Assembly (NCBI GenBank): GCA_018262705.1
Contig: JADFDQ010000001.1
Coordinates: 1-64,000, forward strand
Direction: 5' to 3'
DNA: 64,000 bases
From: Xanthomonas sp.
Lineage (GTDB): Bacteria > Pseudomonadota > Gammaproteobacteria > Xanthomonadales > Xanthomonadaceae
Part shown: one piece after another, positions 1 to 64,000 of the stretch
How positions within the stretch are numbered: the first letter of the stretch is position 1
Layout of the letters: each line of letters begins with the position of its first letter
The notes under the pieces: model-generated
Told to the model about the DNA's origin: nothing
Databases searched by the model: none
What the model saw: the letters and a program-made list of their open reading frames with translations, nothing else
Translations under genes and position numbers: made by a program

Positions 1-937
1 AGCCGGCCACAGCCTGTTCGGCCTGCGCCGCATCATGGAAGCGGGTGGCCAACTCACGCGCCAGCCGCAGCTTGAGATCGCGCGGGTTCATGCCTGCAGC
101 AACTTCAGCGCGCAACTGCTTGGCTTCCTCAATCCCGATCTCGAAGCTGAGCAGGTCAATCCAGCGCCACATCAATTCATCGCCAATCTTCATGGTCTTG
201 GTGACGATGTCGATGGCCGGCTCGTTGATGCCGATGTAATTGCCCAGCGACTTGCTCATCTTGTTGACGCCGTCCAGCCCTTCCAGCAGCGGCATGGTCA
301 ACACGATCTGCGGCGGCTGGCCGTAGTGTTCTTGCAGGCCACGCCCCATCAGCAGATTGAACTTCTGGTCGGTGCCGCCGAGCTCGACATCGGCCTTCAG
401 CGCCACCGAGTCATAGCCCTGCACCAAGGGATACAGAAATTCGTGGATGGCGATGGACTGCTGCGCGGCATAGCGCTTGGCAAAATCGTCGCGCTCGAGC
501 ATGCGCGCCACGGTGTGCTGCGCGGCCAACTTGATCATGTCGGCGGCGGACATCGCAGCAAACCATTCACTATTGAAACGCACCTCGGTGCGCTCACGGT
601 CGAGCACCTTGAACACCTGCTCGGCATAGGTTTGCGCATTGGCCAGCACATCCTCGCGGGTCAGCGGCTTGCGGGTGATGTTCTTGCCGGTGGGGTCGCC
701 GATCATGCCGGTGAAGTCGCCAATCAGGAAGATCACCTGATGCCCCAGATCCTGGAACTGGCGCATCTTGTTGAGCAGTACGGTGTGGCCGAGGTGCAAA
801 TCCGGCGCAGTGGGGTCGAAACCGGCCTTGACCCGCAGCGGCCGGCCAAGCTTCAGGCGCGCTTCGAGCTCCTCGCGCTTGAGGATTTCATCGCTGCCGC
901 GGGCGATACGTTTCAACGATTGCTGCACATCCAACAC
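1..937 (-). CDS. tyrS: Tyrosyl-tRNA synthetase (partial, runs off the left edge)
   Basis: Reverse-strand translation from GTG at ~937: [86 protein letters not shown], a class I TyrRS signature. Not in ORF track because no stop lies inside the window. Confidence 0.93.
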
Positions 938-1043
938 GAATCGCCTCTCTCCAGCGACCGCATGGGCCGCATTCAGGTTTTTGCGGGGGACGTTAATATC
1001 ACGTTAAACCGGCCACGTTAAAAACATCCCTTTATTCAACGGG

Positions 1044-1072
1044 TTGACGCGTCTTTATGACACGACTATGTT
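1044..1072 (+). promoter_or_regulatory. Candidate sigma70-type promoter for the M23 peptidase gene
   Basis: TTGACG (1044-1049), 17-bp spacer, TATGTT (1067-1072), 42 bp upstream of the ATG at 1115. Confidence 0.5.
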
Positions 1073-1114
1073 AACCCGCTGTGGCGGTACTGCGCCCGCA
1101 ATGAGGATGATCAT

Positions 1115-2605
1115 ATGACGGATACGGTCAACAGCACGGTTCGTCGCACCAACCTCGAGCGCGCGCACGTCAACGCCGACCGCCCCGTTCACGAATTGAT
1201 ATCACACGTGTTTCGCGGCCGCTGGACGCGCCGGCACTGGGCGCAGGCCAGCATGGTGGCGACGATGGGCGCGCTGCTGATTGCAATCGTTCCCGGCTTC
1301 TCGCAACTGCTGGATGCGCAGGCGAAATCCTCGGCCCATCGGATGACAATGGCGCTGACCTTGCCCAAGCCAGCCAAGACTGCGGTGAATCAGGATCGCT
1401 GGCAGTCGGTGACGCTCAAGCCCGGCCAAACGCTGAGCGGCGTGTTCGAAGAGTTGGGCATCCCCTACAGCCAGCTCGAACGCGTGATGCTGCATCCGCG
1501 CATCAAGCCGACACTGCGCCGGCTGCGCCCCGGCACCCAGCTCAGCTTCAACCTGCCCGAAGACGGCAGCGTGCGGGCGATGCGGCTGGAAGCCGGCCCC
1601 GGCGTCGGCGACACCCCGATCGAACTCGAATTCAGCGCGGACGCGGTGCGCGAACGCGCAGTGCCGGTGGAAATCACCACGCGCACGGTGGTGTTGACCG
1701 GTGAGGTGGGTAATTCGCTGTTCGCTTCGGCACGCGAGCTGGGCCTTGGCAGCGCCCAGCTCAATCAGCTCACCGACGAGATGTTCAAGTACGACATCGA
1801 CTTCGATTCCGACCTGGACGAACACGACCGCTTCAGCGTCGTCGTCGATCAGACCTGGAAGAACGGTCAGCTGGTCAACACCGGACCGGTGCAAGCGGCG
1901 GCGTTCACCGTCGATGGCAAGATCAAGAGCGCGTTCCGCTTCCTGCGCGACGGCAAGCCCGAGTACTTCACCCCGGACGGCCGTTCGCTCAAGCGCCCGT
2001 TCATCCGCATGCCGATTCCCTATGCGCGGATCAGTTCCGGATTCGGCATGCGCCGGCACCCGATCCTGGGCCGGATGCGCGGGCACATGGGCATCGATTA
2101 CGCCGCGGCCTCCGGCACCCCGATCATGGCCGCCGGCAATGCGCGGGTCGCCTTCGTCGGCCGCAAGGGAGGCTACGGCAACGCGGTCATCCTCGACCAC
2201 GGCGGCGGCAAGACTACGCTGTACGGCCACATGTCGCGCTTCGCCGGCATTCACGTCGGCCAACATGTCGCTCAGGGCGCGGTGATCGGTTACGTCGGCA
2301 GCACCGGCCTTGCCACCGGCCCGCACCTGCACTACGAGTTCCGCATCAACGGCGTGCACATGGATCCGCGCAAGATGACCCTGCCGCCGCCGACACCGCT
2401 CAGCGGTGCCGCGCTGGTGGCCTTCCACGCGGACACCCGCCACGCGCTGGACAAGATTCGCGAAATGGAAGACGTGGTGTTCCAGCTCAACGACGGCAGT
2501 CGCATCGCCGATGCCGCTCCAACTGCGCAGCCCGCTTCGGCGCCCACAACGCGACAGTCCCCGGCGCGAGCGCCGTCCCGCGCCCCGTCGCGCCGCAGGG
2601 GCTGA
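1115..2605 (+). CDS. M23-family murein metallopeptidase (membrane anchored)
   Basis: N-terminal TM segment; OapA/LysM-like middle; C-terminal [31 protein letters not shown]...GHMSRF...[24 protein letters not shown], LytM/M23 motifs. Confidence 0.92.
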
Positions 2606-2637
2606 GAAGCCCCGCCCGCAATGCGATACTGCGGCGC

Positions 2638-3765
2638 ATGACCGCTGCCGCTGACGATCACCTGTTCCTCGGCCTGATGTCCGGCACCAGCGTCGATGGC
2701 ATCGACGCGGCCTTGGTGCGTTTCCACGGCGACGGGTCGCAAGCGCATCCCGAACTGGTGTTTGGTCGAACGTCCCCGTGGGAGCCGGCGCTGCGTGACC
2801 GCCTGGTCGCGCTGGGGCAGGCCGCGCAGACGGTGACGCTGGACGAGGTTGGCGAATTGGAAACGCACATCGGTCAGGCGTTTGCCGAGGCGGCGCTGGC
2901 GACGCTGCTCGAAAGCGGCATCGAAGCCGGCGCAGTCACGGCCATTGGTTCGCACGGACAGACGCTGGCGCATCGCCCTGCCGCTGCGACACCGTTCACG
3001 TTGCAACTGGGTGATCCCAGCGTCATCGCCGAGCGCACCGGAATCGACGTCATCGCCGACTTCCGCCGCCGCGACGTCGCCGCAGGAGGACAGGGCGCGC
3101 CGCTGGTGCCGGCCTTTCACGCCGCGCTGCTGCACGCGCCTGGCGAGAATCGCGCAGTGCTGAATCTGGGCGGGGTTGCCAACCTCACCTTGCTGCCGGG
3201 GTCGGGCACGGTGCGCGGCTTCGACACCGGTCCGGCCAATGGACTGATGGATGCGTGGTGCCAGCTCCATCTCGGCAAACCTTATGACGACGGCGGCGCA
3301 TTCGCCGCACAGGGGCACGTCGACGCAGCACTGCTGGAACGCCTGCTGTCCGAGCCGTGGTTTGCGCAGCTACCACCGAAATCAACCGGTCGCGACCGCT
3401 TCCACCTCGATTGGGTGGACGCCGCGCTGGCCGGCACCGAAGCGCCCGCCGACGTGCAGGCCACGCTGCTGGCGCTGACCGCGCGCAGCGTCGGCGAAGC
3501 CTTGCGCGCCACCCAGCCGGGCACCCGCCGGGTCATCGCCTGCGGAGGCGGCGTGCACAACCCGCTGCTGATGGCGGCGCTGGCCGAAGCGATGCCCGAC
3601 GCAGCGATCGAGTCCAGCGCGGTACATGGATTGGATCCGGATTTCGTCGAAGCGATGGCGTTCGCCTGGCTGGCGCGCCAGCACCTGGCCGGTCGGCCCG
3701 GCAACCTGCCCGCCGTCACCGGCGCACGCGGACTGCGCGTGCTGGGCGCGCGCTATCCGGCCTGA
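2638..3765 (+). CDS. anmK: Anhydro-N-acetylmuramic acid kinase
   Basis: [58 protein letters not shown]; canonical AnmK motifs. Confidence 0.95.
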
Positions 3766-5063
3766 GTGCCTGCTTCGACAAAGACCCGCTGCCGCAGCGG
3801 CGGCGTCAGCCAGACATACAGCAGGGCCGCAGGAATCAGCGCCAACACGGTAATGACGAAGTACATGCCATAGCCGGTGGCCATCACGATGCCGCCGGCG
3901 AAGAAGCCGAGGACTTTCCCCGGCAGGTTGACCAGCGAACTGAGCAGCGCGTATTGCGTGGCGGTGTGCTCCTTGTTGACCAGCGCCGAAAGGAACGCGA
4001 CGGTCGGCGGGCCAAGCATTCCCAGCGTGAAGTTCTCCGCCGAGATCACCGCAGTAAGCACCCACAAATCGCCCTTGTGCACCATCAGAAGCAGATACAG
4101 CAGATTGCAACTGCCGCACACTAGCATCATGATCCCGAGCGACTTCCACGCGCCCAGCTTGGTCACCATCGCGCCGCCGCAGAACACGCCAAGAATGCCG
4201 ATCCAGACGCCCCAGAGCTTGGTGACGGTGCCGATCTGGGTCTTGGTGAAACCCTGGTCGATATAGAAGGGGCTCATGATGCCGCCGATGGTGGCCTGTT
4301 CGGGCACCTTGAACAGCAGGACGTAGGCCAGCACGGTCAGTGCCAGCGCCCAGCCGTAACGACGGAAGAAGTCGGTGAACGGATGGACGACGGCGCGCAC
4401 CATCGTCGCCTTCCACGGCAGGTGCTCGGCTGCCAGAACGGTGGGCTCGCGCGCAATCAGATTCGCGATAATCGGAATGAGCATCGTCACAGCCATGATC
4501 GAATACACCAGACTCCAGGCGATGTGATCAGCCATGATCGCGGCAAACGCGCCGGCCACGATCAGCCCGATCCGGTAGCCCAACGAGTAGGTCGCCACCA
4601 GCGCGCCCTGCGCATCCACCGGCGCGATCTCGATGCGGTAGGCGTCCACTGCGATGTCCTGGGTGGCTCCAAAAAACGCCACGCCCAGCGTTGCCGCCAC
4701 AAACAGACCCAACTGCGACGGGGTGATGGCGGCCATCAACAGCAAGGTGGCGATGACCCCAAGCTGCGCCGCCAGCAGCCAACCGCGCCTCCTCCCCAAG
4801 CGCTTGAACCCCGGCAGGTGCCAATGATCCAGCAGCGGCGCCCAGACGAATTTGAACGCATACACCATGCCGGCGCTGGCGATCATGGTGATGTCTTTCA
4901 GCACGATGCCGAAATCCTTCAACCAGAACGCCAGGGTGCCGGCCACCAGCAAAAACGGCAGGCCCGAGGAAAAACCGAAAAAGAACATGGTGCCCGCTGC
5001 CGGCTGGCTGAACGACTGCCAGACCGTCAGTTTTTTCGGCGTGGGCTTCGGATCGGCGCTCAT
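3753..5063 (-). CDS. AmpG-like muropeptide MFS permease
   Basis: 436 aa polytopic protein; [27 protein letters not shown]...FVWAPLLD...[13 protein letters not shown] typical of AmpG family; convergent with and overlapping the anmK 3' end. Confidence 0.88.
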
Positions 5064-5875
5064 TCGGCATACTCCACCAGCAGTGGCGCGTGGTCGGAAA
5101 ATTTGGGTTCGGCGAAAATATCAGCGGCCTTGATGCCTGCCGCAATGCCAGGCGTGGCGATTTGGAAGTCGATGCGCCAGCCGACGTTGTTGGCACGCGC
5201 TGCACCGCGCTGCGACCACCACGAATACTCCACCGCGTCGGGTCTGGCCACCCGGAAGGCGTCCTTCCAGCCGTGCGCCGGCGGCACGATCAGGCCATCG
5301 TGGCAGGAGTCGGCAATCATCCCGCTGAGCCAGGCGCGCTCGCGCGGCAGGCAGCCGGAGTTCTTCTGGTTGCCGGCCCAGTTCTTGATGTCGTTCTTGG
5401 CGCGGACGATGTTCCAATCGCCGCACAGCACATACTCGCGGCCACTGGCCAGCCAGCCGTCCAGAATGGGCTTCAGCCAGGCCATCACATCTTCCTTGAA
5501 GCCCTGGCGCTCCGCGCCGGAGCTGCCCGACGGAATGTAAAAGCTGACCACCGACAGGTTGCCGAAGCGGGCTTCGATATAGCGGCCCTCGTCGTCGAAC
5601 GGTGCCCAGCCCAGCGCGGTGCGAATGTCATCGGGCTCGCGCCGGCTGTAGATCGCCACCCCGCTGTAGCCCTTTTTCTGCGCGTCTTTGAACCATGCCT
5701 GGTAGCCGGCGGGGCAAAATTCTTTCTTGAAGCCGGCGGCATCGGTCAATTGATGCTCTTGGGCTTTGGTTTCCTGCACGCACAGCAGGTCGATGTCCTG
5801 CGTCTTGAACCAGTCGAAAAAACCCTTGCTGGCGGCCGAACGCAGGCCATTGGCGTTGAAGGTAAGGATGCGCAT
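5060..5875 (-). CDS. xth: Exodeoxyribonuclease III
   Basis: MRILTFNANGLRSAASKGFFDWFKTQDIDLLCVQETKAQ...GDWNIV...YSWWSQRGAARANNVGWRIDFQIAT...SDHAPLLVEY. Confidence 0.93.
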   Translation of the reverse strand: MRILTFNANGLRSAASKGFFDWFKTQDIDLLCVQETKAQEHQLTDAAGFKKEFCPAGYQAWFKDAQKKGYSGVAIYSRREPDDIRTALGWAPFDDEGRYIEARFGNLSVVSFYIPSGSSGAERQGFKEDVMAWLKPILDGWLASGREYVLCGDWNIVRAKNDIKNWAGNQKNSGCLPRERAWLSGMIADSCHDGLIVPPAHGWKDAFRVARPDAVEYSWWSQRGAARANNVGWRIDFQIATPGIAAGIKAADIFAEPKFSDHAPLLVEYAE

Positions 5876-5903
5876 CAGGGAGCAGGGTCGGAGGGCATGG
5901 ACC

Positions 5904-6085
5904 GGGAACCGGGAACCGGGAACCGGGAACCGGGAACCGGGAACCGGGAACCGGGAACCGGGAACCGGGAACCGGGAACCGGGAACCGGGAACCGGGAAC
6001 CGGGAACCGGGGACCGGGGACCGGGGACCGGGGACCGGGGACCGGGGACCGGGGACCGGGGACCGGGGACCGGGGACCGGGGACC
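5904..6085. repeat. Heptanucleotide tandem array: 15 x GGGAACC (5904-6008) followed by 11 x GGGGACC (6009-6085)
   Basis: Counted directly from sequence; perfect 7-bp periodicity, one switch point at 6008/6009. Confidence 0.98.
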
Positions 6086-6197
6086 GGGTTAAGGATAGGG
6101 CCGAAAAATGCAACGCGCGAAATTTTTTGCAGTTCTGCAAGCATAAATGCAAGGAACATTCTGTTTGCGGAGTATGCGCTACGCTTCCCAGATCTCC

Positions 6198-6218
6198 GGT
6201 TTCCGGTTCCCGGTTCCC
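6198..6218. repeat. Short inverted copy of the heptamer array (GGTTTCCGGTTCCCGGTTCCC) abutting pyrE
   Basis: Complementary to GGGAACCGGGAACCGGAAACC; lies immediately upstream of ATG at 6219. Confidence 0.9.
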
Positions 6219-6869
6219 ATGCAGTCCCATCGCTCCCGATTTCTTCAGCTTGCGATCAAGGTCAACGCCCTGCGCTTTGGCGAGTTCGCCCTCAAGTCGG
6301 GGCGTGTCAGCCCGTACTTTTTCAACGCCGGGCAGTTCAATTCCGGCACCGTACTGGCGGAATTGGCCACGTGTTATGCCGATGCCGTAGAAGCGGCCGA
6401 CGTTGGATTCGATCTGCTGTTTGGCCCCGCCTACAAGGGCATCCCGCTGGCCACCGCGCTGGCCTGCGAATACGCGCGCCGCGGCCGCGACCTGCCGCTG
6501 GCGTTCAACCGCAAGGAAGCCAAGACCCATGGCGAAGGCGGCAGCCTGATTGGTGCACCGCTGCTCGGTCAGCGGGTCTTGATCGTGGATGATGTCATCA
6601 CCGCCGGCACCGCGATCCGCGAGGCGCTGGAGATCATCCGTCGCGAGGGCGGGAGAGTGGCTGGCATCGTGATCGCACTGGATCGCCAGGAACGGGTGCG
6701 CGAAGACGCTACCGAATCTGCCGCGCAGTCGCTGTCCGGCGAACACGGCATTCCGGTGGTGGCCGTTGCCGGTCTTGACGACTTGCTTGCGTTTGTCGAC
6801 GAAAGCAGTGCCCTTTCGACGCACCGTCACGCCTTGCTCGACTACCGCGCGCGCTACGGCGCAGGCTGA
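6219..6869 (+). CDS. pyrE: Orotate phosphoribosyltransferase
   Basis: MQSHRSRFLQLAIKVNALRFGEFALKSGRVSPYFFNAGQFN...RVLIVDDVITAGTAIREAL (PRPP-binding). Start chosen at 6219 rather than the ORF-track 6147. Confidence 0.94.
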   Translation: MQSHRSRFLQLAIKVNALRFGEFALKSGRVSPYFFNAGQFNSGTVLAELATCYADAVEAADVGFDLLFGPAYKGIPLATALACEYARRGRDLPLAFNRKEAKTHGEGGSLIGAPLLGQRVLIVDDVITAGTAIREALEIIRREGGRVAGIVIALDRQERVREDATESAAQSLSGEHGIPVVAVAGLDDLLAFVDESSALSTHRHALLDYRARYGAG

Positions 6870-6896
6870 TACGCTAGCCACGATGAGGAGGCTTCC

Positions 6897-7592
6897 ATGA
6901 CCAAGCACGCCGCTGCTGTCTCCGCCTTGGCACTGGCCCTGATCGGCGCGGGCAGCGCTCTGGCGCAAAATCAGAACCCGCCGAAAAAGATTTATTGCTG
7001 GGATGAAGGCGGGCACAAGGTGTGCGGCGACGCTCTGCCGGCATCGGCGGCCAACAGCGCACGCACCGAGTTCAACGCAAGAACCGGCCTCGCAACCGGA
7101 CAGGTCAACCGCGCGCTGACGGCCGACGAACGCGCCGCCGCCGCCGCCGCCGCCAAGGCGGCGCAGCAGCAGGCGGATGCCGAAGCTGCGCAACGCCGTC
7201 GCGATCTGGCGATGGTGGAGTCCTACCGCAGCGAGGTCGACCTGCGCGCCGCCTACAAGGAGCGCACCGATCTAGCAGATGAATCCATCAAGACCGGCCT
7301 GCTCGGAGTCTCGAACCTGCGTCTGAGCCTGATTTCCTTGTTGCAGCAGGCCAGCGACAAGGAACTGGCGCGCGCACCGGTGCCGGCCAGACTCACCAAC
7401 TCGATCCGCGAGCAGCACGCCGAACTGCTGCGTCAGCAGCAAATCCTGGCGACCCAGCAGTCTGATCGTGCGACGCTGGAAAGCGATATGCAAGATACGC
7501 TGCGCCGCTATCGGGAAACTCAGCAGCAACAGTCCTCCAGCGGCGATTCGTCGGCAGCGACGACGATGCCGACTGCCCCCGCGACGCATTGA
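6897..7592 (+). CDS. DUF4124-like envelope protein with coiled-coil, unknown function
   Basis: Signal peptide MTKHAAAVSALALALIGAGSALA; KIYCWDEGGHKVCGDALP (DUF4124-like); Ala/Gln-rich helix. Confidence 0.65.
   Translation: MTKHAAAVSALALALIGAGSALAQNQNPPKKIYCWDEGGHKVCGDALPASAANSARTEFNARTGLATGQVNRALTADERAAAAAAAKAAQQQADAEAAQRRRDLAMVESYRSEVDLRAAYKERTDLADESIKTGLLGVSNLRLSLISLLQQASDKELARAPVPARLTNSIREQHAELLRQQQILATQQSDRATLESDMQDTLRRYRETQQQQSSSGDSSAATTMPTAPATH
7134..7154 (+). repeat. (GCC)7 microsatellite inside the DUF4124-like CDS
   Basis: Seven uninterrupted GCC units encoding poly-Ala. Confidence 0.95.
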
Positions 7593-7604
7593 ATCCAGGT
7601 TCGA

Positions 7605-9992
7605 TCAGGATCCCGAGCCCACCGCAAACGGCAGCTGCAGATTCGGTTCGAGCTTGAGCATGTGTTCGGCAAACATCCGCTGAATCCGCGCCAGCGCTTC
7701 GTTGCTGTCGGCATCGAAGCGCATCACCAGCACCGGCGTGGTGTTGGACGCCCGCACCAGTCCCCAGCCGTCCGGCCAGTCCACGCGCACGCCGTCGATG
7801 GTCGTCATCCGTCCGCCATCGAATGAGGCCGACAGCCGCAGCCGATCGACGAATTCGTGGGCATCCACGTCCTCGGGCAACTCGACCTTGATCTCCGGGG
7901 TCGACACGCCGTCCGGCAGCGCCGCAAATACGTCCTCGGCAGGCTGTCCTTGTTCATCGAGGATTTCCAGCAACCGCGCCGCCGCATAAATGCCGTCGTC
8001 GAAACCGAACCAGCGTTCGGCAAAGAAGAAATGGCCGCTCATTTCGCCGGCCAGCGCGGCATCGGTTTCGCGCATCTTGGCCTTGATCAACGAGTGGCCG
8101 GTCATCCACATCAGCGGACTGCCGCCATGGCGCAGGATCTGCATCGGCAGCCGCGCCGTGCATTTGACGTCGTAGACGATCACCGCACCGGGGTTGCGCT
8201 CCAGCACGTCGGCCGCAAACAGCATCAGCAAGCGGTCTGGATAGATGATCTTGCCTGACTTGGTGACGACGCCAAGGCGGTCGCCGTCGCCGTCGAAGGC
8301 GATACCGACGTCGGCATCGAGTTTTTGCACCATCTGGATCAGCGCATCGAGGTTGCGCGGATCGCTCGGATCCGGGTGATGGTTCGGGAAATTGCCGTCG
8401 ATGTCGCAAAACAGCGGCGTGACGTCGGCGCCGATCGCCGCCAGCACCTGCGGCCCGATGTCGCCGGCGACGCCGTTGCCGGCGTCGACCACCACCTTCA
8501 GGCGCTGTCCGATCTGGATATCGCTGGAAATACGCTGCACATAATCCTGACTGATGTCGCGCTCGTCGAGCGTTCCCGGCGCAGACGCTTCCAGCAGACG
8601 ATCCTCGGCGATCCGCGCATGCAGGTCCTTGATCGCCGGACCCGACAGCGTTTCGCCCCCAACCACGATCTTGAAACCGTTGTAGTCCGGCGGATTATGG
8701 CTTCCGGTGATGGCCACCGAACAGCCGGTGCGCAGATGGAAGCTGGCGAAATACACGACCGGTGTCGGCGCCATGCCGATGTCGATGACGTTGCGACCGG
8801 CCTTGCGCAAACCTTCGATCAGACCCTGCGTTAGATCCGGCCCGGACAGACGTCCATCGCGGCCGACCACGATCGCATCCAGACCCTGCTCGGCCATGCT
8901 CGAACCGATCGCCTGTCCGATCAGTTCGGCCACGCCCTTGTCGAGCGAATGCCCAATGATTCCGCGAATGTCGTAGGCGCGGAAAATGCGGTGATCGATG
9001 ACCACCGGGACGCGTTTTCCCGGCTTGGGTTCATCTTTCTCGCGTTTTGTTGCCGCTGACCGGATTGGCACCACAACCGGCGTTTCCATCTCGGCCAACG
9101 TCGGGCCGGAACCATCCACTTCCGCGGCTCCACCCATCGCCAGCAGACGCGGACGCAGCAACAGCCAGAGCGCGGCGGCAATGCCGGCCAGAACCAGCCC
9201 GGCGATCATTCCGGCGAGGCCGCCCATGCCGAACGGAACGGCGGTTTCGTCCGGCGCTGCGGCGACGATTCGAAGATCGCTGTCGGGAATCTTGACCGAC
9301 AGCGCTTCCGCCGAATTCCCCAATGCGGTTGCGCCGCGCTCGATCACACTTTGCGATCCCTGGCGGAGCGCCAGATAGACGCCGCCAGGCAGACTGGCCG
9401 TTTGCAGGCTGTTGTCCAGGGCATCCAGCGGCAGTTCGACATAGGCCACCATCGCGCCAGCGGCACCGCGCACCGGCGCCGCCAACGCGATCCGCTGCGC
9501 CAGGCCTGACTGCACGATCCTGACGCCGACCTTGCCGGTGGAGAGCGCAGCTTCCGCCGCAGCCAAGGTTCCAAATCCGCTGCGCGGCAAACCGGCGTAC
9601 AGACTGTCCAGATCTGCCGGCCAGACCTCGGCGCGGGTCAGGTCCGGCCACTGTTTGCGCAATACGGCTCCGGCCTGCACGCCATCGGCCGTCAGCGCCG
9701 CCTTGAATTGCGCGGAAGCCAGCTGCGCGCCCAATGTCCTGCGCTGCGCATCGAGCGTGCGGCGCATCGCCAGCGCCACGTCGTCCCGCGAGGACTGCAG
9801 CGAATGCACCCGGCTGTCGTCGCGCAGGCGCATTCCGCCTGCGACAAGGCACCAGAGGGCCAGCAAGACGATCAACCCCACCAGCCACGGCAACGCCCGC
9901 GCCGCCTGCAGCGGATCGAACTCCAACCTGGGCCGATCGCCGCTCGCGTGCTCTTCCTTGTCGCCCTTGCCACCCAAGCCAAACACCGCCAT
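7605..9992 (-). CDS. Phosphomannomutase/phosphoglucomutase (AlgC-like) with N-terminal membrane/extracytoplasmic region
   Basis: C-terminal FRAYDIRGIIGHSLDKGVAELIGQAIG...VAITGSHNPPDYNGFK...GIAFDGDGDRLGVV...GEMSGHFFF; two TM segments (LVGLIVLLALWCLVAG; MIAGLVLAGIAAALWLLL) flank a ~190-aa domain. Start MAVFGLGGKGDK at 9992. Confidence 0.9.
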   Translation of the reverse strand: MAVFGLGGKGDKEEHASGDRPRLEFDPLQAARALPWLVGLIVLLALWCLVAGGMRLRDDSRVHSLQSSRDDVALAMRRTLDAQRRTLGAQLASAQFKAALTADGVQAGAVLRKQWPDLTRAEVWPADLDSLYAGLPRSGFGTLAAAEAALSTGKVGVRIVQSGLAQRIALAAPVRGAAGAMVAYVELPLDALDNSLQTASLPGGVYLALRQGSQSVIERGATALGNSAEALSVKIPDSDLRIVAAAPDETAVPFGMGGLAGMIAGLVLAGIAAALWLLLRPRLLAMGGAAEVDGSGPTLAEMETPVVVPIRSAATKREKDEPKPGKRVPVVIDHRIFRAYDIRGIIGHSLDKGVAELIGQAIGSSMAEQGLDAIVVGRDGRLSGPDLTQGLIEGLRKAGRNVIDIGMAPTPVVYFASFHLRTGCSVAITGSHNPPDYNGFKIVVGGETLSGPAIKDLHARIAEDRLLEASAPGTLDERDISQDYVQRISSDIQIGQRLKVVVDAGNGVAGDIGPQVLAAIGADVTPLFCDIDGNFPNHHPDPSDPRNLDALIQMVQKLDADVGIAFDGDGDRLGVVTKSGKIIYPDRLLMLFAADVLERNPGAVIVYDVKCTARLPMQILRHGGSPLMWMTGHSLIKAKMRETDAALAGEMSGHFFFAERWFGFDDGIYAAARLLEILDEQGQPAEDVFAALPDGVSTPEIKVELPEDVDAHEFVDRLRLSASFDGGRMTTIDGVRVDWPDGWGLVRASNTTPVLVMRFDADSNEALARIQRMFAEHMLKLEPNLQLPFAVGSGS

Positions 9993-10008
9993 CGACGCTT
10001 CCCCCCGT

Positions 10009-10470
10009 TCAGCGCACCCCAGTATGGCCGAAACCGCCCGCACCGCGCGCGGTACGCTCGAAAGTCTCCACCAGCTGCAGCTCGGCGCGCACCACCGGCA
10101 GCAGCACCAATTGCGCGACCCGGTCGCCGGGCTCGATGGTGAACGCATCGTGCCCGCGATTCCACAGGCTGACCATCAGCGGCCCCTGGTAATCGGCGTC
10201 GACCAAGCCGGTGCCGTTGCCCAGCACGATCCCGTGCTTGTGGCCGAGGCCGGAGCGCGGCAGCAGCACCGCGCACAAACCGGGGTCACTGACGTGGATC
10301 GCAAGTCCAGACGGCACCAGGGCAGTCTCTCCCGGTGTCAGCGTCAGCGGCGCATCCAGCGCCGCACGCAGATCCATGCCGGCGCTGTGGTCGGTCGCAT
10401 ACGCAGGCAGCGGCCAAGTCGTTCCAATGCGCGGATCAAGCACTCGAACTTGTAGTGAATGTGCTTTCAC
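10009..10470 (-). CDS. dut: dUTP diphosphatase
   Basis: [31 protein letters not shown]...[35 protein letters not shown]...[10 protein letters not shown], trimeric dUTPase motifs. Confidence 0.95.
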
Positions 10471-11135
10471 GCCGCGTCCTTGTGAAACCGTTCGGAAATT
10501 AGATCCAACAGGCCGGCGGCCAGCACGTTCTTGGGCGCTGGGCCCAGCGGGCGCTCGCCGTTGGCATCGATGACCAGCAGCGCGTTGTCGTCGCTCTCGA
10601 ACCCGCAGCCCGGCAAGCCCACTTGATTGGCGCAGATCAGATCCAGCCCCTTGCGTTCGAGCTTGCTCCGCGCGTAGGTCGCCACGTCGTGGGTTTCCGC
10701 GGCAAATCCAACCACCAGCGCCGGGCGCTGCGGATGCGCAGCGACTTCGGCGAGAACGTCGCGGGTCTTGATCAATTCCAGCACCAGCACGTCCTGCCCG
10801 GGCTGCTTTTTCAGCTTGCGATCCATCGGTGCACGCGGGGTGAAATCGGCCACCGCCGCCGCACCAATGTAGATGTCGCAGGGCAGGCAGCCCAGCACCG
10901 CTGCGTGCATTTGCGCGGCGCTGCGGACGTCGATCCGACGCACGCCTTCCGGCGTGGGCAGGTGCACGGGGCCAGCCACCAGCACAACCTCGGCGCCACG
11001 TCCGGCGGCTTCGCCGGCGATCGCAAAGCCCATCTTGCCGCTGCTTCTGTTGCCCAAAAAACGCGCCGGGTCGATGTCTTCGAAGGTCGGGCCAGCGCTG
11101 ACCACGATCCGCATGCCGTCAAGTGGCCCGCTCAT
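10467..11135 (-). CDS. coaB: Phosphopantothenate--cysteine ligase (CoaB half of a split coaBC)
   Basis: [62 protein letters not shown]...AAVADFTP...KKQPG. ATG at 11135 overlaps the coaC stop (ATGA). Confidence 0.88.
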
Positions 11136-11689
11136 GCACAAGCCTCCAACGCCGCCACGATCTGCTCGGGTTCCGCCATCCGACCCGGCCCGGACTCGCC
11201 CTCGGCCAACGGCCCGTCTTCCGGTCCAACCATGCGAACTCCGCGCGCCAACAGCGCCGCCACGTTGGCCTGGGTGGCCGGATGCCGCCACATTCGGTGA
11301 TTCATCGCCGGAGCGATGAGGATCGGTGCCTCGCTTGCAAGACACAGGGTCGACACCAAGTCGTCAGCCAGTCCGTGTGCCAGCTTCGCCAGCGTATTGG
11401 CCGTGGCCGGCGCCACCACCACCTGCTGCGCCCATTCCGCCAGCTCCAGATGCCCCATGCCGGCTTCGGCCTGGGCGTCCCAAAGACTGCTTCGAACCGC
11501 CCGGTGCGACAGCGCCTGAAACGTCTGCGCACCGACGAAACGCTGCGCGTTCTCGGTCATCGCCACCTGCACGTCGGCTCCGGCATCGCGCAATCGCCGC
11601 ACCAGTTCGGCCGCTTTGTACGCGGCAATCCCACCGCACACGCAAAGCAGCACGCGGTAACCATCGTTTGGAAGACGCAGAACCTGCAT
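11132..11689 (-). CDS. coaC: Phosphopantothenoylcysteine decarboxylase (CoaC half of a split coaBC)
   Basis: [42 protein letters not shown]...[25 protein letters not shown]...[12 protein letters not shown]; flavoprotein motifs. Confidence 0.9.
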
Positions 11690-11785
11690 CGGGCCGTTCC
11701 CTGACCTCTTACCAGTGCATCAGCTTACCCGAAGCCGAGGGAAACGCTGATGCCCTGCTCTGGATTTCACGTTCAGGATTGACAT

Positions 11786-12460
11786 ATGCACATTCGCGAC
11801 TGGCCAGAAACCGAACGCCCCCGTGAGAAGCTGCTGGCCCGCGGCCCCGGCAGCCTGTCCGACGCCGAACTGCTGGCACTGTTCCTCGGCTCCGGCACGG
11901 CGGGACAAGATGCCGTGGCCTGCGCCCGCGCGCTGGTGGCTGCACAAGGCGGGCTGCGTCCGCTGCTTGATCTGGATGCCAAAGCGCAGACCCGGCTGCG
12001 CGGCATCGGCCCGGCGCGGGCCTGCCTGCTGGCGGCGGCGCTTGAACTCGGACGGCGACATCTCGCCGCGCAGCTTGAACGCGGCGAAGCGCTGGGCGAC
12101 CCCGGCGCCGCCGGTCGCTATTTCGCCCAACGTCTGCGCGGGCTGGGGCACGAGGTGTTTGCGGTCCTGTATTTGGACACCCGACACCGCGCGCTCGGAT
12201 TCGAAGAACTGTTTCGCGGCGGTATCGATGGCGCCGAAGTCCATCCGCGCATCATCGTCCAGCGCGCACTGGCGCACGGCGCCGCGGCGGCCATCGTCGG
12301 CCACAACCACCCCAGCGGGAATCCCGAACCCAGCGCCGCCGACCGCGCCGTGACCACCCGCATCAAGCAGGCGCTGGCGCTGGTCGACGTGCGCCTGCTC
12401 GATCACTTCGTGGTGGGCGACGGTACGCCAACCTCAATGGCCAGGCTCGGAATGGTGTGA
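11786..12460 (+). CDS. radC: RadC/JAB-domain protein
   Basis: [41 protein letters not shown]...[20 protein letters not shown]...[10 protein letters not shown]. Confidence 0.95.
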
Positions 12461-12536
12461 ACGCTCAAGCCTGACCCGGGCTGCCGCATCCGTTCGCGTA
12501 CAATGCGCGGTTGTTGAACCGCAGCATTCCAGCCAC

Positions 12537-14240
12537 GTGAAAGCCCAGCTCCAAGCCCTGATCGAACAAGGGCTCTCCACCCTGCGCGCCAGCGGTGCGC
12601 TCCCTGCCGACTGCCCTTCGCCGGACTTCGTGATCGAGCGCCCGAAAGAGCGTGCGCACGGTGATTTCTCCTGCAATGCCGCCATGCTGCTGGCCCGCGA
12701 GGTTGGCAAAAGCGGCACCAAAACCAATCCGCGCGCACTGGCACAGCAGTTGGTGGATGCGCTGCCCACCTCCGATGCCATCGCCAAGGTCGGAATCGCC
12801 GGCCCCGGTTTCATCAACGTCCACTTGACGCCGGCCGCGTGGCAGCAGCAAGTGCGCGATATCCATGCTGCGGGTGCGGCGTTTGGTCGCAATAACTCAG
12901 GTGCGGGCAAGACCGTGGGCGTGGAGTATGTGTCGGCCAACCCCACCGGCCCGCTGCACGTGGGCCACGGCCGCGCCGGGGTGATTGGGGACTGCATCGC
13001 CCGCGTGCTGGCCGCCAACGGCTGGAACGTGAAGCGCGAGTATTACTACAACGATGCCGGCGTGCAGATCGAAAATCTGGCCAAGTCGGTGCAGGCGCGC
13101 GCCAAGGGGTTCAAACCCGGCGACGCGCAGTGGCCGGCGGATGCTTATAACGGCGACTACATTGCCGATGTGGCCGCCAGCTATCTGCGCGGCGACGCGG
13201 TGGACGTGGAAGGCCACATCATTACCGGCAAGCACGATGCCGACGATCTGGACGCCATCCGCAAATTTGGCGTGGCGTATTTGCGCCGCGAACAAAATGC
13301 CGATCTTGCAGCATTTGGGGTGTCGTTCGACCGCTACTTCCTCGAATCGTCGCTGTATGCCGACGGCAAGGTGGAAGAGACCGTGCACGCGCTGATCGCC
13401 AAGGGCCACACCTTTGAAGAAGGCGGCGCGCTGTGGCTGCGCAGCACCGACTTTGGCGACGACAAAGACCGGGTGATGCGCAAGTCCGACGGCACCTACA
13501 CCTACTTCGTGCCGGACGTGGCCTACCACCTGAGCAAATGGCAGCGCGGCTACCAGCGCGCCGTCACCGAACTGGGCGCCGACCACCACGGCTCACTGGC
13601 GCGGGTGAAAGCGGGCTTGCAAGCACTCGACTGCGGCATTCCGGCCGGCTATCCCGACTATGTGCTGCACCAGATGGTGACGGTGATGCGCGGCGGCGAA
13701 GAGGTCAAACTCTCCAAACGCGCCGGCAGCTATTTGACCCTGCGCGATTTGATCGAAGAAACCAGCGCCGATGCGGTGCGCTGGTTCCTGATCGCGCGCA
13801 AACCGGATTCGCAGCTCACTTTCGATATTGATCTGGCGCGTTCGCAATCGAATGACAACCCGGTGTTCTATGTGCAGTACGCGCATGCCCGCGTGTGCAG
13901 CCTACTGCGGCAAGCGGGTGAGAAGGGCATGCTGTACGACCCTGCCAACGGCAGCGCCGCTTTGCACCTGCTGGACGACGCGCCTGCGCAGGAAATGCTG
14001 CGCGAGCTGTCGCGTTATCCGGAAGTGGTGGCTGCGGCAGGCGACACCCTGGAACCCCATCTGATCGCACAATATCTGCGCGAGTTGGCCAACGCGTTCC
14101 ACACCTGGTACCACGCATCGCCCGTGCTGGTGGACGATGCCGCGCTGCGCGATGCGCGCCTGAGCCTTGCCCTGGCCACCCGGCAAGTGCTGGCCAATGG
14201 CTTGGATCTGCTGGGCGTGTCCGCCCCGGAGTCGATGTGA
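12537..14240 (+). CDS. argS: Arginyl-tRNA synthetase
   Basis: [74 protein letters not shown]. Confidence 0.96.
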
Positions 14241-14256
14241 AAGCGAGGAACCGGTA

Positions 14257-14994
14257 ATGGCAGCACGTCGCGGAAAATCCCAGGCCAAACGCAATGGCTC
14301 AAGCGGCCTGCCCGGTTGGGCGTGGCTGGTGATCGGCGCCGCACTCACGCTCGCGGCTGTCCTGCTCGTCCCGCGCCTCCTCGAATCTTCCTCAAGCGAT
14401 GGCTTCCTGCGCGTGGGGCCAACGCCGAATCCGAACGCCCAACCGGCCCCTGCCCACGGCGACACCATCGCGCCGGACGTCGCAACCGATACTCCGAAGC
14501 CAGCAGCCAACGAGTCGCCCAAGCCACGCTACGACTTCTACACGCTGCTGCCCGGCGAAGGCGTGCAGATGACCGATGCCGAACTGGCCGCCAGCGCCAA
14601 GGCCGAGGCAGAAGCGCGCGCTCGCGATGCGCAGCGCAGCGCCGAACCCACACAACCGGACAATGCGCTGCCTGCACCCATTACCGAGAGCTCTGGCGCG
14701 ACCACTGCCAGCAACCAACCCGTGCCGACCACTCCGCCCAGCGACGCCTCCAGCGCCAACGCCGCCCGCTACATCCTGCAAGCCGGCGCTTTCGGCGCAT
14801 CCGGTGACGCCGAATCGGTCAAGGCCAAGATCGCGATGCTGGGCCTGAGCGCACGGGTGGAATCCGCGCAAATTGGCGACAAGACCGTGTATCGGGTGCG
14901 CATGGGACCCTACGGAACCGCCTCCGAGTTGGCCGATGCCAAGGCCAAACTCGCCGGCGGCGGCCTGCCGGCAATGGCGATCAAGGCGAAATAG
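14257..14994 (+). CDS. SPOR-domain membrane protein (FtsN-like)
   Basis: Single TM near N-terminus, Pro/Ala-rich linker, C-terminal ARYILQAGAFGASGDAESVKAKIAMLGLSARVESAQIGDKTVYRVRMGPYG = SPOR. Confidence 0.85.
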   Translation: MAARRGKSQAKRNGSSGLPGWAWLVIGAALTLAAVLLVPRLLESSSSDGFLRVGPTPNPNAQPAPAHGDTIAPDVATDTPKPAANESPKPRYDFYTLLPGEGVQMTDAELAASAKAEAEARARDAQRSAEPTQPDNALPAPITESSGATTASNQPVPTTPPSDASSANAARYILQAGAFGASGDAESVKAKIAMLGLSARVESAQIGDKTVYRVRMGPYGTASELADAKAKLAGGGLPAMAIKAK

Positions 14995-15127
14995 CCGGTT
15001 CCCTTCACCGATCCGCATCGCCAAATGCGTGATGGCGCAGGCTTCCCCCTGACGACTATCCCCCATACGCGCAACAAACTGCGCGCTTGCTGCCTGGAAT
15101 CCGGTGACTCCGCTTTAGAATGCGGGG

Positions 15128-15889
15128 ATGAACAAATCCTCTCCCCGTACCGCCCTGATCACCGGCGCCACCGCCGGCTTTGGCCGCGCCAGCGCGCGCC
15201 GCTTCATCGCCGCCGGCTGGCAAGTCATCGCCACCGGCCGCCGCGCCGACCGCCTTGACGCATTGCGCGCCGAACTGGGCGACGCACTGTACCCGGCCTG
15301 TTTCGACATCCGTGATGAAGCCACCATGCGCGCCGCGCTGGCCGCATTGCCGGAGCACTTTGCCGGCATTGATCTGCTGATCAACAACGCCGGCCTTGCG
15401 CAGGGCACGAAGCCGGCACAGGACGCGCTGTTGTCGGACTGGAAAACCATGATCGACACCAACGTGACGGCACTGCTGACCCTGACCCATGCGCTGTTGC
15501 CCATGCTCATCGCCCGCAAAGGCGCGATCATCAATATCAGCTCCACCGCCGCCACCTACCCCTACACCGGCGGCAATGCCTACGGCGGCAGCAAGGCCTT
15601 TGTCAGCCAGTTCTCGCTGGGGCTGCGCGCCGACCTGCACGGCAGCGGCGTGCGGGTGACGGTGATTGAGCCGGGGATGGCCGAAACCGAATTCACCGTG
15701 GTGCGCACCCACGGCGACCAAGCCGCCTCCGACAAGCTCTACGGCGGCGCCCAGCCGATGACCGCCGAGGACATCGCCGACACCATCTTCTGGGTGGCCA
15801 ACCAACCGCCGCACCTGAACATCAACCGCATCGAGCTGATGCCCACCTCGCAATCGTTTGCCGGCTTTCAGGTGGCTAGAGAACACTAA
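15128..15889 (+). CDS. SDR-family oxidoreductase (YdfG-like 3-hydroxy acid dehydrogenase)
   Basis: ALITGATAGFGRASARRFIAAGWQVIATGRRADRLDAL...NNAGLAQG...YPYTGGNAYGGSKAFV. Confidence 0.88.
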   Translation: MNKSSPRTALITGATAGFGRASARRFIAAGWQVIATGRRADRLDALRAELGDALYPACFDIRDEATMRAALAALPEHFAGIDLLINNAGLAQGTKPAQDALLSDWKTMIDTNVTALLTLTHALLPMLIARKGAIINISSTAATYPYTGGNAYGGSKAFVSQFSLGLRADLHGSGVRVTVIEPGMAETEFTVVRTHGDQAASDKLYGGAQPMTAEDIADTIFWVANQPPHLNINRIELMPTSQSFAGFQVAREH

Positions 15890-15918
15890 TTTCCCCATTC
15901 AGGCTATTTTGGCCGAAA

Positions 15919-15934
15919 AGGGTATATTGACCCT
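15919..15934. promoter_or_regulatory. Candidate autoregulatory operator of the TA module (AGGGT-atattg-ACCCT)
   Basis: Perfect 5-bp inverted repeat with 6-bp spacer, 21 bp upstream of the antitoxin ATG (15956). Confidence 0.4.
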
Positions 15935-15955
15935 CTGTCCTAGTTGGAGAACGCC

Positions 15956-16309
15956 ATGGTTGCCGTCGCACTCAAGTCACTGGACACCCTGCCGCAAACC
16001 CCCGCCTCCGACGTGAAGAAACTGGGCTGGCGCGGCGTGATGAAGGTGGTGGCGCGTAGTGGCAAGGTGGTGGTCACCAACCACAACCAACCCGAGGCCG
16101 TCATCCTGCCAGTGGAGGAATACAACCGCCTGCTGAATCTGCTGCGTGATGCGGCGGCACGCGACGAGATTTCGCTGGATGCGTTGCGCAAACAATTCGA
16201 TGCGCGTTTGGCCTGCCTGAATGCCCCGGGGGCTGGCGACACGCTGGAGACCTTGTTTGACCAACCCTTCAGTTTTAAAGGCAAGGTATTCACCGGCTCC
16301 GAGTTCTAG
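15956..16309 (+). CDS. Phd/YefM-like antitoxin
   Basis: ASDVKKLGWRGVMKVVARSGKVVVTNHNQPEAVILPVEEYNRLLNLL; Phd/YefM-type fold, followed 3 nt later by a zeta-like kinase ORF. Confidence 0.78.
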   Translation: MVAVALKSLDTLPQTPASDVKKLGWRGVMKVVARSGKVVVTNHNQPEAVILPVEEYNRLLNLLRDAAARDEISLDALRKQFDARLACLNAPGAGDTLETLFDQPFSFKGKVFTGSEF

Positions 16310-16312
16310 CCG

Positions 16313-16945
16313 ATGCGGCGGCCGCGCATTTTTGTGTTGGCCGGCGTCAATGGTGCCGGCAAAAGCTCCATTGGTGGCGAAGCACTGCAACGCCTTGGCA
16401 TGAGCTGGTTCAATCCAGATACGTTTACACGCCAACTCATTGCCACCACTGGCGCGTCCTTGCATGACGCGAATGCCGCTGCATGGCAGGAAGGTTTGCG
16501 CAGGCTTCAACATGCCATTGCCAACGGCCACGACTATGCCTTTGAAACCACGTTTGGCGGCAATACGATTCCCGCCACCTTGCTCAAAGCCGCCGCCAGT
16601 CATGATGTGCTGATGTGGTTTTGCGGTTTGGATTCGCCAGAACACCATATCGCCCGCGTGCGATTCCGTGTCAGCCAGGGTGGGCACGATATTCCCGAGG
16701 TGAAAATCCGCGAGCGCTACATCGCATCCATCCAAAACTTGATCGCGCTACTGCCCTCACTCACTCGCTTGCACGTTTACGGCAACAGTACCGATGCCAT
16801 CGTCGGCCAAACTACACCTGATCCGCGCCTGCTATTGCAGATGACGCAAGGCCGCATCACTTGGCCACAACATGCAAAGGATTTGCGGCAAACCCCCGCG
16901 TGGGCCAAGCCTATTTTGGAAGCTGCGCTGCAGATGCAGGCGTGA
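16313..16945 (+). CDS. Zeta-toxin family P-loop kinase
   Basis: RIFVLAGVNGAGKSSIGGEAL (Walker A), WFNPDTFTRQL, YAFETTFGGNTIPATL, IARVRFRVSQGGHDIPEVKIRERY. Confidence 0.82.
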   Translation: MRRPRIFVLAGVNGAGKSSIGGEALQRLGMSWFNPDTFTRQLIATTGASLHDANAAAWQEGLRRLQHAIANGHDYAFETTFGGNTIPATLLKAAASHDVLMWFCGLDSPEHHIARVRFRVSQGGHDIPEVKIRERYIASIQNLIALLPSLTRLHVYGNSTDAIVGQTTPDPRLLLQMTQGRITWPQHAKDLRQTPAWAKPILEAALQMQA

Positions 16946-16951
16946 TGCTAC

Positions 16952-18859
16952 TCACAGCGGCGCATCATCCAGATAGGTGTAGGCGGTCAGCCCGCGTTCC
17001 AGCGCCTCGTTCAGTCGCTCGCTTTCGGCTGCACCCAGGTCGGCCGATGTCACCAGCGCGCGGTAGCGGCGGCGCAGGTCGTCGAGTTTGTAGCCGACAT
17101 AATCCAGCATCACATCGGTGGTATCGCCACGCCGTTGCTGGCTGATGGCAAAGCTCTCGCCGCTGGCCTTGACCTCGATGGCATCGGTGTCGCCAAACAG
17201 GTTGTGGATATCGCCCAACACTTCTTGATAGGCGCCGACCAAGAAAAAGCCAATCCGGTAGCGTTCGCCAGGGCGGGGTTCGTGCAGCGGCAGCGAGCTG
17301 TCGAGGTCTTCGTTTTCGACATAGGTGTCGATCTTGCCGTCGGAGTCGCAGGTCATATCGGCAATGATGCCGCGCCGGGTGGGCGCTTCATTCAAACGCT
17401 CGATCGGCACAATCGGAAAGACCTGATCAATCGCCCACACATCGGGCATCGATTCGAACACGCTGAAGTTGACGAAGTACTTGTCGACCAAGCGCTCGTT
17501 GAGTTCATCCAGCAAATCGCGGTGGCTCTTTTCGTCGTAGGTCAGGCGCGCCTTGACCGCGTGCGCGATGGCGTAGAACAGATCGTCAATCCGCGCACGC
17601 TGGGTCAAATCCAATTGCCCAAGCGCATACAGGCTGAGGCCCTCGGCATGTGCCTGGGTGGCTTCATGGAACACTTCCACTGCCGGGCGCTGCGCCATTT
17701 CGTCGTGCAGTTCACGCAACTGCCGCACCGGCTGCGATTCGTCGGCGTGCACATCCGGCACGCGGCCTTCCGGTGCACGCTCCACTTCACTGACATTGGT
17801 CACCAGCAAGGCGTGGTGCGCGGTCATCGCACGCCCGCATTCGGTGAGGATGCGCGGTGGCGTCAGGCCTTCGCGGGCGCAGGCTTCGGCCAGCGGTTGC
17901 ACGATGCTGGAGGCGTAATGCGGGATGCCGTAATTGACCGAGTTGTAGCTGCGCGAACGCGTGCCTTCGTAATCGACACCCAGCCCGCCACCGACATCGA
18001 CATGCGAAATGTTCGCACCCAGTTTGGTCAGCTCCACGAAGTAGCGGGTGGCTTCGCGCATGCCGGCGGCGATATCGCGCACGTTGGAAATCTGGCTGCC
18101 CATATGGAAGTGCAGCAGCTTCAGGCAATCGCCCATGCCGGCATCGCGCAGCTCTTTCCACAAGGTCAGCAACTGGCGCGGATCCAGCCCGAATTTGGCC
18201 TTGTCGCCGCCGCTGTTTTGCCACTTGCCTGCACCCAGCGAAGTCAGCCGCATGCGCACGCCCAAGCCCGGTTGGATGCTGAGTTTTTCCGCCTCTTCCA
18301 GCGCCAATTTCAGCTCGGAGGGTTTCTCGATCACGATGAACGTTTGCAGCCCCAACTTGCGCCCAATCAGCGCCAGGCGAATGTATTCGCGGTCCTTGTA
18401 GCCGTTGCACACAATCGTGCCGCCCGGGCGCGACAGTGCCAGCACCGCCATCAGTTCCGGCTTGCTGCCGGCTTCCAGACCAAAGCCATCACCATGATGC
18501 GATGCCAGCGTGCCTGCAACGCCTGCCTGCTGATTGACCTTGATCGGATAGATCGCGGTGTAGCCGCCGGCGTACCCCCAGTCTGTCTGCGCCTGCGCGA
18601 ACGCCGCCTGCAATTTGTGGAGGCGGTCGCCAAGGATGTCCGGAAAGCGCACCAGCATCGGCAACTTGCTGCCATTGGCCAGCGCGACGTCGACGATCTC
18701 AGGCAGCGCGAACTCCGGTCCGTTCGCCCCGAGCGGCCGCGCCGCAATGCGTCCCTGCGCATCAATGTCGAAATAGCCATCCGCCCAATGCGGAATCGAA
18801 TAAGTCTTGCGGGCGAGGTCTGGCGACCAGTGGGACATTTCAGGCATCCGGAAAAACAC
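16952..18859 (-). CDS. speA: Biosynthetic arginine decarboxylase
   Basis: KTYSIPHWADGYFDIDAQG; YPIKVNQQAGVAGTL; GLEAGSKPELMAVLAL; FHMGSQISNVRDI; true start probably MSHWSPDLARK, a few codons inside the ORF. Confidence 0.95.
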   Translation of the reverse strand: MFFRMPEMSHWSPDLARKTYSIPHWADGYFDIDAQGRIAARPLGANGPEFALPEIVDVALANGSKLPMLVRFPDILGDRLHKLQAAFAQAQTDWGYAGGYTAIYPIKVNQQAGVAGTLASHHGDGFGLEAGSKPELMAVLALSRPGGTIVCNGYKDREYIRLALIGRKLGLQTFIVIEKPSELKLALEEAEKLSIQPGLGVRMRLTSLGAGKWQNSGGDKAKFGLDPRQLLTLWKELRDAGMGDCLKLLHFHMGSQISNVRDIAAGMREATRYFVELTKLGANISHVDVGGGLGVDYEGTRSRSYNSVNYGIPHYASSIVQPLAEACAREGLTPPRILTECGRAMTAHHALLVTNVSEVERAPEGRVPDVHADESQPVRQLRELHDEMAQRPAVEVFHEATQAHAEGLSLYALGQLDLTQRARIDDLFYAIAHAVKARLTYDEKSHRDLLDELNERLVDKYFVNFSVFESMPDVWAIDQVFPIVPIERLNEAPTRRGIIADMTCDSDGKIDTYVENEDLDSSLPLHEPRPGERYRIGFFLVGAYQEVLGDIHNLFGDTDAIEVKASGESFAISQQRRGDTTDVMLDYVGYKLDDLRRRYRALVTSADLGAAESERLNEALERGLTAYTYLDDAPL

Positions 18860-19042
18860 AAACAGGCGTGCATTCTACAAGCGGTACAATGCGCGCCGCT
18901 TCGAGTCTCATTTCACTCGCGAGAAGTGTTGGTGACAAGGGTTCGGTACGCGCATGCCACCGAATGCCGCAGCGCACCCTCATCCGTCTTTCGGGCACCT
19001 TCTCCAAAGCGGAGAAAGAACAGCAGAAAAGGATCCACCGCC

Positions 19043-19897
19043 ATGACCCAACCCACCTGGCTGCACGAAAATTTTGACAAAGCCGGCTCGTCGATCGGCT
19101 TCCGCGTCACCCGCAAGCTCGACGAGGTGCAGTCGCCGTTCCAGAACATCGAGATTTTCGAATCGACCGACTGGGGCAACGTCATGCTGATCGACGGCGC
19201 GATGATGCTGACCACCCGCGACAACTTCCTGTACCACGAAATGATGGCGCACCCGGCCCTGTTCACCCACGCCAACCCCAAGCGCGTGGTGATCATCGGC
19301 GGGGGCGATTGCGGCACGCTGCGCGAAGTGTTGCGCCATCCGGGCGTGGAGAGGGCCGTTCAGTGCGACATCGACGAACAAGTGACGCGCATGGCGGAAA
19401 AATATTTCCCCGAACTGTGCGAATCCAACACCGACCCGCGCGCTGAATTGCTGTGGGACGACGGGATTGCCTACATGGCCAACTGCGCACCCGGCAGCGT
19501 GGACATCGTGATCGTCGATTCCACCGATCCGGTCGGCCCGGCCGAAGGCCTATTCAACAAGGATTTCTTCGCCAGCTGCCACCGCGCACTGAAAGACGAC
19601 GGCATCCTGGTGCAGCAGAGCGAATCGCCGCTGGTGCTGCTGGATCTGATCAAGGCGATGCGCGTGGAAATGGGCAAGGCCGGCTTCCAGTCCTTCCAGA
19701 CCCTGCCGTTCCCACAGCCCTGCTACCCCACCGGCTGGTGGAGCTGCACGATGGCGAAGAAAGCCGCAAACGCTGACTTCGATTTCCGCGCCGACGATGC
19801 CCGCAGCAAGGGCTTTGACACCCTGTACTACACCGCCGACCTGCACAAGGGCGCGCAAAGCCTGCCGCCGTTTGTGGCCAAAGCGCTGGCGGACTGA
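19043..19897 (+). CDS. speE: Spermidine synthase (polyamine aminopropyltransferase)
   Basis: MTQPTWLHENFDKAGSSIGFRVTRKL...VVIIGGGDCGTLREVLRHPGVERAVQCDIDEQVTRMAEKYFPELCE...VDSTDPVGPAEGLF. Confidence 0.95.
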   Translation: MTQPTWLHENFDKAGSSIGFRVTRKLDEVQSPFQNIEIFESTDWGNVMLIDGAMMLTTRDNFLYHEMMAHPALFTHANPKRVVIIGGGDCGTLREVLRHPGVERAVQCDIDEQVTRMAEKYFPELCESNTDPRAELLWDDGIAYMANCAPGSVDIVIVDSTDPVGPAEGLFNKDFFASCHRALKDDGILVQQSESPLVLLDLIKAMRVEMGKAGFQSFQTLPFPQPCYPTGWWSCTMAKKAANADFDFRADDARSKGFDTLYYTADLHKGAQSLPPFVAKALAD

Positions 19898-19990
19898 ATC
19901 GGCTTATAAATTATCGAAAGTTCGAACTTGCTCACGGTTGACGATCGGCGCCCCGGTTAAGGTCGCCAATGACCTGAAATCAGGGCGTTG

Positions 19991-21907
19991 ATGAAATTAT
20001 CTCTTCCATCGCTGCAATTTATTTGGGTGCTGCTCGCGCTGGTGGCTGGCCCTGCCTACGGCCAGCAACCGCCTGTAGGTGCGCAGCAGCCTGCGCCTGC
20101 CACTGCTGCAGACCGCGCCGCCCAATTCGATGCCGTGTTCGAGCGGGTCGTGGGCCCGTCGTCGATGGACTCCAGCTTTGCCGAATACGACGCAAATCTC
20201 GACCGCCTGCACGTCCTGCTGCCGCCCGGCGACCAGGCGCGCGATATCCAGTTTCGCTCGGTGTACTGCGGCAGCGAACGCTGGAAGGATCCCGCCCAGG
20301 GGTTGGCTTACGCCAATGAAGCCCTCCGCCGCGCGCAGGCGGCCGGCGATATCGCATCCCAGGGCCGCGCTCGATTTTGCCGTGTCGATTTTCTTTCTAC
20401 CCTGAAAGGCGGGAAGGAGGCGTTGGCAGAAGCCGAACGCATGGTGGCCCTGCTGCAGAACTCCAGCGAACGCCAATTGTTTGCCGAGGCGCTGTCCCTG
20501 CGCGGCTCGCTGTTGTCGGATATGGGCGAACAGGCCAAAGCCTTGCTGGATTTCCAGCGAGCCCGCGCCGGCTACCGCGCCTCCGGGATCGAGCACGAAG
20601 TCGATGCCTTGTTGATGATGACGGCGGTGGCTTACCGCCGCATCGGCGATTGGGATCAGGCCGGACGTTATTTCACCCATGCCATTGGCCGCATGGAGGA
20701 AAAGCGCGACTGGGAACGGGTCGTGACCTACAACATCCAGCTGGGCTATCTCTACGACGAGTCCGGCGATCCAGACAAGGCCGAAGTTCCGTTGCGCGAA
20801 GCCATGCAGGTCGCCCGCAGCCACAACGATGCATCCGGCGTTGCCGGCGCACAGATCGCGATGGCGACGATCTTCATCGACCAGGAAAAGTTCGATGCTG
20901 CGCTGGATCAGCTCACTCAGGCGCAGGCCTTCGCCAAAACGCAAGAAGGCAACTGGAACACGGACGTGCTGGCACTGCTTTCAGGACAGGCGCTGGCCGG
21001 CCTGGGCGAGCATCAGCAAGCACTTGCCAACTACCGCGTGGCGCAGCCCTTGATCGAACGCGACGGCAACGAACGTTATCTGGCCACCCTGTTCCAGGCG
21101 CGATCCGCCAGCGAGGAGGCTCTGGGCAACACCACCGAAGCGCTGGCCGACTACAAACGCTACAGCGACCTGCAAACCAAGTTGCAGGGCAAGATGCGCT
21201 TCCAGCAAAACCGGCTGCTGGAGTACGAATATGAGATTCGGCGACGGGATTTCGAAAACCGGCGCCTGCGCGCCGAAGCGGCATCACGCCTGCAGCAAGT
21301 CAAGGCACTCGAAAGCGTTCGCCATTGGCAACGCCTAGCGATCATGCTCGGTGCGCTGCTGGTGGCCTTGTTGGCTTGGCTGGCGCTGCGGCAATGGCGC
21401 AAATCGCGCACGTTGCGCACGTTGGCCATGACCGATCCTTTGACGGGAATCGCAAGCCGACGGGCAATTGAAATGCTGCTGGACCGAGCACTGGCTCAGG
21501 CGGCAAGCAGCAAGCATCCGCTTACGGTGCTCATGCTTGACCTCGATCATTTCAAATCAATCAATGACCGTCACGGGCATGTCACTGGCGATCGAGTCCT
21601 GCGCGAGGCCGCTGCGATCTGGAAACAACAGCTGCGCGGGCACGACCACCTCGGTCGGATCGGCGGGGAAGAGTTCCTCATCCTGTGCCCGGACGCCAGC
21701 GACGATCAGGCCCGCAGCGTTGCCAATCGACTGCTGGAAGCCACCCGCGCGCACCGTGTTTCGGACATCGACTCCACCATCGTACTCTCGGTCAGCATCG
21801 GCATCGCGCAATCCACCACGGAAGACAGCCGAGAAACCCTGCTGGCGCGCGCAGACGCTGCGCTGTACCACGCCAAGCACGCGGGCAGAAATCGGGCTGA
21901 AACCTGA
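19991..21907 (+). CDS. GGDEF-domain diguanylate cyclase with N-terminal TPR sensor region and TM segment
   Basis: Signal sequence, TPR-like repeats, TM LAIMLGALLVALLAWLAL, then LTVLMLDLDHFKSINDRHGHVTGDRVLREAAAIWKQQLRGHDHLGRIGGEEFLILCP (GGEEF). Confidence 0.9.
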   Translation: MKLSLPSLQFIWVLLALVAGPAYGQQPPVGAQQPAPATAADRAAQFDAVFERVVGPSSMDSSFAEYDANLDRLHVLLPPGDQARDIQFRSVYCGSERWKDPAQGLAYANEALRRAQAAGDIASQGRARFCRVDFLSTLKGGKEALAEAERMVALLQNSSERQLFAEALSLRGSLLSDMGEQAKALLDFQRARAGYRASGIEHEVDALLMMTAVAYRRIGDWDQAGRYFTHAIGRMEEKRDWERVVTYNIQLGYLYDESGDPDKAEVPLREAMQVARSHNDASGVAGAQIAMATIFIDQEKFDAALDQLTQAQAFAKTQEGNWNTDVLALLSGQALAGLGEHQQALANYRVAQPLIERDGNERYLATLFQARSASEEALGNTTEALADYKRYSDLQTKLQGKMRFQQNRLLEYEYEIRRRDFENRRLRAEAASRLQQVKALESVRHWQRLAIMLGALLVALLAWLALRQWRKSRTLRTLAMTDPLTGIASRRAIEMLLDRALAQAASSKHPLTVLMLDLDHFKSINDRHGHVTGDRVLREAAAIWKQQLRGHDHLGRIGGEEFLILCPDASDDQARSVANRLLEATRAHRVSDIDSTIVLSVSIGIAQSTTEDSRETLLARADAALYHAKHAGRNRAET

Positions 21908-21989
21908 GAATCAGCCGTTCGTTTCTTCGACAAGACGCCAACCGGCAGCGGGCGCATAATCGCGCGTCACCTCACCGAGCAGACCTTGC

Positions 21990-22700
21990 ATGCCCCCGTT
22001 CTGGGTTCGTTTTTATCTGCGCCAAAGTCTCTTGCTTGCCATCGCCGGACTGGCGCTGCTGTCGATTTTCAATGGCAATCGGCTCGATCTTCTGCTGGCC
22101 GACCCTTGGTACGACCAGGTCAATCACCTCTGGCCCGAGCGCAACGCATGGTGGTCGAAGATCCTGATCCACAGCTGGTTCAAGGGCGTGCTGATTCTCG
22201 CTGCCCTCGCCTGCTTATGGACGACGTGGCGACATCGAAAGTTGGCGGATCACCGCCGATGGCGATTGGTGGCCGCCTCGGCGATCGTGGTGCCGCTGAT
22301 GATTTCGCTGTGGAAACGCACAAGCCCCCTGCACTGCCCGTGGGACGTCGATCGTTACGGCGGGTTTGCCCCCTATTTCGACCTGCTGTCTTCGCTCTCA
22401 TCGAATATCGCCAAGGCAGGTCACTGTTTCCCGGCAGGATTCGTCTCCACCAGCGGCTGGCTGCTGGCCTTCGCATTGTTGCGCTATCCGGAGAACCGCC
22501 GTTTCAGCTGGGGCGCAGGACTGGGCGCTGGCGCGCTGTGTCTGGGCCTTGGCTTCGTGCAGCAGATGCGCGGCGCGCATTTTCTCTCGCACGTACTGTG
22601 GTCGATCTGGATCAGCTGGGCGCTGGTGGTGGCTCTGCACGCGCTGCTTGGGGTCTGGCGAGCGCCGGCTTCGGAAACGCCCAACGCGCTTTCGTCTTGA
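21990..22700 (+). CDS. PAP2-family membrane phosphatase
   Basis: Polytopic; KRTSPLHCPWD; NIAKAGHCFPAGFVSTSGWLLAFAL; QMRGAHFLSHVLWS (PAP2 motifs). Confidence 0.82.
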   Translation: MPPFWVRFYLRQSLLLAIAGLALLSIFNGNRLDLLLADPWYDQVNHLWPERNAWWSKILIHSWFKGVLILAALACLWTTWRHRKLADHRRWRLVAASAIVVPLMISLWKRTSPLHCPWDVDRYGGFAPYFDLLSSLSSNIAKAGHCFPAGFVSTSGWLLAFALLRYPENRRFSWGAGLGAGALCLGLGFVQQMRGAHFLSHVLWSIWISWALVVALHALLGVWRAPASETPNALSS

Positions 22701-22727
22701 ATGGTTCAATCCCCGGTCGGGCACGCC

Positions 22728-23069
<342 letters not shown>

Positions 23070-23197
23070 TCATCCTCCTGTCGTGCGTGAAGCATACCGC
23101 GCCCAAGCGCGGCATTTTCCGATCCCGATCCATGGCAAATGCCGAGTGGTATCCGTCCGGGCGGCAGGCATCCTGATCTGGAGACCGGAGAGCCAAC

Positions 23198-23476
23198 ATG
23201 CACGCAGACCACACGATCGACATCGCCAGAATCGACGAACTTGCCCGTCGGCTCGGCAACCTCGTCCCGCCAACGCTGCGCGATGGTCGCGACGACCTGA
23301 GAGAAAACTTCAAGGCCGTTCTACAAAACGCGTTAGGCCGAATGAACCCGGTGACCCGCGACGAAATCGACGCGCTGCGCACGCAGACCGTGCGTCTGCT
23401 GGATCGTCTGGCCGACATCGAGTCGGAACTGGCCGAATGGCGCCAAACGGCTGGCACCCAGCCCGCGTCGAATTGA
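23198..23476 (+). CDS. ubiK: UbiK/BMFP accessory factor
   Basis: 92 aa; DELARRLGNLVPPTLRDGRDDLRENFKAVLQNALGRMNPVTRDEIDALRTQTVRLLDRLADIESEL. Confidence 0.82.
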   Translation: MHADHTIDIARIDELARRLGNLVPPTLRDGRDDLRENFKAVLQNALGRMNPVTRDEIDALRTQTVRLLDRLADIESELAEWRQTAGTQPASN

Positions 23477-23483
23477 GCTCGCC

Positions 23484-24998
23484 ATGAATCTCGCTGTAGT
23501 CAACAGTCGCGCCCGGATCGGCGTCGAAGCGCCTGCCGTGCGGGTCGAGGTCCACCTCGGCGGCGGGCTGCCGGCGATGTCGATCGTCGGACTGCCGGAA
23601 GCCGCGGTGCGCGAAGCCAAGGATCGCGTGCGCGCGGCGATCCAGTGCGCCCAGTTCGACTTCCCGGCGCGCAGGATCACCGTCAACCTCGCACCGGCCG
23701 ACCTGCCCAAGGACGGTGCGCGCTTTGATCTGGCGATCGCGTTGGGCATCCTTGCCGCCAGCGGTCAGATCTCGAATGAAGCGCTGGAGGGGCGGGAATT
23801 CCTCGGCGAACTGGCGCTCACCGGCGCCCTGCGCGGTTGCGACGGTACGCTGGCTGCCGCGCTCGCGGTCGGTGCCAGCGGCCGCCGCCTGATCGTCGCC
23901 CCGGACAACGGCAGTGAGGCCGCTTTGGCCAGCGGTGTCGAAATCCGCACCGCGCGAACATTGCTGGAAGTGTGCGCGGCGCTGGAGGGGCACACGGAAT
24001 TGCCTCAGGCGCAGCCGCAATCCTGCACGCCCGCGGCGACGGCCGATCTTGCCGACGTCCGCGGCCAGACCCACGCGCGGCGCGCGCTGGAAATCGCCGC
24101 CGCCGGCGCCCACCACCTGTTGTTCATCGGACCGCCCGGCAGCGGCAAGACCCTGCTGGCTTCGCGACTGGCCGGCATTCTGCCCGAACCGTCCGAAGCC
24201 GAGGCGCTGGAAGTGGCCAGTATTGCTTCAACCAGCGGCCACGGTCTGGATCTGGCGCACTGGCGACAGCGTCCGTTTCGCGCACCGCACCACACCGCCA
24301 GCGCCGTCGCGTTGGTGGGCGGTGGCGCCGATCCGCGTCCTGGCGAAATATCACTTGCCCACCACGGCGTGCTGTTCCTCGACGAGCTCCCGGAATGGAG
24401 TCGACACGCATTGGAAGTGCTGCGCGAACCGCTGGAATCGGGCAGCGTCGGCATCTCGCGCGCGGCCCGCCACTGCAGCTTTCCCGCCTGCTTCCAGCTG
24501 GTCGCCGCCATGAACCCCTGCCCCTGCGGCTGGGCCGGCGACCCGTCCGGGCGCTGTCTGTGCAGCGGCGAGATGATCCGCCGTTACCGGGCGCGCATTT
24601 CCGGTCCACTGCTGGAGCGCATCGACCTGCACGTGGAAGTGCCGCGCCTGCCGCCGACGCTGCTGCGCACCGATGCACCCGCGGGCGAATCCAGCGCCGA
24701 CGTCCGGGCGCGCGTGGTGGCGGCAAGGGCGCGCCAGCTGGCGCGTTGCAAGCAACCCAATGCACGCTTGGATCAATCACAAACCAACGCATTCTGCCGG
24801 CTCGCGCCGCGCGACAGTGCGCTGCTGGAACGCGCCGTGGAATCGCTGCAGCTGTCGGCGCGTTCATTGCATCGAATCTTGCGCGTGGCTCGCACGATCG
24901 CCGATCTGGACGCCAGCCCGACCATTGAAGCCCCGCATCTGACCGAAGCGATCGGCTACCGCAAGCTGGAACGGCAGGGCGATCGCGTCGCCGCCTGA
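23484..24998 (+). CDS. YifB-type Mg-chelatase-like AAA+ ATPase
   Basis: VEVHLGGGLPAMSIVGLPEAAVREAKDRVRAAI; LFIGPPGSGKTLLASRLAGILP; AMNPCPCGWAGDPSGRC. Confidence 0.93.
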   Translation: MNLAVVNSRARIGVEAPAVRVEVHLGGGLPAMSIVGLPEAAVREAKDRVRAAIQCAQFDFPARRITVNLAPADLPKDGARFDLAIALGILAASGQISNEALEGREFLGELALTGALRGCDGTLAAALAVGASGRRLIVAPDNGSEAALASGVEIRTARTLLEVCAALEGHTELPQAQPQSCTPAATADLADVRGQTHARRALEIAAAGAHHLLFIGPPGSGKTLLASRLAGILPEPSEAEALEVASIASTSGHGLDLAHWRQRPFRAPHHTASAVALVGGGADPRPGEISLAHHGVLFLDELPEWSRHALEVLREPLESGSVGISRAARHCSFPACFQLVAAMNPCPCGWAGDPSGRCLCSGEMIRRYRARISGPLLERIDLHVEVPRLPPTLLRTDAPAGESSADVRARVVAARARQLARCKQPNARLDQSQTNAFCRLAPRDSALLERAVESLQLSARSLHRILRVARTIADLDASPTIEAPHLTEAIGYRKLERQGDRVAA

Positions 24999-25057
24999 TG
25001 GTACGACCCGGCGCCAACGACTCTTGACATCGACACGACGCCGTTTCACCGAAGCAA

Positions 25058-25080
25058 ACGGGCCGGCACAGCCGGCCCGT
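25058..25080. terminator. Candidate bidirectional terminator hairpin between convergent yifB-like and aceA
   Basis: ACGGGCCGGC-aca-GCCGGCCCGT perfect 10-bp stem; no clear U-tract. Confidence 0.55.
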
Positions 25081-25100
25081 CCTGCCCGATGCGCGCGATC

Positions 25101-26399
25101 TCAGGCCGCCGCGCGCTTGCCGTGGAACTGCTCTTCCTCGGTGCTGCCCTTGAGCGCCACGGTCGAACTCTGTCCGCCTTGAATGGTCTGGGAGACGGCG
25201 TCGAAATAGCCGGTGCCGACCTCGCGCTGGTGCTTGACCGCGGTGAACCCGCGCTCGGCCGCTGCGAACTCCTTTTCCTGCAGCTCGACGAAAGCGCTCA
25301 TCTGCCGTCGCGCATAGCCGTAGGCCAGATCGAACATGCCGTAGTTGAGCGCATGGAAGCCGGCCAGCGTAATGAACTGGAACTTGTAACCATAGCTGGC
25401 GAGTTCCTTCTGGAACCTGGCAATCGTGGCGTCGTCCAGATTCTTCTTCCAGTTGAAGCTCGGCGAGCAGTTGTAGGCCAGGAGCTTGCCGGGGAACTTG
25501 CGGTGGATGGCCTCGGCGAACTTGCGGGCGAACTCCAGATCCGGCTTGCCGGTCTCACACCACACCAGATCGGCGTAGGGCGCATAGGCCAGACCGCGGC
25601 TGATCGCCTGCCCCAGCCCGTTCCTGGTCTTGTAGAAGCCTTCGGCCGTGCGCTCGCCGGTGCAAAACGGCGTGTCGTTGTCGTCCACGTCCGAAGTCAG
25701 CAGGTCGGCCGCCTCGGCGTCGGTGCGCGCCACGATCAGGGTCGGCACGCCGCACACGTCGGCCGCCAGCCGCGCCGCCGACAATTTTTCGACCGCCTCA
25801 CGGGTCGGCACCAGCACCTTGCCGCCCATGTGTCCGCACTTCTTCACGCTGGCCAGCTGGTCTTCGAAGTGCACGCCGGCCGCGCCGGCTTCGATCATCC
25901 CCTTCATCAGCTCGAAGGCGTTGAGGACGCCGCCGAATCCGGCCTCGGCGTCGGCCACGATCGGCTGCAGGTAGTCGATGCCGTGATCGCCCTCGGCGTG
26001 GCTGATCTGGTCGGCGCGCAGCAGCGTATTGTTGATGCGCTTGACCACCAGCGGCACCGAGTTGGCCGGATACAGCGACTGGTCGGGATACATTTCGCCG
26101 GCGACGTTGGCGTCGGCCGCCACCTGCCAACCGGACAGGTAGATCGCCTTCAGTCCGGCCTTGACCTGCTGCATGGCCTGGTTGCCGGTCAGCGCGCCCA
26201 GCGCGTTGACGAAATCTTCCTGGTGCAGCGATTTCCACAGCTTTTCGGCACCCAGCCGCGCCAGCGAATGCTCGATGTGGACGGTGCCGCGCAGGCGCAC
26301 CACGTCGGCGGCGGAATAGGTGCGGGTGATGCCGGCCCAACGTGGGTTGTTGGCCCAGTCGAGATTCAGCTGTTCTGCGGTCGGGAGCAGGTTCTTCAT
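25101..26399 (-). CDS. aceA: Isocitrate lyase
   Basis: [61 protein letters not shown] (KKCGH catalytic). Confidence 0.96.
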
Positions 26400-26439
26400 G
26401 ATCGGCCTCGTTGGAAAGTGGGGTGGGGACAACGGTGGT

Positions 26440-28059
26440 TTAGTCGAGCCGCTCGTAGGCGGGCAAGGTCAGGAAATCGGCCAGATCGCTGGCGTGGGTC
26501 AGGCGGTCGAGCAGTCCGATCGACTCGCCGACATGGTGGGCGCCGGGCATGCCCGGAATGCGCGCCAGCCGGCTGGGCAGCCCGATCAGGACGCGGTCGA
26601 GCAGGACGAAATCGATCGGGGTGCCGTCATCCAGCGCCAGCGGCTCGCTGCCGTCATCGGTGAAATGCAACCACTGCCAGAGTTGGGCGCGCGCGATCTC
26701 GGCGGTGGCCGCGTCTTCCATCAGGTGGTGGATCGGCACGCAGCCGTTGCCGTCCAGCCACGCGGCCAGATAGCGCACGCAGACCTCGATATTGTTTTCG
26801 AAGCCGACGCGGGTGATCGTGCCGGTCACCGGCTCGATCAGATCCTCGGCAACGACCTCGACGTCTTCGCGCAGAACGTGCTTCTGGTTCGGGCTGCGCA
26901 TGCGCGCATCGAAAATTTCGCGCGCCAGCGGAATCAGCGCCGGGTGCGCCACCCAGGTGCCGTCGTGACCGGCCGTGACTTCGCGCAGCTTGTCGGCGCG
27001 CACCTTGTCGAGCGCGACCGCGTTCGCGGCCGGATCGCCGTTGATCGGAATCTGCGCCGCCATCCCGCCCATCGCGTGGGCGCCGCGGCGGTGGCAGGTC
27101 CTAATCAGCAACTCCGAATAGGTGCGAAGGAACGTTCGCGTCATGCCGACCTGGCCGCGCTCCGGGAACACGTGGTCGCGGTGGCGACGGAAGGTCTTGA
27201 TGCAGGAAAAGATGTAGTCCCAGCGCCCGCAGTTCAGGCCGACGATGCGACCCTTGAGCGCATGCAGGATTTCGTCCATTTCGAACGCGGCCGGCAGCGT
27301 TTCGATCAGCACCGTTACCTTGACCTGTCCCTGCGGCAAACCCAGTTCGGCCTCGATGAAGGACAGCGCCTGCTCCCACAGCGCCGCCTCTTCCATCGAC
27401 TGCAGCTTGGGCAGGTACAGGTAGGGGCCGCGGTCCTTGCCCGCCAGCAGCGCGGCGTTGTGCAGCAGGAACAGCGCGGCGTCGAACAGCGCGCCGGACA
27501 TTCGCTGGCCGTCCACGCGGACGTGCTTTTCGTCCAGATGCCAGCCGCGCGGACGGACGAGCAGCACCGCCTGCTCCGATTCCGGCTTGAGCGCGTACTG
27601 CTTGCCGTTGTCCGCGGTGAACTCCAGCGTGCCGCGCACCGCCGCGCGCAGCGCCTGCTGGCCGCCGATCAGATTGGCCCAGGTCGGGCTGGTGCTGTCT
27701 TCGAAGTCGGCCATGAAGCAGCTCGCGCCGGAGTTGAGCGCGTTGATCACCATCTTCGGATCGACCGGCCCGGTGATCTCGACGCGACGGTCGCGCAGCG
27801 CGGCCGGGGTCGGCGCCACCGTCCACTCGCCGGCGCGGATCGCGGCGGTGTCGGGGCGGAATCCCGGCAGCGCGCCGGCGTCGAACGCCGCCTGGCGAAC
27901 GCTGCGCGCTGCCAGCCGCGACTGCCGCTCGGACTCGAAGCGGCGATGCAACCCGGCCAGCAGTTCCAGCGCCCTCGGGGTCAGAATCGCCTCCTGCCCC
28001 GGCAGCGCCGGGGTGATTTCAACGCCCGCTTCGAGGCGATCTTGCAACACGGCCGACAT
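26440..28059 (-). CDS. aceB: Malate synthase A
   Basis: Start [77 protein letters not shown]. Confidence 0.95.
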
Positions 28060-28107
28060 CGGCAACTCCATGCAACGAATGGGCTCTCACCATCCGCAGC
28101 CGTGTGG

Positions 28108-28165
28108 TATTTGACAATATAGATTTGTCAATGTATTACATAATTTTTATAAATACTTAAGTTAA
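28108..28165. promoter_or_regulatory. AT-rich divergent regulatory region between aceB and a LysR gene
   Basis: TTGACAA-tatagat-TTGTCAA dyad (28111-28131), ATGTA-T-TACAT dyad (28131-28141), then an A/T-rich tract. Confidence 0.7.
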
Positions 28166-28169
28166 ATCA

Positions 28170-29138
28170 ATGGCGGGCGCCCCCATTTCCGCGCTGCGAT
28201 TCGCGTACAAAGGCTCGCGCCTGAAGCCGCTGCGGGCGTTTTGCCAGATCGCAAGACTTGGGTCGATTTCACGCGCCGCGGAAGCGCTGTTTCTCAGCCA
28301 GCCTGCGGTGTCGCTGCAGTTGCAGGCGCTGGAACGCGAACTCGGCGCACGGTTGTTCGAGCGCAGCGGGCGGCGCATGACGCTGTCGCGTGAGGGCGAG
28401 CTGCTTTACGACATGGCGCGCCCGCTGGTCGAGGGGCTGGACAACCTCGCCGCCAGCTTCCGCGAACGCGCGCGCGGTCTGGACGCTGGCGAACTGCACG
28501 TTGCGGCCGGCAGCTCCACGATCCTGTATCTGCTGCCGCAGTTCGTGGAAGCCTTCCGCAAGGCGTATCCGGAGGTACGGTTGACCCTGCACAACGTCAC
28601 CGGCGCCAGCGGCCTGGATCTGCTGCGCAGCGATGCCGTAGACCTGGCGGTGGGCTCGATGCTCGATGTTCCCGCCGACCTGAGCTACACGCCGGTCTAC
28701 CGCTTCGACCCAATGCTGATCACCCCGCCCGATCACCCGCTGGCACGCAAACGTGATTTGACGTTGGACGACTTGTCGCCCTACGGCCTGATCCTGCCGC
28801 CCAAGCGCCTGACCACCTACCGACTGGTCGATCTGGTGTTCCAGCAAAACCGGGTGCCGTACACGGTGGCCCTGGAAGTCGGCGGCTGGGAAGTGATCAA
28901 GCAGTACGTTGCCATGGGCCTGGGCATCAGCATCGTGACGGCGATCTGCCTGACCGAAGCCGACCGCCAGCGGCTGGTCGCGCGCTCGCTGGCGAACTGG
29001 TTTCCCGCGCGCAGCTACGGCATCGTGATGCGCAAGGGCAAATACCTGAGCAAACAGGCGCGCGCGTTCGTCGAACTGATCAACCCGCAGGCGCTGGCGC
29101 CGCGCCAATACGACGAGAGCGGGCATTCGGAGCGCTGA
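28170..29138 (+). CDS. LysR-family transcriptional regulator (CysB-like), divergent from aceBA
   Basis: RLKPLRAFCQIARLGSISRAAEALFLSQPAVSLQLQALERELGARLFERSGRRMTLSREGELL; LTTR HTH. Confidence 0.92.
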   Translation: MAGAPISALRFAYKGSRLKPLRAFCQIARLGSISRAAEALFLSQPAVSLQLQALERELGARLFERSGRRMTLSREGELLYDMARPLVEGLDNLAASFRERARGLDAGELHVAAGSSTILYLLPQFVEAFRKAYPEVRLTLHNVTGASGLDLLRSDAVDLAVGSMLDVPADLSYTPVYRFDPMLITPPDHPLARKRDLTLDDLSPYGLILPPKRLTTYRLVDLVFQQNRVPYTVALEVGGWEVIKQYVAMGLGISIVTAICLTEADRQRLVARSLANWFPARSYGIVMRKGKYLSKQARAFVELINPQALAPRQYDESGHSER

Positions 29139-29209
29139 AGGAAACTCCGCGAATGGATCCGGCGGAGGGTCGATGGCGACCATCCGTCACCGATCGCGTC
29201 ATCGCGCAG

Positions 29210-31147
29210 TCACGGCATCACCAGCGCATCCGTCTTGTAGATCGCCACGTGCGGCACGCCGTCGCTGCCGATCCAGCCGCGGTACATGCCGCCGGTGTTG
29301 AACGGGAAGGCAATCACGCCGTCTGCGCTCAGAGCGATCGCGCCGCCGTCGCCGCCGGCGCGCGGAATGTCCACGTTGATCACGTCGTTGGCCGCCTTCG
29401 GCAGCGGCACGCCGGCCAGCCGCACGCGCGCACAGATTTCGTGCGCGGCGGCATCGCGGATGTAGAACTCGCCCCAGCCGGTGCCGGACACCGCACAGCG
29501 CGCATCGGCCCAGGTGCCGGCGCCGATGATTGGCGAATCGCCGACGCGTCCGTAGCGCTTATTGGTCATGCCGCCGGTTGAGGTGCCGCCGGCAAGGTTG
29601 CCGCTGGCGTCCAGCGCCAGCGCGCCGACGGTGCCGAAGTAGGCGCGCCCCGGCAGCACCAGCGGCCGCTGTTCGAGCCGCGCCTGCTTTTCTTCCTGCA
29701 GCGCGCGTTGCAGCGCTTTCCAGCGACCTTCGGTGCGGAAATACGAAGGATCGACCAGCGCGATGCCCTGCTCCCGCGCGAAGATTTCTGCGCCGTCGCC
29801 GACCATCATCACGTGGTTGGAGCGTTCCATGATCGCGCGCGCCAGCAGGATGGGGTTTTTCACCCGATGCAGCCCGGCGGCCGCGCCGGCGCGGCCGGTC
29901 GCGCCGTCCATGATCGAGGTGTCGAGCTCGTTCCTGCCGTCGTGGGTGAACACCGCACCGCGGCCGGCGTTGAAGTGCGGATCGTCTTCCAGAACCGTAA
30001 TTGCCGCAGTCACCGCATCCAGCGCCGCCGCGCCGCTTTGCAGCCTGGCATGGCCCGCACGCAGCGCCGCAGACAAGGCGGCCTTGATCTCGGTTTCCTG
30101 CTGCGGCGTCAGATCGCCCGGCTCGACGCCGGCGCCGCCGTGGATGACCAGCAGCGGCGCATCAAGCGCGACCAGCACGCCGTCACGCACGGCATAGTGG
30201 CGGGTGAAGGCCGGTTGGTCGACCGTACCTGCCGGCAAATGCAGCACCGAATGGCCATTGACGCCCAGCGTTTCCACGCGATCCAGATGCATCGGCCGGC
30301 CGTCGACCTGCTTGTTCACGAAGTTGCCGCGCACCACCGTGGCGCCGGCACCTGGTGCGGTGGCGTAGACATGGCCGCTGCCGTCGCCGTCCACCGCGAC
30401 CGCCGCATCTTCGTCCACGCCAAGGCCGACCAGCGCCCGCCCGGCCATGTCCTCGCTCTTGGCGAGGAAGGCCACCAGCCGCCCGAGGCGGGCGCGCTCG
30501 CTGAAGTGGGTGTCGGTGATCACGCCGCGCAACAGGGCGAGGTCGAGGAAGCCGGTTTCAATGGTGTTGCCATCGCCCAGCGGATCGGCCAGCGCGGCCG
30601 GGCTGATGATGCTGCCGCCGTCCATCGCGCCATACAGGTACTCGCCGAGGATCGCGAGGCCCGCGCTGGTGCCGCCCAGCGGTTTGCCGGCACGCACATG
30701 GTCGCTCAGCGCCTTGGCGATCGGCGTTCCGCGCCAATAGCGCACATAGCGCGACTGATCGCCGCCGGCGATGAAGATGCCGTCGGCGTGCTTGAGCGCG
30801 CGCAGGATCCGCGGATCGCTGGCGGATTCGCGATCCTTGAACACGAAGGTTTCGACCGACGCGATGCCGCCGACCTCGTTGAAGAACTCTTCACCGATTT
30901 CCCCGCCTTGCGAAGCGCGAAGGACGACGATGTGGCCGTTGCCCGCCTTTTGCATGAACCAGCGCAGGGCGTCGTAATTGCGGTCGCCGCCGCCCATCAG
31001 CAGCAGGCCGGGCTGCACCTGGCCCGGCGTGCGCGTCGCAGGATTGCCCAACAGGTAATGGCCGACATCGGCCGCCGCCGCAGTCAGCGGCATCGCCAGC
31101 GACAGCAGTGCGGCCATCAGCAGGGCCCGGCAGGAAACTTGCTTCAT
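29210..31147 (-). CDS. Predicted exported fusion: N-terminal cyanophycinase-like (peptidase S51) domain + C-terminal isoaspartyl peptidase/L-asparaginase (Ntn-hydrolase) domain
   Basis: Signal peptide MKQVSCRALLMAALLSLAMPLTAAAA; cyanophycinase motifs GIFIAGGDQSRYVRYW, GGTSAGLAILGE, ITDTHFSERARLGRLVAFLA; IaaA motifs LLVIHGGAG, NAGRGAVFTHDGRNELDTSIMDG, GTVGALALDASGNLAGGTSTGGMTNKRYGRVGDSPIIGAGTWAD (nucleophile Thr codon at 29630-29632). Confidence 0.88.
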   Translation of the reverse strand: MKQVSCRALLMAALLSLAMPLTAAAADVGHYLLGNPATRTPGQVQPGLLLMGGGDRNYDALRWFMQKAGNGHIVVLRASQGGEIGEEFFNEVGGIASVETFVFKDRESASDPRILRALKHADGIFIAGGDQSRYVRYWRGTPIAKALSDHVRAGKPLGGTSAGLAILGEYLYGAMDGGSIISPAALADPLGDGNTIETGFLDLALLRGVITDTHFSERARLGRLVAFLAKSEDMAGRALVGLGVDEDAAVAVDGDGSGHVYATAPGAGATVVRGNFVNKQVDGRPMHLDRVETLGVNGHSVLHLPAGTVDQPAFTRHYAVRDGVLVALDAPLLVIHGGAGVEPGDLTPQQETEIKAALSAALRAGHARLQSGAAALDAVTAAITVLEDDPHFNAGRGAVFTHDGRNELDTSIMDGATGRAGAAAGLHRVKNPILLARAIMERSNHVMMVGDGAEIFAREQGIALVDPSYFRTEGRWKALQRALQEEKQARLEQRPLVLPGRAYFGTVGALALDASGNLAGGTSTGGMTNKRYGRVGDSPIIGAGTWADARCAVSGTGWGEFYIRDAAAHEICARVRLAGVPLPKAANDVINVDIPRAGGDGGAIALSADGVIAFPFNTGGMYRGWIGSDGVPHVAIYKTDALVMP

Positions 31148-31246
31148 CCTCGCTCTCCACCCGTTGTGTGCGGACCTCCAAGCAGACGAATCAACGCAGC
31201 AAATCCCTACGCGCGCGTCGTCGCAACATTCCGCTATGGTACGCAG

Positions 31247-31822
31247 ATGCATGGCCCGCTCGACCACTGGTTCGTCCATGAGATCCTGATCCACGAGGAA
31301 GCATTGCTGCGCTACCTGCGCCATCACTGGCCGCATCGCGACGAAATCCACGACTTGCGCCAGGAGCTCTACGCCCGTATCTACGAAGCCGCCGCCAAAT
31401 CCATTCCGCTGCAGCCCAAGGCGTTTCTGTTTTCCAGCGCGCGCAATCTGATGACCGACCGGCTGCGCCGCAGCAAGGTGGTATCGATCGAACCGATGGG
31501 GGATTTCGAGCCTTCATACGTCTTGGTGGATGAGGTCACGCCCGAGCGCTGGAGCGGCAGCCGGCAAACTCTGCGGCGGCTGTCCGAGGCGCTCAACCGG
31601 CTGCCCGACCGCTGCCGGGAAGTCGTCTGGCTGCGGCGGGTGGAGGATCTGTCGCAAAAGGAAGTCGCCCTGCGCCTTGGCATCAGCGAGAAAACCGTGG
31701 AAAAACACATCGCCAAAGCCATGCGCCTGCTCGCCGATGCGCTGCACGGCGGTGAGGCCGGCGCGTCACCCGCGCACGCCATGCCGCCGTGCGCTGTTTC
31801 CACGCGGCGTCGGAAGGATTGA
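31247..31822 (+). CDS. ECF (FecI-like) RNA polymerase sigma factor
   Basis: LLRYLRHHWPHRDEIHDLRQELYARIYEAAAKSIPLQPKAFLFSSARNLMTDRLRRSKVV...ALNRLPDRCREVVWLRRVEDLSQKEVALRLGISEKTVEKHIAKAMRLLADAL; region 2/4 motifs. Start in the larger ORF trimmed to the ATG at 31247. Confidence 0.88.
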   Translation: MHGPLDHWFVHEILIHEEALLRYLRHHWPHRDEIHDLRQELYARIYEAAAKSIPLQPKAFLFSSARNLMTDRLRRSKVVSIEPMGDFEPSYVLVDEVTPERWSGSRQTLRRLSEALNRLPDRCREVVWLRRVEDLSQKEVALRLGISEKTVEKHIAKAMRLLADALHGGEAGASPAHAMPPCAVSTRRRKD

Positions 31823-31828
31823 CCCGCC

Positions 31829-32863
31829 GTGCGCCCACCCTGCGCCAGCATCGAACAAACCGCCGCCGATTGGCTGGCGAGACACGACGCGGGCGCATGG
31901 ACGGCGTGCGACCAAGCAGAATTCAACAGCTGGCTTGACCAGGACACGATGCATCGCATCGCCTTCCTGCGCTTGCAGGTAGCCTGGGATGAGACCGCGC
32001 GACTGCGCGCCTTGGGTGCCGGCAGGCACGCCGTCAGGCCGCCGCGAACCGAAGTTCGGAGCGATCGCCGCGAGCTGATGCTGCTTGCCCTGCAGCCGCG
32101 CGCGCGCGTTCCACGCAAGCCACGTCAGCGCTGGCTGCCACTGGCCGCCGCTTCGATCCTCGCCGCCTGCGCGCTGCTGCTGGGCTGGGATCTGCGGCAA
32201 CCCGCGCCGATGACCGCGATCTCGTACCAGTCGCTTCCCGGACAGGTCTCCACATTCGTGCTGGGCGACGGCTCGCACGTGATTTTGTCCAGCGACAGTC
32301 GGATCGAGGCCCGTCTGTCCGCTCGCGTCCGCGACATTGCCCTGACCCGCGGCGAAGCGATTTTCGAAGTCGTGAAAGATCCGCAGCGGCCGTTCTCGGT
32401 TGCGGCCGAAGGCTACCGTGCGGTCGCGGTAGGAACGCGCTATTCGGTGCGCCGGGATTCCGACGCGCTGCGGGTCGCGGTGACCGAAGGCACGGTACGA
32501 CTGGATTCCCCGGACCAGAACCGTTCCGATCAGCCCTCGGTGCTGCTTCCGGCCGGCAGCGTGGCGCTGGTACGCCGCAGCGGCGTGCTGGTTCGCAGCC
32601 TGCCGCTGGCACAGGTGCGCAGCATGCTTGACTGGCCCAACGGCATGCTGTCCTTCGCGGACGCGCCGCTGTCCGAGGTCGTTGCGGAGTTCAACCGCTT
32701 CAATACGCGCAAGCTGGTGATCGCCGATGCCGATGCCGCCACCCTGCGCATCGGCGGCAGCTTCCGCTGGGACAACGAAGACGGTTTTGTGCGCCTGCTC
32801 GAAGCCGGCTTTCCGATCCGCGCCGAGGCCGACGTCAGGCAAATCATCCTGCATTCGCGTTGA
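31829..32863 (+). CDS. FecR-like transmembrane anti-sigma factor/sensor
   Basis: ADWLARHDAGAWTACDQAEFNSWLDQDTMHRIAFLRL; TM WLPLAAASILAACALLLGW; FVLGDGSHVILSSDSRIEARL...RGEAIFEVVKDPQRPFSVAAEGYRAVAVGTRYSVR (FecR). Confidence 0.88.
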   Translation: MRPPCASIEQTAADWLARHDAGAWTACDQAEFNSWLDQDTMHRIAFLRLQVAWDETARLRALGAGRHAVRPPRTEVRSDRRELMLLALQPRARVPRKPRQRWLPLAAASILAACALLLGWDLRQPAPMTAISYQSLPGQVSTFVLGDGSHVILSSDSRIEARLSARVRDIALTRGEAIFEVVKDPQRPFSVAAEGYRAVAVGTRYSVRRDSDALRVAVTEGTVRLDSPDQNRSDQPSVLLPAGSVALVRRSGVLVRSLPLAQVRSMLDWPNGMLSFADAPLSEVVAEFNRFNTRKLVIADADAATLRIGGSFRWDNEDGFVRLLEAGFPIRAEADVRQIILHSR

Positions 32864-32949
32864 ACTCGCCAAGACGGGGGGATTTTCAGCGTCTGTTCGT
32901 CCTGATTGCTTGACGGCGCCAACGCGCGCGCTACCTGGGGAAAACCGCA

Positions 32950-35900
32950 ATGCTTTTCAATCGTCCGCTTCGCCGGCTGTTGCTGGCCCTGGCCTGTTCT
33001 GCCGCGCTCGCCGCACAGGCGCAGACCGCACCGCGCCTGGATATTCCTGCCGGCGATCTGGCCGCAGCGCTGGCCACCTACGCGCAGCAAACCGGAACCC
33101 AATTGATCTATCGCGCCGACCAGCTTCGGGGGGCGCACAGCAACGGCTTGCGCGGACAATCCGCTTCGCCGCAGGCGCTCGACGCCCTGCTTTCCGGCAG
33201 CGGCTTCCGCGCCCAGCGCGACGCTTCCGGCGCGGTTCTGATCCTGCCCGCCGCCGCTGCGCCAGCCGCACCGGCGCGTCCTGCACGCCCCGCGCCGCCC
33301 CCGCAGGCGCAATCGGAAGGGCCGGTGACCCAGCTGGAAGCGGTGCAAGTCACCGGCTCGCGCATTCCACGCGCGCAGATCGAAGGGCCGGCGCCGATCA
33401 CCGTGGTCAGCTCCGAACAGATCCAGGCTGCCGGGTTCACCTCGGTTCCGGAAGTCCTGCGTTCGCTGAGCCAGAACAGCGGCAGCGTGCAGGGCCAGCA
33501 GAACACCACCAGCGCGCAGTCCACCCCTGGCGCACAGGCGGTCGACCTGCGCGGCATCGGGCCCAATCACACGCTGGTGCTGGTCAACGGACGCCGGATC
33601 GCCGACTTCCCTTTGCCGCTCGAAGGCAAGAGCAACTTCACCGACATCGGCAGCATTCCGCTGGGCATGATCGACCGCATCGAAATCTTGACCGGCAGCG
33701 CCTCGGCCGTGTACGGGTCTGACGCCATGGCCGGCGTGATCAACTTCATCCTGAAAAAATCCGCCGACGGCACCACCATCGACTATCGCTACGGCGACAC
33801 CAGCCACGGCGGCGGCGCTTCCCACGACCTGACGCTGACCACCGGTTTCGAAAACGGCAATTTCACCGGCATCGTCGGCATCGAGTTTCAGGACAAACAG
33901 CCGCTGTGGGGCTTCCAGCGTCGCGTCCAGGATTCCACCCTCGATGCTCCCAACGCGCGCCGCCGCCTGCCGCGCGTGGTCGCATCGATCTACGACTGGG
34001 ACGACGACGTCAACATCATGCCTGCCAACGGCTGTACCGCGCTGTCGACGCAGGAACAAGGGTCCGTTGTCCTCACCCATGACCGCTGGGGCGAACCGTA
34101 TTGCGGCAGCGAACGTGCGATTGCCTATCGAACCATCCAGAACGAGCGCAAGGGCGTCAACTTCTACGGTTCCTTCGAGTATCAATTTTCCGGCACCCTG
34201 TCGTGGTTTGCCGATGTCCAGGCCGGACGCCAAACGGTGCGTCTGCTGACCGGGGTTCCCGGCGGCAGCAACGAATTCAACAGCGACCACATGGGCTGGC
34301 AGTTTCAGGATCCCGCAGCCACCGACAGCAACGACGGCATGTTCTACAACGCCAACACCGGCCACTATGAAGTCTGGACCCGTGAGTTCACTCTCGAAGA
34401 AGTGGGTGGCCTGCGCAGCCGCATGAACACCACGGTCGAAATGACCTTCGGCCTGACCACTGGCCTGAAGGGCGCCATTGGTGAAAACTGGGACTGGGAG
34501 CTGTCCTACAACTATTCCCGGTATAAGGCCGACGTGAGCATGCCGCGCATCAATGCTGAGGCCGCCAACACCTATTTCCTCGGCCCGCGCCTTGGCTACG
34601 ACGCCGACGGCTACGCGATCTACGCCCCGGATCCGGCCAACCTGTTCACTCCCCTGACCCCGGCCCAGTTCGCAACCCTCGGGGCGATGTCGGTTTTCCA
34701 CCCCAAGGCCGCGAACAACAACCTCAGCTTCACGGTCAACACGCCCGTACTGTTCACCCTGCCGGCGGGCGATGTCGGCTTCGCCGGCGTCGTCGAATAC
34801 GGCAGCCAGTCCTACCGCATCAATCCGGATCCGCTGGCGCTGACCGACACCGACTACTACGGCCCACGCTATGGCGACGGCCACGGCAGCCGCAACCACT
34901 GGGACGTGGCCGGCGAATTGCGCATGCCGCTGTTTTCCACGCTGCAGGCCAGCCTTGCCGGGCGCTACGACCAGTACAGCTACGGCGGCCAGAACCCCGG
35001 CAAGTTCACCTACAGCCTCGGCCTAGAGTGGCGACCTGTCGACACCTTGCTGGTTCGCGGCTCGTACGGCACCGGCTTCCGCGCACCGGACATGCACTAC
35101 CTGTTCGCAGGCAACGATTACTACCGCCGGACATCGACCGACTATTTCCAGTGCCGCACCGACGATCCCAGCCTGAGCGACGCCGACTGCTATGACGACG
35201 GCAGCTGGGACATCGCAACCCGCGACGTCTATGCGGGCAACCGCAACCTGCAGGTCGAAACCAGCAAGTCCGCCACGATCGGGTTTGTCTGGTCGCCCAC
35301 ATCGAACTTCGACCTCGCCATCGACTACTACAGCATTCGCATCGACAATCAGGTGCAGACCCAGAGCCGCGACCTGCTGCTGATCACCGACGGCAACTGC
35401 CGGCTCGGCATCACCGACACCGGCGCCGCCGTGGACGTGCATTCGCCAAGCTGTCTCGACGCCATGGCGCGCGTCGTCCGCAACGGCAACGGCGAAATCA
35501 CCAGCGTGCTGTTCGGGCCGATCAACATCGCCCACGAACAGACCTCGGGCATCGACCTGACCTTCAACTACCGGCTGGACACCGCCAACGCCGGCAGCTT
35601 CCGCTTCAACGGCAATTACAACTGGACGCATCGCCACACGCGCAACGTTTACCCGGGCGATCCGACCGAGGACATGCTCGACGTCGGTTTCAGCGACACC
35701 ACCCTGCCGCGCACCAAGGGCAATCTCGGCGTGAACTGGGAGCGCGGCGCCTGGGGCGCGGGTCTGTTCGGCAATTACCTCGGCCGGGTGGCGAACTACA
35801 CCAACACCGCCTGGACGCAATCGACCTGGCGCTTCAACGCCAGCGCGCGCTACAACATCAACGACCACTTTCAGGTCGCGCTGAGCATCGACAACCTGCT

Positions 35901-36027
35901 TGACCAAATGCCGCCGAAGGATCCCACCTGGGACCGTTACCCCTACTACGACACCTCGTGGTTCGACAGCTTCGGCCGCAGTTTTTTCCTGCAATTCACC
36001 TACAAGTTTGGCGGCCAGCCGCTGTAA
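32950..36027 (+). CDS. TonB-dependent outer-membrane receptor with N-terminal STN signalling domain
   Basis: Signal peptide; STN PRLDIPAGDLAAALATYAQQTGTQLIYRADQL; plug EAVQVTGSRIPRAQIEGPAPITVVSSEQIQAAGFTSVPEVLRSL...NGRRIADFPLPL...EILTGSASAVYGSDAMAGVINFILKK; C-terminal FLQFTYKFGGQPL. Confidence 0.92.
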   Translation: MLFNRPLRRLLLALACSAALAAQAQTAPRLDIPAGDLAAALATYAQQTGTQLIYRADQLRGAHSNGLRGQSASPQALDALLSGSGFRAQRDASGAVLILPAAAAPAAPARPARPAPPPQAQSEGPVTQLEAVQVTGSRIPRAQIEGPAPITVVSSEQIQAAGFTSVPEVLRSLSQNSGSVQGQQNTTSAQSTPGAQAVDLRGIGPNHTLVLVNGRRIADFPLPLEGKSNFTDIGSIPLGMIDRIEILTGSASAVYGSDAMAGVINFILKKSADGTTIDYRYGDTSHGGGASHDLTLTTGFENGNFTGIVGIEFQDKQPLWGFQRRVQDSTLDAPNARRRLPRVVASIYDWDDDVNIMPANGCTALSTQEQGSVVLTHDRWGEPYCGSERAIAYRTIQNERKGVNFYGSFEYQFSGTLSWFADVQAGRQTVRLLTGVPGGSNEFNSDHMGWQFQDPAATDSNDGMFYNANTGHYEVWTREFTLEEVGGLRSRMNTTVEMTFGLTTGLKGAIGENWDWELSYNYSRYKADVSMPRINAEAANTYFLGPRLGYDADGYAIYAPDPANLFTPLTPAQFATLGAMSVFHPKAANNNLSFTVNTPVLFTLPAGDVGFAGVVEYGSQSYRINPDPLALTDTDYYGPRYGDGHGSRNHWDVAGELRMPLFSTLQASLAGRYDQYSYGGQNPGKFTYSLGLEWRPVDTLLVRGSYGTGFRAPDMHYLFAGNDYYRRTSTDYFQCRTDDPSLSDADCYDDGSWDIATRDVYAGNRNLQVETSKSATIGFVWSPTSNFDLAIDYYSIRIDNQVQTQSRDLLLITDGNCRLGITDTGAAVDVHSPSCLDAMARVVRNGNGEITSVLFGPINIAHEQTSGIDLTFNYRLDTANAGSFRFNGNYNWTHRHTRNVYPGDPTEDMLDVGFSDTTLPRTKGNLGVNWERGAWGAGLFGNYLGRVANYTNTAWTQSTWRFNASARYNINDHFQVALSIDNLLDQMPPKDPTWDRYPYYDTSWFDSFGRSFFLQFTYKFGGQPL

Positions 36028-36052
36028 CAAGTCGCACCTTGCGCTACAGCGC

Positions 36053-36078
36053 AAAAGCCCCGGCCTGCCGGGGCTTTT
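36053..36078 (+). terminator. Rho-independent terminator after the TonB receptor
   Basis: AAAAGCCCCGGcctgCCGGGGCTTTT. Confidence 0.85.
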
Positions 36079-36228
36079 CGTTTCTGCAGCACACGATCCG
36101 CATGTGAAGCCGCCAGCAGCGCTGCCGGTAGCTGCCGGCGAAAGCAGGTCATGGCAGCTGCAGCGCCCATTCCATGCACGTCGACGGCGGGCACTGCACG
36201 CATGGGCCGCATCAAGCGCGGCGGGGCT

Positions 36229-36858
36229 TCACCCTCCGGACTGCAGCACGTCGTGATTGCGCCCGTGGAACGACGCATACCAGCGCTGGATGCGCGCAAT
36301 GTCGGAATCCATATCGTCGGTCAACGCGAACACGGAGCCGATCACGACGCGCCGGTTCGGATAGTCGAAGGCCGCCGGCACCACCGGCACCCCGGCGCCG
36401 TGAGCGATCTTCCAGAATCCGGTTTTCCAGTGCGGCACACGGCGGCGCGTGCCTTCGGGCGCGATTGCATACCAGATCTGCGGATGTGCGCGGATCGTGG
36501 CCACCGCCTGCTCGATGACGCCCAGCGGAGCCTCCCGATCAACCGGAATGACACCCTGCCAGCGCAGGATCTGCGCAAGCCCCGGAATCCGGAACAGGCT
36601 GTGCTTGCCAAGCACCGACAGCCGGATGCCGGTGGCAATCTTGACCGTGAACCCCCAGATGCCGTCCCAGTTGGAAGAATGTGGCGCGGCGATCAAGACC
36701 GCTTTCGGAACATCGGGAAATTCACCGACCAGACGCCAGCCGCCCAGGCGCAGCAGGGCTCGCGCCAGCTTCTGCGCAAACGGGCTGGGCGGCATCCGCG
36801 GCACCGATAACGGCAAGGCCGCCACGACAGCTTCTCTTTGCGCCTTGCTCAATCCCAA
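36229..36858 (-). CDS. Lysophospholipid/1-acylglycerol-3-phosphate acyltransferase-like protein
   Basis: VLIAAPHSSNWDGIW; LGVIEQAVATIR; YAIAPEGTRRRVPHWKTGFWKIAHGAGVPVVPAAFDY (PlsC-like). Confidence 0.85.
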   Translation of the reverse strand: MGLSKAQREAVVAALPLSVPRMPPSPFAQKLARALLRLGGWRLVGEFPDVPKAVLIAAPHSSNWDGIWGFTVKIATGIRLSVLGKHSLFRIPGLAQILRWQGVIPVDREAPLGVIEQAVATIRAHPQIWYAIAPEGTRRRVPHWKTGFWKIAHGAGVPVVPAAFDYPNRRVVIGSVFALTDDMDSDIARIQRWYASFHGRNHDVLQSGG

Positions 36859-37262
36859 CCCCGCCCGGTGCGCCCCTGCTTGATGCTCGCACGTCCGCGC
36901 TTTTCACCCAAGCGGCGCTCTTTGGAGGCGCGGCTGGGCTTGGTGGCGATGCGCGGCGTGGGCGCGTGCAGGCCACTTTCGATGAACGCCGCCAAGCGCG
37001 TGCGCGCATCCTCGCGGTTGCGCTCTTGCGTGCGAAAACGTTGCGCGGCAATCACCAACACGCCCTCGCTGGTGACCCGGCGGTCGCGCTTGGCCAACAG
37101 CCGCATGCGCACCGGTTCCGGCAACGACGGCGAGCCCGCCACATCGAAACGCAATTCCACTGCGGTGGCCACCTTGTTGACGTTCTGCCCACCCGGCCCC
37201 GACGCCCGCACGAAGCGTTCGCTCAATTCGTCATCGTCGATGGTGACGCGGCCAATCTGCAT
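36849..37262 (-). CDS. arfB: Alternative ribosome-rescue peptidyl-tRNA hydrolase ArfB
   Basis: RASGPGGQNVNKVATAVELRFDVAGSPSLPE...VTSEGVLVIAAQRFRTQERNREDA (GGQ motif), basic tail. Confidence 0.92.
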   Translation of the reverse strand: MQIGRVTIDDDELSERFVRASGPGGQNVNKVATAVELRFDVAGSPSLPEPVRMRLLAKRDRRVTSEGVLVIAAQRFRTQERNREDARTRLAAFIESGLHAPTPRIATKPSRASKERRLGEKRGRASIKQGRTGRGWD

Positions 37263-37283
37263 GTGGGCATTGTAGGGGCAAGC

Positions 37284-38027
37284 TCACGCCACGGGCGCGG
37301 CCGCAAACAGTGCCAGCGCCTTGGCAAATTCGGCATCCACCGGCGCCAATACTTCCACCCGCGCACCGGTGTGGGGATGGGTAAACGCCAAGCGCTGTGC
37401 ATGCAGCAACATGCGGTGAATCCCCTGCATGCGGAAATTGCGATTGTGGCGGCCATCGCCGTGGCTGGAATCGCCAATCAGGTGATGGAACATGTGTTTG
37501 AGGTGACGGCGAATTTGCCGAAAGCGCCCAGTCTGCGGCGAGGCCCGCAGCCACGCATAACGCGAGGTGGCAAACCCCGTGGAAGGCCACGCCAACTCGC
37601 AGCGCGCCAACTCCGAAAAATGCGTGATGGCAGGTTTCTTCTGCGGCTTGCCGGGGCCGCCATCCAGGGGATGGTCCACCGTGAACGCAGGCTCGGCCGG
37701 CCAGCCCCGGCAGATCGCCCAGTAGTCTTTTTCCATGTCATGCGCCATCAGCGTCTTGCCCAGCGCAGAGGCGGTGTCGCGATCAAACGCCAGCAGCAGG
37801 CAGCCGCTGGTGGCGCGGTCCAGCCGATGCACCAAAAAGATCGGCTTGCCGAATTGCTCACGCAAACGATCCGCGGCGAAATCGGTTTCGCCGCGCGCCA
37901 ACGCACTGTCATGCACCATCAACCCTGCGGGCTTGTTCACCACCGCCAAAAACGCATCGGCATACAACACGTCCAGCGGCAGTGCGTGTGACACGGCTGC
38001 TGGCGTGAACTGTGCAGCTTCGCTCAT
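37284..38027 (-). CDS. TruC-like tRNA pseudouridine synthase
   Basis: DVLYADAFLAVVNKPAGLMVHDSALARGE; FLVHRLDRATSGCLLLAFD; TGRFRQIRRHLKHMFHHLIGDSSHGDGRHNR. Confidence 0.88.
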   Translation of the reverse strand: MSEAAQFTPAAVSHALPLDVLYADAFLAVVNKPAGLMVHDSALARGETDFAADRLREQFGKPIFLVHRLDRATSGCLLLAFDRDTASALGKTLMAHDMEKDYWAICRGWPAEPAFTVDHPLDGGPGKPQKKPAITHFSELARCELAWPSTGFATSRYAWLRASPQTGRFRQIRRHLKHMFHHLIGDSSHGDGRHNRNFRMQGIHRMLLHAQRLAFTHPHTGARVEVLAPVDAEFAKALALFAAAPVA

Positions 38028-39076
38028 GCGCCCATCGTGGCGCAGTCGATCACGAAGCGGTATTTCACATCGCTCCTCAGCATGCGCTCGTACGCGGCGT
38101 CGATGGCGTGCGCGTCGATCATTTCGATATCGGCAACTATTCCGTGTTGCGCGCAGAAATCCAGCATCTCCTGCGTTTCCGGCAAGCCGCCAATCAACGA
38201 CCCGGCAATGGCTTTGCGGCCAAGGACCAGACCCATCACGTTGGGACTGGGGTGCGGCGAGGCCGGCGCACCGACCAGGCACATCGTGCCGTCGCGCTTG
38301 AGCAGATAGATGAAGCCATCCAGCACATGCGGCGCAGCCACGGTGTTGAGGATGAAATCGAAACTGCCGGCGTGCGCTTGCATCTGTGCGGCATCGCGCG
38401 AATTCACAACCTCATCGGCACCCAAGCGATGCGCTTCGGCACGCTTGGATTCACTGGTGGTAAACGCCACCACCTGCGCGCCCATCGCATGCGCGATCTT
38501 GACGCCCATATGCCCCAACCCGCCGATGCCGACGATGCCCACTTTCTTGCCCGGCCCCGCGCCCCAATGCCGCAAGGGCGAATAGGTGGTGATGCCGGCA
38601 CAGAGCAGCGGCGCGACCGCGGCGAGTTGTTCGCCAGGGTGACGGACATGCAATACGAAACGCTGATCGACCACAATTCGCTGCGAATAGCCGCCCAGCG
38701 TGTGGCCCGGCGCATCGGCGGTGGGGCTGTTGTAGGTGCCGATGATGCCCTTGCTGCAATATTGCTCCAGCCCCTCCTCGCAGGATGCGCAGCTGCGGCA
38801 GCTACCCACCAGACAACCCACGCCCACCGTATCGCCCGCCTTGAACGCAGTGACGTCCGCACCCACCGCACTGACATGCCCCACGATCTCGTGCCCCGGC
38901 ACGCACGGGTACACGGTGCCCGGCCATTCGCTGCGCACCGTATGCAAATCGGAATGGCAGACGCCGCAATAGGCGATGTCGATCTGCACATCCTGCGGCC
39001 CCGGCGCGCGACGTTGGATGTCAATCGCAACGATGGCTTGGTCGGCCGCGTGGGCCCCGAATGCGTGGGTGGTCAT
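38024..39076 (-). CDS. Zinc-dependent NAD(P) alcohol dehydrogenase (YahK-like)
   Basis: IDIAYCGVCHSDLHTVRSEWPGTVYPCVPGHEIVGHV; GSCRSCASCEEGLEQYC; VGIVGIGGLGHMGVKIAHAMGAQVVAFTTSESK. Confidence 0.92.
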   Translation of the reverse strand: MTTHAFGAHAADQAIVAIDIQRRAPGPQDVQIDIAYCGVCHSDLHTVRSEWPGTVYPCVPGHEIVGHVSAVGADVTAFKAGDTVGVGCLVGSCRSCASCEEGLEQYCSKGIIGTYNSPTADAPGHTLGGYSQRIVVDQRFVLHVRHPGEQLAAVAPLLCAGITTYSPLRHWGAGPGKKVGIVGIGGLGHMGVKIAHAMGAQVVAFTTSESKRAEAHRLGADEVVNSRDAAQMQAHAGSFDFILNTVAAPHVLDGFIYLLKRDGTMCLVGAPASPHPSPNVMGLVLGRKAIAGSLIGGLPETQEMLDFCAQHGIVADIEMIDAHAIDAAYERMLRSDVKYRFVIDCATMGA

Positions 39077-39152
39077 GGCAGCACCGCAAGGCAGGAAAGG
39101 AACCCGCACGATACGCCGCTTGTGTATTCGTCGCAGCAGCGTTGTGCCGGCG

Positions 39153-40082
39153 TCAGTCGTGCAGTTTGTCGCCGGCGCAGCGGCGGGTTTCGACTTGCAA
39201 GGTGGTGTGCTCGATATCGAAACGCTGGCGCAACGCGTCTGCGACCGCAGCGCGTACGGCATCGGGATCGCCTGCGCCGTCGCACAGCACAACGTGCGCG
39301 GTCAGGATCGGTTCGCGCGAACCCAATGCCCACACGTGTAAATCGTGCACTTCCGCCACCCCGGCCACCGCCAGCATGTTCGCGCGCACCGCGTCAACGT
39401 CCAGTCCCTCCGGCACGCCCTGCATCAGCACATGGATCGCCTGCCGCAGCAGCACCCAGGTCCGCGGCAGCACCCACAAACCCAGCAACACCGCAACGAT
39501 CGAGTCGACCCAGGCCCAGCCGGTGAAATGGATCACCAGCGCGCCAGCGATCACGCCCAGCGAGCCAAGCATGTCGCTCCAGACTTCAAGATAGGCGCCT
39601 TTGACATTGAGGCTTTCGCCGGCACCGGCGGCCAGCAGCTTCATCGACACCAGATTGGCGACCAGACCCACGCAGGCCACGACCAGCATGAAGGAGGAAG
39701 CCACCTCCTGCGGGGCACGAAATCGCTGCGCTGCTTCCCACAGGATGTAGCCGGCGACGAGGAACAGCAGGCCGCCGTTGATCAGCGCGCCAATCGCCTC
39801 CATCCGCGCATAGCCATAGCTGCGGCGCGCGTCGGCCGGGCGCCGGCTCAGGCGCACCGCAAACAGCGATACGCCCAGCGCCGCCACGTCGGTCAACATG
39901 TGCGCCGCATCCGAGAGCAGGGCGAGGCTGTTGCTGAGCAGGGCGCCGGCCACTTCCACCAGCAGCACGATGAAAGTCAGGGCGAACGCGATCCACAGCG
40001 GGCGCTCATGCTTGATCGTCGCCGGCAGGTGGCTGTGCGCGTTGTCGCCGTGTTCGTGTGAATGACCGTGGCCGGAAGCCAT
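39153..40082 (-). CDS. Cation diffusion facilitator (CDF) metal transporter
   Basis: MASGHGHSHEHGDNAHSHLP (His-rich N-terminus); LLSDAAHMLTDVAALGVSLFAVRLSRRPADARRSYGYARMEAIGALING. Confidence 0.9.
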   Translation of the reverse strand: MASGHGHSHEHGDNAHSHLPATIKHERPLWIAFALTFIVLLVEVAGALLSNSLALLSDAAHMLTDVAALGVSLFAVRLSRRPADARRSYGYARMEAIGALINGGLLFLVAGYILWEAAQRFRAPQEVASSFMLVVACVGLVANLVSMKLLAAGAGESLNVKGAYLEVWSDMLGSLGVIAGALVIHFTGWAWVDSIVAVLLGLWVLPRTWVLLRQAIHVLMQGVPEGLDVDAVRANMLAVAGVAEVHDLHVWALGSREPILTAHVVLCDGAGDPDAVRAAVADALRQRFDIEHTTLQVETRRCAGDKLHD

Positions 40083-40133
40083 CGAAAATCCGGGTGCGTT
40101 GTGATGGTGCCACCCTAGCGACAGCGCCACGGG

Positions 40134-41162
40134 TTACACAATTTCAGAGGACGGCGAGCCGATGTTTCCTGCAATCAGCGACAGATGCAGGCGTCGCAGA
40201 CCCTCGTCCATTGTCACCTTCGGCACGTAGCCAAAATCGCGCGCGGCCGGCGCCATCGAATACCAGTGCGGCGTGCTCAGCTGCTCGGCGAGAAATCGCG
40301 TCAGCGGCGGATCGCCTCGCAGCGGCAGCAGCGTCCACAGCGCTTCGCACACTGCGCCGATCGCGTAGGCGGCGCCATAAGGAATGGATTTGCGAATCTC
40401 GGGCGCATCGGCCGCATGCAGCAGGGCGTTGAGCACCTCGCGCAACGGCCACGGCTCGCCGTTGCTGATGAAGTAGGCTTTGCCCGCGCAGACCGCCCCC
40501 ACGTGGAGATGTTCCAGCGCATCGCAATGTGCTTGCGCGGCGTTGTCGATATAAGTGGTATCGACCTTGTTTCCGCCGCCGCCGACCAGCCGCAGCCGCC
40601 CGCTGCGGGCGCGTGCCACCAGTCGCGGCAGGATCTGGGTGTCATTCGGACCCCAGATCAGGCGCGGGCGCAGGGCGACGGTGGCAAACTCCGGGCCGTT
40701 GGCCGACAGCACCGCGCGCTCGGCAATCGCCTTGGTGGCAGCGTAGTGCGACTTGAACGGCTCGCCATAAGGCACGTCCTGCGCACATGCACCCTCGACC
40801 GGACGCGTGGCGCGGTGGGTGACGCTGGGCGTGGAGGTGTAGACCAGCTTGCCAATGCCGTGGGCGCGGCAGGCGGCCAGAACATTTTCGGTACCGGTCA
40901 CATTTGCCGAATAAAACGCCGCGCGCGCGCCCCAGACGCCGGCCTTGGCGGCGTTGTGCAGGATCGCATCGAAGCCGCCATACAGCGCCCGCAGCACCGC
41001 CGCGCGGTCGGCCAGATCGCCCTGCAATTGCGGCACGCCCAGCGCGTCCAGCGCCGGGTGCTGGCTGCGGCTGAAGTTGGTCACTTGATGCCCGCGCTCC
41101 AGCAGCGCACGGCACAACGCCTGCCCGAGGAAGCCGCCGCCGCCGGTGACGAGAACCTTCAT
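40134..41162 (-). CDS. oleD: OleD-like NAD(P)-dependent 2-alkyl-3-oxoalkanoate reductase (SDR)
   Basis: [63 protein letters not shown]; adjacent to oleC-like gene. Confidence 0.85.
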
Positions 41163-42814
41163 GCGTGGCCTGTCGCCGCGAGTCTTCCGGCTGCCCAGAC
41201 CGCCAGTTGTTCGCGACCGATCTTGGCGTTGTGGCGAATGTCCACCGGGAACGGTTTCGGATAGTGCAAGAACAGGTCGATCTTGGCGGTATGCACGAAA
41301 CCGTCGGCGATGTGGCGCAACTCGTCGGCCACGTCCTTTGGATCGGTGCCGCTGCCCGGTTCAAGCTCAAAGCACAGCGCCGCCGTCTGCGCACCGCGCG
41401 GGCCGACGCCGACCAGCGCGGTGCGGGCCACGGCCGGATGGGTGTTGAACACCGGCTCGATCTGCTCGGTGCACAGCGTTGTCAGCGCATCGACCGTCAC
41501 CCGCTGCGACTTGCGGCCGCAAAACCACAGCCGGCCGCCGTCGTCGAACCAGCCCAGATCGCCCATCCGGTGCACGGTGCGCGCGCTGCCGTCGGGCAGG
41601 GTTTCGCGGATCTTGGCCAGCGCGGTCTGGTCTTCGCGGCCGAAATAGGCGTCGGTCGCGGTCGGGCCGGCCACGGTGATTTCGCCCACCTCGCCCTGCG
41701 CCATCGACACGGCATCGCTCCACTGCGCGATGGCGTTGTCGTCGATGGCAATGACCCGCACCGTGTTGCCCGCCACCGGCCGGCCGACGCAGGTGCCGGC
41801 GCCGGCCTCGGTGCGCGTGCGCAGGCCCAGCAGTTCGCGACCTTCGATCACCGCCACCGGCAGGCATTCGGTGGCGCCGTAGGGCGTCCAGAAGGTGGCC
41901 TCCGGCGGCAGCAATTCCAGCATCCGCTGTACGACCTCCGGCGGCACCGGCGCGCCGGCACTGGTGACCCGGCGCAGGGTCGGCAGCGATTCGCCGTATT
42001 CGGCCAGCACCCGCATCAGCGCCGGCGAGCCGAACAACTGGCTGGCCCCGAAGCGCGCGATCGCCGCGTGCAGTTTGCGCGGATCGGCCTTGGCTGGCCG
42101 GGTCGGATCCATGTCGGGAATCACGCTGGTCAGCCCGAGCGCGGGATCGAACAGTGCAAACGGCGGGAAAGTCGGGAAATCGACGCCGCCCGCTTCGATA
42201 CCGAAGGCCGCACCCAGCATCTCCACCTGCGCGACGAAATGGCGATGGCGGTAGACCACGCCCTTGGGCACGCCGGTGCTGCCGCTGGTGAACAGGATCG
42301 CGGCTTCATCGTCCGGCGCGGTGGCATCCAACTGCGCGCCGGAACCCCGGCCTGCCTGTTCGATCTGCGCCAACGTTGCATCGGCCAGGATCGCCATCCT
42401 GCCGGTGGTGATCCGCAGCGTCGCCGACGCCGCCCAGCCCAGCAGCGCCTTGGCCAGCAGCGCCAGCGGGATGCCGATGAACGCGCTCGGCTGCACCTGA
42501 GCCAGGCACTGCTTGAGCGCGCGCTTGTCGATGCCCGGATCGATCAGCACCGGCACCGCGCCCAGCTTGAACAGCGCGAACATGGTCAGAAAGAAATCCG
42601 GCGTCGGCCGCACCATCACCACGCAGCGCGACCCGCGCTCGACGCCGCGCTTGGCCAATCCCGCCGCGATCGCATCGCTGCGTGCATCGAGCTCGGCAAA
42701 CGTCAGCGCGATCGCGTAGCGGCCGCCGCGCCCCGGACAGCGGATGGCGACCCGGTCGGGGCACTCGCGCGCCAGCCGCGGCAGCGCCGCCGCGATGTTG
42801 CAGATCTCGTCCAT
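41159..42814 (-). CDS. oleC: OleC-like olefin beta-lactone synthetase (AMP-forming)
   Basis: [75 protein letters not shown]; start [18 protein letters not shown]. Confidence 0.88.
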
Positions 42815-42989
42815 GCGCCGATTATCGCCCAGCCCGGCCCAGGGTCGTCGCGCCAGCGCCAGCGGCGCACAATTTCCGCATCCGCCTCGCAGATCCAAGG
42901 CAGATTTGCGTCGGCAGAATTGACGCCAGTCAAAACTGCAAGCCGCGAACGGACGCACTCTGACGATCCCGAATCCGGAGACCGCAGGC

Positions 42990-43727
42990 ATGAACGGCAG
43001 GCTGACAGGCAAGATCGCACTGGTGACCGGCGGCGCGCGTGGTATCGGTGCAGCCATCGCCCGCAGGCTGCACGCCGAAGGCGCGGCCGTGGCGATTTCC
43101 GATCTGCTCACCGAGCAGGGGCGGGCGCTGGCCTCGGAGCTGGGTGAACGCGCGGCGTTTTTCGCCCACGACGTCACCGATGAAGCCGCCTGGATCGACA
43201 CCACCGCTGCGGTCGCGCGCCTCTTCGGCGGTCTGCACATTCTGGTCAACAACGCCGGAATCTTCATCCCGGGCCCCGTTGCCGACGCCATCAGCAACGA
43301 TATCGAACGCCAGTTCCGGGTCAACCAACTGGGCGTCCTGCTCGGCATGAAGCACGGACAGGTGCCGATGCGCGCAGCCGGCGGCGGCAGCATCGTCAAT
43401 ATCAGCTCGATTGCCGGACAGCTCGGCTTCCCCGGCGCCGCCGCCTATGTCGGTACCAAGTGGGCGGTGCGCGGCATGACCAAGACCGCTGCGCTGGAAC
43501 TGGCGCCAGCGCATATCCGTGTGAACTCCGTCCACCCCGGATTCATCGACACGCCGATGCTGGATGCGCTCGGTACTGAGGCCACCCAGTCCGGGGTCGC
43601 CGACACCCCGCTGAAACGGATCGGCACACCGGAGGACATCGCTGCCGCGGTGGCCTTTCTGGTGGGCCCCGACGCCAGTTTCATCACCGGTTCGGAACTG
43701 ACCGTGGACGGCGGCTGGATCTTGTAG
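42990..43727 (+). CDS. SDR-family oxidoreductase on the opposite strand inside the ole cluster
   Basis: KIALVTGGARGIGAAIARRLHAEGAAVAISDL...NNAGIFIPG...AYVGTKWAVRGMTKTAALELAPAHIRVNSVHPGFIDTPM. Confidence 0.9.
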   Translation: MNGRLTGKIALVTGGARGIGAAIARRLHAEGAAVAISDLLTEQGRALASELGERAAFFAHDVTDEAAWIDTTAAVARLFGGLHILVNNAGIFIPGPVADAISNDIERQFRVNQLGVLLGMKHGQVPMRAAGGGSIVNISSIAGQLGFPGAAAYVGTKWAVRGMTKTAALELAPAHIRVNSVHPGFIDTPMLDALGTEATQSGVADTPLKRIGTPEDIAAAVAFLVGPDASFITGSELTVDGGWIL

Positions 43728-43744
43728 ATCGTTTGGCTTCCGCG

Positions 43745-44647
43745 CTACAGCGGATGCGCGTCAAGGAACAGCCGGATCAGCGGCACCAGTGCTTCGTGCT
43801 TGTCTTCCAGCGCGTAGTGCGAGGCGTCGGCATAGGCATGCACTTCCGCGTTCGGCAGCGCGGCGCGGAAGCCGTCGAGGAAGTGCTTGTCGAACACGAA
43901 ATCGCGCAGACCCCAGCCGATGAAGGTCGGGCGGTCGGCATATCCGGGCAGCGCACGCGCGCTGGCCTCGACCAGCGCCATCGCGCGGTCGCGGGAATGC
44001 AGCGGGATGTCCTGCATGAAACGCAGGGTGGAAATCGCCGTGTCCCAGCCGTCGTAGACGCCGGCATAGGCCATGCGCACGCCCTTCGGCAATTTGCGCA
44101 CGGTGCCGAAACGCGCCGCGCCGCGGGCGAACAGATTGAAGCGGCGGATCAGCCAGCCGCCGAGGCGGGAGTCGCGGCCCATCGCCAGTCTCAGCGGGAA
44201 ACGCTTGCTCGACGGCAGCGGGAACGCGGCGGTGTTGGTGATGACCAGTCGTCGCACCCGGGCCGGGGCCGTCAGCGCCCAACCGAAGCCGATCATCCCG
44301 CCCCAGTCGTGCACCGCCAGCGTCAGTCGGCCGTCGATGCCCAGATGCCGCAACAGCGCGTCCAGATCGTCGATCCGCGACTGCAGGGTGTAGTCGTAGC
44401 GCGGATGCGCGCCGGGCGCATCGTCCGGGCGGTCGGACAGGCCCATGCCGACGTGGTCGGGCACGATGCAGCGGTAGCGGTCGCGCAGCCCCAGCACGAG
44501 GTGCCGCCAGTAGTAGCTCCACGACGGGTTGCCGTGCAGCATGACGATGACCTCGCCAGCGCGCGGGCCTTCGTCCAGAAACGACATCCCGATGCCGGGA
44601 CGCACCTCGAAACGCTGCGGGGTGAAGGGGTAATCGGGAAACGGCAT
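43745..44647 (-). CDS. oleB: OleB-like alpha/beta hydrolase (haloalkane-dehalogenase-like beta-lactone decarboxylase)
   Basis: MLHGNPSWSYYWRHLVLGLRDRYRCIVPDHVGMGLSDRPDD; LAVHDWGGMIGFGWAL; ASHYALEDKHEALVPLI. Confidence 0.87.
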   Translation of the reverse strand: MPFPDYPFTPQRFEVRPGIGMSFLDEGPRAGEVIVMLHGNPSWSYYWRHLVLGLRDRYRCIVPDHVGMGLSDRPDDAPGAHPRYDYTLQSRIDDLDALLRHLGIDGRLTLAVHDWGGMIGFGWALTAPARVRRLVITNTAAFPLPSSKRFPLRLAMGRDSRLGGWLIRRFNLFARGAARFGTVRKLPKGVRMAYAGVYDGWDTAISTLRFMQDIPLHSRDRAMALVEASARALPGYADRPTFIGWGLRDFVFDKHFLDGFRAALPNAEVHAYADASHYALEDKHEALVPLIRLFLDAHPL

Positions 44648-44868
44648 CGGCGGCTCGAACGTGGACAGACGCCGGCTTGCGACGCTGCGCCATTATCGCC
44701 GCAATCCTGGCGGATCGCCGCGCAGCGTCCGCTGCATGACGCATCGACCGGCCCGAGATCGGCCCGACCGCCACTGGCCTGTTCGCAGATTGGCGAACCC
44801 GAATCCGGAGATCACGCCAAACGGTGCGGCACGTGAGATAGCCGGCGCGCACGCCGCAAGCCAGTCGA

Positions 44869-45207
44869 TCACTCCTCGCTGCGGGTCAGCTCCACGCCGT
44901 CCACCGTCATCTTCCACTGCCCGTTGTCTTCGTGCGGCGCCACCGAGACCTTGTAGGTGGTTTTCATCGGCCCCAGCCCGATGGTGAAATCGTTGCCGGT
45001 AAAGCCCTGCAGCGGCGCCTCGACCCGGGTATTGCCACCGGAGCCTTCCTTCACGACGATGACCTTGCCGTTCTGGGCAATGTTGACGGCCATGCCGTTG
45101 GACTGCCATTCGCCGACGAAGGCCTGCTTGTCGGGCGGGACGGATTGGCCGCAGCCGGCCAGACCAAGCGTGGCGAGCAACAACGCGATGATTGCGAAAC
45201 GACGCAT
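44869..45207 (-). CDS. Predicted small lipoprotein of unknown function
   Basis: Lipobox LGLAGCGQ; MRRFAIIALLLATLGLAGCGQSVPPDKQAFVGEWQSNGMAVNIAQNG. Confidence 0.7.
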   Translation of the reverse strand: MRRFAIIALLLATLGLAGCGQSVPPDKQAFVGEWQSNGMAVNIAQNGKVIVVKEGSGGNTRVEAPLQGFTGNDFTIGLGPMKTTYKVSVAPHEDNGQWKMTVDGVELTRSEE

Positions 45208-45373
45208 GCGGGTCTCCTGCGATGGATGTGACAACCGATATGTGAAATAACGCTTCCCGAACGGGCACCCCCGCGTCGCTGCCGCATCTGTCGACGTGCC
45301 CTCTCGGAGTAACGACGATAGCTGCACGAAACGGACAGCCAAACGTTCACTTCCGACCCGGAATCCGCGACAG

Positions 45374-45682
45374 CTACAGCGACGTATAAACCAACAGCAC
45401 GCCGCCGGCCAGGATCGCAATCAGGGACAGCGAAAAAGACCATTCGGAGATCGTGACGAGTGTTTTGGCACGCGTCCGGTCCGGGTGCTTGGTCGCCCAG
45501 TAGCCCAGCGAGACGGTGATCAGATAGCCCAGCGAAGCGAACAGAAACAAGTCGTCGGTAATCGAATCGATATGGGTGACGGCATCCTTCGCCGAAATGA
45601 TGGCCACCACCGCCAAGCAGACGGTCGCCATCGTGGCGCTGACGGTGATCAGGACTTCGGTGGATCTGTTTTCGTCCGACAT
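45374..45682 (-). CDS. Small membrane protein of unknown function (~3 TM)
   Basis: MSDENRSTEVLITVSATMATVCLAVVAIISAKDAVTHIDSITDDLFLFASLGYLITVSLGYWATKHPDRTRAKTLVTISEW. Confidence 0.6.
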   Translation of the reverse strand: MSDENRSTEVLITVSATMATVCLAVVAIISAKDAVTHIDSITDDLFLFASLGYLITVSLGYWATKHPDRTRAKTLVTISEWSFSLSLIAILAGGVLLVYTSL

Positions 45683-45820
45683 GGCGGCCTCCGGCAATGC
45701 ATCCATCATGCCCGAGTTGCCTGCAGCCACGAAGCCGGACGCCTCGCCACGGCTCCGCTGTCACCCAACGCTTCGAACCGCGTCGCAACGATTCACGCCC
45801 GCGCTGGCATCATGACGCCC

Positions 45821-46414
45821 ATGTCCGAATCTTTCGACGCGCTGATGGCGCGCATCCGCATCTGCCGAATTTGCGAGGCGTTTCTGCCGCTCGGGCCGCG
45901 TCCGGTGCTGCAGGCGTCTCCCGAATCGCGGCTGCTGATCGTCAGCCAGGCGCCGGGGCGCAAGGTGCACCAAACCGGCATTCCGTTCAACGATCCCAGC
46001 GGCGACCGCCTGCGCGACTGGCTGGGGGTGGACAAGACGACGTTCTACGACGCCGACAGGATCGCCATCGTGCCGATGGGATTCTGCTTTCCCGGCACCG
46101 GCAACAGCGGCGACCTGCCGCCGCGTCCGGAGTGCGCGCAGGAATGGCATCCGCAGTTGCTGCCGCAGCTCAAGCAGGTGCAACTCACGCTGGCCATCGG
46201 CCAATACGCGCAGGTCGGGCTGCTGAAAGAGGCGCGTGGCGCAACGCTGACCGACACCGTGCAGGACTGGCGCCGCCATCTGCGCGAGCGCGGCATCCTG
46301 CCGCTGCCGCACCCCAGCCCGCGCAACCGGATGTGGCTCACCCGCAACCCGTGGTTCGAAACCGAGCTGCTGCCGGAGCTGCGCAAGCGGGTGAAAAAAG
46401 CCTTGCGCGGCTGA
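45821..46414 (+). CDS. Uracil-DNA glycosylase-superfamily protein
   Basis: RICRICEAFLPLGPRPVLQASPESRLLIVSQAPGRKVHQTGIPFNDPSGDRLRDWL...PHPSPRNRMWLTRNPWFE. Confidence 0.85.
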   Translation: MSESFDALMARIRICRICEAFLPLGPRPVLQASPESRLLIVSQAPGRKVHQTGIPFNDPSGDRLRDWLGVDKTTFYDADRIAIVPMGFCFPGTGNSGDLPPRPECAQEWHPQLLPQLKQVQLTLAIGQYAQVGLLKEARGATLTDTVQDWRRHLRERGILPLPHPSPRNRMWLTRNPWFETELLPELRKRVKKALRG

Positions 46415-46498
46415 GTCGTTTCAGCCTTCGCCCTAACTGCTGTCAATGTCGTTTCATCATACTGCACGGAACTGACTCAGGCCTCCTGCCGGCTTGGT

Positions 46499-46912
46499 TC
46501 AGCGCACGTCCGAAATCACCACGTTGCCGCCCTCGCGGGCCAGATCGATCCACATCCGCTCGCCCGGGCGCTTTTTGACGATCCAGGTCTTGGGCACTTT
46601 CACGAAGTTGAGATGATAGGTGGTGGTGTGACTGGAGGTCGTGTTGCCACCGGCGTCCTTGCACCAGACCACCAGCGCGGATTTGGCGGAAAACTGCACG
46701 TCGTAGGCTTCCGCGCAGTCGTCGTAGCCGCCCTTGGGCAGATAGCTGAAACCGTGGGTCGCCGCGCCGGAAGCGCGAAATTGGGCGCCCTCGGACTCCA
46801 GCCGAAACGCGATCCGGGTGGCGCCATCGCCGCTGAACAGGCCACAAGCGGACAGCGAGAGCAGCACCGGCAGCGCCGCCGCCAAGCGGCCAGGCGCAAT
46901 GACTCGATTCAT
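46499..46912 (-). CDS. Predicted lipoprotein of unknown function
   Basis: Lipobox LSLSACGLFSGDGATRIAFRLESEG. Confidence 0.6.
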   Translation of the reverse strand: MNRVIAPGRLAAALPVLLSLSACGLFSGDGATRIAFRLESEGAQFRASGAATHGFSYLPKGGYDDCAEAYDVQFSAKSALVVWCKDAGGNTTSSHTTTYHLNFVKVPKTWIVKKRPGERMWIDLAREGGNVVISDVR

Positions 46913-46989
46913 GGCTTCCTCCGGGCAGGATGAGCAGACAGTATGCCGTCAGTACCGGCGCGACGCGCGGCCTGCGCCGCGCACCGTGC

Positions 46990-48006
46990 TCACCACTCCA
47001 CTTCCGCCATCGAGCAGTTCAGGCCGGAACCAATCCCCAGCAGCGCAACCCGGCTGCCCTTCTTGAATCGACCCATTTCGCGGAGCTTTGACAGCACGAT
47101 CGGTACAGATGCCGGGCCGATGTTGCCGTGTTCGCCGAAGATTGTCATCACCTTTCTGGGATCGATGCCCATCGCCTTGGTGAAGGCGGCGGTGTGAACC
47201 TTGCTGACCTGATGGATGACGAATTCGTCCATCTCGCCCACCACCCAGCCCAGTTTCAGCTTGGCGACATCGAAGGTCTTGGTGGCCAGTTTGATGCCTT
47301 CGACCAGCAGGGTGCGGGTGTCGGTGATCATGCCGTCGAGATTGCCTCGGCACAGCATGTTCCACTGGGTGGCCGCACGCGTGACGCCACCCTTGTAGCG
47401 CGGCGCGCCCGGCGCCAGTTCGGTACGCGCCAGCACCATGCCCGCAGCGCCGGAACCCAGCGTGAGCGTGGCCAGTTCGTTGCGGAAGTCTGCTTCGGTG
47501 ACGTCGGCGCGGGTCATCCGCTCCAGCGTTTTCTCGTAGGCCTTGTTGGCGGTTTCGCCATCGACCACCAGCGCATATTCAATCTCGCCGCGCTCGATCA
47601 TCCGTCCGGCGATGTCCATGCCGTTGATGAAAGCCAGACAGGCGTTGGCGATGTCGAAGTTCTGGCAGGTGTCGGGCAGGCCGAGGTTGCCGCTGACGAT
47701 CGAGGCGGTGGACGGTTCCAGATAGTCGCGGCTGACCGAAGTGTTGACCAGCAGGCCGACCTTGTCCGGGTCGATGCCGGCATCGGCCAATGCCTTGACT
47801 CCGGCCAGGGTGGCGGCGTCTGAAGCCAGCACGTTGTCGTCCCACAGCCGGCGCTCATGGATGCCGGCGATGTCGCCGAGCACATCGGTGCGAATGCCGA
47901 GACGATCCAGCGTCGGTTTCAGCCGGGCGTTGATCTCCTCCGACGTCAGGCGCCGCGGGGCGTCAATATGGGCCAGGCCGGCGATGGCAACGCGTTGAAA
48001 CAACAT
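46990..48006 (-). CDS. oleA: OleA-like thiolase (head-to-head acyl-CoA condensation; KAS III-like)
   Basis: DTCQNFDIANACLAFINGMDIAGRMIERGEIEYALVVDGETAN; HQVSKVHTAAFTKAMGIDPRKVMTIFGEHGNIGPASVPI (Cys/His/Asn catalytic residues). Confidence 0.9.
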   Translation of the reverse strand: MLFQRVAIAGLAHIDAPRRLTSEEINARLKPTLDRLGIRTDVLGDIAGIHERRLWDDNVLASDAATLAGVKALADAGIDPDKVGLLVNTSVSRDYLEPSTASIVSGNLGLPDTCQNFDIANACLAFINGMDIAGRMIERGEIEYALVVDGETANKAYEKTLERMTRADVTEADFRNELATLTLGSGAAGMVLARTELAPGAPRYKGGVTRAATQWNMLCRGNLDGMITDTRTLLVEGIKLATKTFDVAKLKLGWVVGEMDEFVIHQVSKVHTAAFTKAMGIDPRKVMTIFGEHGNIGPASVPIVLSKLREMGRFKKGSRVALLGIGSGLNCSMAEVEW

Positions 48007-48120
48007 GGCAAGTACTCGAAACGGGCGAAACTCGACCCCTTGAACCGATCAGAATAGCGCATTTCCAGTTCCATGCGCATGCGTATGGATAGTTCGTGAT
48101 GCGCACCTGGTCCCACCTGT

Positions 48121-48429
48121 TCAGGAACAGCGCCACATCGCCCAGCGCTGGCGCCCATCTTCCGCTGCCCCCATCGGGCTGACCCGGTTGGCGCCCAGTC
48201 TCGGCGCCTCGTTGCGGGCGAGAATTTCCAGCTCATCGCGCACCCGCAATTCGTCGCGCTCGTAAGGACCGACTTTGTGGGTCATCGTCACCACCACCTC
48301 GCCGCGCGCCTCGCAGCCCGTCGGCGCGCGCTCCAGTACCTGCACCCGCTGCGCGGCGGGGGTCATCGTCACGAAGGCGCAGCCTGAAAGCATCGACGCA
48401 AACACGATCGGCAGGATTCGTTGCCACAT
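48121..48429 (-). CDS. DUF4156-like lipoprotein
   Basis: MWQRILPIVFASMLSGCAFVTMTPAAQRVQV...GANRVSPMG. Confidence 0.7.
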   Translation of the reverse strand: MWQRILPIVFASMLSGCAFVTMTPAAQRVQVLERAPTGCEARGEVVVTMTHKVGPYERDELRVRDELEILARNEAPRLGANRVSPMGAAEDGRQRWAMWRCS

Positions 48430-48441
48430 TCCGGCGTCCTC

Positions 48442-48475
48442 GAAAAAACGAAGCCCGACAAGCATGCCGGGCTTC
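48442..48475 (-). terminator. Rho-independent terminator following the M16 peptidase gene
   Basis: On the minus strand: GAAGCCCGgcatgcttgtCGGGCTTC followed by GTTTTTTCG. Confidence 0.85.
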
Positions 48476-48500
48476 GGGGGGCTCTGGATGAACGAAACCC

Positions 48501-51347
48501 TCAGGGCTTGGGCGGCACCGGCTTGCCGTCGGCGTCGAGGATTGTGACTTCGCCGATGTTGAGCGCCCGCACCGGCGCTTCGGTCTGCTTGAGGTCGCCG
48601 ACGATCAGCCAGGTCAAGCCGGCTGGGTTGAACATGTGTGCCTGGGCATTGACCTGGGCCGGCGTCATCGCCTCGATCGCGGCCTTGCGGCGGAACACGT
48701 AGTCGTCCGGACGCCCGTACAGGACGTTGCTGGCGATGGTGCCCAACACCGCGCGGGCAGTTTCGAAATCGCCCGGCAGGCTCAGGGTCTCGATCTTCTC
48801 CATGCTCTCGACTTCGGCGCTGCTGGCCGGGCGCGTGCCATTCGCATACGCGGTGACCTCGCGGCGCAACTCCGCCACCGATTCACCGGTCTTGTCGATC
48901 TGCACCGGCGCGCGGGCCATCCACAGGCGTGGGCCGATCGCGCCGCCGGCACCGCTGCCGGCGCCGTACGACCAGTGCTTGTCCTCGCGCAGGTTCATGT
49001 TGAGGCGGGAAGTGAAATCACCGCCCAGCACCATGTTGGCCATGTCGTAGTCGATCGACTTCGGATCGCTGCTGGGCGGCAGCAGCGAAGACGCGACGAT
49101 GGTCGCCTGCACGGCGCCGGGCTGGTCGATCAGGAACACCCGCGGCTGCGGCTGTGCCGGCACCGTCGGGATCGCCGATGCGGCCGCGCTGACGCCCGCC
49201 GGCTTCCAGTCGCCGAAGTGGCGCTCCAGCACCGGCATGATTTCTGCCAGCGTGGTATCGCCCACCACCACCAAGGTGGCATCCTGCGGACGCAGCCTGC
49301 CGTCGTGCCAGCCTTGGATGTCGGCGCGGCCCAAGCCGGTGATCGAAGCCTCGCTGCCGCTGGCCGGGGCCGCGTACGGATGGCCCGCGCCATACACCAG
49401 GCCCGGCAACACGCGTGCGGCCAGAGTATTCGGGTTGGCCTTTTCCTGGCGGATACCGGCGACCCACTGGCCACGCACGCGGTCGATGTCGGCCTGGTCG
49501 AAGCGCGGCCGGCGCAGCATGTCGGCGTACAGCGCCACCGATGCGTCGAGATTCTGCTTCAGCGCCGACAGGTAGACATCGCTGCTGTCGCGCCCGGCAC
49601 TGGCGCTGAGATTGGCGCCCAACGCTTCGGCGCGATCGGCGAAGGCCAGCGCATCGCGGTCGCCGGCCCCTTCGTCGAGCAGGCCCATGGTGAAGCTGGC
49701 GAGGCCCGGGTGGGCCACAGAATCGGCCGCCTGACCGCCACGGAACTGGTAGCTCATCTGCACCACCGGAACGTCATGGCGCTCGGCCAGCACGACCTGG
49801 GTGCCATTGCTCAGGGTGGCATGCTGCTGGGCCGGGAACACCAGGTCCGGGAACCGGGTCGGCATCGGCGGGCCGGACGTGCGGTCGACGGTGGACGCCG
49901 TGGTGGTGTAGCGAGTATCCGGCTTGGGAATCGTGAACGCGGCCGGCGTCACCGTCGGCTCCTCGGCCACCGGCACGCGCGGACCCGGATTCACCACCAG
50001 GGTATGGCTGCCCTTGCCCGCCCCCAGCCAGCTGTTGCCGGCGGCACGCACGTTATCGGCGGTGGCCTCGGCCAGGGTCTTGAGGCTGTCCTGGTAGCAA
50101 TCGGGCTTGCCGGTGTAGACCGTGCATTCGGCCAGCACATCGGCCTTGCCGCCAAAGCCGCCGATGCGCTCGACCCCGCGCACCCAAGCCGCCTCGACGC
50201 CGGTACGTGCGCGATTCAGCTCATCCACGCTGGGGCCCTCGCGCAGCAGGCGCTGCAATTCCTCGCTGATGATCGCCTCGACCTTGGCCGGGTCGATCCC
50301 CTTCTTGACCGTGGCAGTGATGATGAAATTGCTGCTCAGTTGCGAAGGCGACACCATCGCAGCCACGCTGTCGGCCAGCTTCTCGTCGTGGACGAGGCGG
50401 CGTGACAGGCGCGAGGACTTGCCGCCGGCGAGGACGCGGGCGAACAGGTCAAGACGATCCAGGTCGGGCTGGCCGTACTGGGCCACGTTCCAGATCCGGT
50501 AGATGCGCGACTGCGGCACCTGGTCGGTCATCGTGGAACGTGAATCGGCGGCATGCGCCGCCACGTCAACCGCCGGCTGCGCCATGGTCGGCGTGGCCGG
50601 AATGTCGCCGAAATACTCCGCCACTTTCGCGCGCGCGGTGGCCACGTCGATGTCGCCGGCCAGCACCAGCACCGCGTTGTTCGGGCCGTACCAGGTCTTG
50701 AACCAGGTCTTGACGTCGTCCAGCGAAGCGGCGTTGAGGTCGTTCATCGACCCGATGGTGCTGTGGTGGTACGGATGCCCGGCCGGATACATCAGTCGGC
50801 CCAGCTCGTCCCAGACCTGCCCGTAGGGCTGGTTATCGCCCTGGCGCTTTTCGTTCTGAACCACGCCGCGCTGCTCGTCCAGGGTCTTCTGGTCGATCGC
50901 GCCGAGCAGGTGGCCCATGCGGTCGGATTCCATCCACAGCGCCATGTCGAGCGCGGTGGTCGGCACATTCTCGAAATAGTTGGTACGGTCGGAATTGGTG
51001 GTGCCGTTCTGGTTGGTGGTGCCGACGGCGGTGAACGGGGTGAAGAATTCGCCCGGCGCGTTTTCGCTGCCGTTGAACATCAGGTGCTCGAACAGGTGGG
51101 CAAAGCCGGTGCGGCCGCCCGGCTCGTCCTTGCTGCCGACGTGGTACCACACGTTGACCGCAACGATCGGTGCCTTGCGGTCGGTGTGGACGATCACCCG
51201 CAACCCGTTGGGGAGGGTGAATGTCTCGTAGGGGATGTTGACGGTCGGCGCGGTGGCGGCCTGCGCATGCGCCTGCGGGGCGTAGCCGCCCAGACTCAGG
51301 GCACCGGTGAGGGCGAGGGCGAGGGCGGCGGGGCGGAAGACATTCAC
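48501..51347 (-). CDS. M16-family zinc peptidase (two-domain, exported)
   Basis: Signal peptide; GRTGFAHLFEHLMFNGSENAPGEFF (HxxEH); second M16-like half HATLSNGTQVVLAERHDVPVVQMSYQF. Confidence 0.92.
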   Translation of the reverse strand: MNVFRPAALALALTGALSLGGYAPQAHAQAATAPTVNIPYETFTLPNGLRVIVHTDRKAPIVAVNVWYHVGSKDEPGGRTGFAHLFEHLMFNGSENAPGEFFTPFTAVGTTNQNGTTNSDRTNYFENVPTTALDMALWMESDRMGHLLGAIDQKTLDEQRGVVQNEKRQGDNQPYGQVWDELGRLMYPAGHPYHHSTIGSMNDLNAASLDDVKTWFKTWYGPNNAVLVLAGDIDVATARAKVAEYFGDIPATPTMAQPAVDVAAHAADSRSTMTDQVPQSRIYRIWNVAQYGQPDLDRLDLFARVLAGGKSSRLSRRLVHDEKLADSVAAMVSPSQLSSNFIITATVKKGIDPAKVEAIISEELQRLLREGPSVDELNRARTGVEAAWVRGVERIGGFGGKADVLAECTVYTGKPDCYQDSLKTLAEATADNVRAAGNSWLGAGKGSHTLVVNPGPRVPVAEEPTVTPAAFTIPKPDTRYTTTASTVDRTSGPPMPTRFPDLVFPAQQHATLSNGTQVVLAERHDVPVVQMSYQFRGGQAADSVAHPGLASFTMGLLDEGAGDRDALAFADRAEALGANLSASAGRDSSDVYLSALKQNLDASVALYADMLRRPRFDQADIDRVRGQWVAGIRQEKANPNTLAARVLPGLVYGAGHPYAAPASGSEASITGLGRADIQGWHDGRLRPQDATLVVVGDTTLAEIMPVLERHFGDWKPAGVSAAASAIPTVPAQPQPRVFLIDQPGAVQATIVASSLLPPSSDPKSIDYDMANMVLGGDFTSRLNMNLREDKHWSYGAGSGAGGAIGPRLWMARAPVQIDKTGESVAELRREVTAYANGTRPASSAEVESMEKIETLSLPGDFETARAVLGTIASNVLYGRPDDYVFRRKAAIEAMTPAQVNAQAHMFNPAGLTWLIVGDLKQTEAPVRALNIGEVTILDADGKPVPPKP

Positions 51348-51446
51348 GGAAGGAACTCCTTTTCGGGTTCGAGGACAGCTGACCTTTCATGATAACCGTC
51401 GCACTTCGTCGATACACTAGGCCGGAAGCCACCCTCGGGAGCCACC

Positions 51447-52172
51447 ATGCCTCGCATCGCCGTCGTCACCGGCGCCAATCGCGGCATCGGGCTGGAATTT
51501 GTCCGCCAGCTGCTGGCGCGCGGCGATCGCGTGCTGGCGACCTGTCGCCGCCCCGGCAAGGCCACCGAACTCAACGCACTCACCGGTCACCACCCGGGCA
51601 AGCTGCGCGTGCTGCCGCTGGACGTGGCCGATCCCGGCGCGCGTGCCGAACTGGCGGCTGAACTGCCGCTGGCGTTGGGCGACGATGCGCGCATCGACCT
51701 GCTGATCAACAACGCCGGCGTGCTGCACTCCGGCGAACGTTTCGGCCAACTGCGCCAGACCACCCTGGAAGACAGCCTGCAGACCAATGCCATCGGCCCG
51801 CTGCTGTTGACCCAGACGCTGGCGCCGCTGTTTCGGGAGGGCGCTGCCGACGCCACGGGTGCTCTCGTCATCGCCAACCTCAGCTCGCAGCTGGGCTCGA
51901 TTGCCGGCGTCACCCGTTTCGGTGCGCCCAGCTACGCGATCAGCAAGGCCGCGCAGAACATGGCCACGGCGCAGCTGGCGCAGGCGCTGGCACCGCGCGG
52001 CATCGTGGTGCTGGCCTTGCATCCGGGCTGGGCGCAGACCGCGATGGGCGGACCGAAGGCGACCGACGCCCCCGCCGACGTCGTGGCCGGCCTGTTGGCG
52101 CTGATCGACGCCGCCACGCCGGCGCAGTCCGGACACTTTTTCGACTGGCGCGGCCAGCCGCTGCCGTGGTGA
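51447..52172 (+). CDS. SDR-family oxidoreductase (C-factor/sniffer-like)
   Basis: [42 protein letters not shown]...[13 protein letters not shown]...[19 protein letters not shown]. Confidence 0.88.
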
Positions 52173-52206
52173 AGTGACGCCCACCGTTTCGCCCACACAG
52201 CGCCCG

Positions 52207-52686
52207 ATGCTCCACGTCATCCTGCTCCGCCCGGAAATTCCGCCCAACACCGGCAACGTGATCCGGCTGTGCGCCAACACCGGCGCGCGGCTGCACCTAG
52301 TGCGCCCGCTCGGGTTTGAGATCGACGACAAGCACCTGCGCCGCGCCGGGCTGGACTACCACGAATTCGCGGCGATGCAGGTTCACGACGACCTCGATGC
52401 CGCCCTGGCGGCGATCGCACAGGCAAACGGCGCGCCGGCGCGCCTGTTCGCCTTGTCCACCCGCGGCGACGTGCGCTTCGACACGCCGAACTTTCGCGAC
52501 GGCGACGCCTTCCTGTTCGGCAGCGAAACCTCCGGCCTGCCAGCGGAGGTCTGGACGCGCATCCCGGACGCGCAGCGCCTGCGCCTGCCGATGCGGCCGA
52601 ACAACCGCAGCCTCAATCTCTCCAACGCGGTGGCCGTGACCGTGTTCGAGGCGTGGCGGCAGCTCGGGTTTGCGGGCGATGGTTGA
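52207..52686 (+). CDS. trmL: tRNA (cytidine(34)-2'-O)-methyltransferase
   Basis: [90 protein letters not shown]. Confidence 0.95.
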
Positions 52687-52705
52687 TCGTGCAGGTGAAT
52701 CCGAA

Positions 52706-52904
52706 TCGCGCCCCTGCGGTGCGCTCCTACGGCAGGCGTTATTTCTGTAGGAGCACATCGAGGCCGCCGGCCGAGAGGTGCGAATAGGCATCGCGCCCCT
52801 GCGGTGCGCTCCTACGGACAGGCGTTATTTCTGTAGGAGCACATCGAGGCCGCCGGCCGAGAGGTGCGAATAGGCCATCGCGCCCCTGCGGTGCGCTCCT
52901 GCGG
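52706..52904. repeat. Tandem GTAG-type REP-like units (~85 bp, ~87 bp and one partial)
   Basis: tCGCGCCCCTGCGGTGCGCTCCTACGG...TTATTTCTGTAGGAGCACATCGAGGCCGCCGGCCGAGAGGTGCGAATAGG repeated from 52706, 52791 and 52878; GCTCCTAC/GTAGGAGC form a stem in each full unit. Confidence 0.9.
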
Positions 52905-52912
52905 GTAGACGT

Positions 52913-53947
52913 TTATGGCCCCAACAGGTCGGTATCGCTGACGATCTTTCCGCTCTTGAGGTCGATTCTCAGCAGCTGCGAAGCATTGGCCAGCAGTAGC
53001 GATTCGCCCTGCCGCACGAACTGTTCGGTGTCGAAACTGTTGGCCCAGTCACCGCGCGACTGCGGCAGCGGCGTGCTCCAGCGCGTGGCCAGGGTCGTGA
53101 CATCCAGCAACGCGAGCAACTTGTGCTGGCTGCTGTTCTTCTCGGTATCGGACAGCACCAGAATGCCGCCGTCGATCCGGGTTGCTTTCGGAAAGGACTC
53201 TGCCTGCGGAAGATCGATCACCAGATATTTCGGATCCAGAAAATCCTGCGGCGACCGTTGCGCTTGCCCATGCCCGGCAAACTCGATGTAGCGACGCCCG
53301 TCTCCGGCTTCACTCAGGCTCTCGGGCAACCTTCCACGCGTCTGCTGGAAGCTGTCCACGCGCACGAAATCGCCGTCGGCGGGCTGCGCAGCGCCGCTGG
53401 CCGGATCCAGCCGGTACTTGCGGCCATCGCCGGCTTCCACGAAAAACGCATCCAGCTGCTCGCGGCGACGATAGAAATCCGCACCTTCCACGGTCAGGTT
53501 CACGCCGGGATTGCGCGCACGGATCGCCGCGCCGTCCAACGTGACGGTTTGCGCCGCGATCGAGAACACCATCGGCGCCTGCGCCTTGCCGCCGTCGTCA
53601 CGGCAAGCGATCAGCACCTGCGACTCGCCGACGGCACCCAGGCTTGGAAAGCGGCATACGTCCGCATCCAGCTTCAACGGCTCAGCCAGCAGCTTGCGTC
53701 CGGCCCTCGTGTCCACGAGTTGCAGATAGTTCGTCAACGACCCGTTGCTGACGGTTCGACCGCCGGTGCGCTGATGGGAAAAGATGAAAACGCTGTGATA
53801 GATGTACGCGTAGTACCTGCCGCTCGGGCTGAACTGGCCCTTGAACACCGTCGGTTCCTGTCGCCCCATCTGCGAGCAAGCGGCCAGCAGCAGTGCAACG
53901 GCGACGATCGCCAGCCGGCGGAGTAAGGGTTGGCGTGCGCCTGTCAT
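52913..53947 (-). CDS. Predicted lipoprotein of unknown function (possible propeller-like repeats)
   Basis: MTGARQPLLRRLAIVAVALLLAACSQMGRQEPTVFKGQFSPSGRYYAYIYHSV; lipobox LLAACS. Confidence 0.65.
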   Translation of the reverse strand: MTGARQPLLRRLAIVAVALLLAACSQMGRQEPTVFKGQFSPSGRYYAYIYHSVFIFSHQRTGGRTVSNGSLTNYLQLVDTRAGRKLLAEPLKLDADVCRFPSLGAVGESQVLIACRDDGGKAQAPMVFSIAAQTVTLDGAAIRARNPGVNLTVEGADFYRRREQLDAFFVEAGDGRKYRLDPASGAAQPADGDFVRVDSFQQTRGRLPESLSEAGDGRRYIEFAGHGQAQRSPQDFLDPKYLVIDLPQAESFPKATRIDGGILVLSDTEKNSSQHKLLALLDVTTLATRWSTPLPQSRGDWANSFDTEQFVRQGESLLLANASQLLRIDLKSGKIVSDTDLLGP

Positions 53948-54151
53948 TGCCCGTCCTTCGATTTCACGTCACCTCCATCATGCACGTCAGTTCCGTGAAA
54001 AAGCGGACAGCGCCTTTACGCCGCTTTGCCTGAACACTTACTGGACGGTTCAGTTTGGTATTCAGTGACGGTTGTCGGGCTCGGGCCGACAGTGCGCCCA
54101 CGTTCCGCCGACGCGCGGAGCGGACAACATCCCACACGGAGGTACTCCCCC

Positions 54152-54709
54152 ATGAAGCGACTCGCCATTGCTCTTGCTCTCGCCGCAGCCGTCCCGTTTG
54201 CCGCCTCGGCCGCCGACGGCATCAACTACGACTATGTGCAAGGCGGCTATGTCGCCACCAACAGCAGCGATCCCGATGCCGACGGCTGGGGCCTGGGCGG
54301 CTCGGTCTCCGTGCATCCGAACGTGCACCTGTTCGCCGATTACGCCCGTCAGGACATCAAGCACACCTCGTTCAACTACGATCAGTGGCGGGTTGGCGGC
54401 GGTTACCACACCCAGGTTGGCAGCAACACCGACTTCGTCGCCAACGTCGCCTACGAGCGCTTCGACGCCGGCGCCGGCCTGAACGTGGACGGCTACAGCG
54501 TGGAGGGCGGCGTGCGCAGCGCGCTGGCCCCGAATTTCGAGGGCTACGCCATGCTCGGCTACCTCGACGGCAACCACTACAAGGGCGACGCCTACGGACG
54601 CCTCGGGGCCACCGTCAAGTTCAATTCGAACTGGAGCGCGAACGCCGACGTGCGCTTCATCAACGGCGGCGAGAACCAGTGGTTCGTCGGCCCGCGCTAT
54701 TCGTGGTGA
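54152..54709 (+). CDS. Ax21-family outer-membrane beta-barrel protein
   Basis: MKRLAIALALAAAVPFAASAADGINYDYVQGGYVATNSSDPDADGWGLGGSVSVHPNVHLFADYARQD; resembles the Xanthomonas Ax21 N-terminus (SYNFVEGDY...). Confidence 0.75.
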   Translation: MKRLAIALALAAAVPFAASAADGINYDYVQGGYVATNSSDPDADGWGLGGSVSVHPNVHLFADYARQDIKHTSFNYDQWRVGGGYHTQVGSNTDFVANVAYERFDAGAGLNVDGYSVEGGVRSALAPNFEGYAMLGYLDGNHYKGDAYGRLGATVKFNSNWSANADVRFINGGENQWFVGPRYSW

Positions 54710-54732
54710 CCGGCAGCTGAAATGCGGCTCCG

Positions 54733-54761
54733 AAAACGCCCGGCAGCGCCGGGCGTTTTTT
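54733..54761 (+). terminator. Rho-independent terminator after the Ax21-like gene
   Basis: AAAACGCCCGGcagCGCCGGGCGTTTTTT. Confidence 0.85.
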
Positions 54762-54777
54762 GTCGGCAGCCGCTGCT

Positions 54778-55806
54778 TCAGCCAAACAGCGACTGCGGGT
54801 ATTCGGCCTTGCGCTCGCGCGCCATCAGCCGGGCCAGGCCCTCGGCCGGGGTGATTTCGCCGCGCAGTACGTCGCGCACGTTTTCGGAAATCGGCAGCTC
54901 GATCCCGTGCACTCCGGCCAGCCGCATCACCTCGTCGGCGGTCTGCAGCGATTCGACCACCTGCCCGATTTCGCGCACGGCATCGGCAATCGTCGAACCG
55001 CGACCCAGCGCCAGACCCAGCCGCCGATTGCGCGACAGATCGCCGGTGCAGGTGAGCACCAGATCGCCCAGTCCGGCCAGCCCCATCAGGGTTTCCGGAC
55101 GTCCGCCGAGGGCGATGTTCAACCGCAGCATCTCGTTCAGGCCGCGGGTGATCAATCCGGCGCGGGCGTTCAGACCCAGGCCCATGCCGTCGGCGACGCC
55201 GGTGGCCACCGCCAGCACATTCTTCATCGCGCCGCCCAGTTCGGCGCCGCGCATGTCGTTGCCGGTGTAGGCGCGGAACGCCGGGCCGTGCAGGGCATCG
55301 GCCACCTGCCGGCAAAATGCCTCGTCTTCCGAATGCACGGTCAACGCGGTCGGCAGGCCCTGCGCGACTTCCTTGGCAAACGACGGCCCGGTGACGACCG
55401 CCAGCGGCACCTCCGCGCCCAGCACTTCGGCGGCGACTTCATGCAGAAAACGGCCGCTGCCGGGCTCGAAACCCTTAGTCGCCCACGCCACGCCCGCGCC
55501 CGCGGGACGCAGCGGTGCCAGCGCATGCAGGGTTTCGGCGAAGGCGTGCGAGGGCACCACCACCAGCACCCAATCCGCGCCAGTCAGCGCCGTGGCTAGG
55601 TCGGTGGTCGCCCGCAGCGACGGCGGCAGCTCAATTCCCGGCAAATAACGCGGGTTGCCGGCGCCGGCATCGAGCGCAGCGACGGTGGCCGGATCGCGGC
55701 CCCAGAGCGTGGTGGGATAACCGTGACGCGCGGTCAGCGCCGCCAGCGCGGTGCCCCATGAACCCGCGCCGAGCACCGCGAGCGTCGGTGTGTCGTTTTG
55801 CTGCAT
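54778..55806 (-). CDS. gpsA: Glycerol-3-phosphate dehydrogenase [NAD(P)+]
   Basis: [83 protein letters not shown]. Confidence 0.95.
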
Positions 55807-55924
55807 GCGCAAAGCCTACGGGATTGCGACGCAATTGCCGAGCGCAGACGCGACGGCGGCATCCGATCCCACGCTTGCGAAAGCCTGGGCCGCGCGTCTA
55901 CCGGCGGCGCGCAGCCGCAGGATC

Positions 55925-56443
55925 TCAGGCGTTGCCGGCGGTTTCAGCGTTGGCCAGGAGGCTGGCGGGCTGGCCTTGTTCGGCGCGCTGGCGCAGCGAT
56001 TCGGCATACAGCGCCTCGAAATTGAGCGGCTGCATCGGGAACGGCGGGAAGCCGCCGGTGGTCACCAGCTGGCCGATCGCGGCCGCTGCGTACGGATACA
56101 GCAGGTTCGGGCACTGGATCCCGAGCATCGCATCCAGCGTCTGGTCGTCGAAACCGCTCAGACCGAACACGCCGGCCTGCACCACTTCGGCCAGATAGGC
56201 GTTGTGCTCGTTGATGTTGCAGGTCAGGGTGATGCCGAGGCTGACTTCGAACGCGGTCTCGCCCAGGCGTTGCACCTTCTGGTTCAGCTTCATCTGCAGA
56301 TCGGGCTGGCCCTGTTCGTTGAACACCTGCGGCGCATTCGGCGCTTCGAACGAGGCGTCCTTCAGGTACATCTTCTCGACGGTGAAGGTCGCTTGCGGCT
56401 GGTCGGCGGCCGGTGCGGCGCCGTTCAGGGTTTCATCGGACAT
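55925..56443 (-). CDS. secB: Protein-export chaperone SecB
   Basis: [22 protein letters not shown]...[19 protein letters not shown]...[39 protein letters not shown]. Confidence 0.96.
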
Positions 56444-56569
56444 GGGGAACTCCAGGATTCGGCGGCGGTCGCCGCGCAGACAAGACGGGAATTATCGCAT
56501 CGCGCGCAGCAACTTGCCTGACTTGGGGGCAGCACGACGGATCACAAGGTCGGATCCGCGCCGGACGGA

Positions 56570-57004
56570 TCAGCGCCCCTTGACCAGCGGCAGGTCGGCG
56601 CCGCGCCAGGCCTGGATGCCGCCGTCGAGCACGCTGACGTGGGCGAAGCCGGCCTTGCGCAGGCGGGTTGCGGCACCGCCGGCAGTCTGGCCGGAATTGC
56701 ATACCAGCACCACCGGCAGCGCCTTGGCCGGCGCCAGCTGTTTGTTTTCGGGATCGAACTGGGAAAGCTGGACGTTTTTCGAACCGGCGATGTGGCCTTT
56801 TTCGAAATCCTGCGGCGAGCGCAGATCCACGACCAGCGCGTTGTCGCGGTTCATCAGCCCGACCAGCAGCGACGGGCCGATCCGGCGGACGCCGCCCAAC
56901 CGTGAGGCGATCTCCACGCCGATCAGCGCGAGGGTGATCGCGATCAGCGCGATGACAAGCTGGGGATGGCGGCCAGCGAAGGCCGCGATGTCGGCAAAGG
57001 TCAC
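56570..57004 (-). CDS. Membrane-anchored rhodanese-like protein
   Basis: N-terminal TM; LMNRDNALVVDLRSPQDFEKGHIAGSKNVQLSQFD...PVVLVCNSGQTAGGAATRLRKAGFAHVSVLDGGIQAW. Confidence 0.9.
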   Translation of the reverse strand: MTFADIAAFAGRHPQLVIALIAITLALIGVEIASRLGGVRRIGPSLLVGLMNRDNALVVDLRSPQDFEKGHIAGSKNVQLSQFDPENKQLAPAKALPVVLVCNSGQTAGGAATRLRKAGFAHVSVLDGGIQAWRGADLPLVKGR

Positions 57005-57056
57005 GGGGGCGGTCTGGAATCGATTGGGGGCGGCAATTGTAGCCGCACGACGCGCT

Positions 57057-57476
57057 TCAATCGCCCTGCCACAGGTCGGGCAAGCCGGACATCTGCCACC
57101 AGGTCTTGCGTTCTTCGTCGTAGTGCCACTGCTCGCGATAGCGCACGGTGCGCTCGGTCAGGGTGTATTTGCTGACCACGCCGATCTCGATTTCGCGCAT
57201 CACATCGCCGTTCTCGAGCACGCTGGTTCCAAGATCGCGGTAGCTGGAGATCTGCACCTGCTTGTAGCGCGAGAAATCGATATCGGTCAGCGGGTGCTTC
57301 TCCTTGACCTTGGGATCGACGAGGTTCCAGGCGCCTTCGAAGTTGCCCCAGCGGATCGCCGCTGAATAGTCGATCTGGATACGGTCCAACGCCCCGCTCT
57401 TGCCGCCCTGCTGCGGGCAGCCGGCCAACAGGACAAAGCAGCACAGCAGCAGGCAGCGCATCAGGAAACGGGCCAT
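57057..57476 (-). CDS. Predicted lipoprotein of unknown function
   Basis: MARFLMRCLLLCCFVLLAGCPQQGGKSGALDRIQIDYSAAIRWGNFEGAWNLVDPKVKEKHPL. Confidence 0.7.
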   Translation of the reverse strand: MARFLMRCLLLCCFVLLAGCPQQGGKSGALDRIQIDYSAAIRWGNFEGAWNLVDPKVKEKHPLTDIDFSRYKQVQISSYRDLGTSVLENGDVMREIEIGVVSKYTLTERTVRYREQWHYDEERKTWWQMSGLPDLWQGD

Positions 57477-57520
57477 CGAAACTCTCCGCGGATCGCTAGC
57501 TTGCATCCTAACCGCTTGCG

Positions 57521-57991
57521 TCAGGTTTTGCCGATCGCCACGAACCGACCGGAGAACGTCGCCGCCACGCCACCGTCGCCCAGTAGAGTGCGCGCGCGCA
57601 GTCTGGCGCCGACCCGGCCCTGCCGAGCCAGCGTCGCGGCCAACGCACTTCGGTCGGATTCGGCGTCGAACGCCGCTTCGACCACGATGTCCTCGAACAC
57701 CGGTTTGAGATAGCGGATCTGGCTGTCGGCCACATAGACCTCGGCCCCGGCACCGGCCTGTTCCAGCTCCAGCGTCACCAGCCCCCAGGCCGCGATCGTC
57801 ATCAGCGACACCGTGCTGCCGCCGAACGCGCAACCCTTGTCGTTGACGTTGGCGTCGAGCGGCGCGCGCAGCCGCAGCTGTCCCTCGCGCCATTCGAGGA
57901 TGTCCGGCTTGAGCGCGGCCACCGGCGGCATGCCGAGGAAATGGCCGGTCAGTGCAGCGAGCGCTTGCGCGTGTTTGGCATTCGCATCCAT
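57521..57991 (-). CDS. Thioesterase-like (YiiD C-terminal/hotdog) protein
   Basis: LRLRAPLDANVNDKGCAFGGSTVSLMTIAAWGLVTLELEQAG...VYVADSQIRYLKPVFEDIVVEA. Confidence 0.78.
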   Translation of the reverse strand: MDANAKHAQALAALTGHFLGMPPVAALKPDILEWREGQLRLRAPLDANVNDKGCAFGGSTVSLMTIAAWGLVTLELEQAGAGAEVYVADSQIRYLKPVFEDIVVEAAFDAESDRSALAATLARQGRVGARLRARTLLGDGGVAATFSGRFVAIGKT

Positions 57992-58035
57992 GCCGACAGC
58001 CTGCCGCAAGCGGGCCGTTGTGCCAAGCTTTGGCC

Positions 58036-58806
58036 ATGCCCAAGCGCCCCCATTCGCCGCTGCCGCTGTCCGGTTGGACCGTTTTGTCGCTGCGCCCGCG
58101 CGGACAGCACGCCGGGCTGCGCGCGGGCTGCGCGCGCAACGGAGCGCGGACGCTGGCGCTGTCGGTGCTGTCCATCCGCCGTTTTGGCGATGCCGCAACG
58201 CGCAAGACGCTCGCCACGACGCTTCGCGCGGACATCGTGCTGTTGACCAGTCCCAACGCCGTGCGCGCCGCAGCCGCGCTGCATCGGTTCAAGCCGCGCC
58301 GCGGCCAGCGCTGGCTGGCGGTCGGCGCCGGCACGCAGCGGGCGCTGCAGCGTCTTGGAATCGAAGCGCAAGCGCCCGCGCGAATGGACAGCGAAGGCCT
58401 GCTTGCGTTGCCGGAATTGGCCGACGTCGACGGCAAACGCGTCGGCCTGATTACCGGCGGCAGCGGTCGCGGCCTGCTGGAGCCGGCGCTGCGCGCGCGC
58501 GGTGCGGAGGTTGTGCGCGGCAACCTCTATGCGCGCGAAGCGGTGCCGCTTGCGCCAAAGCAGCGACTGGCATTGCACGCCGCACTCGCCGATCCGAAGC
58601 ACGTCCTGCTGGCGCTGACCAGCGCCGAAGCGCTGCAGGAACTGCTGGCCCAGGTCGATGTGCGGCAGTTGCGCAGCGTTGCCGTGGTCGCCGCCAGCCC
58701 GCGTCTGGCCGAAATCGCCCGCGCCGCCGGGTTCACGCGGATGGCCTGCGCGGCCAGCGCGCGCCCTGCCGCGCTGCTGAAGGCGGCGATCGACACCTTC
58801 GCTTGA
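58036..58806 (+). CDS. hemD: Uroporphyrinogen-III synthase
   Basis: ADIVLLTSPNAVRAAA; AVGAGTQRALQRLGI; GLITGGSGRGLLEPALRARGAEV; HemD-like organisation. Confidence 0.83.
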   Translation: MPKRPHSPLPLSGWTVLSLRPRGQHAGLRAGCARNGARTLALSVLSIRRFGDAATRKTLATTLRADIVLLTSPNAVRAAAALHRFKPRRGQRWLAVGAGTQRALQRLGIEAQAPARMDSEGLLALPELADVDGKRVGLITGGSGRGLLEPALRARGAEVVRGNLYAREAVPLAPKQRLALHAALADPKHVLLALTSAEALQELLAQVDVRQLRSVAVVAASPRLAEIARAAGFTRMACAASARPAALLKAAIDTFA

Positions 58807-58863
58807 GGCAGCTTGCCTGCTTCGGTGGTAAGTTGCGCAGCGATTTTCGCGAACCTTCCCGCA

Positions 58864-59709
58864 ATGATCGATGTGCTTTTCGCCGCGCTGTGCAGCGTGC
58901 TGGTGTCGGTGCTGCTCAAGCTCGCGCCGCGCCTGCGTTTCGAGATCGGACAGGCGGTGGCGTGGAACTATGTCGTCGCGGCTGGGCTGTCGCTGCTGTT
59001 CCTGAAGCCTTCGCTGACGACGCTCCGCGCGCCCGGCACGCCGTGGCTCACGCTCGCCGCGCTGGGCGTGCTGCTGCCGACGATCTTCCTCGCGCTGGGC
59101 GCTTCGGTGCGCCACGCCGGCATCGTCCGCACCGACGCCGCGCAGCGGCTGTCGCTGCTGGTGCCGCTGCTGGCCGCCTTCACTTTGTTCGGGGAAACGC
59201 CGGCGCCGATCAAGCTCGCCGGAAGCGCGCTCGGCCTGATCGCGCTGGGCTGCATGGTGCAGCGTCCCGGTCGCGACGGCTCGGGTTCGGTAAACGCAAG
59301 CTGGCTGCATCCACTGACCGTGTTCGCCGGCTTCGGCGCGATCGACGTGCTGTTCAAGCGCGTGGCGGCGGCTGGCATTCCGCTCGGCGCCGCGCTGGCC
59401 GCGACCTTCACGCTGGCGCTGATCGTGGCCTTCGTCATCCAGCTCGCGCGGCGCGCCCGCTTCACCGCGCGCAGCGCGCTGGCCGGGTTGCTGCTGGGGC
59501 TGTGCAACTTCGGCAACATCCTGTTCTATCTGCGCGCGCACCGCGCCCTGCCATCGCAACCCTCGCTGGTGTTTGCCAGAATGAATCTGGGCGTGGTGGT
59601 GCTCGGCGCGCTGGTCGGCGTCGTCGTATTCCGGGAAAAACTCGGGCGCACCGCGACGGTCGGCCTGCTGCTGGCGCTGGCGGCCATCGTCTTGTTGACG
59701 CGCGGCTGA
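58864..59709 (+). CDS. DMT/EamA-family transporter
   Basis: ~10 TM hydrophobic protein; LGASVRHAGIVRTDAAQRLSLLVPLLAAFTLFGETPAPIKLAGSALGLIAL. Confidence 0.85.
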   Translation: MIDVLFAALCSVLVSVLLKLAPRLRFEIGQAVAWNYVVAAGLSLLFLKPSLTTLRAPGTPWLTLAALGVLLPTIFLALGASVRHAGIVRTDAAQRLSLLVPLLAAFTLFGETPAPIKLAGSALGLIALGCMVQRPGRDGSGSVNASWLHPLTVFAGFGAIDVLFKRVAAAGIPLGAALAATFTLALIVAFVIQLARRARFTARSALAGLLLGLCNFGNILFYLRAHRALPSQPSLVFARMNLGVVVLGALVGVVVFREKLGRTATVGLLLALAAIVLLTRG

Positions 59710-59763
59710 CCCAGGTCAGTCGAACGCCGGACATCCGCGCTTTCGCCACCTACACTTTGCGGC

Positions 59764-60675
59764 ATGAAAGCAACCCCCGATTTCGACACCGTCCGCAATT
59801 ACCTTGCCGGACTGCAGGATCGCATCTGCGCCGCAATTGAAACCGCCGACGGTCGCGCGCAGTTTCACGAAGACCGCTGGACCCGCAGCGAAGGCGGCGG
59901 CGGACGCACCCGCGTGCTGCGCGAAGGCGACGTGTTTGAACAGGCCGGGATCGGGTTTTCCGACGTCACCGGCACCAAACTTCCGCCTTCGGCCACCGCC
60001 GCACGTCCGGAGCTGGCCGGCGCCTCGTGGCGCGCGGTCGGGGTGTCGCTGGTGTTCCACCCGCGCAATCCGTACCTGCCCACCACCCACGCCAACGTGC
60101 GCCATTTCTGCGCGCAGCGCGACGGCGAGACGGTGGCGTGGTGGTTTGGCGGCGGCTTCGATTTGACTCCGTTCTATCCGTTCCACGAAGACATCGCGCA
60201 CTGGCACGGCGTGGCGCGCGCGCTGTGCGAACCGTTTGGCGGCAAGCCGCGCTACGACGCCCACAAACGCTGGTGCGACGAGTACTTCTTGCTCAAACAC
60301 CGCGACGAAACCCGCGGCATCGGCGGATTGTTTTTTGATGACCTGCATGAGGACGCCGACGCCGATTTCAGCTATCTGCGCGCGGTCGGCGACGGCTTTC
60401 TCGACGCCTATCTGCCGATTGTCGAACGCCGCAAAAACACACCCTTCGGTGAACGCGAGCGCCAGTTCCAACTCTACCGGCGCGGCCGCTACGTCGAATT
60501 CAACCTCGTCTACGACCGCGGCACCCTGTTCGGCCTGCAGTCCGGCGGCCGCAGTGAATCGATCTTGATGAGCCTGCCGCCGCTGGCACGCTGGGAATAT
60601 GGCTTCGTGCCGGAACCAGGCAGCCCGGAAGCGCGGCTGGCCGACTACCTGCGTCCGCGCGACTGGATCGAGTAG
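59764..60675 (+). CDS. hemF: Oxygen-dependent coproporphyrinogen-III oxidase
   Basis: [92 protein letters not shown]. Confidence 0.96.
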
Positions 60676-60681
60676 GCAACC

Positions 60682-61773
60682 TCAATAGCTGAACTGCAGC
60701 CGCAGCCCCGCGCTCAGCGGATGGTCACCGACGCCCTGTCGGCGGCTGTCGAACGCCAGCAGATCGGCGATCACGCGCAAGTTCGGATGCGGGTAGCAAG
60801 TCGCCGCCAATCCCCAGCCTTGCGCGCGTCCGCCGCGCACCGGGCCATCGTTGAGATCGATGGCGTTCCAGCGCAGCGCCAACTCCCAGCCGACCTGCCC
60901 CTGCGGCGCGGGACCGGTGGCGACGCCGCGCTTGTAATGCCGACCATCGCCGGTCGGCGACCAGGTCAGCTGCACGGCGCCGGCATTGCCTCGCACGTCG
61001 CCGCTGTCGCGCCGCACGAACACCTGCGCGGCTTCCGCCTGCAGCGACCACGCGCCGCTCACCCACAGCCCTTCGATGGCGGCGCGGTCGATCCGATCCA
61101 CCCCGGCCAGCGCGCCGGTCGCAGCGAGCTTGAGCGGGGAAAACACGGTTCCTGGATTGACGCCGAAGCTGGCGCGGGCGCTGTCTGAAGATTCGCTGGC
61201 CAGACTCAGCCCGATGTGCGCACTGACGTTCGCGTTTGAACGCAGCAGCCAGGTCGTGCGCAGCGAAGCACCGATGCCTTCACTGGTTCCATCCAACCGC
61301 TTGCCGAACACGGCGGCGTTGAAGGTGCCGCGCTTGCCCCAGCGCGCATATTCCAGACCCACGCGCCGGCTGATCGCGAACGCTCCGACGCTGGACGCTT
61401 CGAGGAAGGCGCTTTGCTTGTCGGTCAGCGCGTCTTCCAGCGTGAACGGCTGCTTGAACTGGCCGAGGCGGACGGATTGACCGGGCGTCGGCGTCCATTC
61501 GAGGAACGCGTCGGGCGGGGTGCGGCCTGCAAAATCGTGTTCGACCACCAGCTGCCAATGCTGTCTGTCGCTTTTGATCCGAAATCCCAGCCGCGCGCGC
61601 CGAAAGCCATCGGCATCCCGGGTCGGAACGCCGTCGGACGCAACCTGCGCCCATTCGTACTGGACGTTGGCGGTCGGCGTGAGCGCGAACGGAAGCTCGG
61701 AGGCGAGCGCAGGAAACGCGCTCGCGGCCAGCGCCGCGACGATCAGGGTTCGTTGCGTGGTGCGAATTGACAT
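60682..61773 (-). CDS. OprO/OprP-type phosphate-selective-porin-like outer membrane protein
   Basis: Signal peptide; FRRARLGFRIKSDRQHWQLVVEHDFAGRTPPDAFLEWTPTPGQSVRLGQFKQPFTLEDALTDKQSAFLEAS; terminal FSY. Confidence 0.82.
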   Translation of the reverse strand: MSIRTTQRTLIVAALAASAFPALASELPFALTPTANVQYEWAQVASDGVPTRDADGFRRARLGFRIKSDRQHWQLVVEHDFAGRTPPDAFLEWTPTPGQSVRLGQFKQPFTLEDALTDKQSAFLEASSVGAFAISRRVGLEYARWGKRGTFNAAVFGKRLDGTSEGIGASLRTTWLLRSNANVSAHIGLSLASESSDSARASFGVNPGTVFSPLKLAATGALAGVDRIDRAAIEGLWVSGAWSLQAEAAQVFVRRDSGDVRGNAGAVQLTWSPTGDGRHYKRGVATGPAPQGQVGWELALRWNAIDLNDGPVRGGRAQGWGLAATCYPHPNLRVIADLLAFDSRRQGVGDHPLSAGLRLQFSY

Positions 61774-61911
61774 GCGCGCGTCCGGAACCGAGTGAGTGCG
61801 GCTGCGCCCAGTCTGGCGGCCTTGGGTGACAGTTCCATGACAGGCCGCCCCGTGCCCATGAGTCGGTGCGGCATCGCCGACACGGAACTCAATCACGCTG
61901 CCGTGAGCGTT

Positions 61912-62835
61912 TCAGTCGCGCACCAGCGTGGATTTGCCGAACAGGCTTTCCACCAGATCCACCGCGAGCCTGGCGGTCATGTTGCGACGGTCGAGCGCCG
62001 GGTTGATTTCGACCAGATCGAGCGAAGCCAGCCGACCGCTGTCGGCGATCATTTCCATGATCAGCTGCGCCTCGCGGTAGTTGACGCCGCCGGGTACGCG
62101 GGTGCCGGTGCCCGGCGCGATCGGCGGGTCGAGCATGTCGACGTCGAAGCTAACGTGCAGATGGGTGTTGCCGTCGAGACCGTCCAACGCTTCCGTCATC
62201 GACCGGCGAATGCCGACCTCGTCGATGTAGCGCATGTCGTAGATGTCCAGCCCATGGCTGTTCACCAGCCGCTTCTCGCCCGGATCGACCGAACGGATGC
62301 CGATCTGGCGGATCTGCTCGGGCACCAGCTGCGGCGCCGGGCCGCCAAGCGTGGTCAGCGCTTCCGGACCGAGCCCGCACAGGCAGGCCACCGGCATGCC
62401 GTGGATGTTTCCGCTGGGCGTGATTTCGCGGGTGTTGAAATCGGCGTGGGCGTCCAGCCACAGCACCCGCAGCGCCTTGCCCGTCTCGCGGCAATGCGCG
62501 GCCGCTGCGGAAATCGAACCGATCGCCAGACAGTGGTCGCCGCCGAGCAGGATCGGCATCCGGCCCTCGCGCAGCGCTTTGGTGCTGGCCTCGAACACCG
62601 CGCGGTTCCACGCCGCGACTTCGGGCAGATGGCGGTAGCCGTCGACCGGTGGCGTCTGCGGATTGGGCGGGCCGGCGACGTCGCCCACGTCGCGCACGTC
62701 CACGCCGCGCGCGGCGATTGCGTTCAAAAGCCCGGCCACGCGCAGCGCTTCCGGCCCCATCGAAGCGCCGCGCAGGGATGCGCCGATATCGGTGGGAACG
62801 CCGAACACGGTAACGGGCGGATAGCTGCGGGTCAT
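61912..62835 (-). CDS. rocF: Arginase
   Basis: MPILLGGDHCLAIGSISA; LWLDAHADFNT; HVSFDVDMLDPPIAPGTGTRVPGG; VEINPALDRRNMTARLAVDLVESLFG. Confidence 0.93.
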   Translation of the reverse strand: MTRSYPPVTVFGVPTDIGASLRGASMGPEALRVAGLLNAIAARGVDVRDVGDVAGPPNPQTPPVDGYRHLPEVAAWNRAVFEASTKALREGRMPILLGGDHCLAIGSISAAAAHCRETGKALRVLWLDAHADFNTREITPSGNIHGMPVACLCGLGPEALTTLGGPAPQLVPEQIRQIGIRSVDPGEKRLVNSHGLDIYDMRYIDEVGIRRSMTEALDGLDGNTHLHVSFDVDMLDPPIAPGTGTRVPGGVNYREAQLIMEMIADSGRLASLDLVEINPALDRRNMTARLAVDLVESLFGKSTLVRD

Positions 62836-62878
62836 CGACTGGCTCCGGTCGTGGGAATGGCGCGCGCGGGCAAGCAGG

Positions 62879-62954
62879 TGGTGCCGCCTGTCCGAATCGA
62901 ACGGACGACCTGCTGTTTACAAGACAGCTGCTCTACCAACTGAGCTAAGGCGGC
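62879..62954 (-). tRNA. tRNA-Thr(UGU)
   Basis: Minus strand GCCGCCTTAGCTCAGTTGGTAGAGCAGCTGTCTTGTAAACAGCAGGTCGTCCGTTCGATTCGGACAGGCGGCACCA; full cloverleaf, anticodon TGT, encoded CCA, 76 nt. Confidence 0.96.
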
Positions 62955-63002
62955 GCGGCGTTTGATTCTAGCAGGGCGGCCCGAACCGTCGGCGCGGCGC
63001 GC

Positions 63003-63638
63003 TCACTGCAGAAACTTGCAATCCAGGTCCTGCGCCGGCGCGATTTCGACAACGCGCGCGCGTTCGATCTTGTCCGGCAGCCGCGCATCCAGCCAGATCC
63101 GCGGCGCCCCGTTGCCACGCGCCTCGATCGCCGGCTCGACGCCGTTGCCGCGCAGTTCCTGCGCACGCCGGCGAGCGCCAGCCTCGCTGCTGAAGCGCCC
63201 CAAGGCGATCCGGTTGGCGTTGCGGCCATCGTTCATCACGAACACGTCGGCAACGCCCGATTCCTTGAGCCTCGCGGCCAGCGCGACCGCCTCCTCGCGC
63301 GTGGCCTTCGCCGGCAGGAACACGTCCCAACCGCTGGCCGCGCCGGAACGGTCTTCGAATGGCGTGGCATCAACGCCAAGCGCGGCCAACGCCGTACTGG
63401 CGCCGGAGCGCGCCGCCGGGCCCGCGAACGGACCAAAGCGCAGGCAGACGGCGGGGACTGGCGTCGCGCTGGGCAGCGCCGCGTCGCGGCGCTGCACCTC
63501 GCTGACCAGAAGCAGCTGCGGCCCGTCCAGCGGCAGCGCCGCCGGTGCGCGCGGCGGCGCGCCTACGGCCCACCACGTGGCGGCGCCCAGGTTCAGCACG
63601 GCGAAGATGACGATGGCGGCGCGCAGCAGCATTGCCAC
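63003..63638 (-). CDS. SPOR-domain protein
   Basis: N-terminal TM; CLRFGPFAG...FLPAKATREEAVALAARLKESGVADVFVMNDGRNANRIALGRFSSEAGARRRAQEL. Confidence 0.8.
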   Translation of the reverse strand: MAMLLRAAIVIFAVLNLGAATWWAVGAPPRAPAALPLDGPQLLLVSEVQRRDAALPSATPVPAVCLRFGPFAGPAARSGASTALAALGVDATPFEDRSGAASGWDVFLPAKATREEAVALAARLKESGVADVFVMNDGRNANRIALGRFSSEAGARRRAQELRGNGVEPAIEARGNGAPRIWLDARLPDKIERARVVEIAPAQDLDCKFLQ

Positions 63639-63735
63639 AGTTTAGCGAAGGTGAAGTGGTCGCTGCTTGCGACGACCATACGCCATGGAGGCACGGCCAC
63701 GGAATGCGTCCCGGATGAAATTCTTCCGCGTCGCC

Positions 63736-64000
63736 TCAGGCAAGACGCAGCGCATGCCAACGCGCCAGACCGGCCAGCACCGCATCGGGGGCAAAGACGT
63801 GCGCCGGCAGCAGCGCCCGCAGCGCCTCGGCGCCGCCGCCGTGAAGATACAGCTCCGGCAACCTCCCCAACCGCTGCGCAGCGCGCTGCAGGCTGTCTTC
63901 GACCAGCGCCAGCGCAGCGCCCTCACAGCCCGACGCCAAGGCGTCGTCGGTGTCGTCTGCGAAATCGACATGGTGCCCTCCGCTGTCGGGCAGATGTGGC
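63736..64000 (-). CDS. coaX: Type III pantothenate kinase (partial, C-terminal portion; runs off right edge)
   Basis: Reverse frame HLPDSGGHHVDFADDTDDALASGCEGAALALVEDSLQRAAQRLGRLPELYLHGGGAEALRALL. Confidence 0.8.
   Translation of the reverse strand, partial: PHLPDSGGHHVDFADDTDDALASGCEGAALALVEDSLQRAAQRLGRLPELYLHGGGAEALRALLPAHVFAPDAVLAGLARWHALRLA

Follow-up and report, generated by a model that had tools for sequence, protein, structure and literature searches.

The window analysed here, a stretch of 64,000 nucleotides from Xanthomonas sp. (contig JADFDQ010000001.1), encodes an exported protein in which a cyanophycinase-like S51 domain is joined to an IaaA-type isoaspartyl peptidase domain, and next to its gene, in divergent orientation, is an ECF sigma-FecR-TonB-receptor cassette. 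The protein is probably a secreted (periplasmic, possibly surface-associated) bifunctional hydrolase that takes part in the substrate-responsive scavenging of cyanophycin or a very similar beta-aspartyl polymer. A regulatory switch appears to turn on the fusion together with the outer-membrane receptor, an arrangement suggestive of a self-contained system that scavenges the nitrogen stores of other microbes. Both enzymes were known before as separate proteins; here they are fused, apparently more than once, and exported, and the fused enzyme is placed with an outer-membrane receptor under a seemingly dedicated sigma factor.

An exported protein of two hydrolase domains

The gene had been proposed as one uninterrupted 645-residue reading frame with a signal peptide, and it was found as described, with the stop codon counted in its coordinates. 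The original prediction gave no strand; the gene lies on the minus strand (ATG at 31145-31147, stop at 29210-29212). A longer mechanical reading frame of 713 residues, beginning at a GTG, is also present, and the ATG at 31147 was taken as the start because the signal peptide comes directly after it.

29210..31147, minus: exported S51 + IaaA fusion protein, 645 aa, stop codon included (ORF; Pfam/NCBIfam; 88% identical full-length relatives)
31070..31147, minus: Sec-type signal peptide, residues 1-26, cleavage site approximate (hydrophobicity profile; MK..R/AAAA pattern; hydrophobic N-termini in relatives)
30164..31060, minus: S51 cyanophycinase-like domain, residues 30-328 (CphB alignment; fold nearest CphB 7uqw/3en0)
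29213..30163, minus: IaaA-type isoaspartyl peptidase (Ntn hydrolase) domain, residues 329-645 (Pfam; EcAIII alignment; fold EcAIII 2zak)

The signal peptide is borne out by the N-terminal pattern, M-K-x4-R with a hydrophobic core to about residue 20 and then AAAA, and by the hydrophobicity profile of residues 1-26. A Pfam search, as originally proposed, placed both domains above their gathering scores: Peptidase_S51 (PF03575) at residues 111-256 (E 1.3e-11, 45.0 bits against 23.9) and Asparaginase_2 (PF01112, the T2 family of IaaA and plant-type asparaginases) at residues 331-637 (E 1.2e-106, 356.8 bits against 27, profile positions 1-309 of 309). All of the motifs first quoted for the two families are found in the protein, namely GGDQ (128-131), GTSAG (159-163) and DTHFSERARLGRL (212-224) in the S51 part, and HGGAG (336-340), GTVGALALD (505-513) and TSTGGMTNKRYGRVGDSP (522-539) in the IaaA part. 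The S51 part lies under the NCBIfam equivalog cut-off for cyanophycinase (TIGR02069; 100.4 against 126.6 bits), and the protein lies under that for the E. coli-type beta-aspartyl-peptidase (NF007589; 296 against 567 bits). For comparison, a relative encoded by two separate genes scores 97.2 with TIGR02069, and the CphB of the same genome scores 263.3 bits.

When the S51 part was aligned to Synechocystis CphB (PDB 3en0), Q131, S161, D212 and H214 of the fusion corresponded to Q101, S132, D172 and H174, and R218, R220, R223 and E246 to R178, R180, R183 and E201. The Ser-His-Glu triad of CphB and the residues that contact its substrate (Gln, Asp and three Arg) are all kept in 42 of the 43 aligned fusions, which span Lysobacterales to Sphingomonas, and none of these residues varies when the alignment is enlarged by two CphB proteins. 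The sole exception is L072, whose S51 active-site stretch is garbled by compensating frameshifts. Within the IaaA part, autocleavage is predicted between G505 and T506, with T506 as the nucleophile, and T506, T524, R534, D537, T556 and G557 align with EcAIII and are kept in all 43 fusions. Loss of active-site residues is thus ruled out by the alignment, the frameshifted record excepted. That record is the 'complete genome' of Pseudoxanthomonas sp. NC8 (CP060419.1); its receptor match is also broken into pieces, and sequencing errors are the probable cause.

Structure prediction of the two domains agreed with their assignment. The full chain was modelled by AlphaFold2 with a mean pLDDT of 87 and a pTM of 0.85, and the C-domain of this model matches EcAIII (2zak) with a TMt of 0.95. 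The N-domain predicted alone (pLDDT 93.7, pTM 0.91) found the CphB structures 7uqw and 3en0 as its best Foldseek matches (E ~1e-18, TMt 0.75-0.80), with peptidase E structures far weaker (E ~1e-6 to 1e-8). As modelled, the N-domain has the fold of CphB rather than that of peptidase E or MccG. A fold match of similar quality was obtained with 7uqv, a structure titled 'pseudo-CphB', which its authors reportedly describe as inactive. Because this protein keeps the same motifs, motif and fold are insufficient as proof of activity.

These observations bear on the main rival explanation, a general scavenger of peptides with beta-aspartyl (isoaspartyl) linkages that derive from damaged protein or from material resembling peptidoglycan, in which the IaaA domain would do the main work and the S51 domain would be a dipeptidase with another Asp-containing substrate, or silent. 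It draws on the solved pseudo-CphB with its motifs, on the TIGR02069 score under the cut-off, and on the occurrence of stand-alone exported IaaA relatives without an S51 neighbour in L078, L080, L105, L106 and L108. IaaA enzymes also show promiscuity, even those whose genes sit in clusters with cyanophycin genes (PMC10206079). A silent S51 half would, however, be unexpected, since the catalytic and substrate-contact residues of CphB are all invariant across about 50% divergence. The N-domain is nearer to CphB than to peptidase E in sequence as well as in fold, and S51 and IaaA genes have been coupled repeatedly (see below). We regard a general scavenger as unlikely, while still deserving of serious weight.

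Distribution of the fusion and history of the coupling

A scan of one genome per species returned full-length relatives with 49-88% identity in Thermomonas, Pseudoxanthomonas, Luteimonas, Lysobacter, Dokdonella, Arenimonas, Xanthomonas, Asticcacaulis and Sphingomonas, and also in Steroidobacteraceae. The fusion is present on two Novosphingobium plasmids as well. In the window's genus each of the 20 high-quality genomes has a match, and the full fusion was counted in 17 of 149 genomes in a sample of the order and in 3 of 399 across the phylum. It is a common protein among Lysobacterales but a rare one outside them. Misassembly of two genes, which the original prediction had recognised as a danger to its reading, is therefore ruled out by the 20 genus genomes and, together with a chance reading frame, by dozens of full-length relatives in independent assemblies.

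The two enzymes are encoded by adjacent separate genes in L075, L077, L099, L100, L101, L102, L104 and L107, and the N-termini of these two-gene proteins resemble signal peptides. In the S51 tree, fusion and two-gene proteins form one clade, separate from CphB. A single origin of the whole fusion is rejected for the C-domain, where a single clade of fused IaaA domains gave a p-AU of 1.6e-6 and well-supported branches of the tree force at least four label changes; the N-domain test gave no rejection (single clade of fused S51 domains, p-AU 0.33). As the fused C-domains are not one clade, the coupling appears to have arisen or been exchanged repeatedly: the join may have been made more than once, or the C-domain may have been swapped with stand-alone copies. 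Under either history, the two activities are repeatedly coupled.

Genomes G131, G146, G152 and G162 contain a diverged fusion (57%) together with a stand-alone IaaA at 66-68% to the fusion's C-domain, and these stand-alone proteins are a possible source of C-domain exchange. Other exported S51 proteins of Gammaproteobacteria (L121, L124, L126, L127, L130 and L131) have about 500-610 residues with long extra regions. The L130 protein carries an additional N-terminal region ahead of its S51 part, and genome G291 encodes three such exported proteins with long extra regions.

The receptor cassette and its promoter-like motif

The divergent cassette and the candidate promoter sites are as follows.

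31247..31822, plus: ECF sigma factor (sigma70 r2 + r4_2), divergent from the fusion (Pfam/NCBIfam; synteny)
31829..32863, plus: FecR-type anti-sigma/sigma regulator (Pfam/NCBIfam)
32950..36027, plus: TonB-dependent receptor, 1025 aa, with N-terminal STN signalling domain, plug and barrel (Pfam/NCBIfam)
31185..31207, minus: ECF-promoter-like motif GGGATTT-N10-TTCGTC, 38 bp before the fusion's ATG
32878..32901, plus: matching motif G-GGGATTT-N10-TTCGTC, 49 bp before the receptor's ATG

Of the 55 Lysobacterales loci whose upstream sequence was long enough, 54 have the sigma-FecR-receptor arrangement, a count that takes in the two-gene versions L075 and L077; the 55th locus has the receptor alone. 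Alphaproteobacterial loci have the receptor alone in 9 of 9 cases, and the receptor cassette is absent from 5 of 5 Steroidobacteraceae-like fusion loci. The two-gene versions examined with longer flanks likewise adjoin the cassette or the receptor, the sequence of L132 stopping inside FecR. In Alphaproteobacteria an Lrp/AsnC regulator adjoins the fusion, and in Asticcacaulis a DctA/GltP-type symporter does so too; regulator and symporter fit amino acids as products.

Among the other neighbours, the Sphingomonas locus L062 (7832-12552) has the fusion, then the Lrp/AsnC regulator and farther on a 2-oxoadipate dioxygenase gene, and in L071 an FAD amino-acid-oxidase-like gene takes the position of this dioxygenase. 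These neighbours give hints of linked amino-acid breakdown. Directly beyond the fusion, the window encodes isocitrate lyase, malate synthase and, in divergent orientation, a LysR regulator (25101-29138). They accompany the fusion in only part of the Lysobacterales loci and look like ordinary neighbours.

The bipartite promoter-like motif was first found by inspecting the intergenic region between the sigma factor and the fusion, in the form GGG[GA][AT][AT]-N11-12-TTCGTC and directed at the fusion; the same motif was then met just upstream of the receptor gene, directed at the receptor. It precedes the fusion in 46 of 58 loci and the receptor in 40 of 55, with no further site in 722 kb on both strands and none in reversed sequences. 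The exact form GGGATTT-N10-TTCGTC has two sites only in the 2.49-Mb genome, before the fusion and before the receptor. With looser spacing the motif is absent from loci that lack the sigma factor, save for chance-like matches in L057 and in the near-identical Sphingomonas loci L062-L065. The simplest reading of this pattern would have the ECF sigma factor drive both the fusion and the receptor genes.

A cassette of this kind invites a different explanation, in which the receptor would import a peptide siderophore or an isopeptide (e.g., a lasso peptide) and the fusion would open beta-aspartyl bonds in the imported molecule. Loci for lasso peptides in Caulobacterales and Sphingomonadales encode an isopeptidase together with a TonB receptor, and an ECF sigma-FecR pair next to a TonB receptor with an STN domain is typical of iron-carrier signalling (NCBIfam FecR/FecA matches). 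Here, however, the receptor scores under the cut-off of every siderophore-receptor model, and siderophore, lasso and other peptide-biosynthesis genes were not recognised in the flanks examined. The neighbours point instead to amino acids (the Lrp/AsnC regulator and the DctA/GltP-type symporter), and the isopeptide hydrolase at lasso-peptide loci is of the S9 type, not S51 plus IaaA. It therefore seems improbable that such processing is the role of the fusion.

Proposed function and comparison with known systems

As the genome encodes a cyanophycin synthetase and has no Asparaginase_2 protein besides the fusion, the fusion could be supposed to handle the organism's own cyanophycin, replacing a cytosolic cyanophycinase and isoaspartyl peptidase. 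The fusion bears a signal peptide, however, and iadA, cphB, cphA1 and a cphA-like gene are consecutive on contig C22 (C22:103324-110063, equal to L090 5325-12064), which gives the genome a complete cytosolic iadA-cphB-cphA1 operon. The presence of iadA in this operon rules out the fusion as the only asparaginase-type peptidase for internal cyanophycin. The fusion is present in all 20 high-quality genus genomes, and in the sample of the order cphA1 shows no association with it, being found in 6 of 17 genomes with the fusion and 40 of 132 without. A role in internal turnover is accordingly very hard to credit, and the best explanation leaves the organism's own cyanophycin to a separate cytosolic set of IadA, CphB and CphA1. 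With this operon in the genome, external polymer is the most likely target of the fusion, and a secreted enzyme retained in producers and non-producers of cyanophycin alike fits such a use. The cphA-like gene after cphA1 encodes a 596-residue Mur-ligase protein whose match to CphA1 is confined to the C-terminal half of CphA1; no family matches the first ~195 residues of this protein, and an ATP-grasp domain was not found.

For the scavenging of external polymer we propose the following route. The TonB-dependent receptor would bind the polymer or an oligomer of it, and its STN domain, together with FecR, would make the ECF sigma factor active. The sigma factor would then transcribe the receptor and the divergent fusion genes by binding at the matching motifs, and the receptor would bring polymer or oligomer into the periplasm. 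There the S51 domain, with its CphB-like fold and its S161-H214-E246 triad, would clip the backbone to beta-Asp-Arg dipeptides. The IaaA domain, whose fold and residues are those of EcAIII, would cleave itself between G505 and T506 to form an (S51-alpha)2(beta)2 enzyme and split the dipeptides into Asp and Arg, and these amino acids would enter the cell via ordinary carriers. In this scheme we infer import, sigma binding, periplasmic location and quaternary structure, and cyanophycin is the presumed substrate.

The original prediction, that one exported polypeptide takes cyanophycin through both steps, held for domain identity, export and the intactness of both sites; its S51 part falls below the cyanophycinase cut-off, and the two-step conversion is at present a proposal. 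It is the best supported reading, helped by the unfused two-gene version and by a TonB receptor that appears to be co-regulated. The receptor cassette, the shared motif, the cytosolic cyanophycin operon and the commonness of the fusion in Lysobacterales did not figure in it. Several points count against the proposed scavenging of cyanophycin: the sub-cut-off score of the S51 domain and its own clade apart from CphB, the motifs kept in pseudo-CphB, and the five Steroidobacteraceae-like fusion loci without a receptor cassette. In addition, FecI-FecR-FecA-type cassettes usually serve iron carriers, and free Asp and Arg need no TonB receptor.

A more specific form of the proposal, which we put forward tentatively as a plausible one, is TonB-dependent 'selfish' polyamide uptake. 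Intact or oligomeric cyanophycin would be imported, sensed via FecR by an ECF sigma factor with a two-promoter regulon, and digested wholly by one periplasmic particle. If true, this would be an amino-acid-polymer counterpart of the polysaccharide utilization loci. Should the substrate be cyanophycin, the system would provide a complete regulated route for taking nitrogen from the stores of cyanobacterial and other cells, and a ready-made single enzyme for converting cyanophycin to arginine and aspartate. The finding makes the sensing and uptake of cyanophycin by Gram-negative scavengers directly testable.

No description of the fusion or of its ECF control was found in the literature searched, which left subscription journals mostly outside, so an earlier mention is possible. 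The S51 part resembles CphB of Synechocystis PCC 6803 (PDB 3en0, 7uqw; family S51) in its fold and in the residues S132, H174, E201, Q101, D172, R178, R180 and R183. CphB, in contrast, is cytosolic and single-domain, without a C-terminal hydrolase, and has about 24% identity to the fusion's S51 part, which belongs to a distinct clade of exported proteins whose beta-rich end is longer. The C-domain superposes on IaaA/EcAIII (PDB 2zak, 3c17; TMt 0.95), with EcAIII T179 equivalent to T506 and T197, R207, D210, T230 and G231 conserved; EcAIII stands alone, whereas the alpha subunit of the fusion is exported and has the S51 domain at its N-terminus. CphE of Pseudomonas anguilliseptica is likewise an exported cyanophycinase used on external polymer (PMC10206079, citing Obst 2002), but, compared by description only, a fusion with a second enzyme is not part of its published descriptions as outlined there.

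Clustering of cyanophycinase and iaaA genes is on record for genomes without cphA1 (PMC10206079). A cyanobacteria-scavenging member of the Bacteroidetes has a 'cyanophycin utilization locus' (PMC10206079, citing Ben Hania 2017), and in Citromicrobium JLT1363 a TonB receptor adjoins a cyanophycinase gene, with cyanophycin predicted in 2012 as the receptor's substrate (PMC3400609). As outlined in these sources, such loci group the genes for a cyanophycinase, an isoaspartyl peptidase and a transporter for use on external polymer; they are described as separate genes, with neither a two-enzyme fusion nor ECF sigma-FecR control with matching promoters. The fusion loci of Lysobacterales and Alphaproteobacteria answer to the same description, both enzymes and the receptor being encoded adjacently, with a presumed transport role and substrate. 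Finally, the cassette shares with FecI-FecR-FecA the order sigma-FecR-receptor, the STN domain of the receptor and a promoter-like motif ahead of the receptor, but its apparent regulon takes in a degradative enzyme and its ligand is probably not an iron carrier.

Follow-up and report, generated by a model that had tools for sequence, protein, structure and literature searches.

The locus described here raises the question of what a bacterium could sense, and what it could feed on, with a gene for a two-domain peptide hydrolase placed back to back with those of an ECF sigma factor, a FecR-like regulator and a TonB-dependent receptor. A sequence-only reading of the window (the whole stretch of 64,000 nucleotides that was analysed) had described a hydrolase fusion divergent from a sigma-FecR-receptor triad at a distance of 99 bp. 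This arrangement was confirmed for all four genes (Table 1), the gap between the hydrolase and sigma start codons spanning positions 31148-31246. Our analysis suggests that the locus is quite probably a substrate-induced and self-contained system for the utilisation of cyanophycin (or of beta-Asp-Arg oligopeptides), based on Fec-type cell-surface signalling.

Table 1. Genes and promoter elements of the locus, in window coordinates.
Feature	Position	Strand	Details
Hydrolase gene, exported bifunctional	31147-29210	-	645 aa; ORF and domain search
ECF sigma factor, FecI-like	31247-31822	+	Sigma70 r2 and r4 domains
FecR-like sigma regulator	31829-32863	+	DUF4880 and FecR domain
TonB-dependent outer-membrane receptor	32950-36027	+	1025 aa; STN 51-100, Plug, beta-barrel
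ECF-type promoter of hydrolase, GGGATTT-N10-TTCGTC	31185-31207	-	37 bp upstream of start codon
ECF-type promoter of receptor, GGGATTT-N10-TTCGTC	32879-32901	+	48 bp upstream of start codon
TATGGT, probable sigma70-type -10 of sigma-fecR operon	31235-31240	+	inferred from GcTA..gT conserved before the sigma ATG in the alignment

Cyanophycin is degraded in two steps, to beta-Asp-Arg by cyanophycinase and then to Asp and Arg by isoaspartyl peptidase (PMC10206079). In a profile search, residues 111-256 of the hydrolase matched the S51 cyanophycinase-like domain PF03575 (E 1e-11), and residues 331-637 matched Asparaginase_2, the isoaspartyl peptidase family PF01112 (E 1e-106). The N-terminus is a Sec-type signal peptide of around 26 residues (1-26, MKQVSCRALLMAALLSLAMPLTAAAA-DVG). 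The S51 residues Q131, S161, D212, H214, R218, R220, R223 and E246 are invariant in 36 of 36 aligned homologues and align with the cyanophycinase chains PDB 3en0 and 7uqw. We take this set to be the catalytic Ser/His/Glu of cyanophycinases together with the Gln/Asp/Arg cluster of their substrate pocket. The pocket shows one replacement, D-T-H here for D-Q-H in Synechocystis CphB, with Thr instead of Gln next to the catalytic His. In the C-terminal half, T506, T524, R534, D537 and T556 are likewise invariant in 36 of 36 homologues and match the EcAIII chains, G557 being also among the Ntn-domain residues retained; Thr506 is presumably the Ntn nucleophile, and the others EcAIII-type substrate-binding residues. 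In the AlphaFold model of the hydrolase (pLDDT 84) this half fits E. coli EcAIII at around 1.2-1.4 Å, with a Foldseek TM score of 0.96 by target length. Judged from its sequence, the hydrolase retains the catalytic residues for both steps of cyanophycin degradation in one chain with a signal peptide, and it would act in the periplasm or outside the cell.

Regarding the signalling genes, the FecR-like protein has a single hydrophobic membrane segment at around residues 102-120, between a predicted cytoplasmic anti-sigma end (DUF4880) and a FecR domain predicted to be periplasmic. Just one other FecR-domain hit was found in the whole genome, a weak one inside a 633-aa frame (G000:C23:104272-104541). 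The STN domain attributed to the receptor in the sequence-only reading was recovered by a profile search as a match to PF07660 (E 5e-8). A search for the receptor ligand through its fold was discarded: with a model of pLDDT 67, siderophore and other TonB receptors were retrieved at 11-15% identity, which is uninformative on the ligand.

Co-regulation of hydrolase and receptor, also anticipated from the DNA letters, was examined as a sequence test with a positive result. When the gaps ahead of both genes were aligned, one ECF-type motif was common to them, each copy facing its own gene. The exact form shown in Table 1 has two copies in the 2.49-Mb genome, both at this locus. Of the gaps ahead of the hydrolase, 53 of 56 contain a looser form, GGGRW-N11to13-TCGTC, and so do 50 of the 53 ahead of the receptor; the spacing is 13 in all but one, against none on the opposite strand of the same gaps and 0.1-0.35 in dinucleotide shuffles. 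Similarly, GGGRW-N12-TTCGTC gave 96 matches in 1.5 Mb of related loci, of which 90 fall inside hydrolase or receptor gaps, and five of the six remaining matches (in L022, L055, L057, L075 and L077) also belong, judging by where they lie, to a promoter of the hydrolase or of the receptor. Specificity depends on this longer form, as the loose GGGRW-N13-TCGTC is unspecific genome-wide (18 matches versus 23 for the reversed control). The sigma factor of the locus would be the one that reads GGGATTT-N10-TTCGTC promoters, and a private, receptor-switched regulon made of receptor and hydrolase appears well supported.

The gap alignment revealed no GGGATTT-type motif directed at sigma-fecR. A TATGGT-like -10 is conserved in front of it across the family, ending 6 bp ahead of the sigma ATG (window 31235-31247), a position so near to this codon that a leaderless or near-leaderless sigma-fecR transcript is implied. 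The 5' leader of the receptor (32902-32949) and its homologous leaders show inverted repeats (GGCGC/GCGCC, GGTGC/GCACC and others) with apparent compensatory changes. A hairpin in this leader, covarying by eye, was rejected as a candidate element, its folding energy being not above that of shuffles and its best-stem scores only modestly above them.

To analyze the conservation of the locus, the hydrolase was used as a query against GTDB genomes, and 78 loci were retrieved. Sixty Lysobacterales loci encode both hydrolase domains, and in 54 of them the available sequence extends 5 kb or more beyond the hydrolase on its upstream side. The receptor was found in every one of these 54 and the sigma factor and FecR in 53, counts that come from related genomes and are therefore not independent. 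The flanks of the four-gene unit differ from locus to locus, with other neighbours in other genera. For instance, genes for malate synthase, isocitrate lyase and a LysR protein adjoin it only in some Thermomonas/Lysobacter-type loci. In the window, positions 25101-28071 presumably encode isocitrate lyase and malate synthase of the glyoxylate shunt, named by reading the protein sequences, followed by a LysR-type gene at 28170-29138; all of these are neighbours of the four genes in just some of the genomes. The near invariance of the four genes across Lysobacteraceae and relatives, between changing flanks, indicates that they are maintained as one unit, and the expected synteny of hydrolase and triad was thus borne out. 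Within the family of the window itself, the full-length fusion was found in 32 of 150 genomes, among the matches listed.

The STN region and the motif accompany the sigma factor and FecR also when these are lost. In the alignment, STN is present in the receptors that have sigma/FecR and absent from every receptor without them, and it is disturbed only in L072, where the reading frames are broken. At the locus L033, receptor and hydrolase are kept and sigma, FecR, STN and the two motifs are all missing; in the hydrolase tree this locus is placed deep inside the clade bearing sigma/FecR, although this is one case and from a metagenome-assembled genome. In the alphaproteobacteria Sphingomonas, Novosphingobium and Asticcacaulis, receptor and hydrolase are divergent, with no sigma/FecR alongside and an AsnC-type regulator near; in Sphingomonas and Asticcacaulis the receptors have no STN and the loci no motif. 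In the genomes of L055 and L057, hydrolase and triad are on separate contigs, and the motif is nevertheless retained upstream of the hydrolase. On the other hand, L054, L058 and L059, three of the five hydrolases of a Steroidobacteraceae-like group, have no upstream motif, which we count against our best explanation. The Fec-type half of the original proposal is strongly supported by the synteny, by a promoter motif limited to hydrolase and receptor, by the co-occurrence of STN with sigma/FecR and by their joint loss in one lineage.

Other arrangements were also observed. In four Steroidobacteraceae-like genomes (L147, L148, L149 and L150) the triad is divergent from genes for M16 peptidases, which were recognised at three of these loci, and the fusion is elsewhere. 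The hydrolase of L046 has no sigma, FecR or receptor gene in the 4.3 kb upstream, and its genome has no close receptor, the best one showing 34% identity. Both arrangements also count against our best explanation. In L075 and L077 the S51 and isoaspartyl-peptidase halves are two adjacent, unfused frames, still with the motif upstream. In a Rhodanobacter genome, an S51-only gene is divergent from a sigma-FecR-receptor triad with both promoter motifs present (L152), and an isoaspartyl peptidase gene related to the C-terminal half of the fusion is located elsewhere in that genome (L080).

From these data the following mechanism may be proposed. Binding of a ligand, predicted to be cyanophycin-derived, to the TonB-dependent receptor would move its STN domain, and FecR would then release or activate the ECF sigma factor, which would transcribe exactly two promoters, those of the receptor and of the divergent hydrolase; sigma and fecR would probably be expressed at a basal level from a housekeeping promoter. 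The hydrolase would leave the cytoplasm by means of its Sec signal peptide, its S51 half would convert the polymer into beta-Asp-Arg, and its isoaspartyl-peptidase half would split beta-Asp-Arg into Asp and Arg, these amino acids being then imported. We lean towards the view that extracellular cyanophycin, which lysed kin might supply, is what the receptor detects, and that the receptor then turns on a private regulon of two promoters, for itself and for a hydrolase that takes cyanophycin to amino acids in one polypeptide.

The assignment of cyanophycin as the substrate, well supported though unproven, is the best current reading, and it draws on genomic context in addition to the hydrolase itself. 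Genes for arginine degradation (Ast) lie within 10 kb in six Sphingomonas loci (L062, L063, L064, L065, L067 and L070), and the full AstA/AstD/AstC/AstE set was confirmed in four of the six; as these are close relatives, they amount to around one independent case. Genes for an AsnC regulator and a LysR protein also accompany receptor and hydrolase in the same six loci, and a dicarboxylate symporter gene adjoins the Asticcacaulis loci. The cyanophycin synthetase CphA was found in 15 of 32 fusion carriers versus 21 of 118 other genomes (Fisher p 0.0018; 150 genomes, among the matches listed and with kinship ignored). On the opposite side, 17 of the 32 carriers lack CphA, and cyanophycin, a poorly soluble polymer, may not readily meet an exported enzyme.

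The genome of the host has, at G000:C22:100500-114000 (L135), a row of four genes, for an IadA-like protein, an S51 cyanophycinase, a full-length cyanophycin synthetase and another CphA-like protein. This second S51 cyanophycinase of the host has no signal peptide and is predicted to be cytoplasmic, and it is encoded on another contig than the fusion locus. This row of genes indicates that the bacterium probably stores cyanophycin itself, and therefore the exported fusion would serve polymer found outside the cytoplasm, from neighbours or from lysed kin. The sequence-only reading had proposed scavenging of cyanophycin or beta-aspartyl peptides; cyanophycin or beta-Asp-Arg as the substrate is favoured by several independent, indirect lines, whereas pure scavenging is too narrow for a host that encodes its own synthesis.

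We also considered that the module could respond more broadly to peptides that are isoaspartyl or Asp-rich, such as those released by damaged proteins or cell-wall debris, in which case cyanophycin would be just one of the ligands or none of them. Isoaspartyl peptidases are promiscuous and accept many beta-Asp dipeptides even when encoded in cyanophycin clusters (PMC10206079), the triad adjoins M16 peptidases in the Steroidobacteraceae-like genomes, and more than half of the carriers have no CphA. In addition, the S51 domain scored 100.4 bits against the cyanophycinase equivalog TIGR02069, under its cut-off of 126.6 bits, so that we do not claim membership of this equivalog and keep the claim that the domain works like a cyanophycinase. 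However, the catalytic residues and the cyanophycinase-type arginine cluster are kept in 36 of 36 homologues, the fusion joins exactly the two steps of cyanophycin degradation, and the arginine-catabolism neighbours in Sphingomonas and the enrichment in CphA point to an Asp-Arg polymer. We regard this broader specificity as unlikely.

That the receptor is an ordinary iron or siderophore receptor with Fec-type regulation, and an unrelated hydrolase lies beside it by chance, seems very improbable. The characterised Fec-type systems are mostly for iron carriers (PMC9249621), and FpvA is among the closest solved full-length folds to the receptor model, one of modest confidence (pLDDT 67). Against this, hydrolase and receptor have an identical promoter motif, and the pair remains linked in alphaproteobacteria without sigma/FecR. 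Moreover, the best match to a Fur box in either gap covers 11 of 19 positions, fewer than the 13 of 19 reached in other parts of the window. Lasso isopeptidases have a prolyl-oligopeptidase-like fold. A system of this type, or for another natural product with an isopeptide bond, with its biosynthesis genes elsewhere, is scarcely credible despite the like ingredients of lasso isopeptidase clusters (PMC9266682), since the folds of the hydrolase are those of S51 and Ntn isoaspartyl peptidases and, as noted before from the sequence, no lasso biosynthesis genes, such as those for precursor or cyclase, were identified among the neighbouring genes examined.

If the cyanophycin reading is true, the locus would link Fec-type signalling, mainly known from iron uptake, with a polymer from which bacterial communities of gut, soil and sediment obtain nitrogen (PMC10206079), and a single receptor would both report and import an organic nitrogen polymer. 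The two-promoter regulon is small enough to test the entire circuit from signal to enzyme with a few reporter fusions, and it gives the TonB receptors of a widespread family, whose ligand is unknown, a concrete and testable one.

We compared the locus with known systems. The lasso isopeptidase clusters (AtxE2, SpI-IsoP) also combine an isopeptidase, a TonB receptor and a sigma/anti-sigma pair, whereas the locus studied here has other hydrolase folds, two catalytic domains and no precursor or cyclase genes identified among its examined neighbours. With CphB, CphE and CphI and the isoaspartyl dipeptidases IaaA and IadA it shares both reactions, with the active-site residues retained; a further comparison for these two reactions is the locus for cyanophycin utilisation that PMC10206079 cites from Ben Hania et al. 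Clustering of cyanophycinase and isoaspartyl peptidase genes in genomes without CphA is already documented (PMC10206079). Unlike in those enzymes, here both activities would reside in one exported polypeptide tied to a TonB receptor and to sigma/FecR, and the words "fusion" and "fused" do not appear in PMC10206079. In Citromicrobium sp. JLT1363 a TonB receptor gene is close to a cyanophycinase gene, and cyanophycin was proposed as the receptor substrate from this context (PMC3400609); that proposal concerns a single genome, and the part of the report that deals with it mentions no fusion, sigma/FecR, promoter or conservation. In the open-licence literature we found no published account of a cell-surface-signalling system for cyanophycin.

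The closest likeness in regulation is with the Fec, Fpv and Pup systems (FecI-FecR-FecA), which also consist of an ECF sigma factor, a FecR-like regulator and an STN-bearing TonB receptor. In Fec, FecI reads the fecA promoter and sigma70 drives fecIR; when the signalling domain is deleted, regulation is abolished and transport persists (PMC9249621). The locus likewise has an ECF-type promoter at the receptor and none at sigma-fecR, where a housekeeping-type -10 precedes the sigma gene. In contrast to those systems, its control seems to extend beyond the receptor to a divergent exported peptide hydrolase, its gaps have no Fur-box-like site, and its predicted ligand is a peptide polymer rather than an iron carrier.
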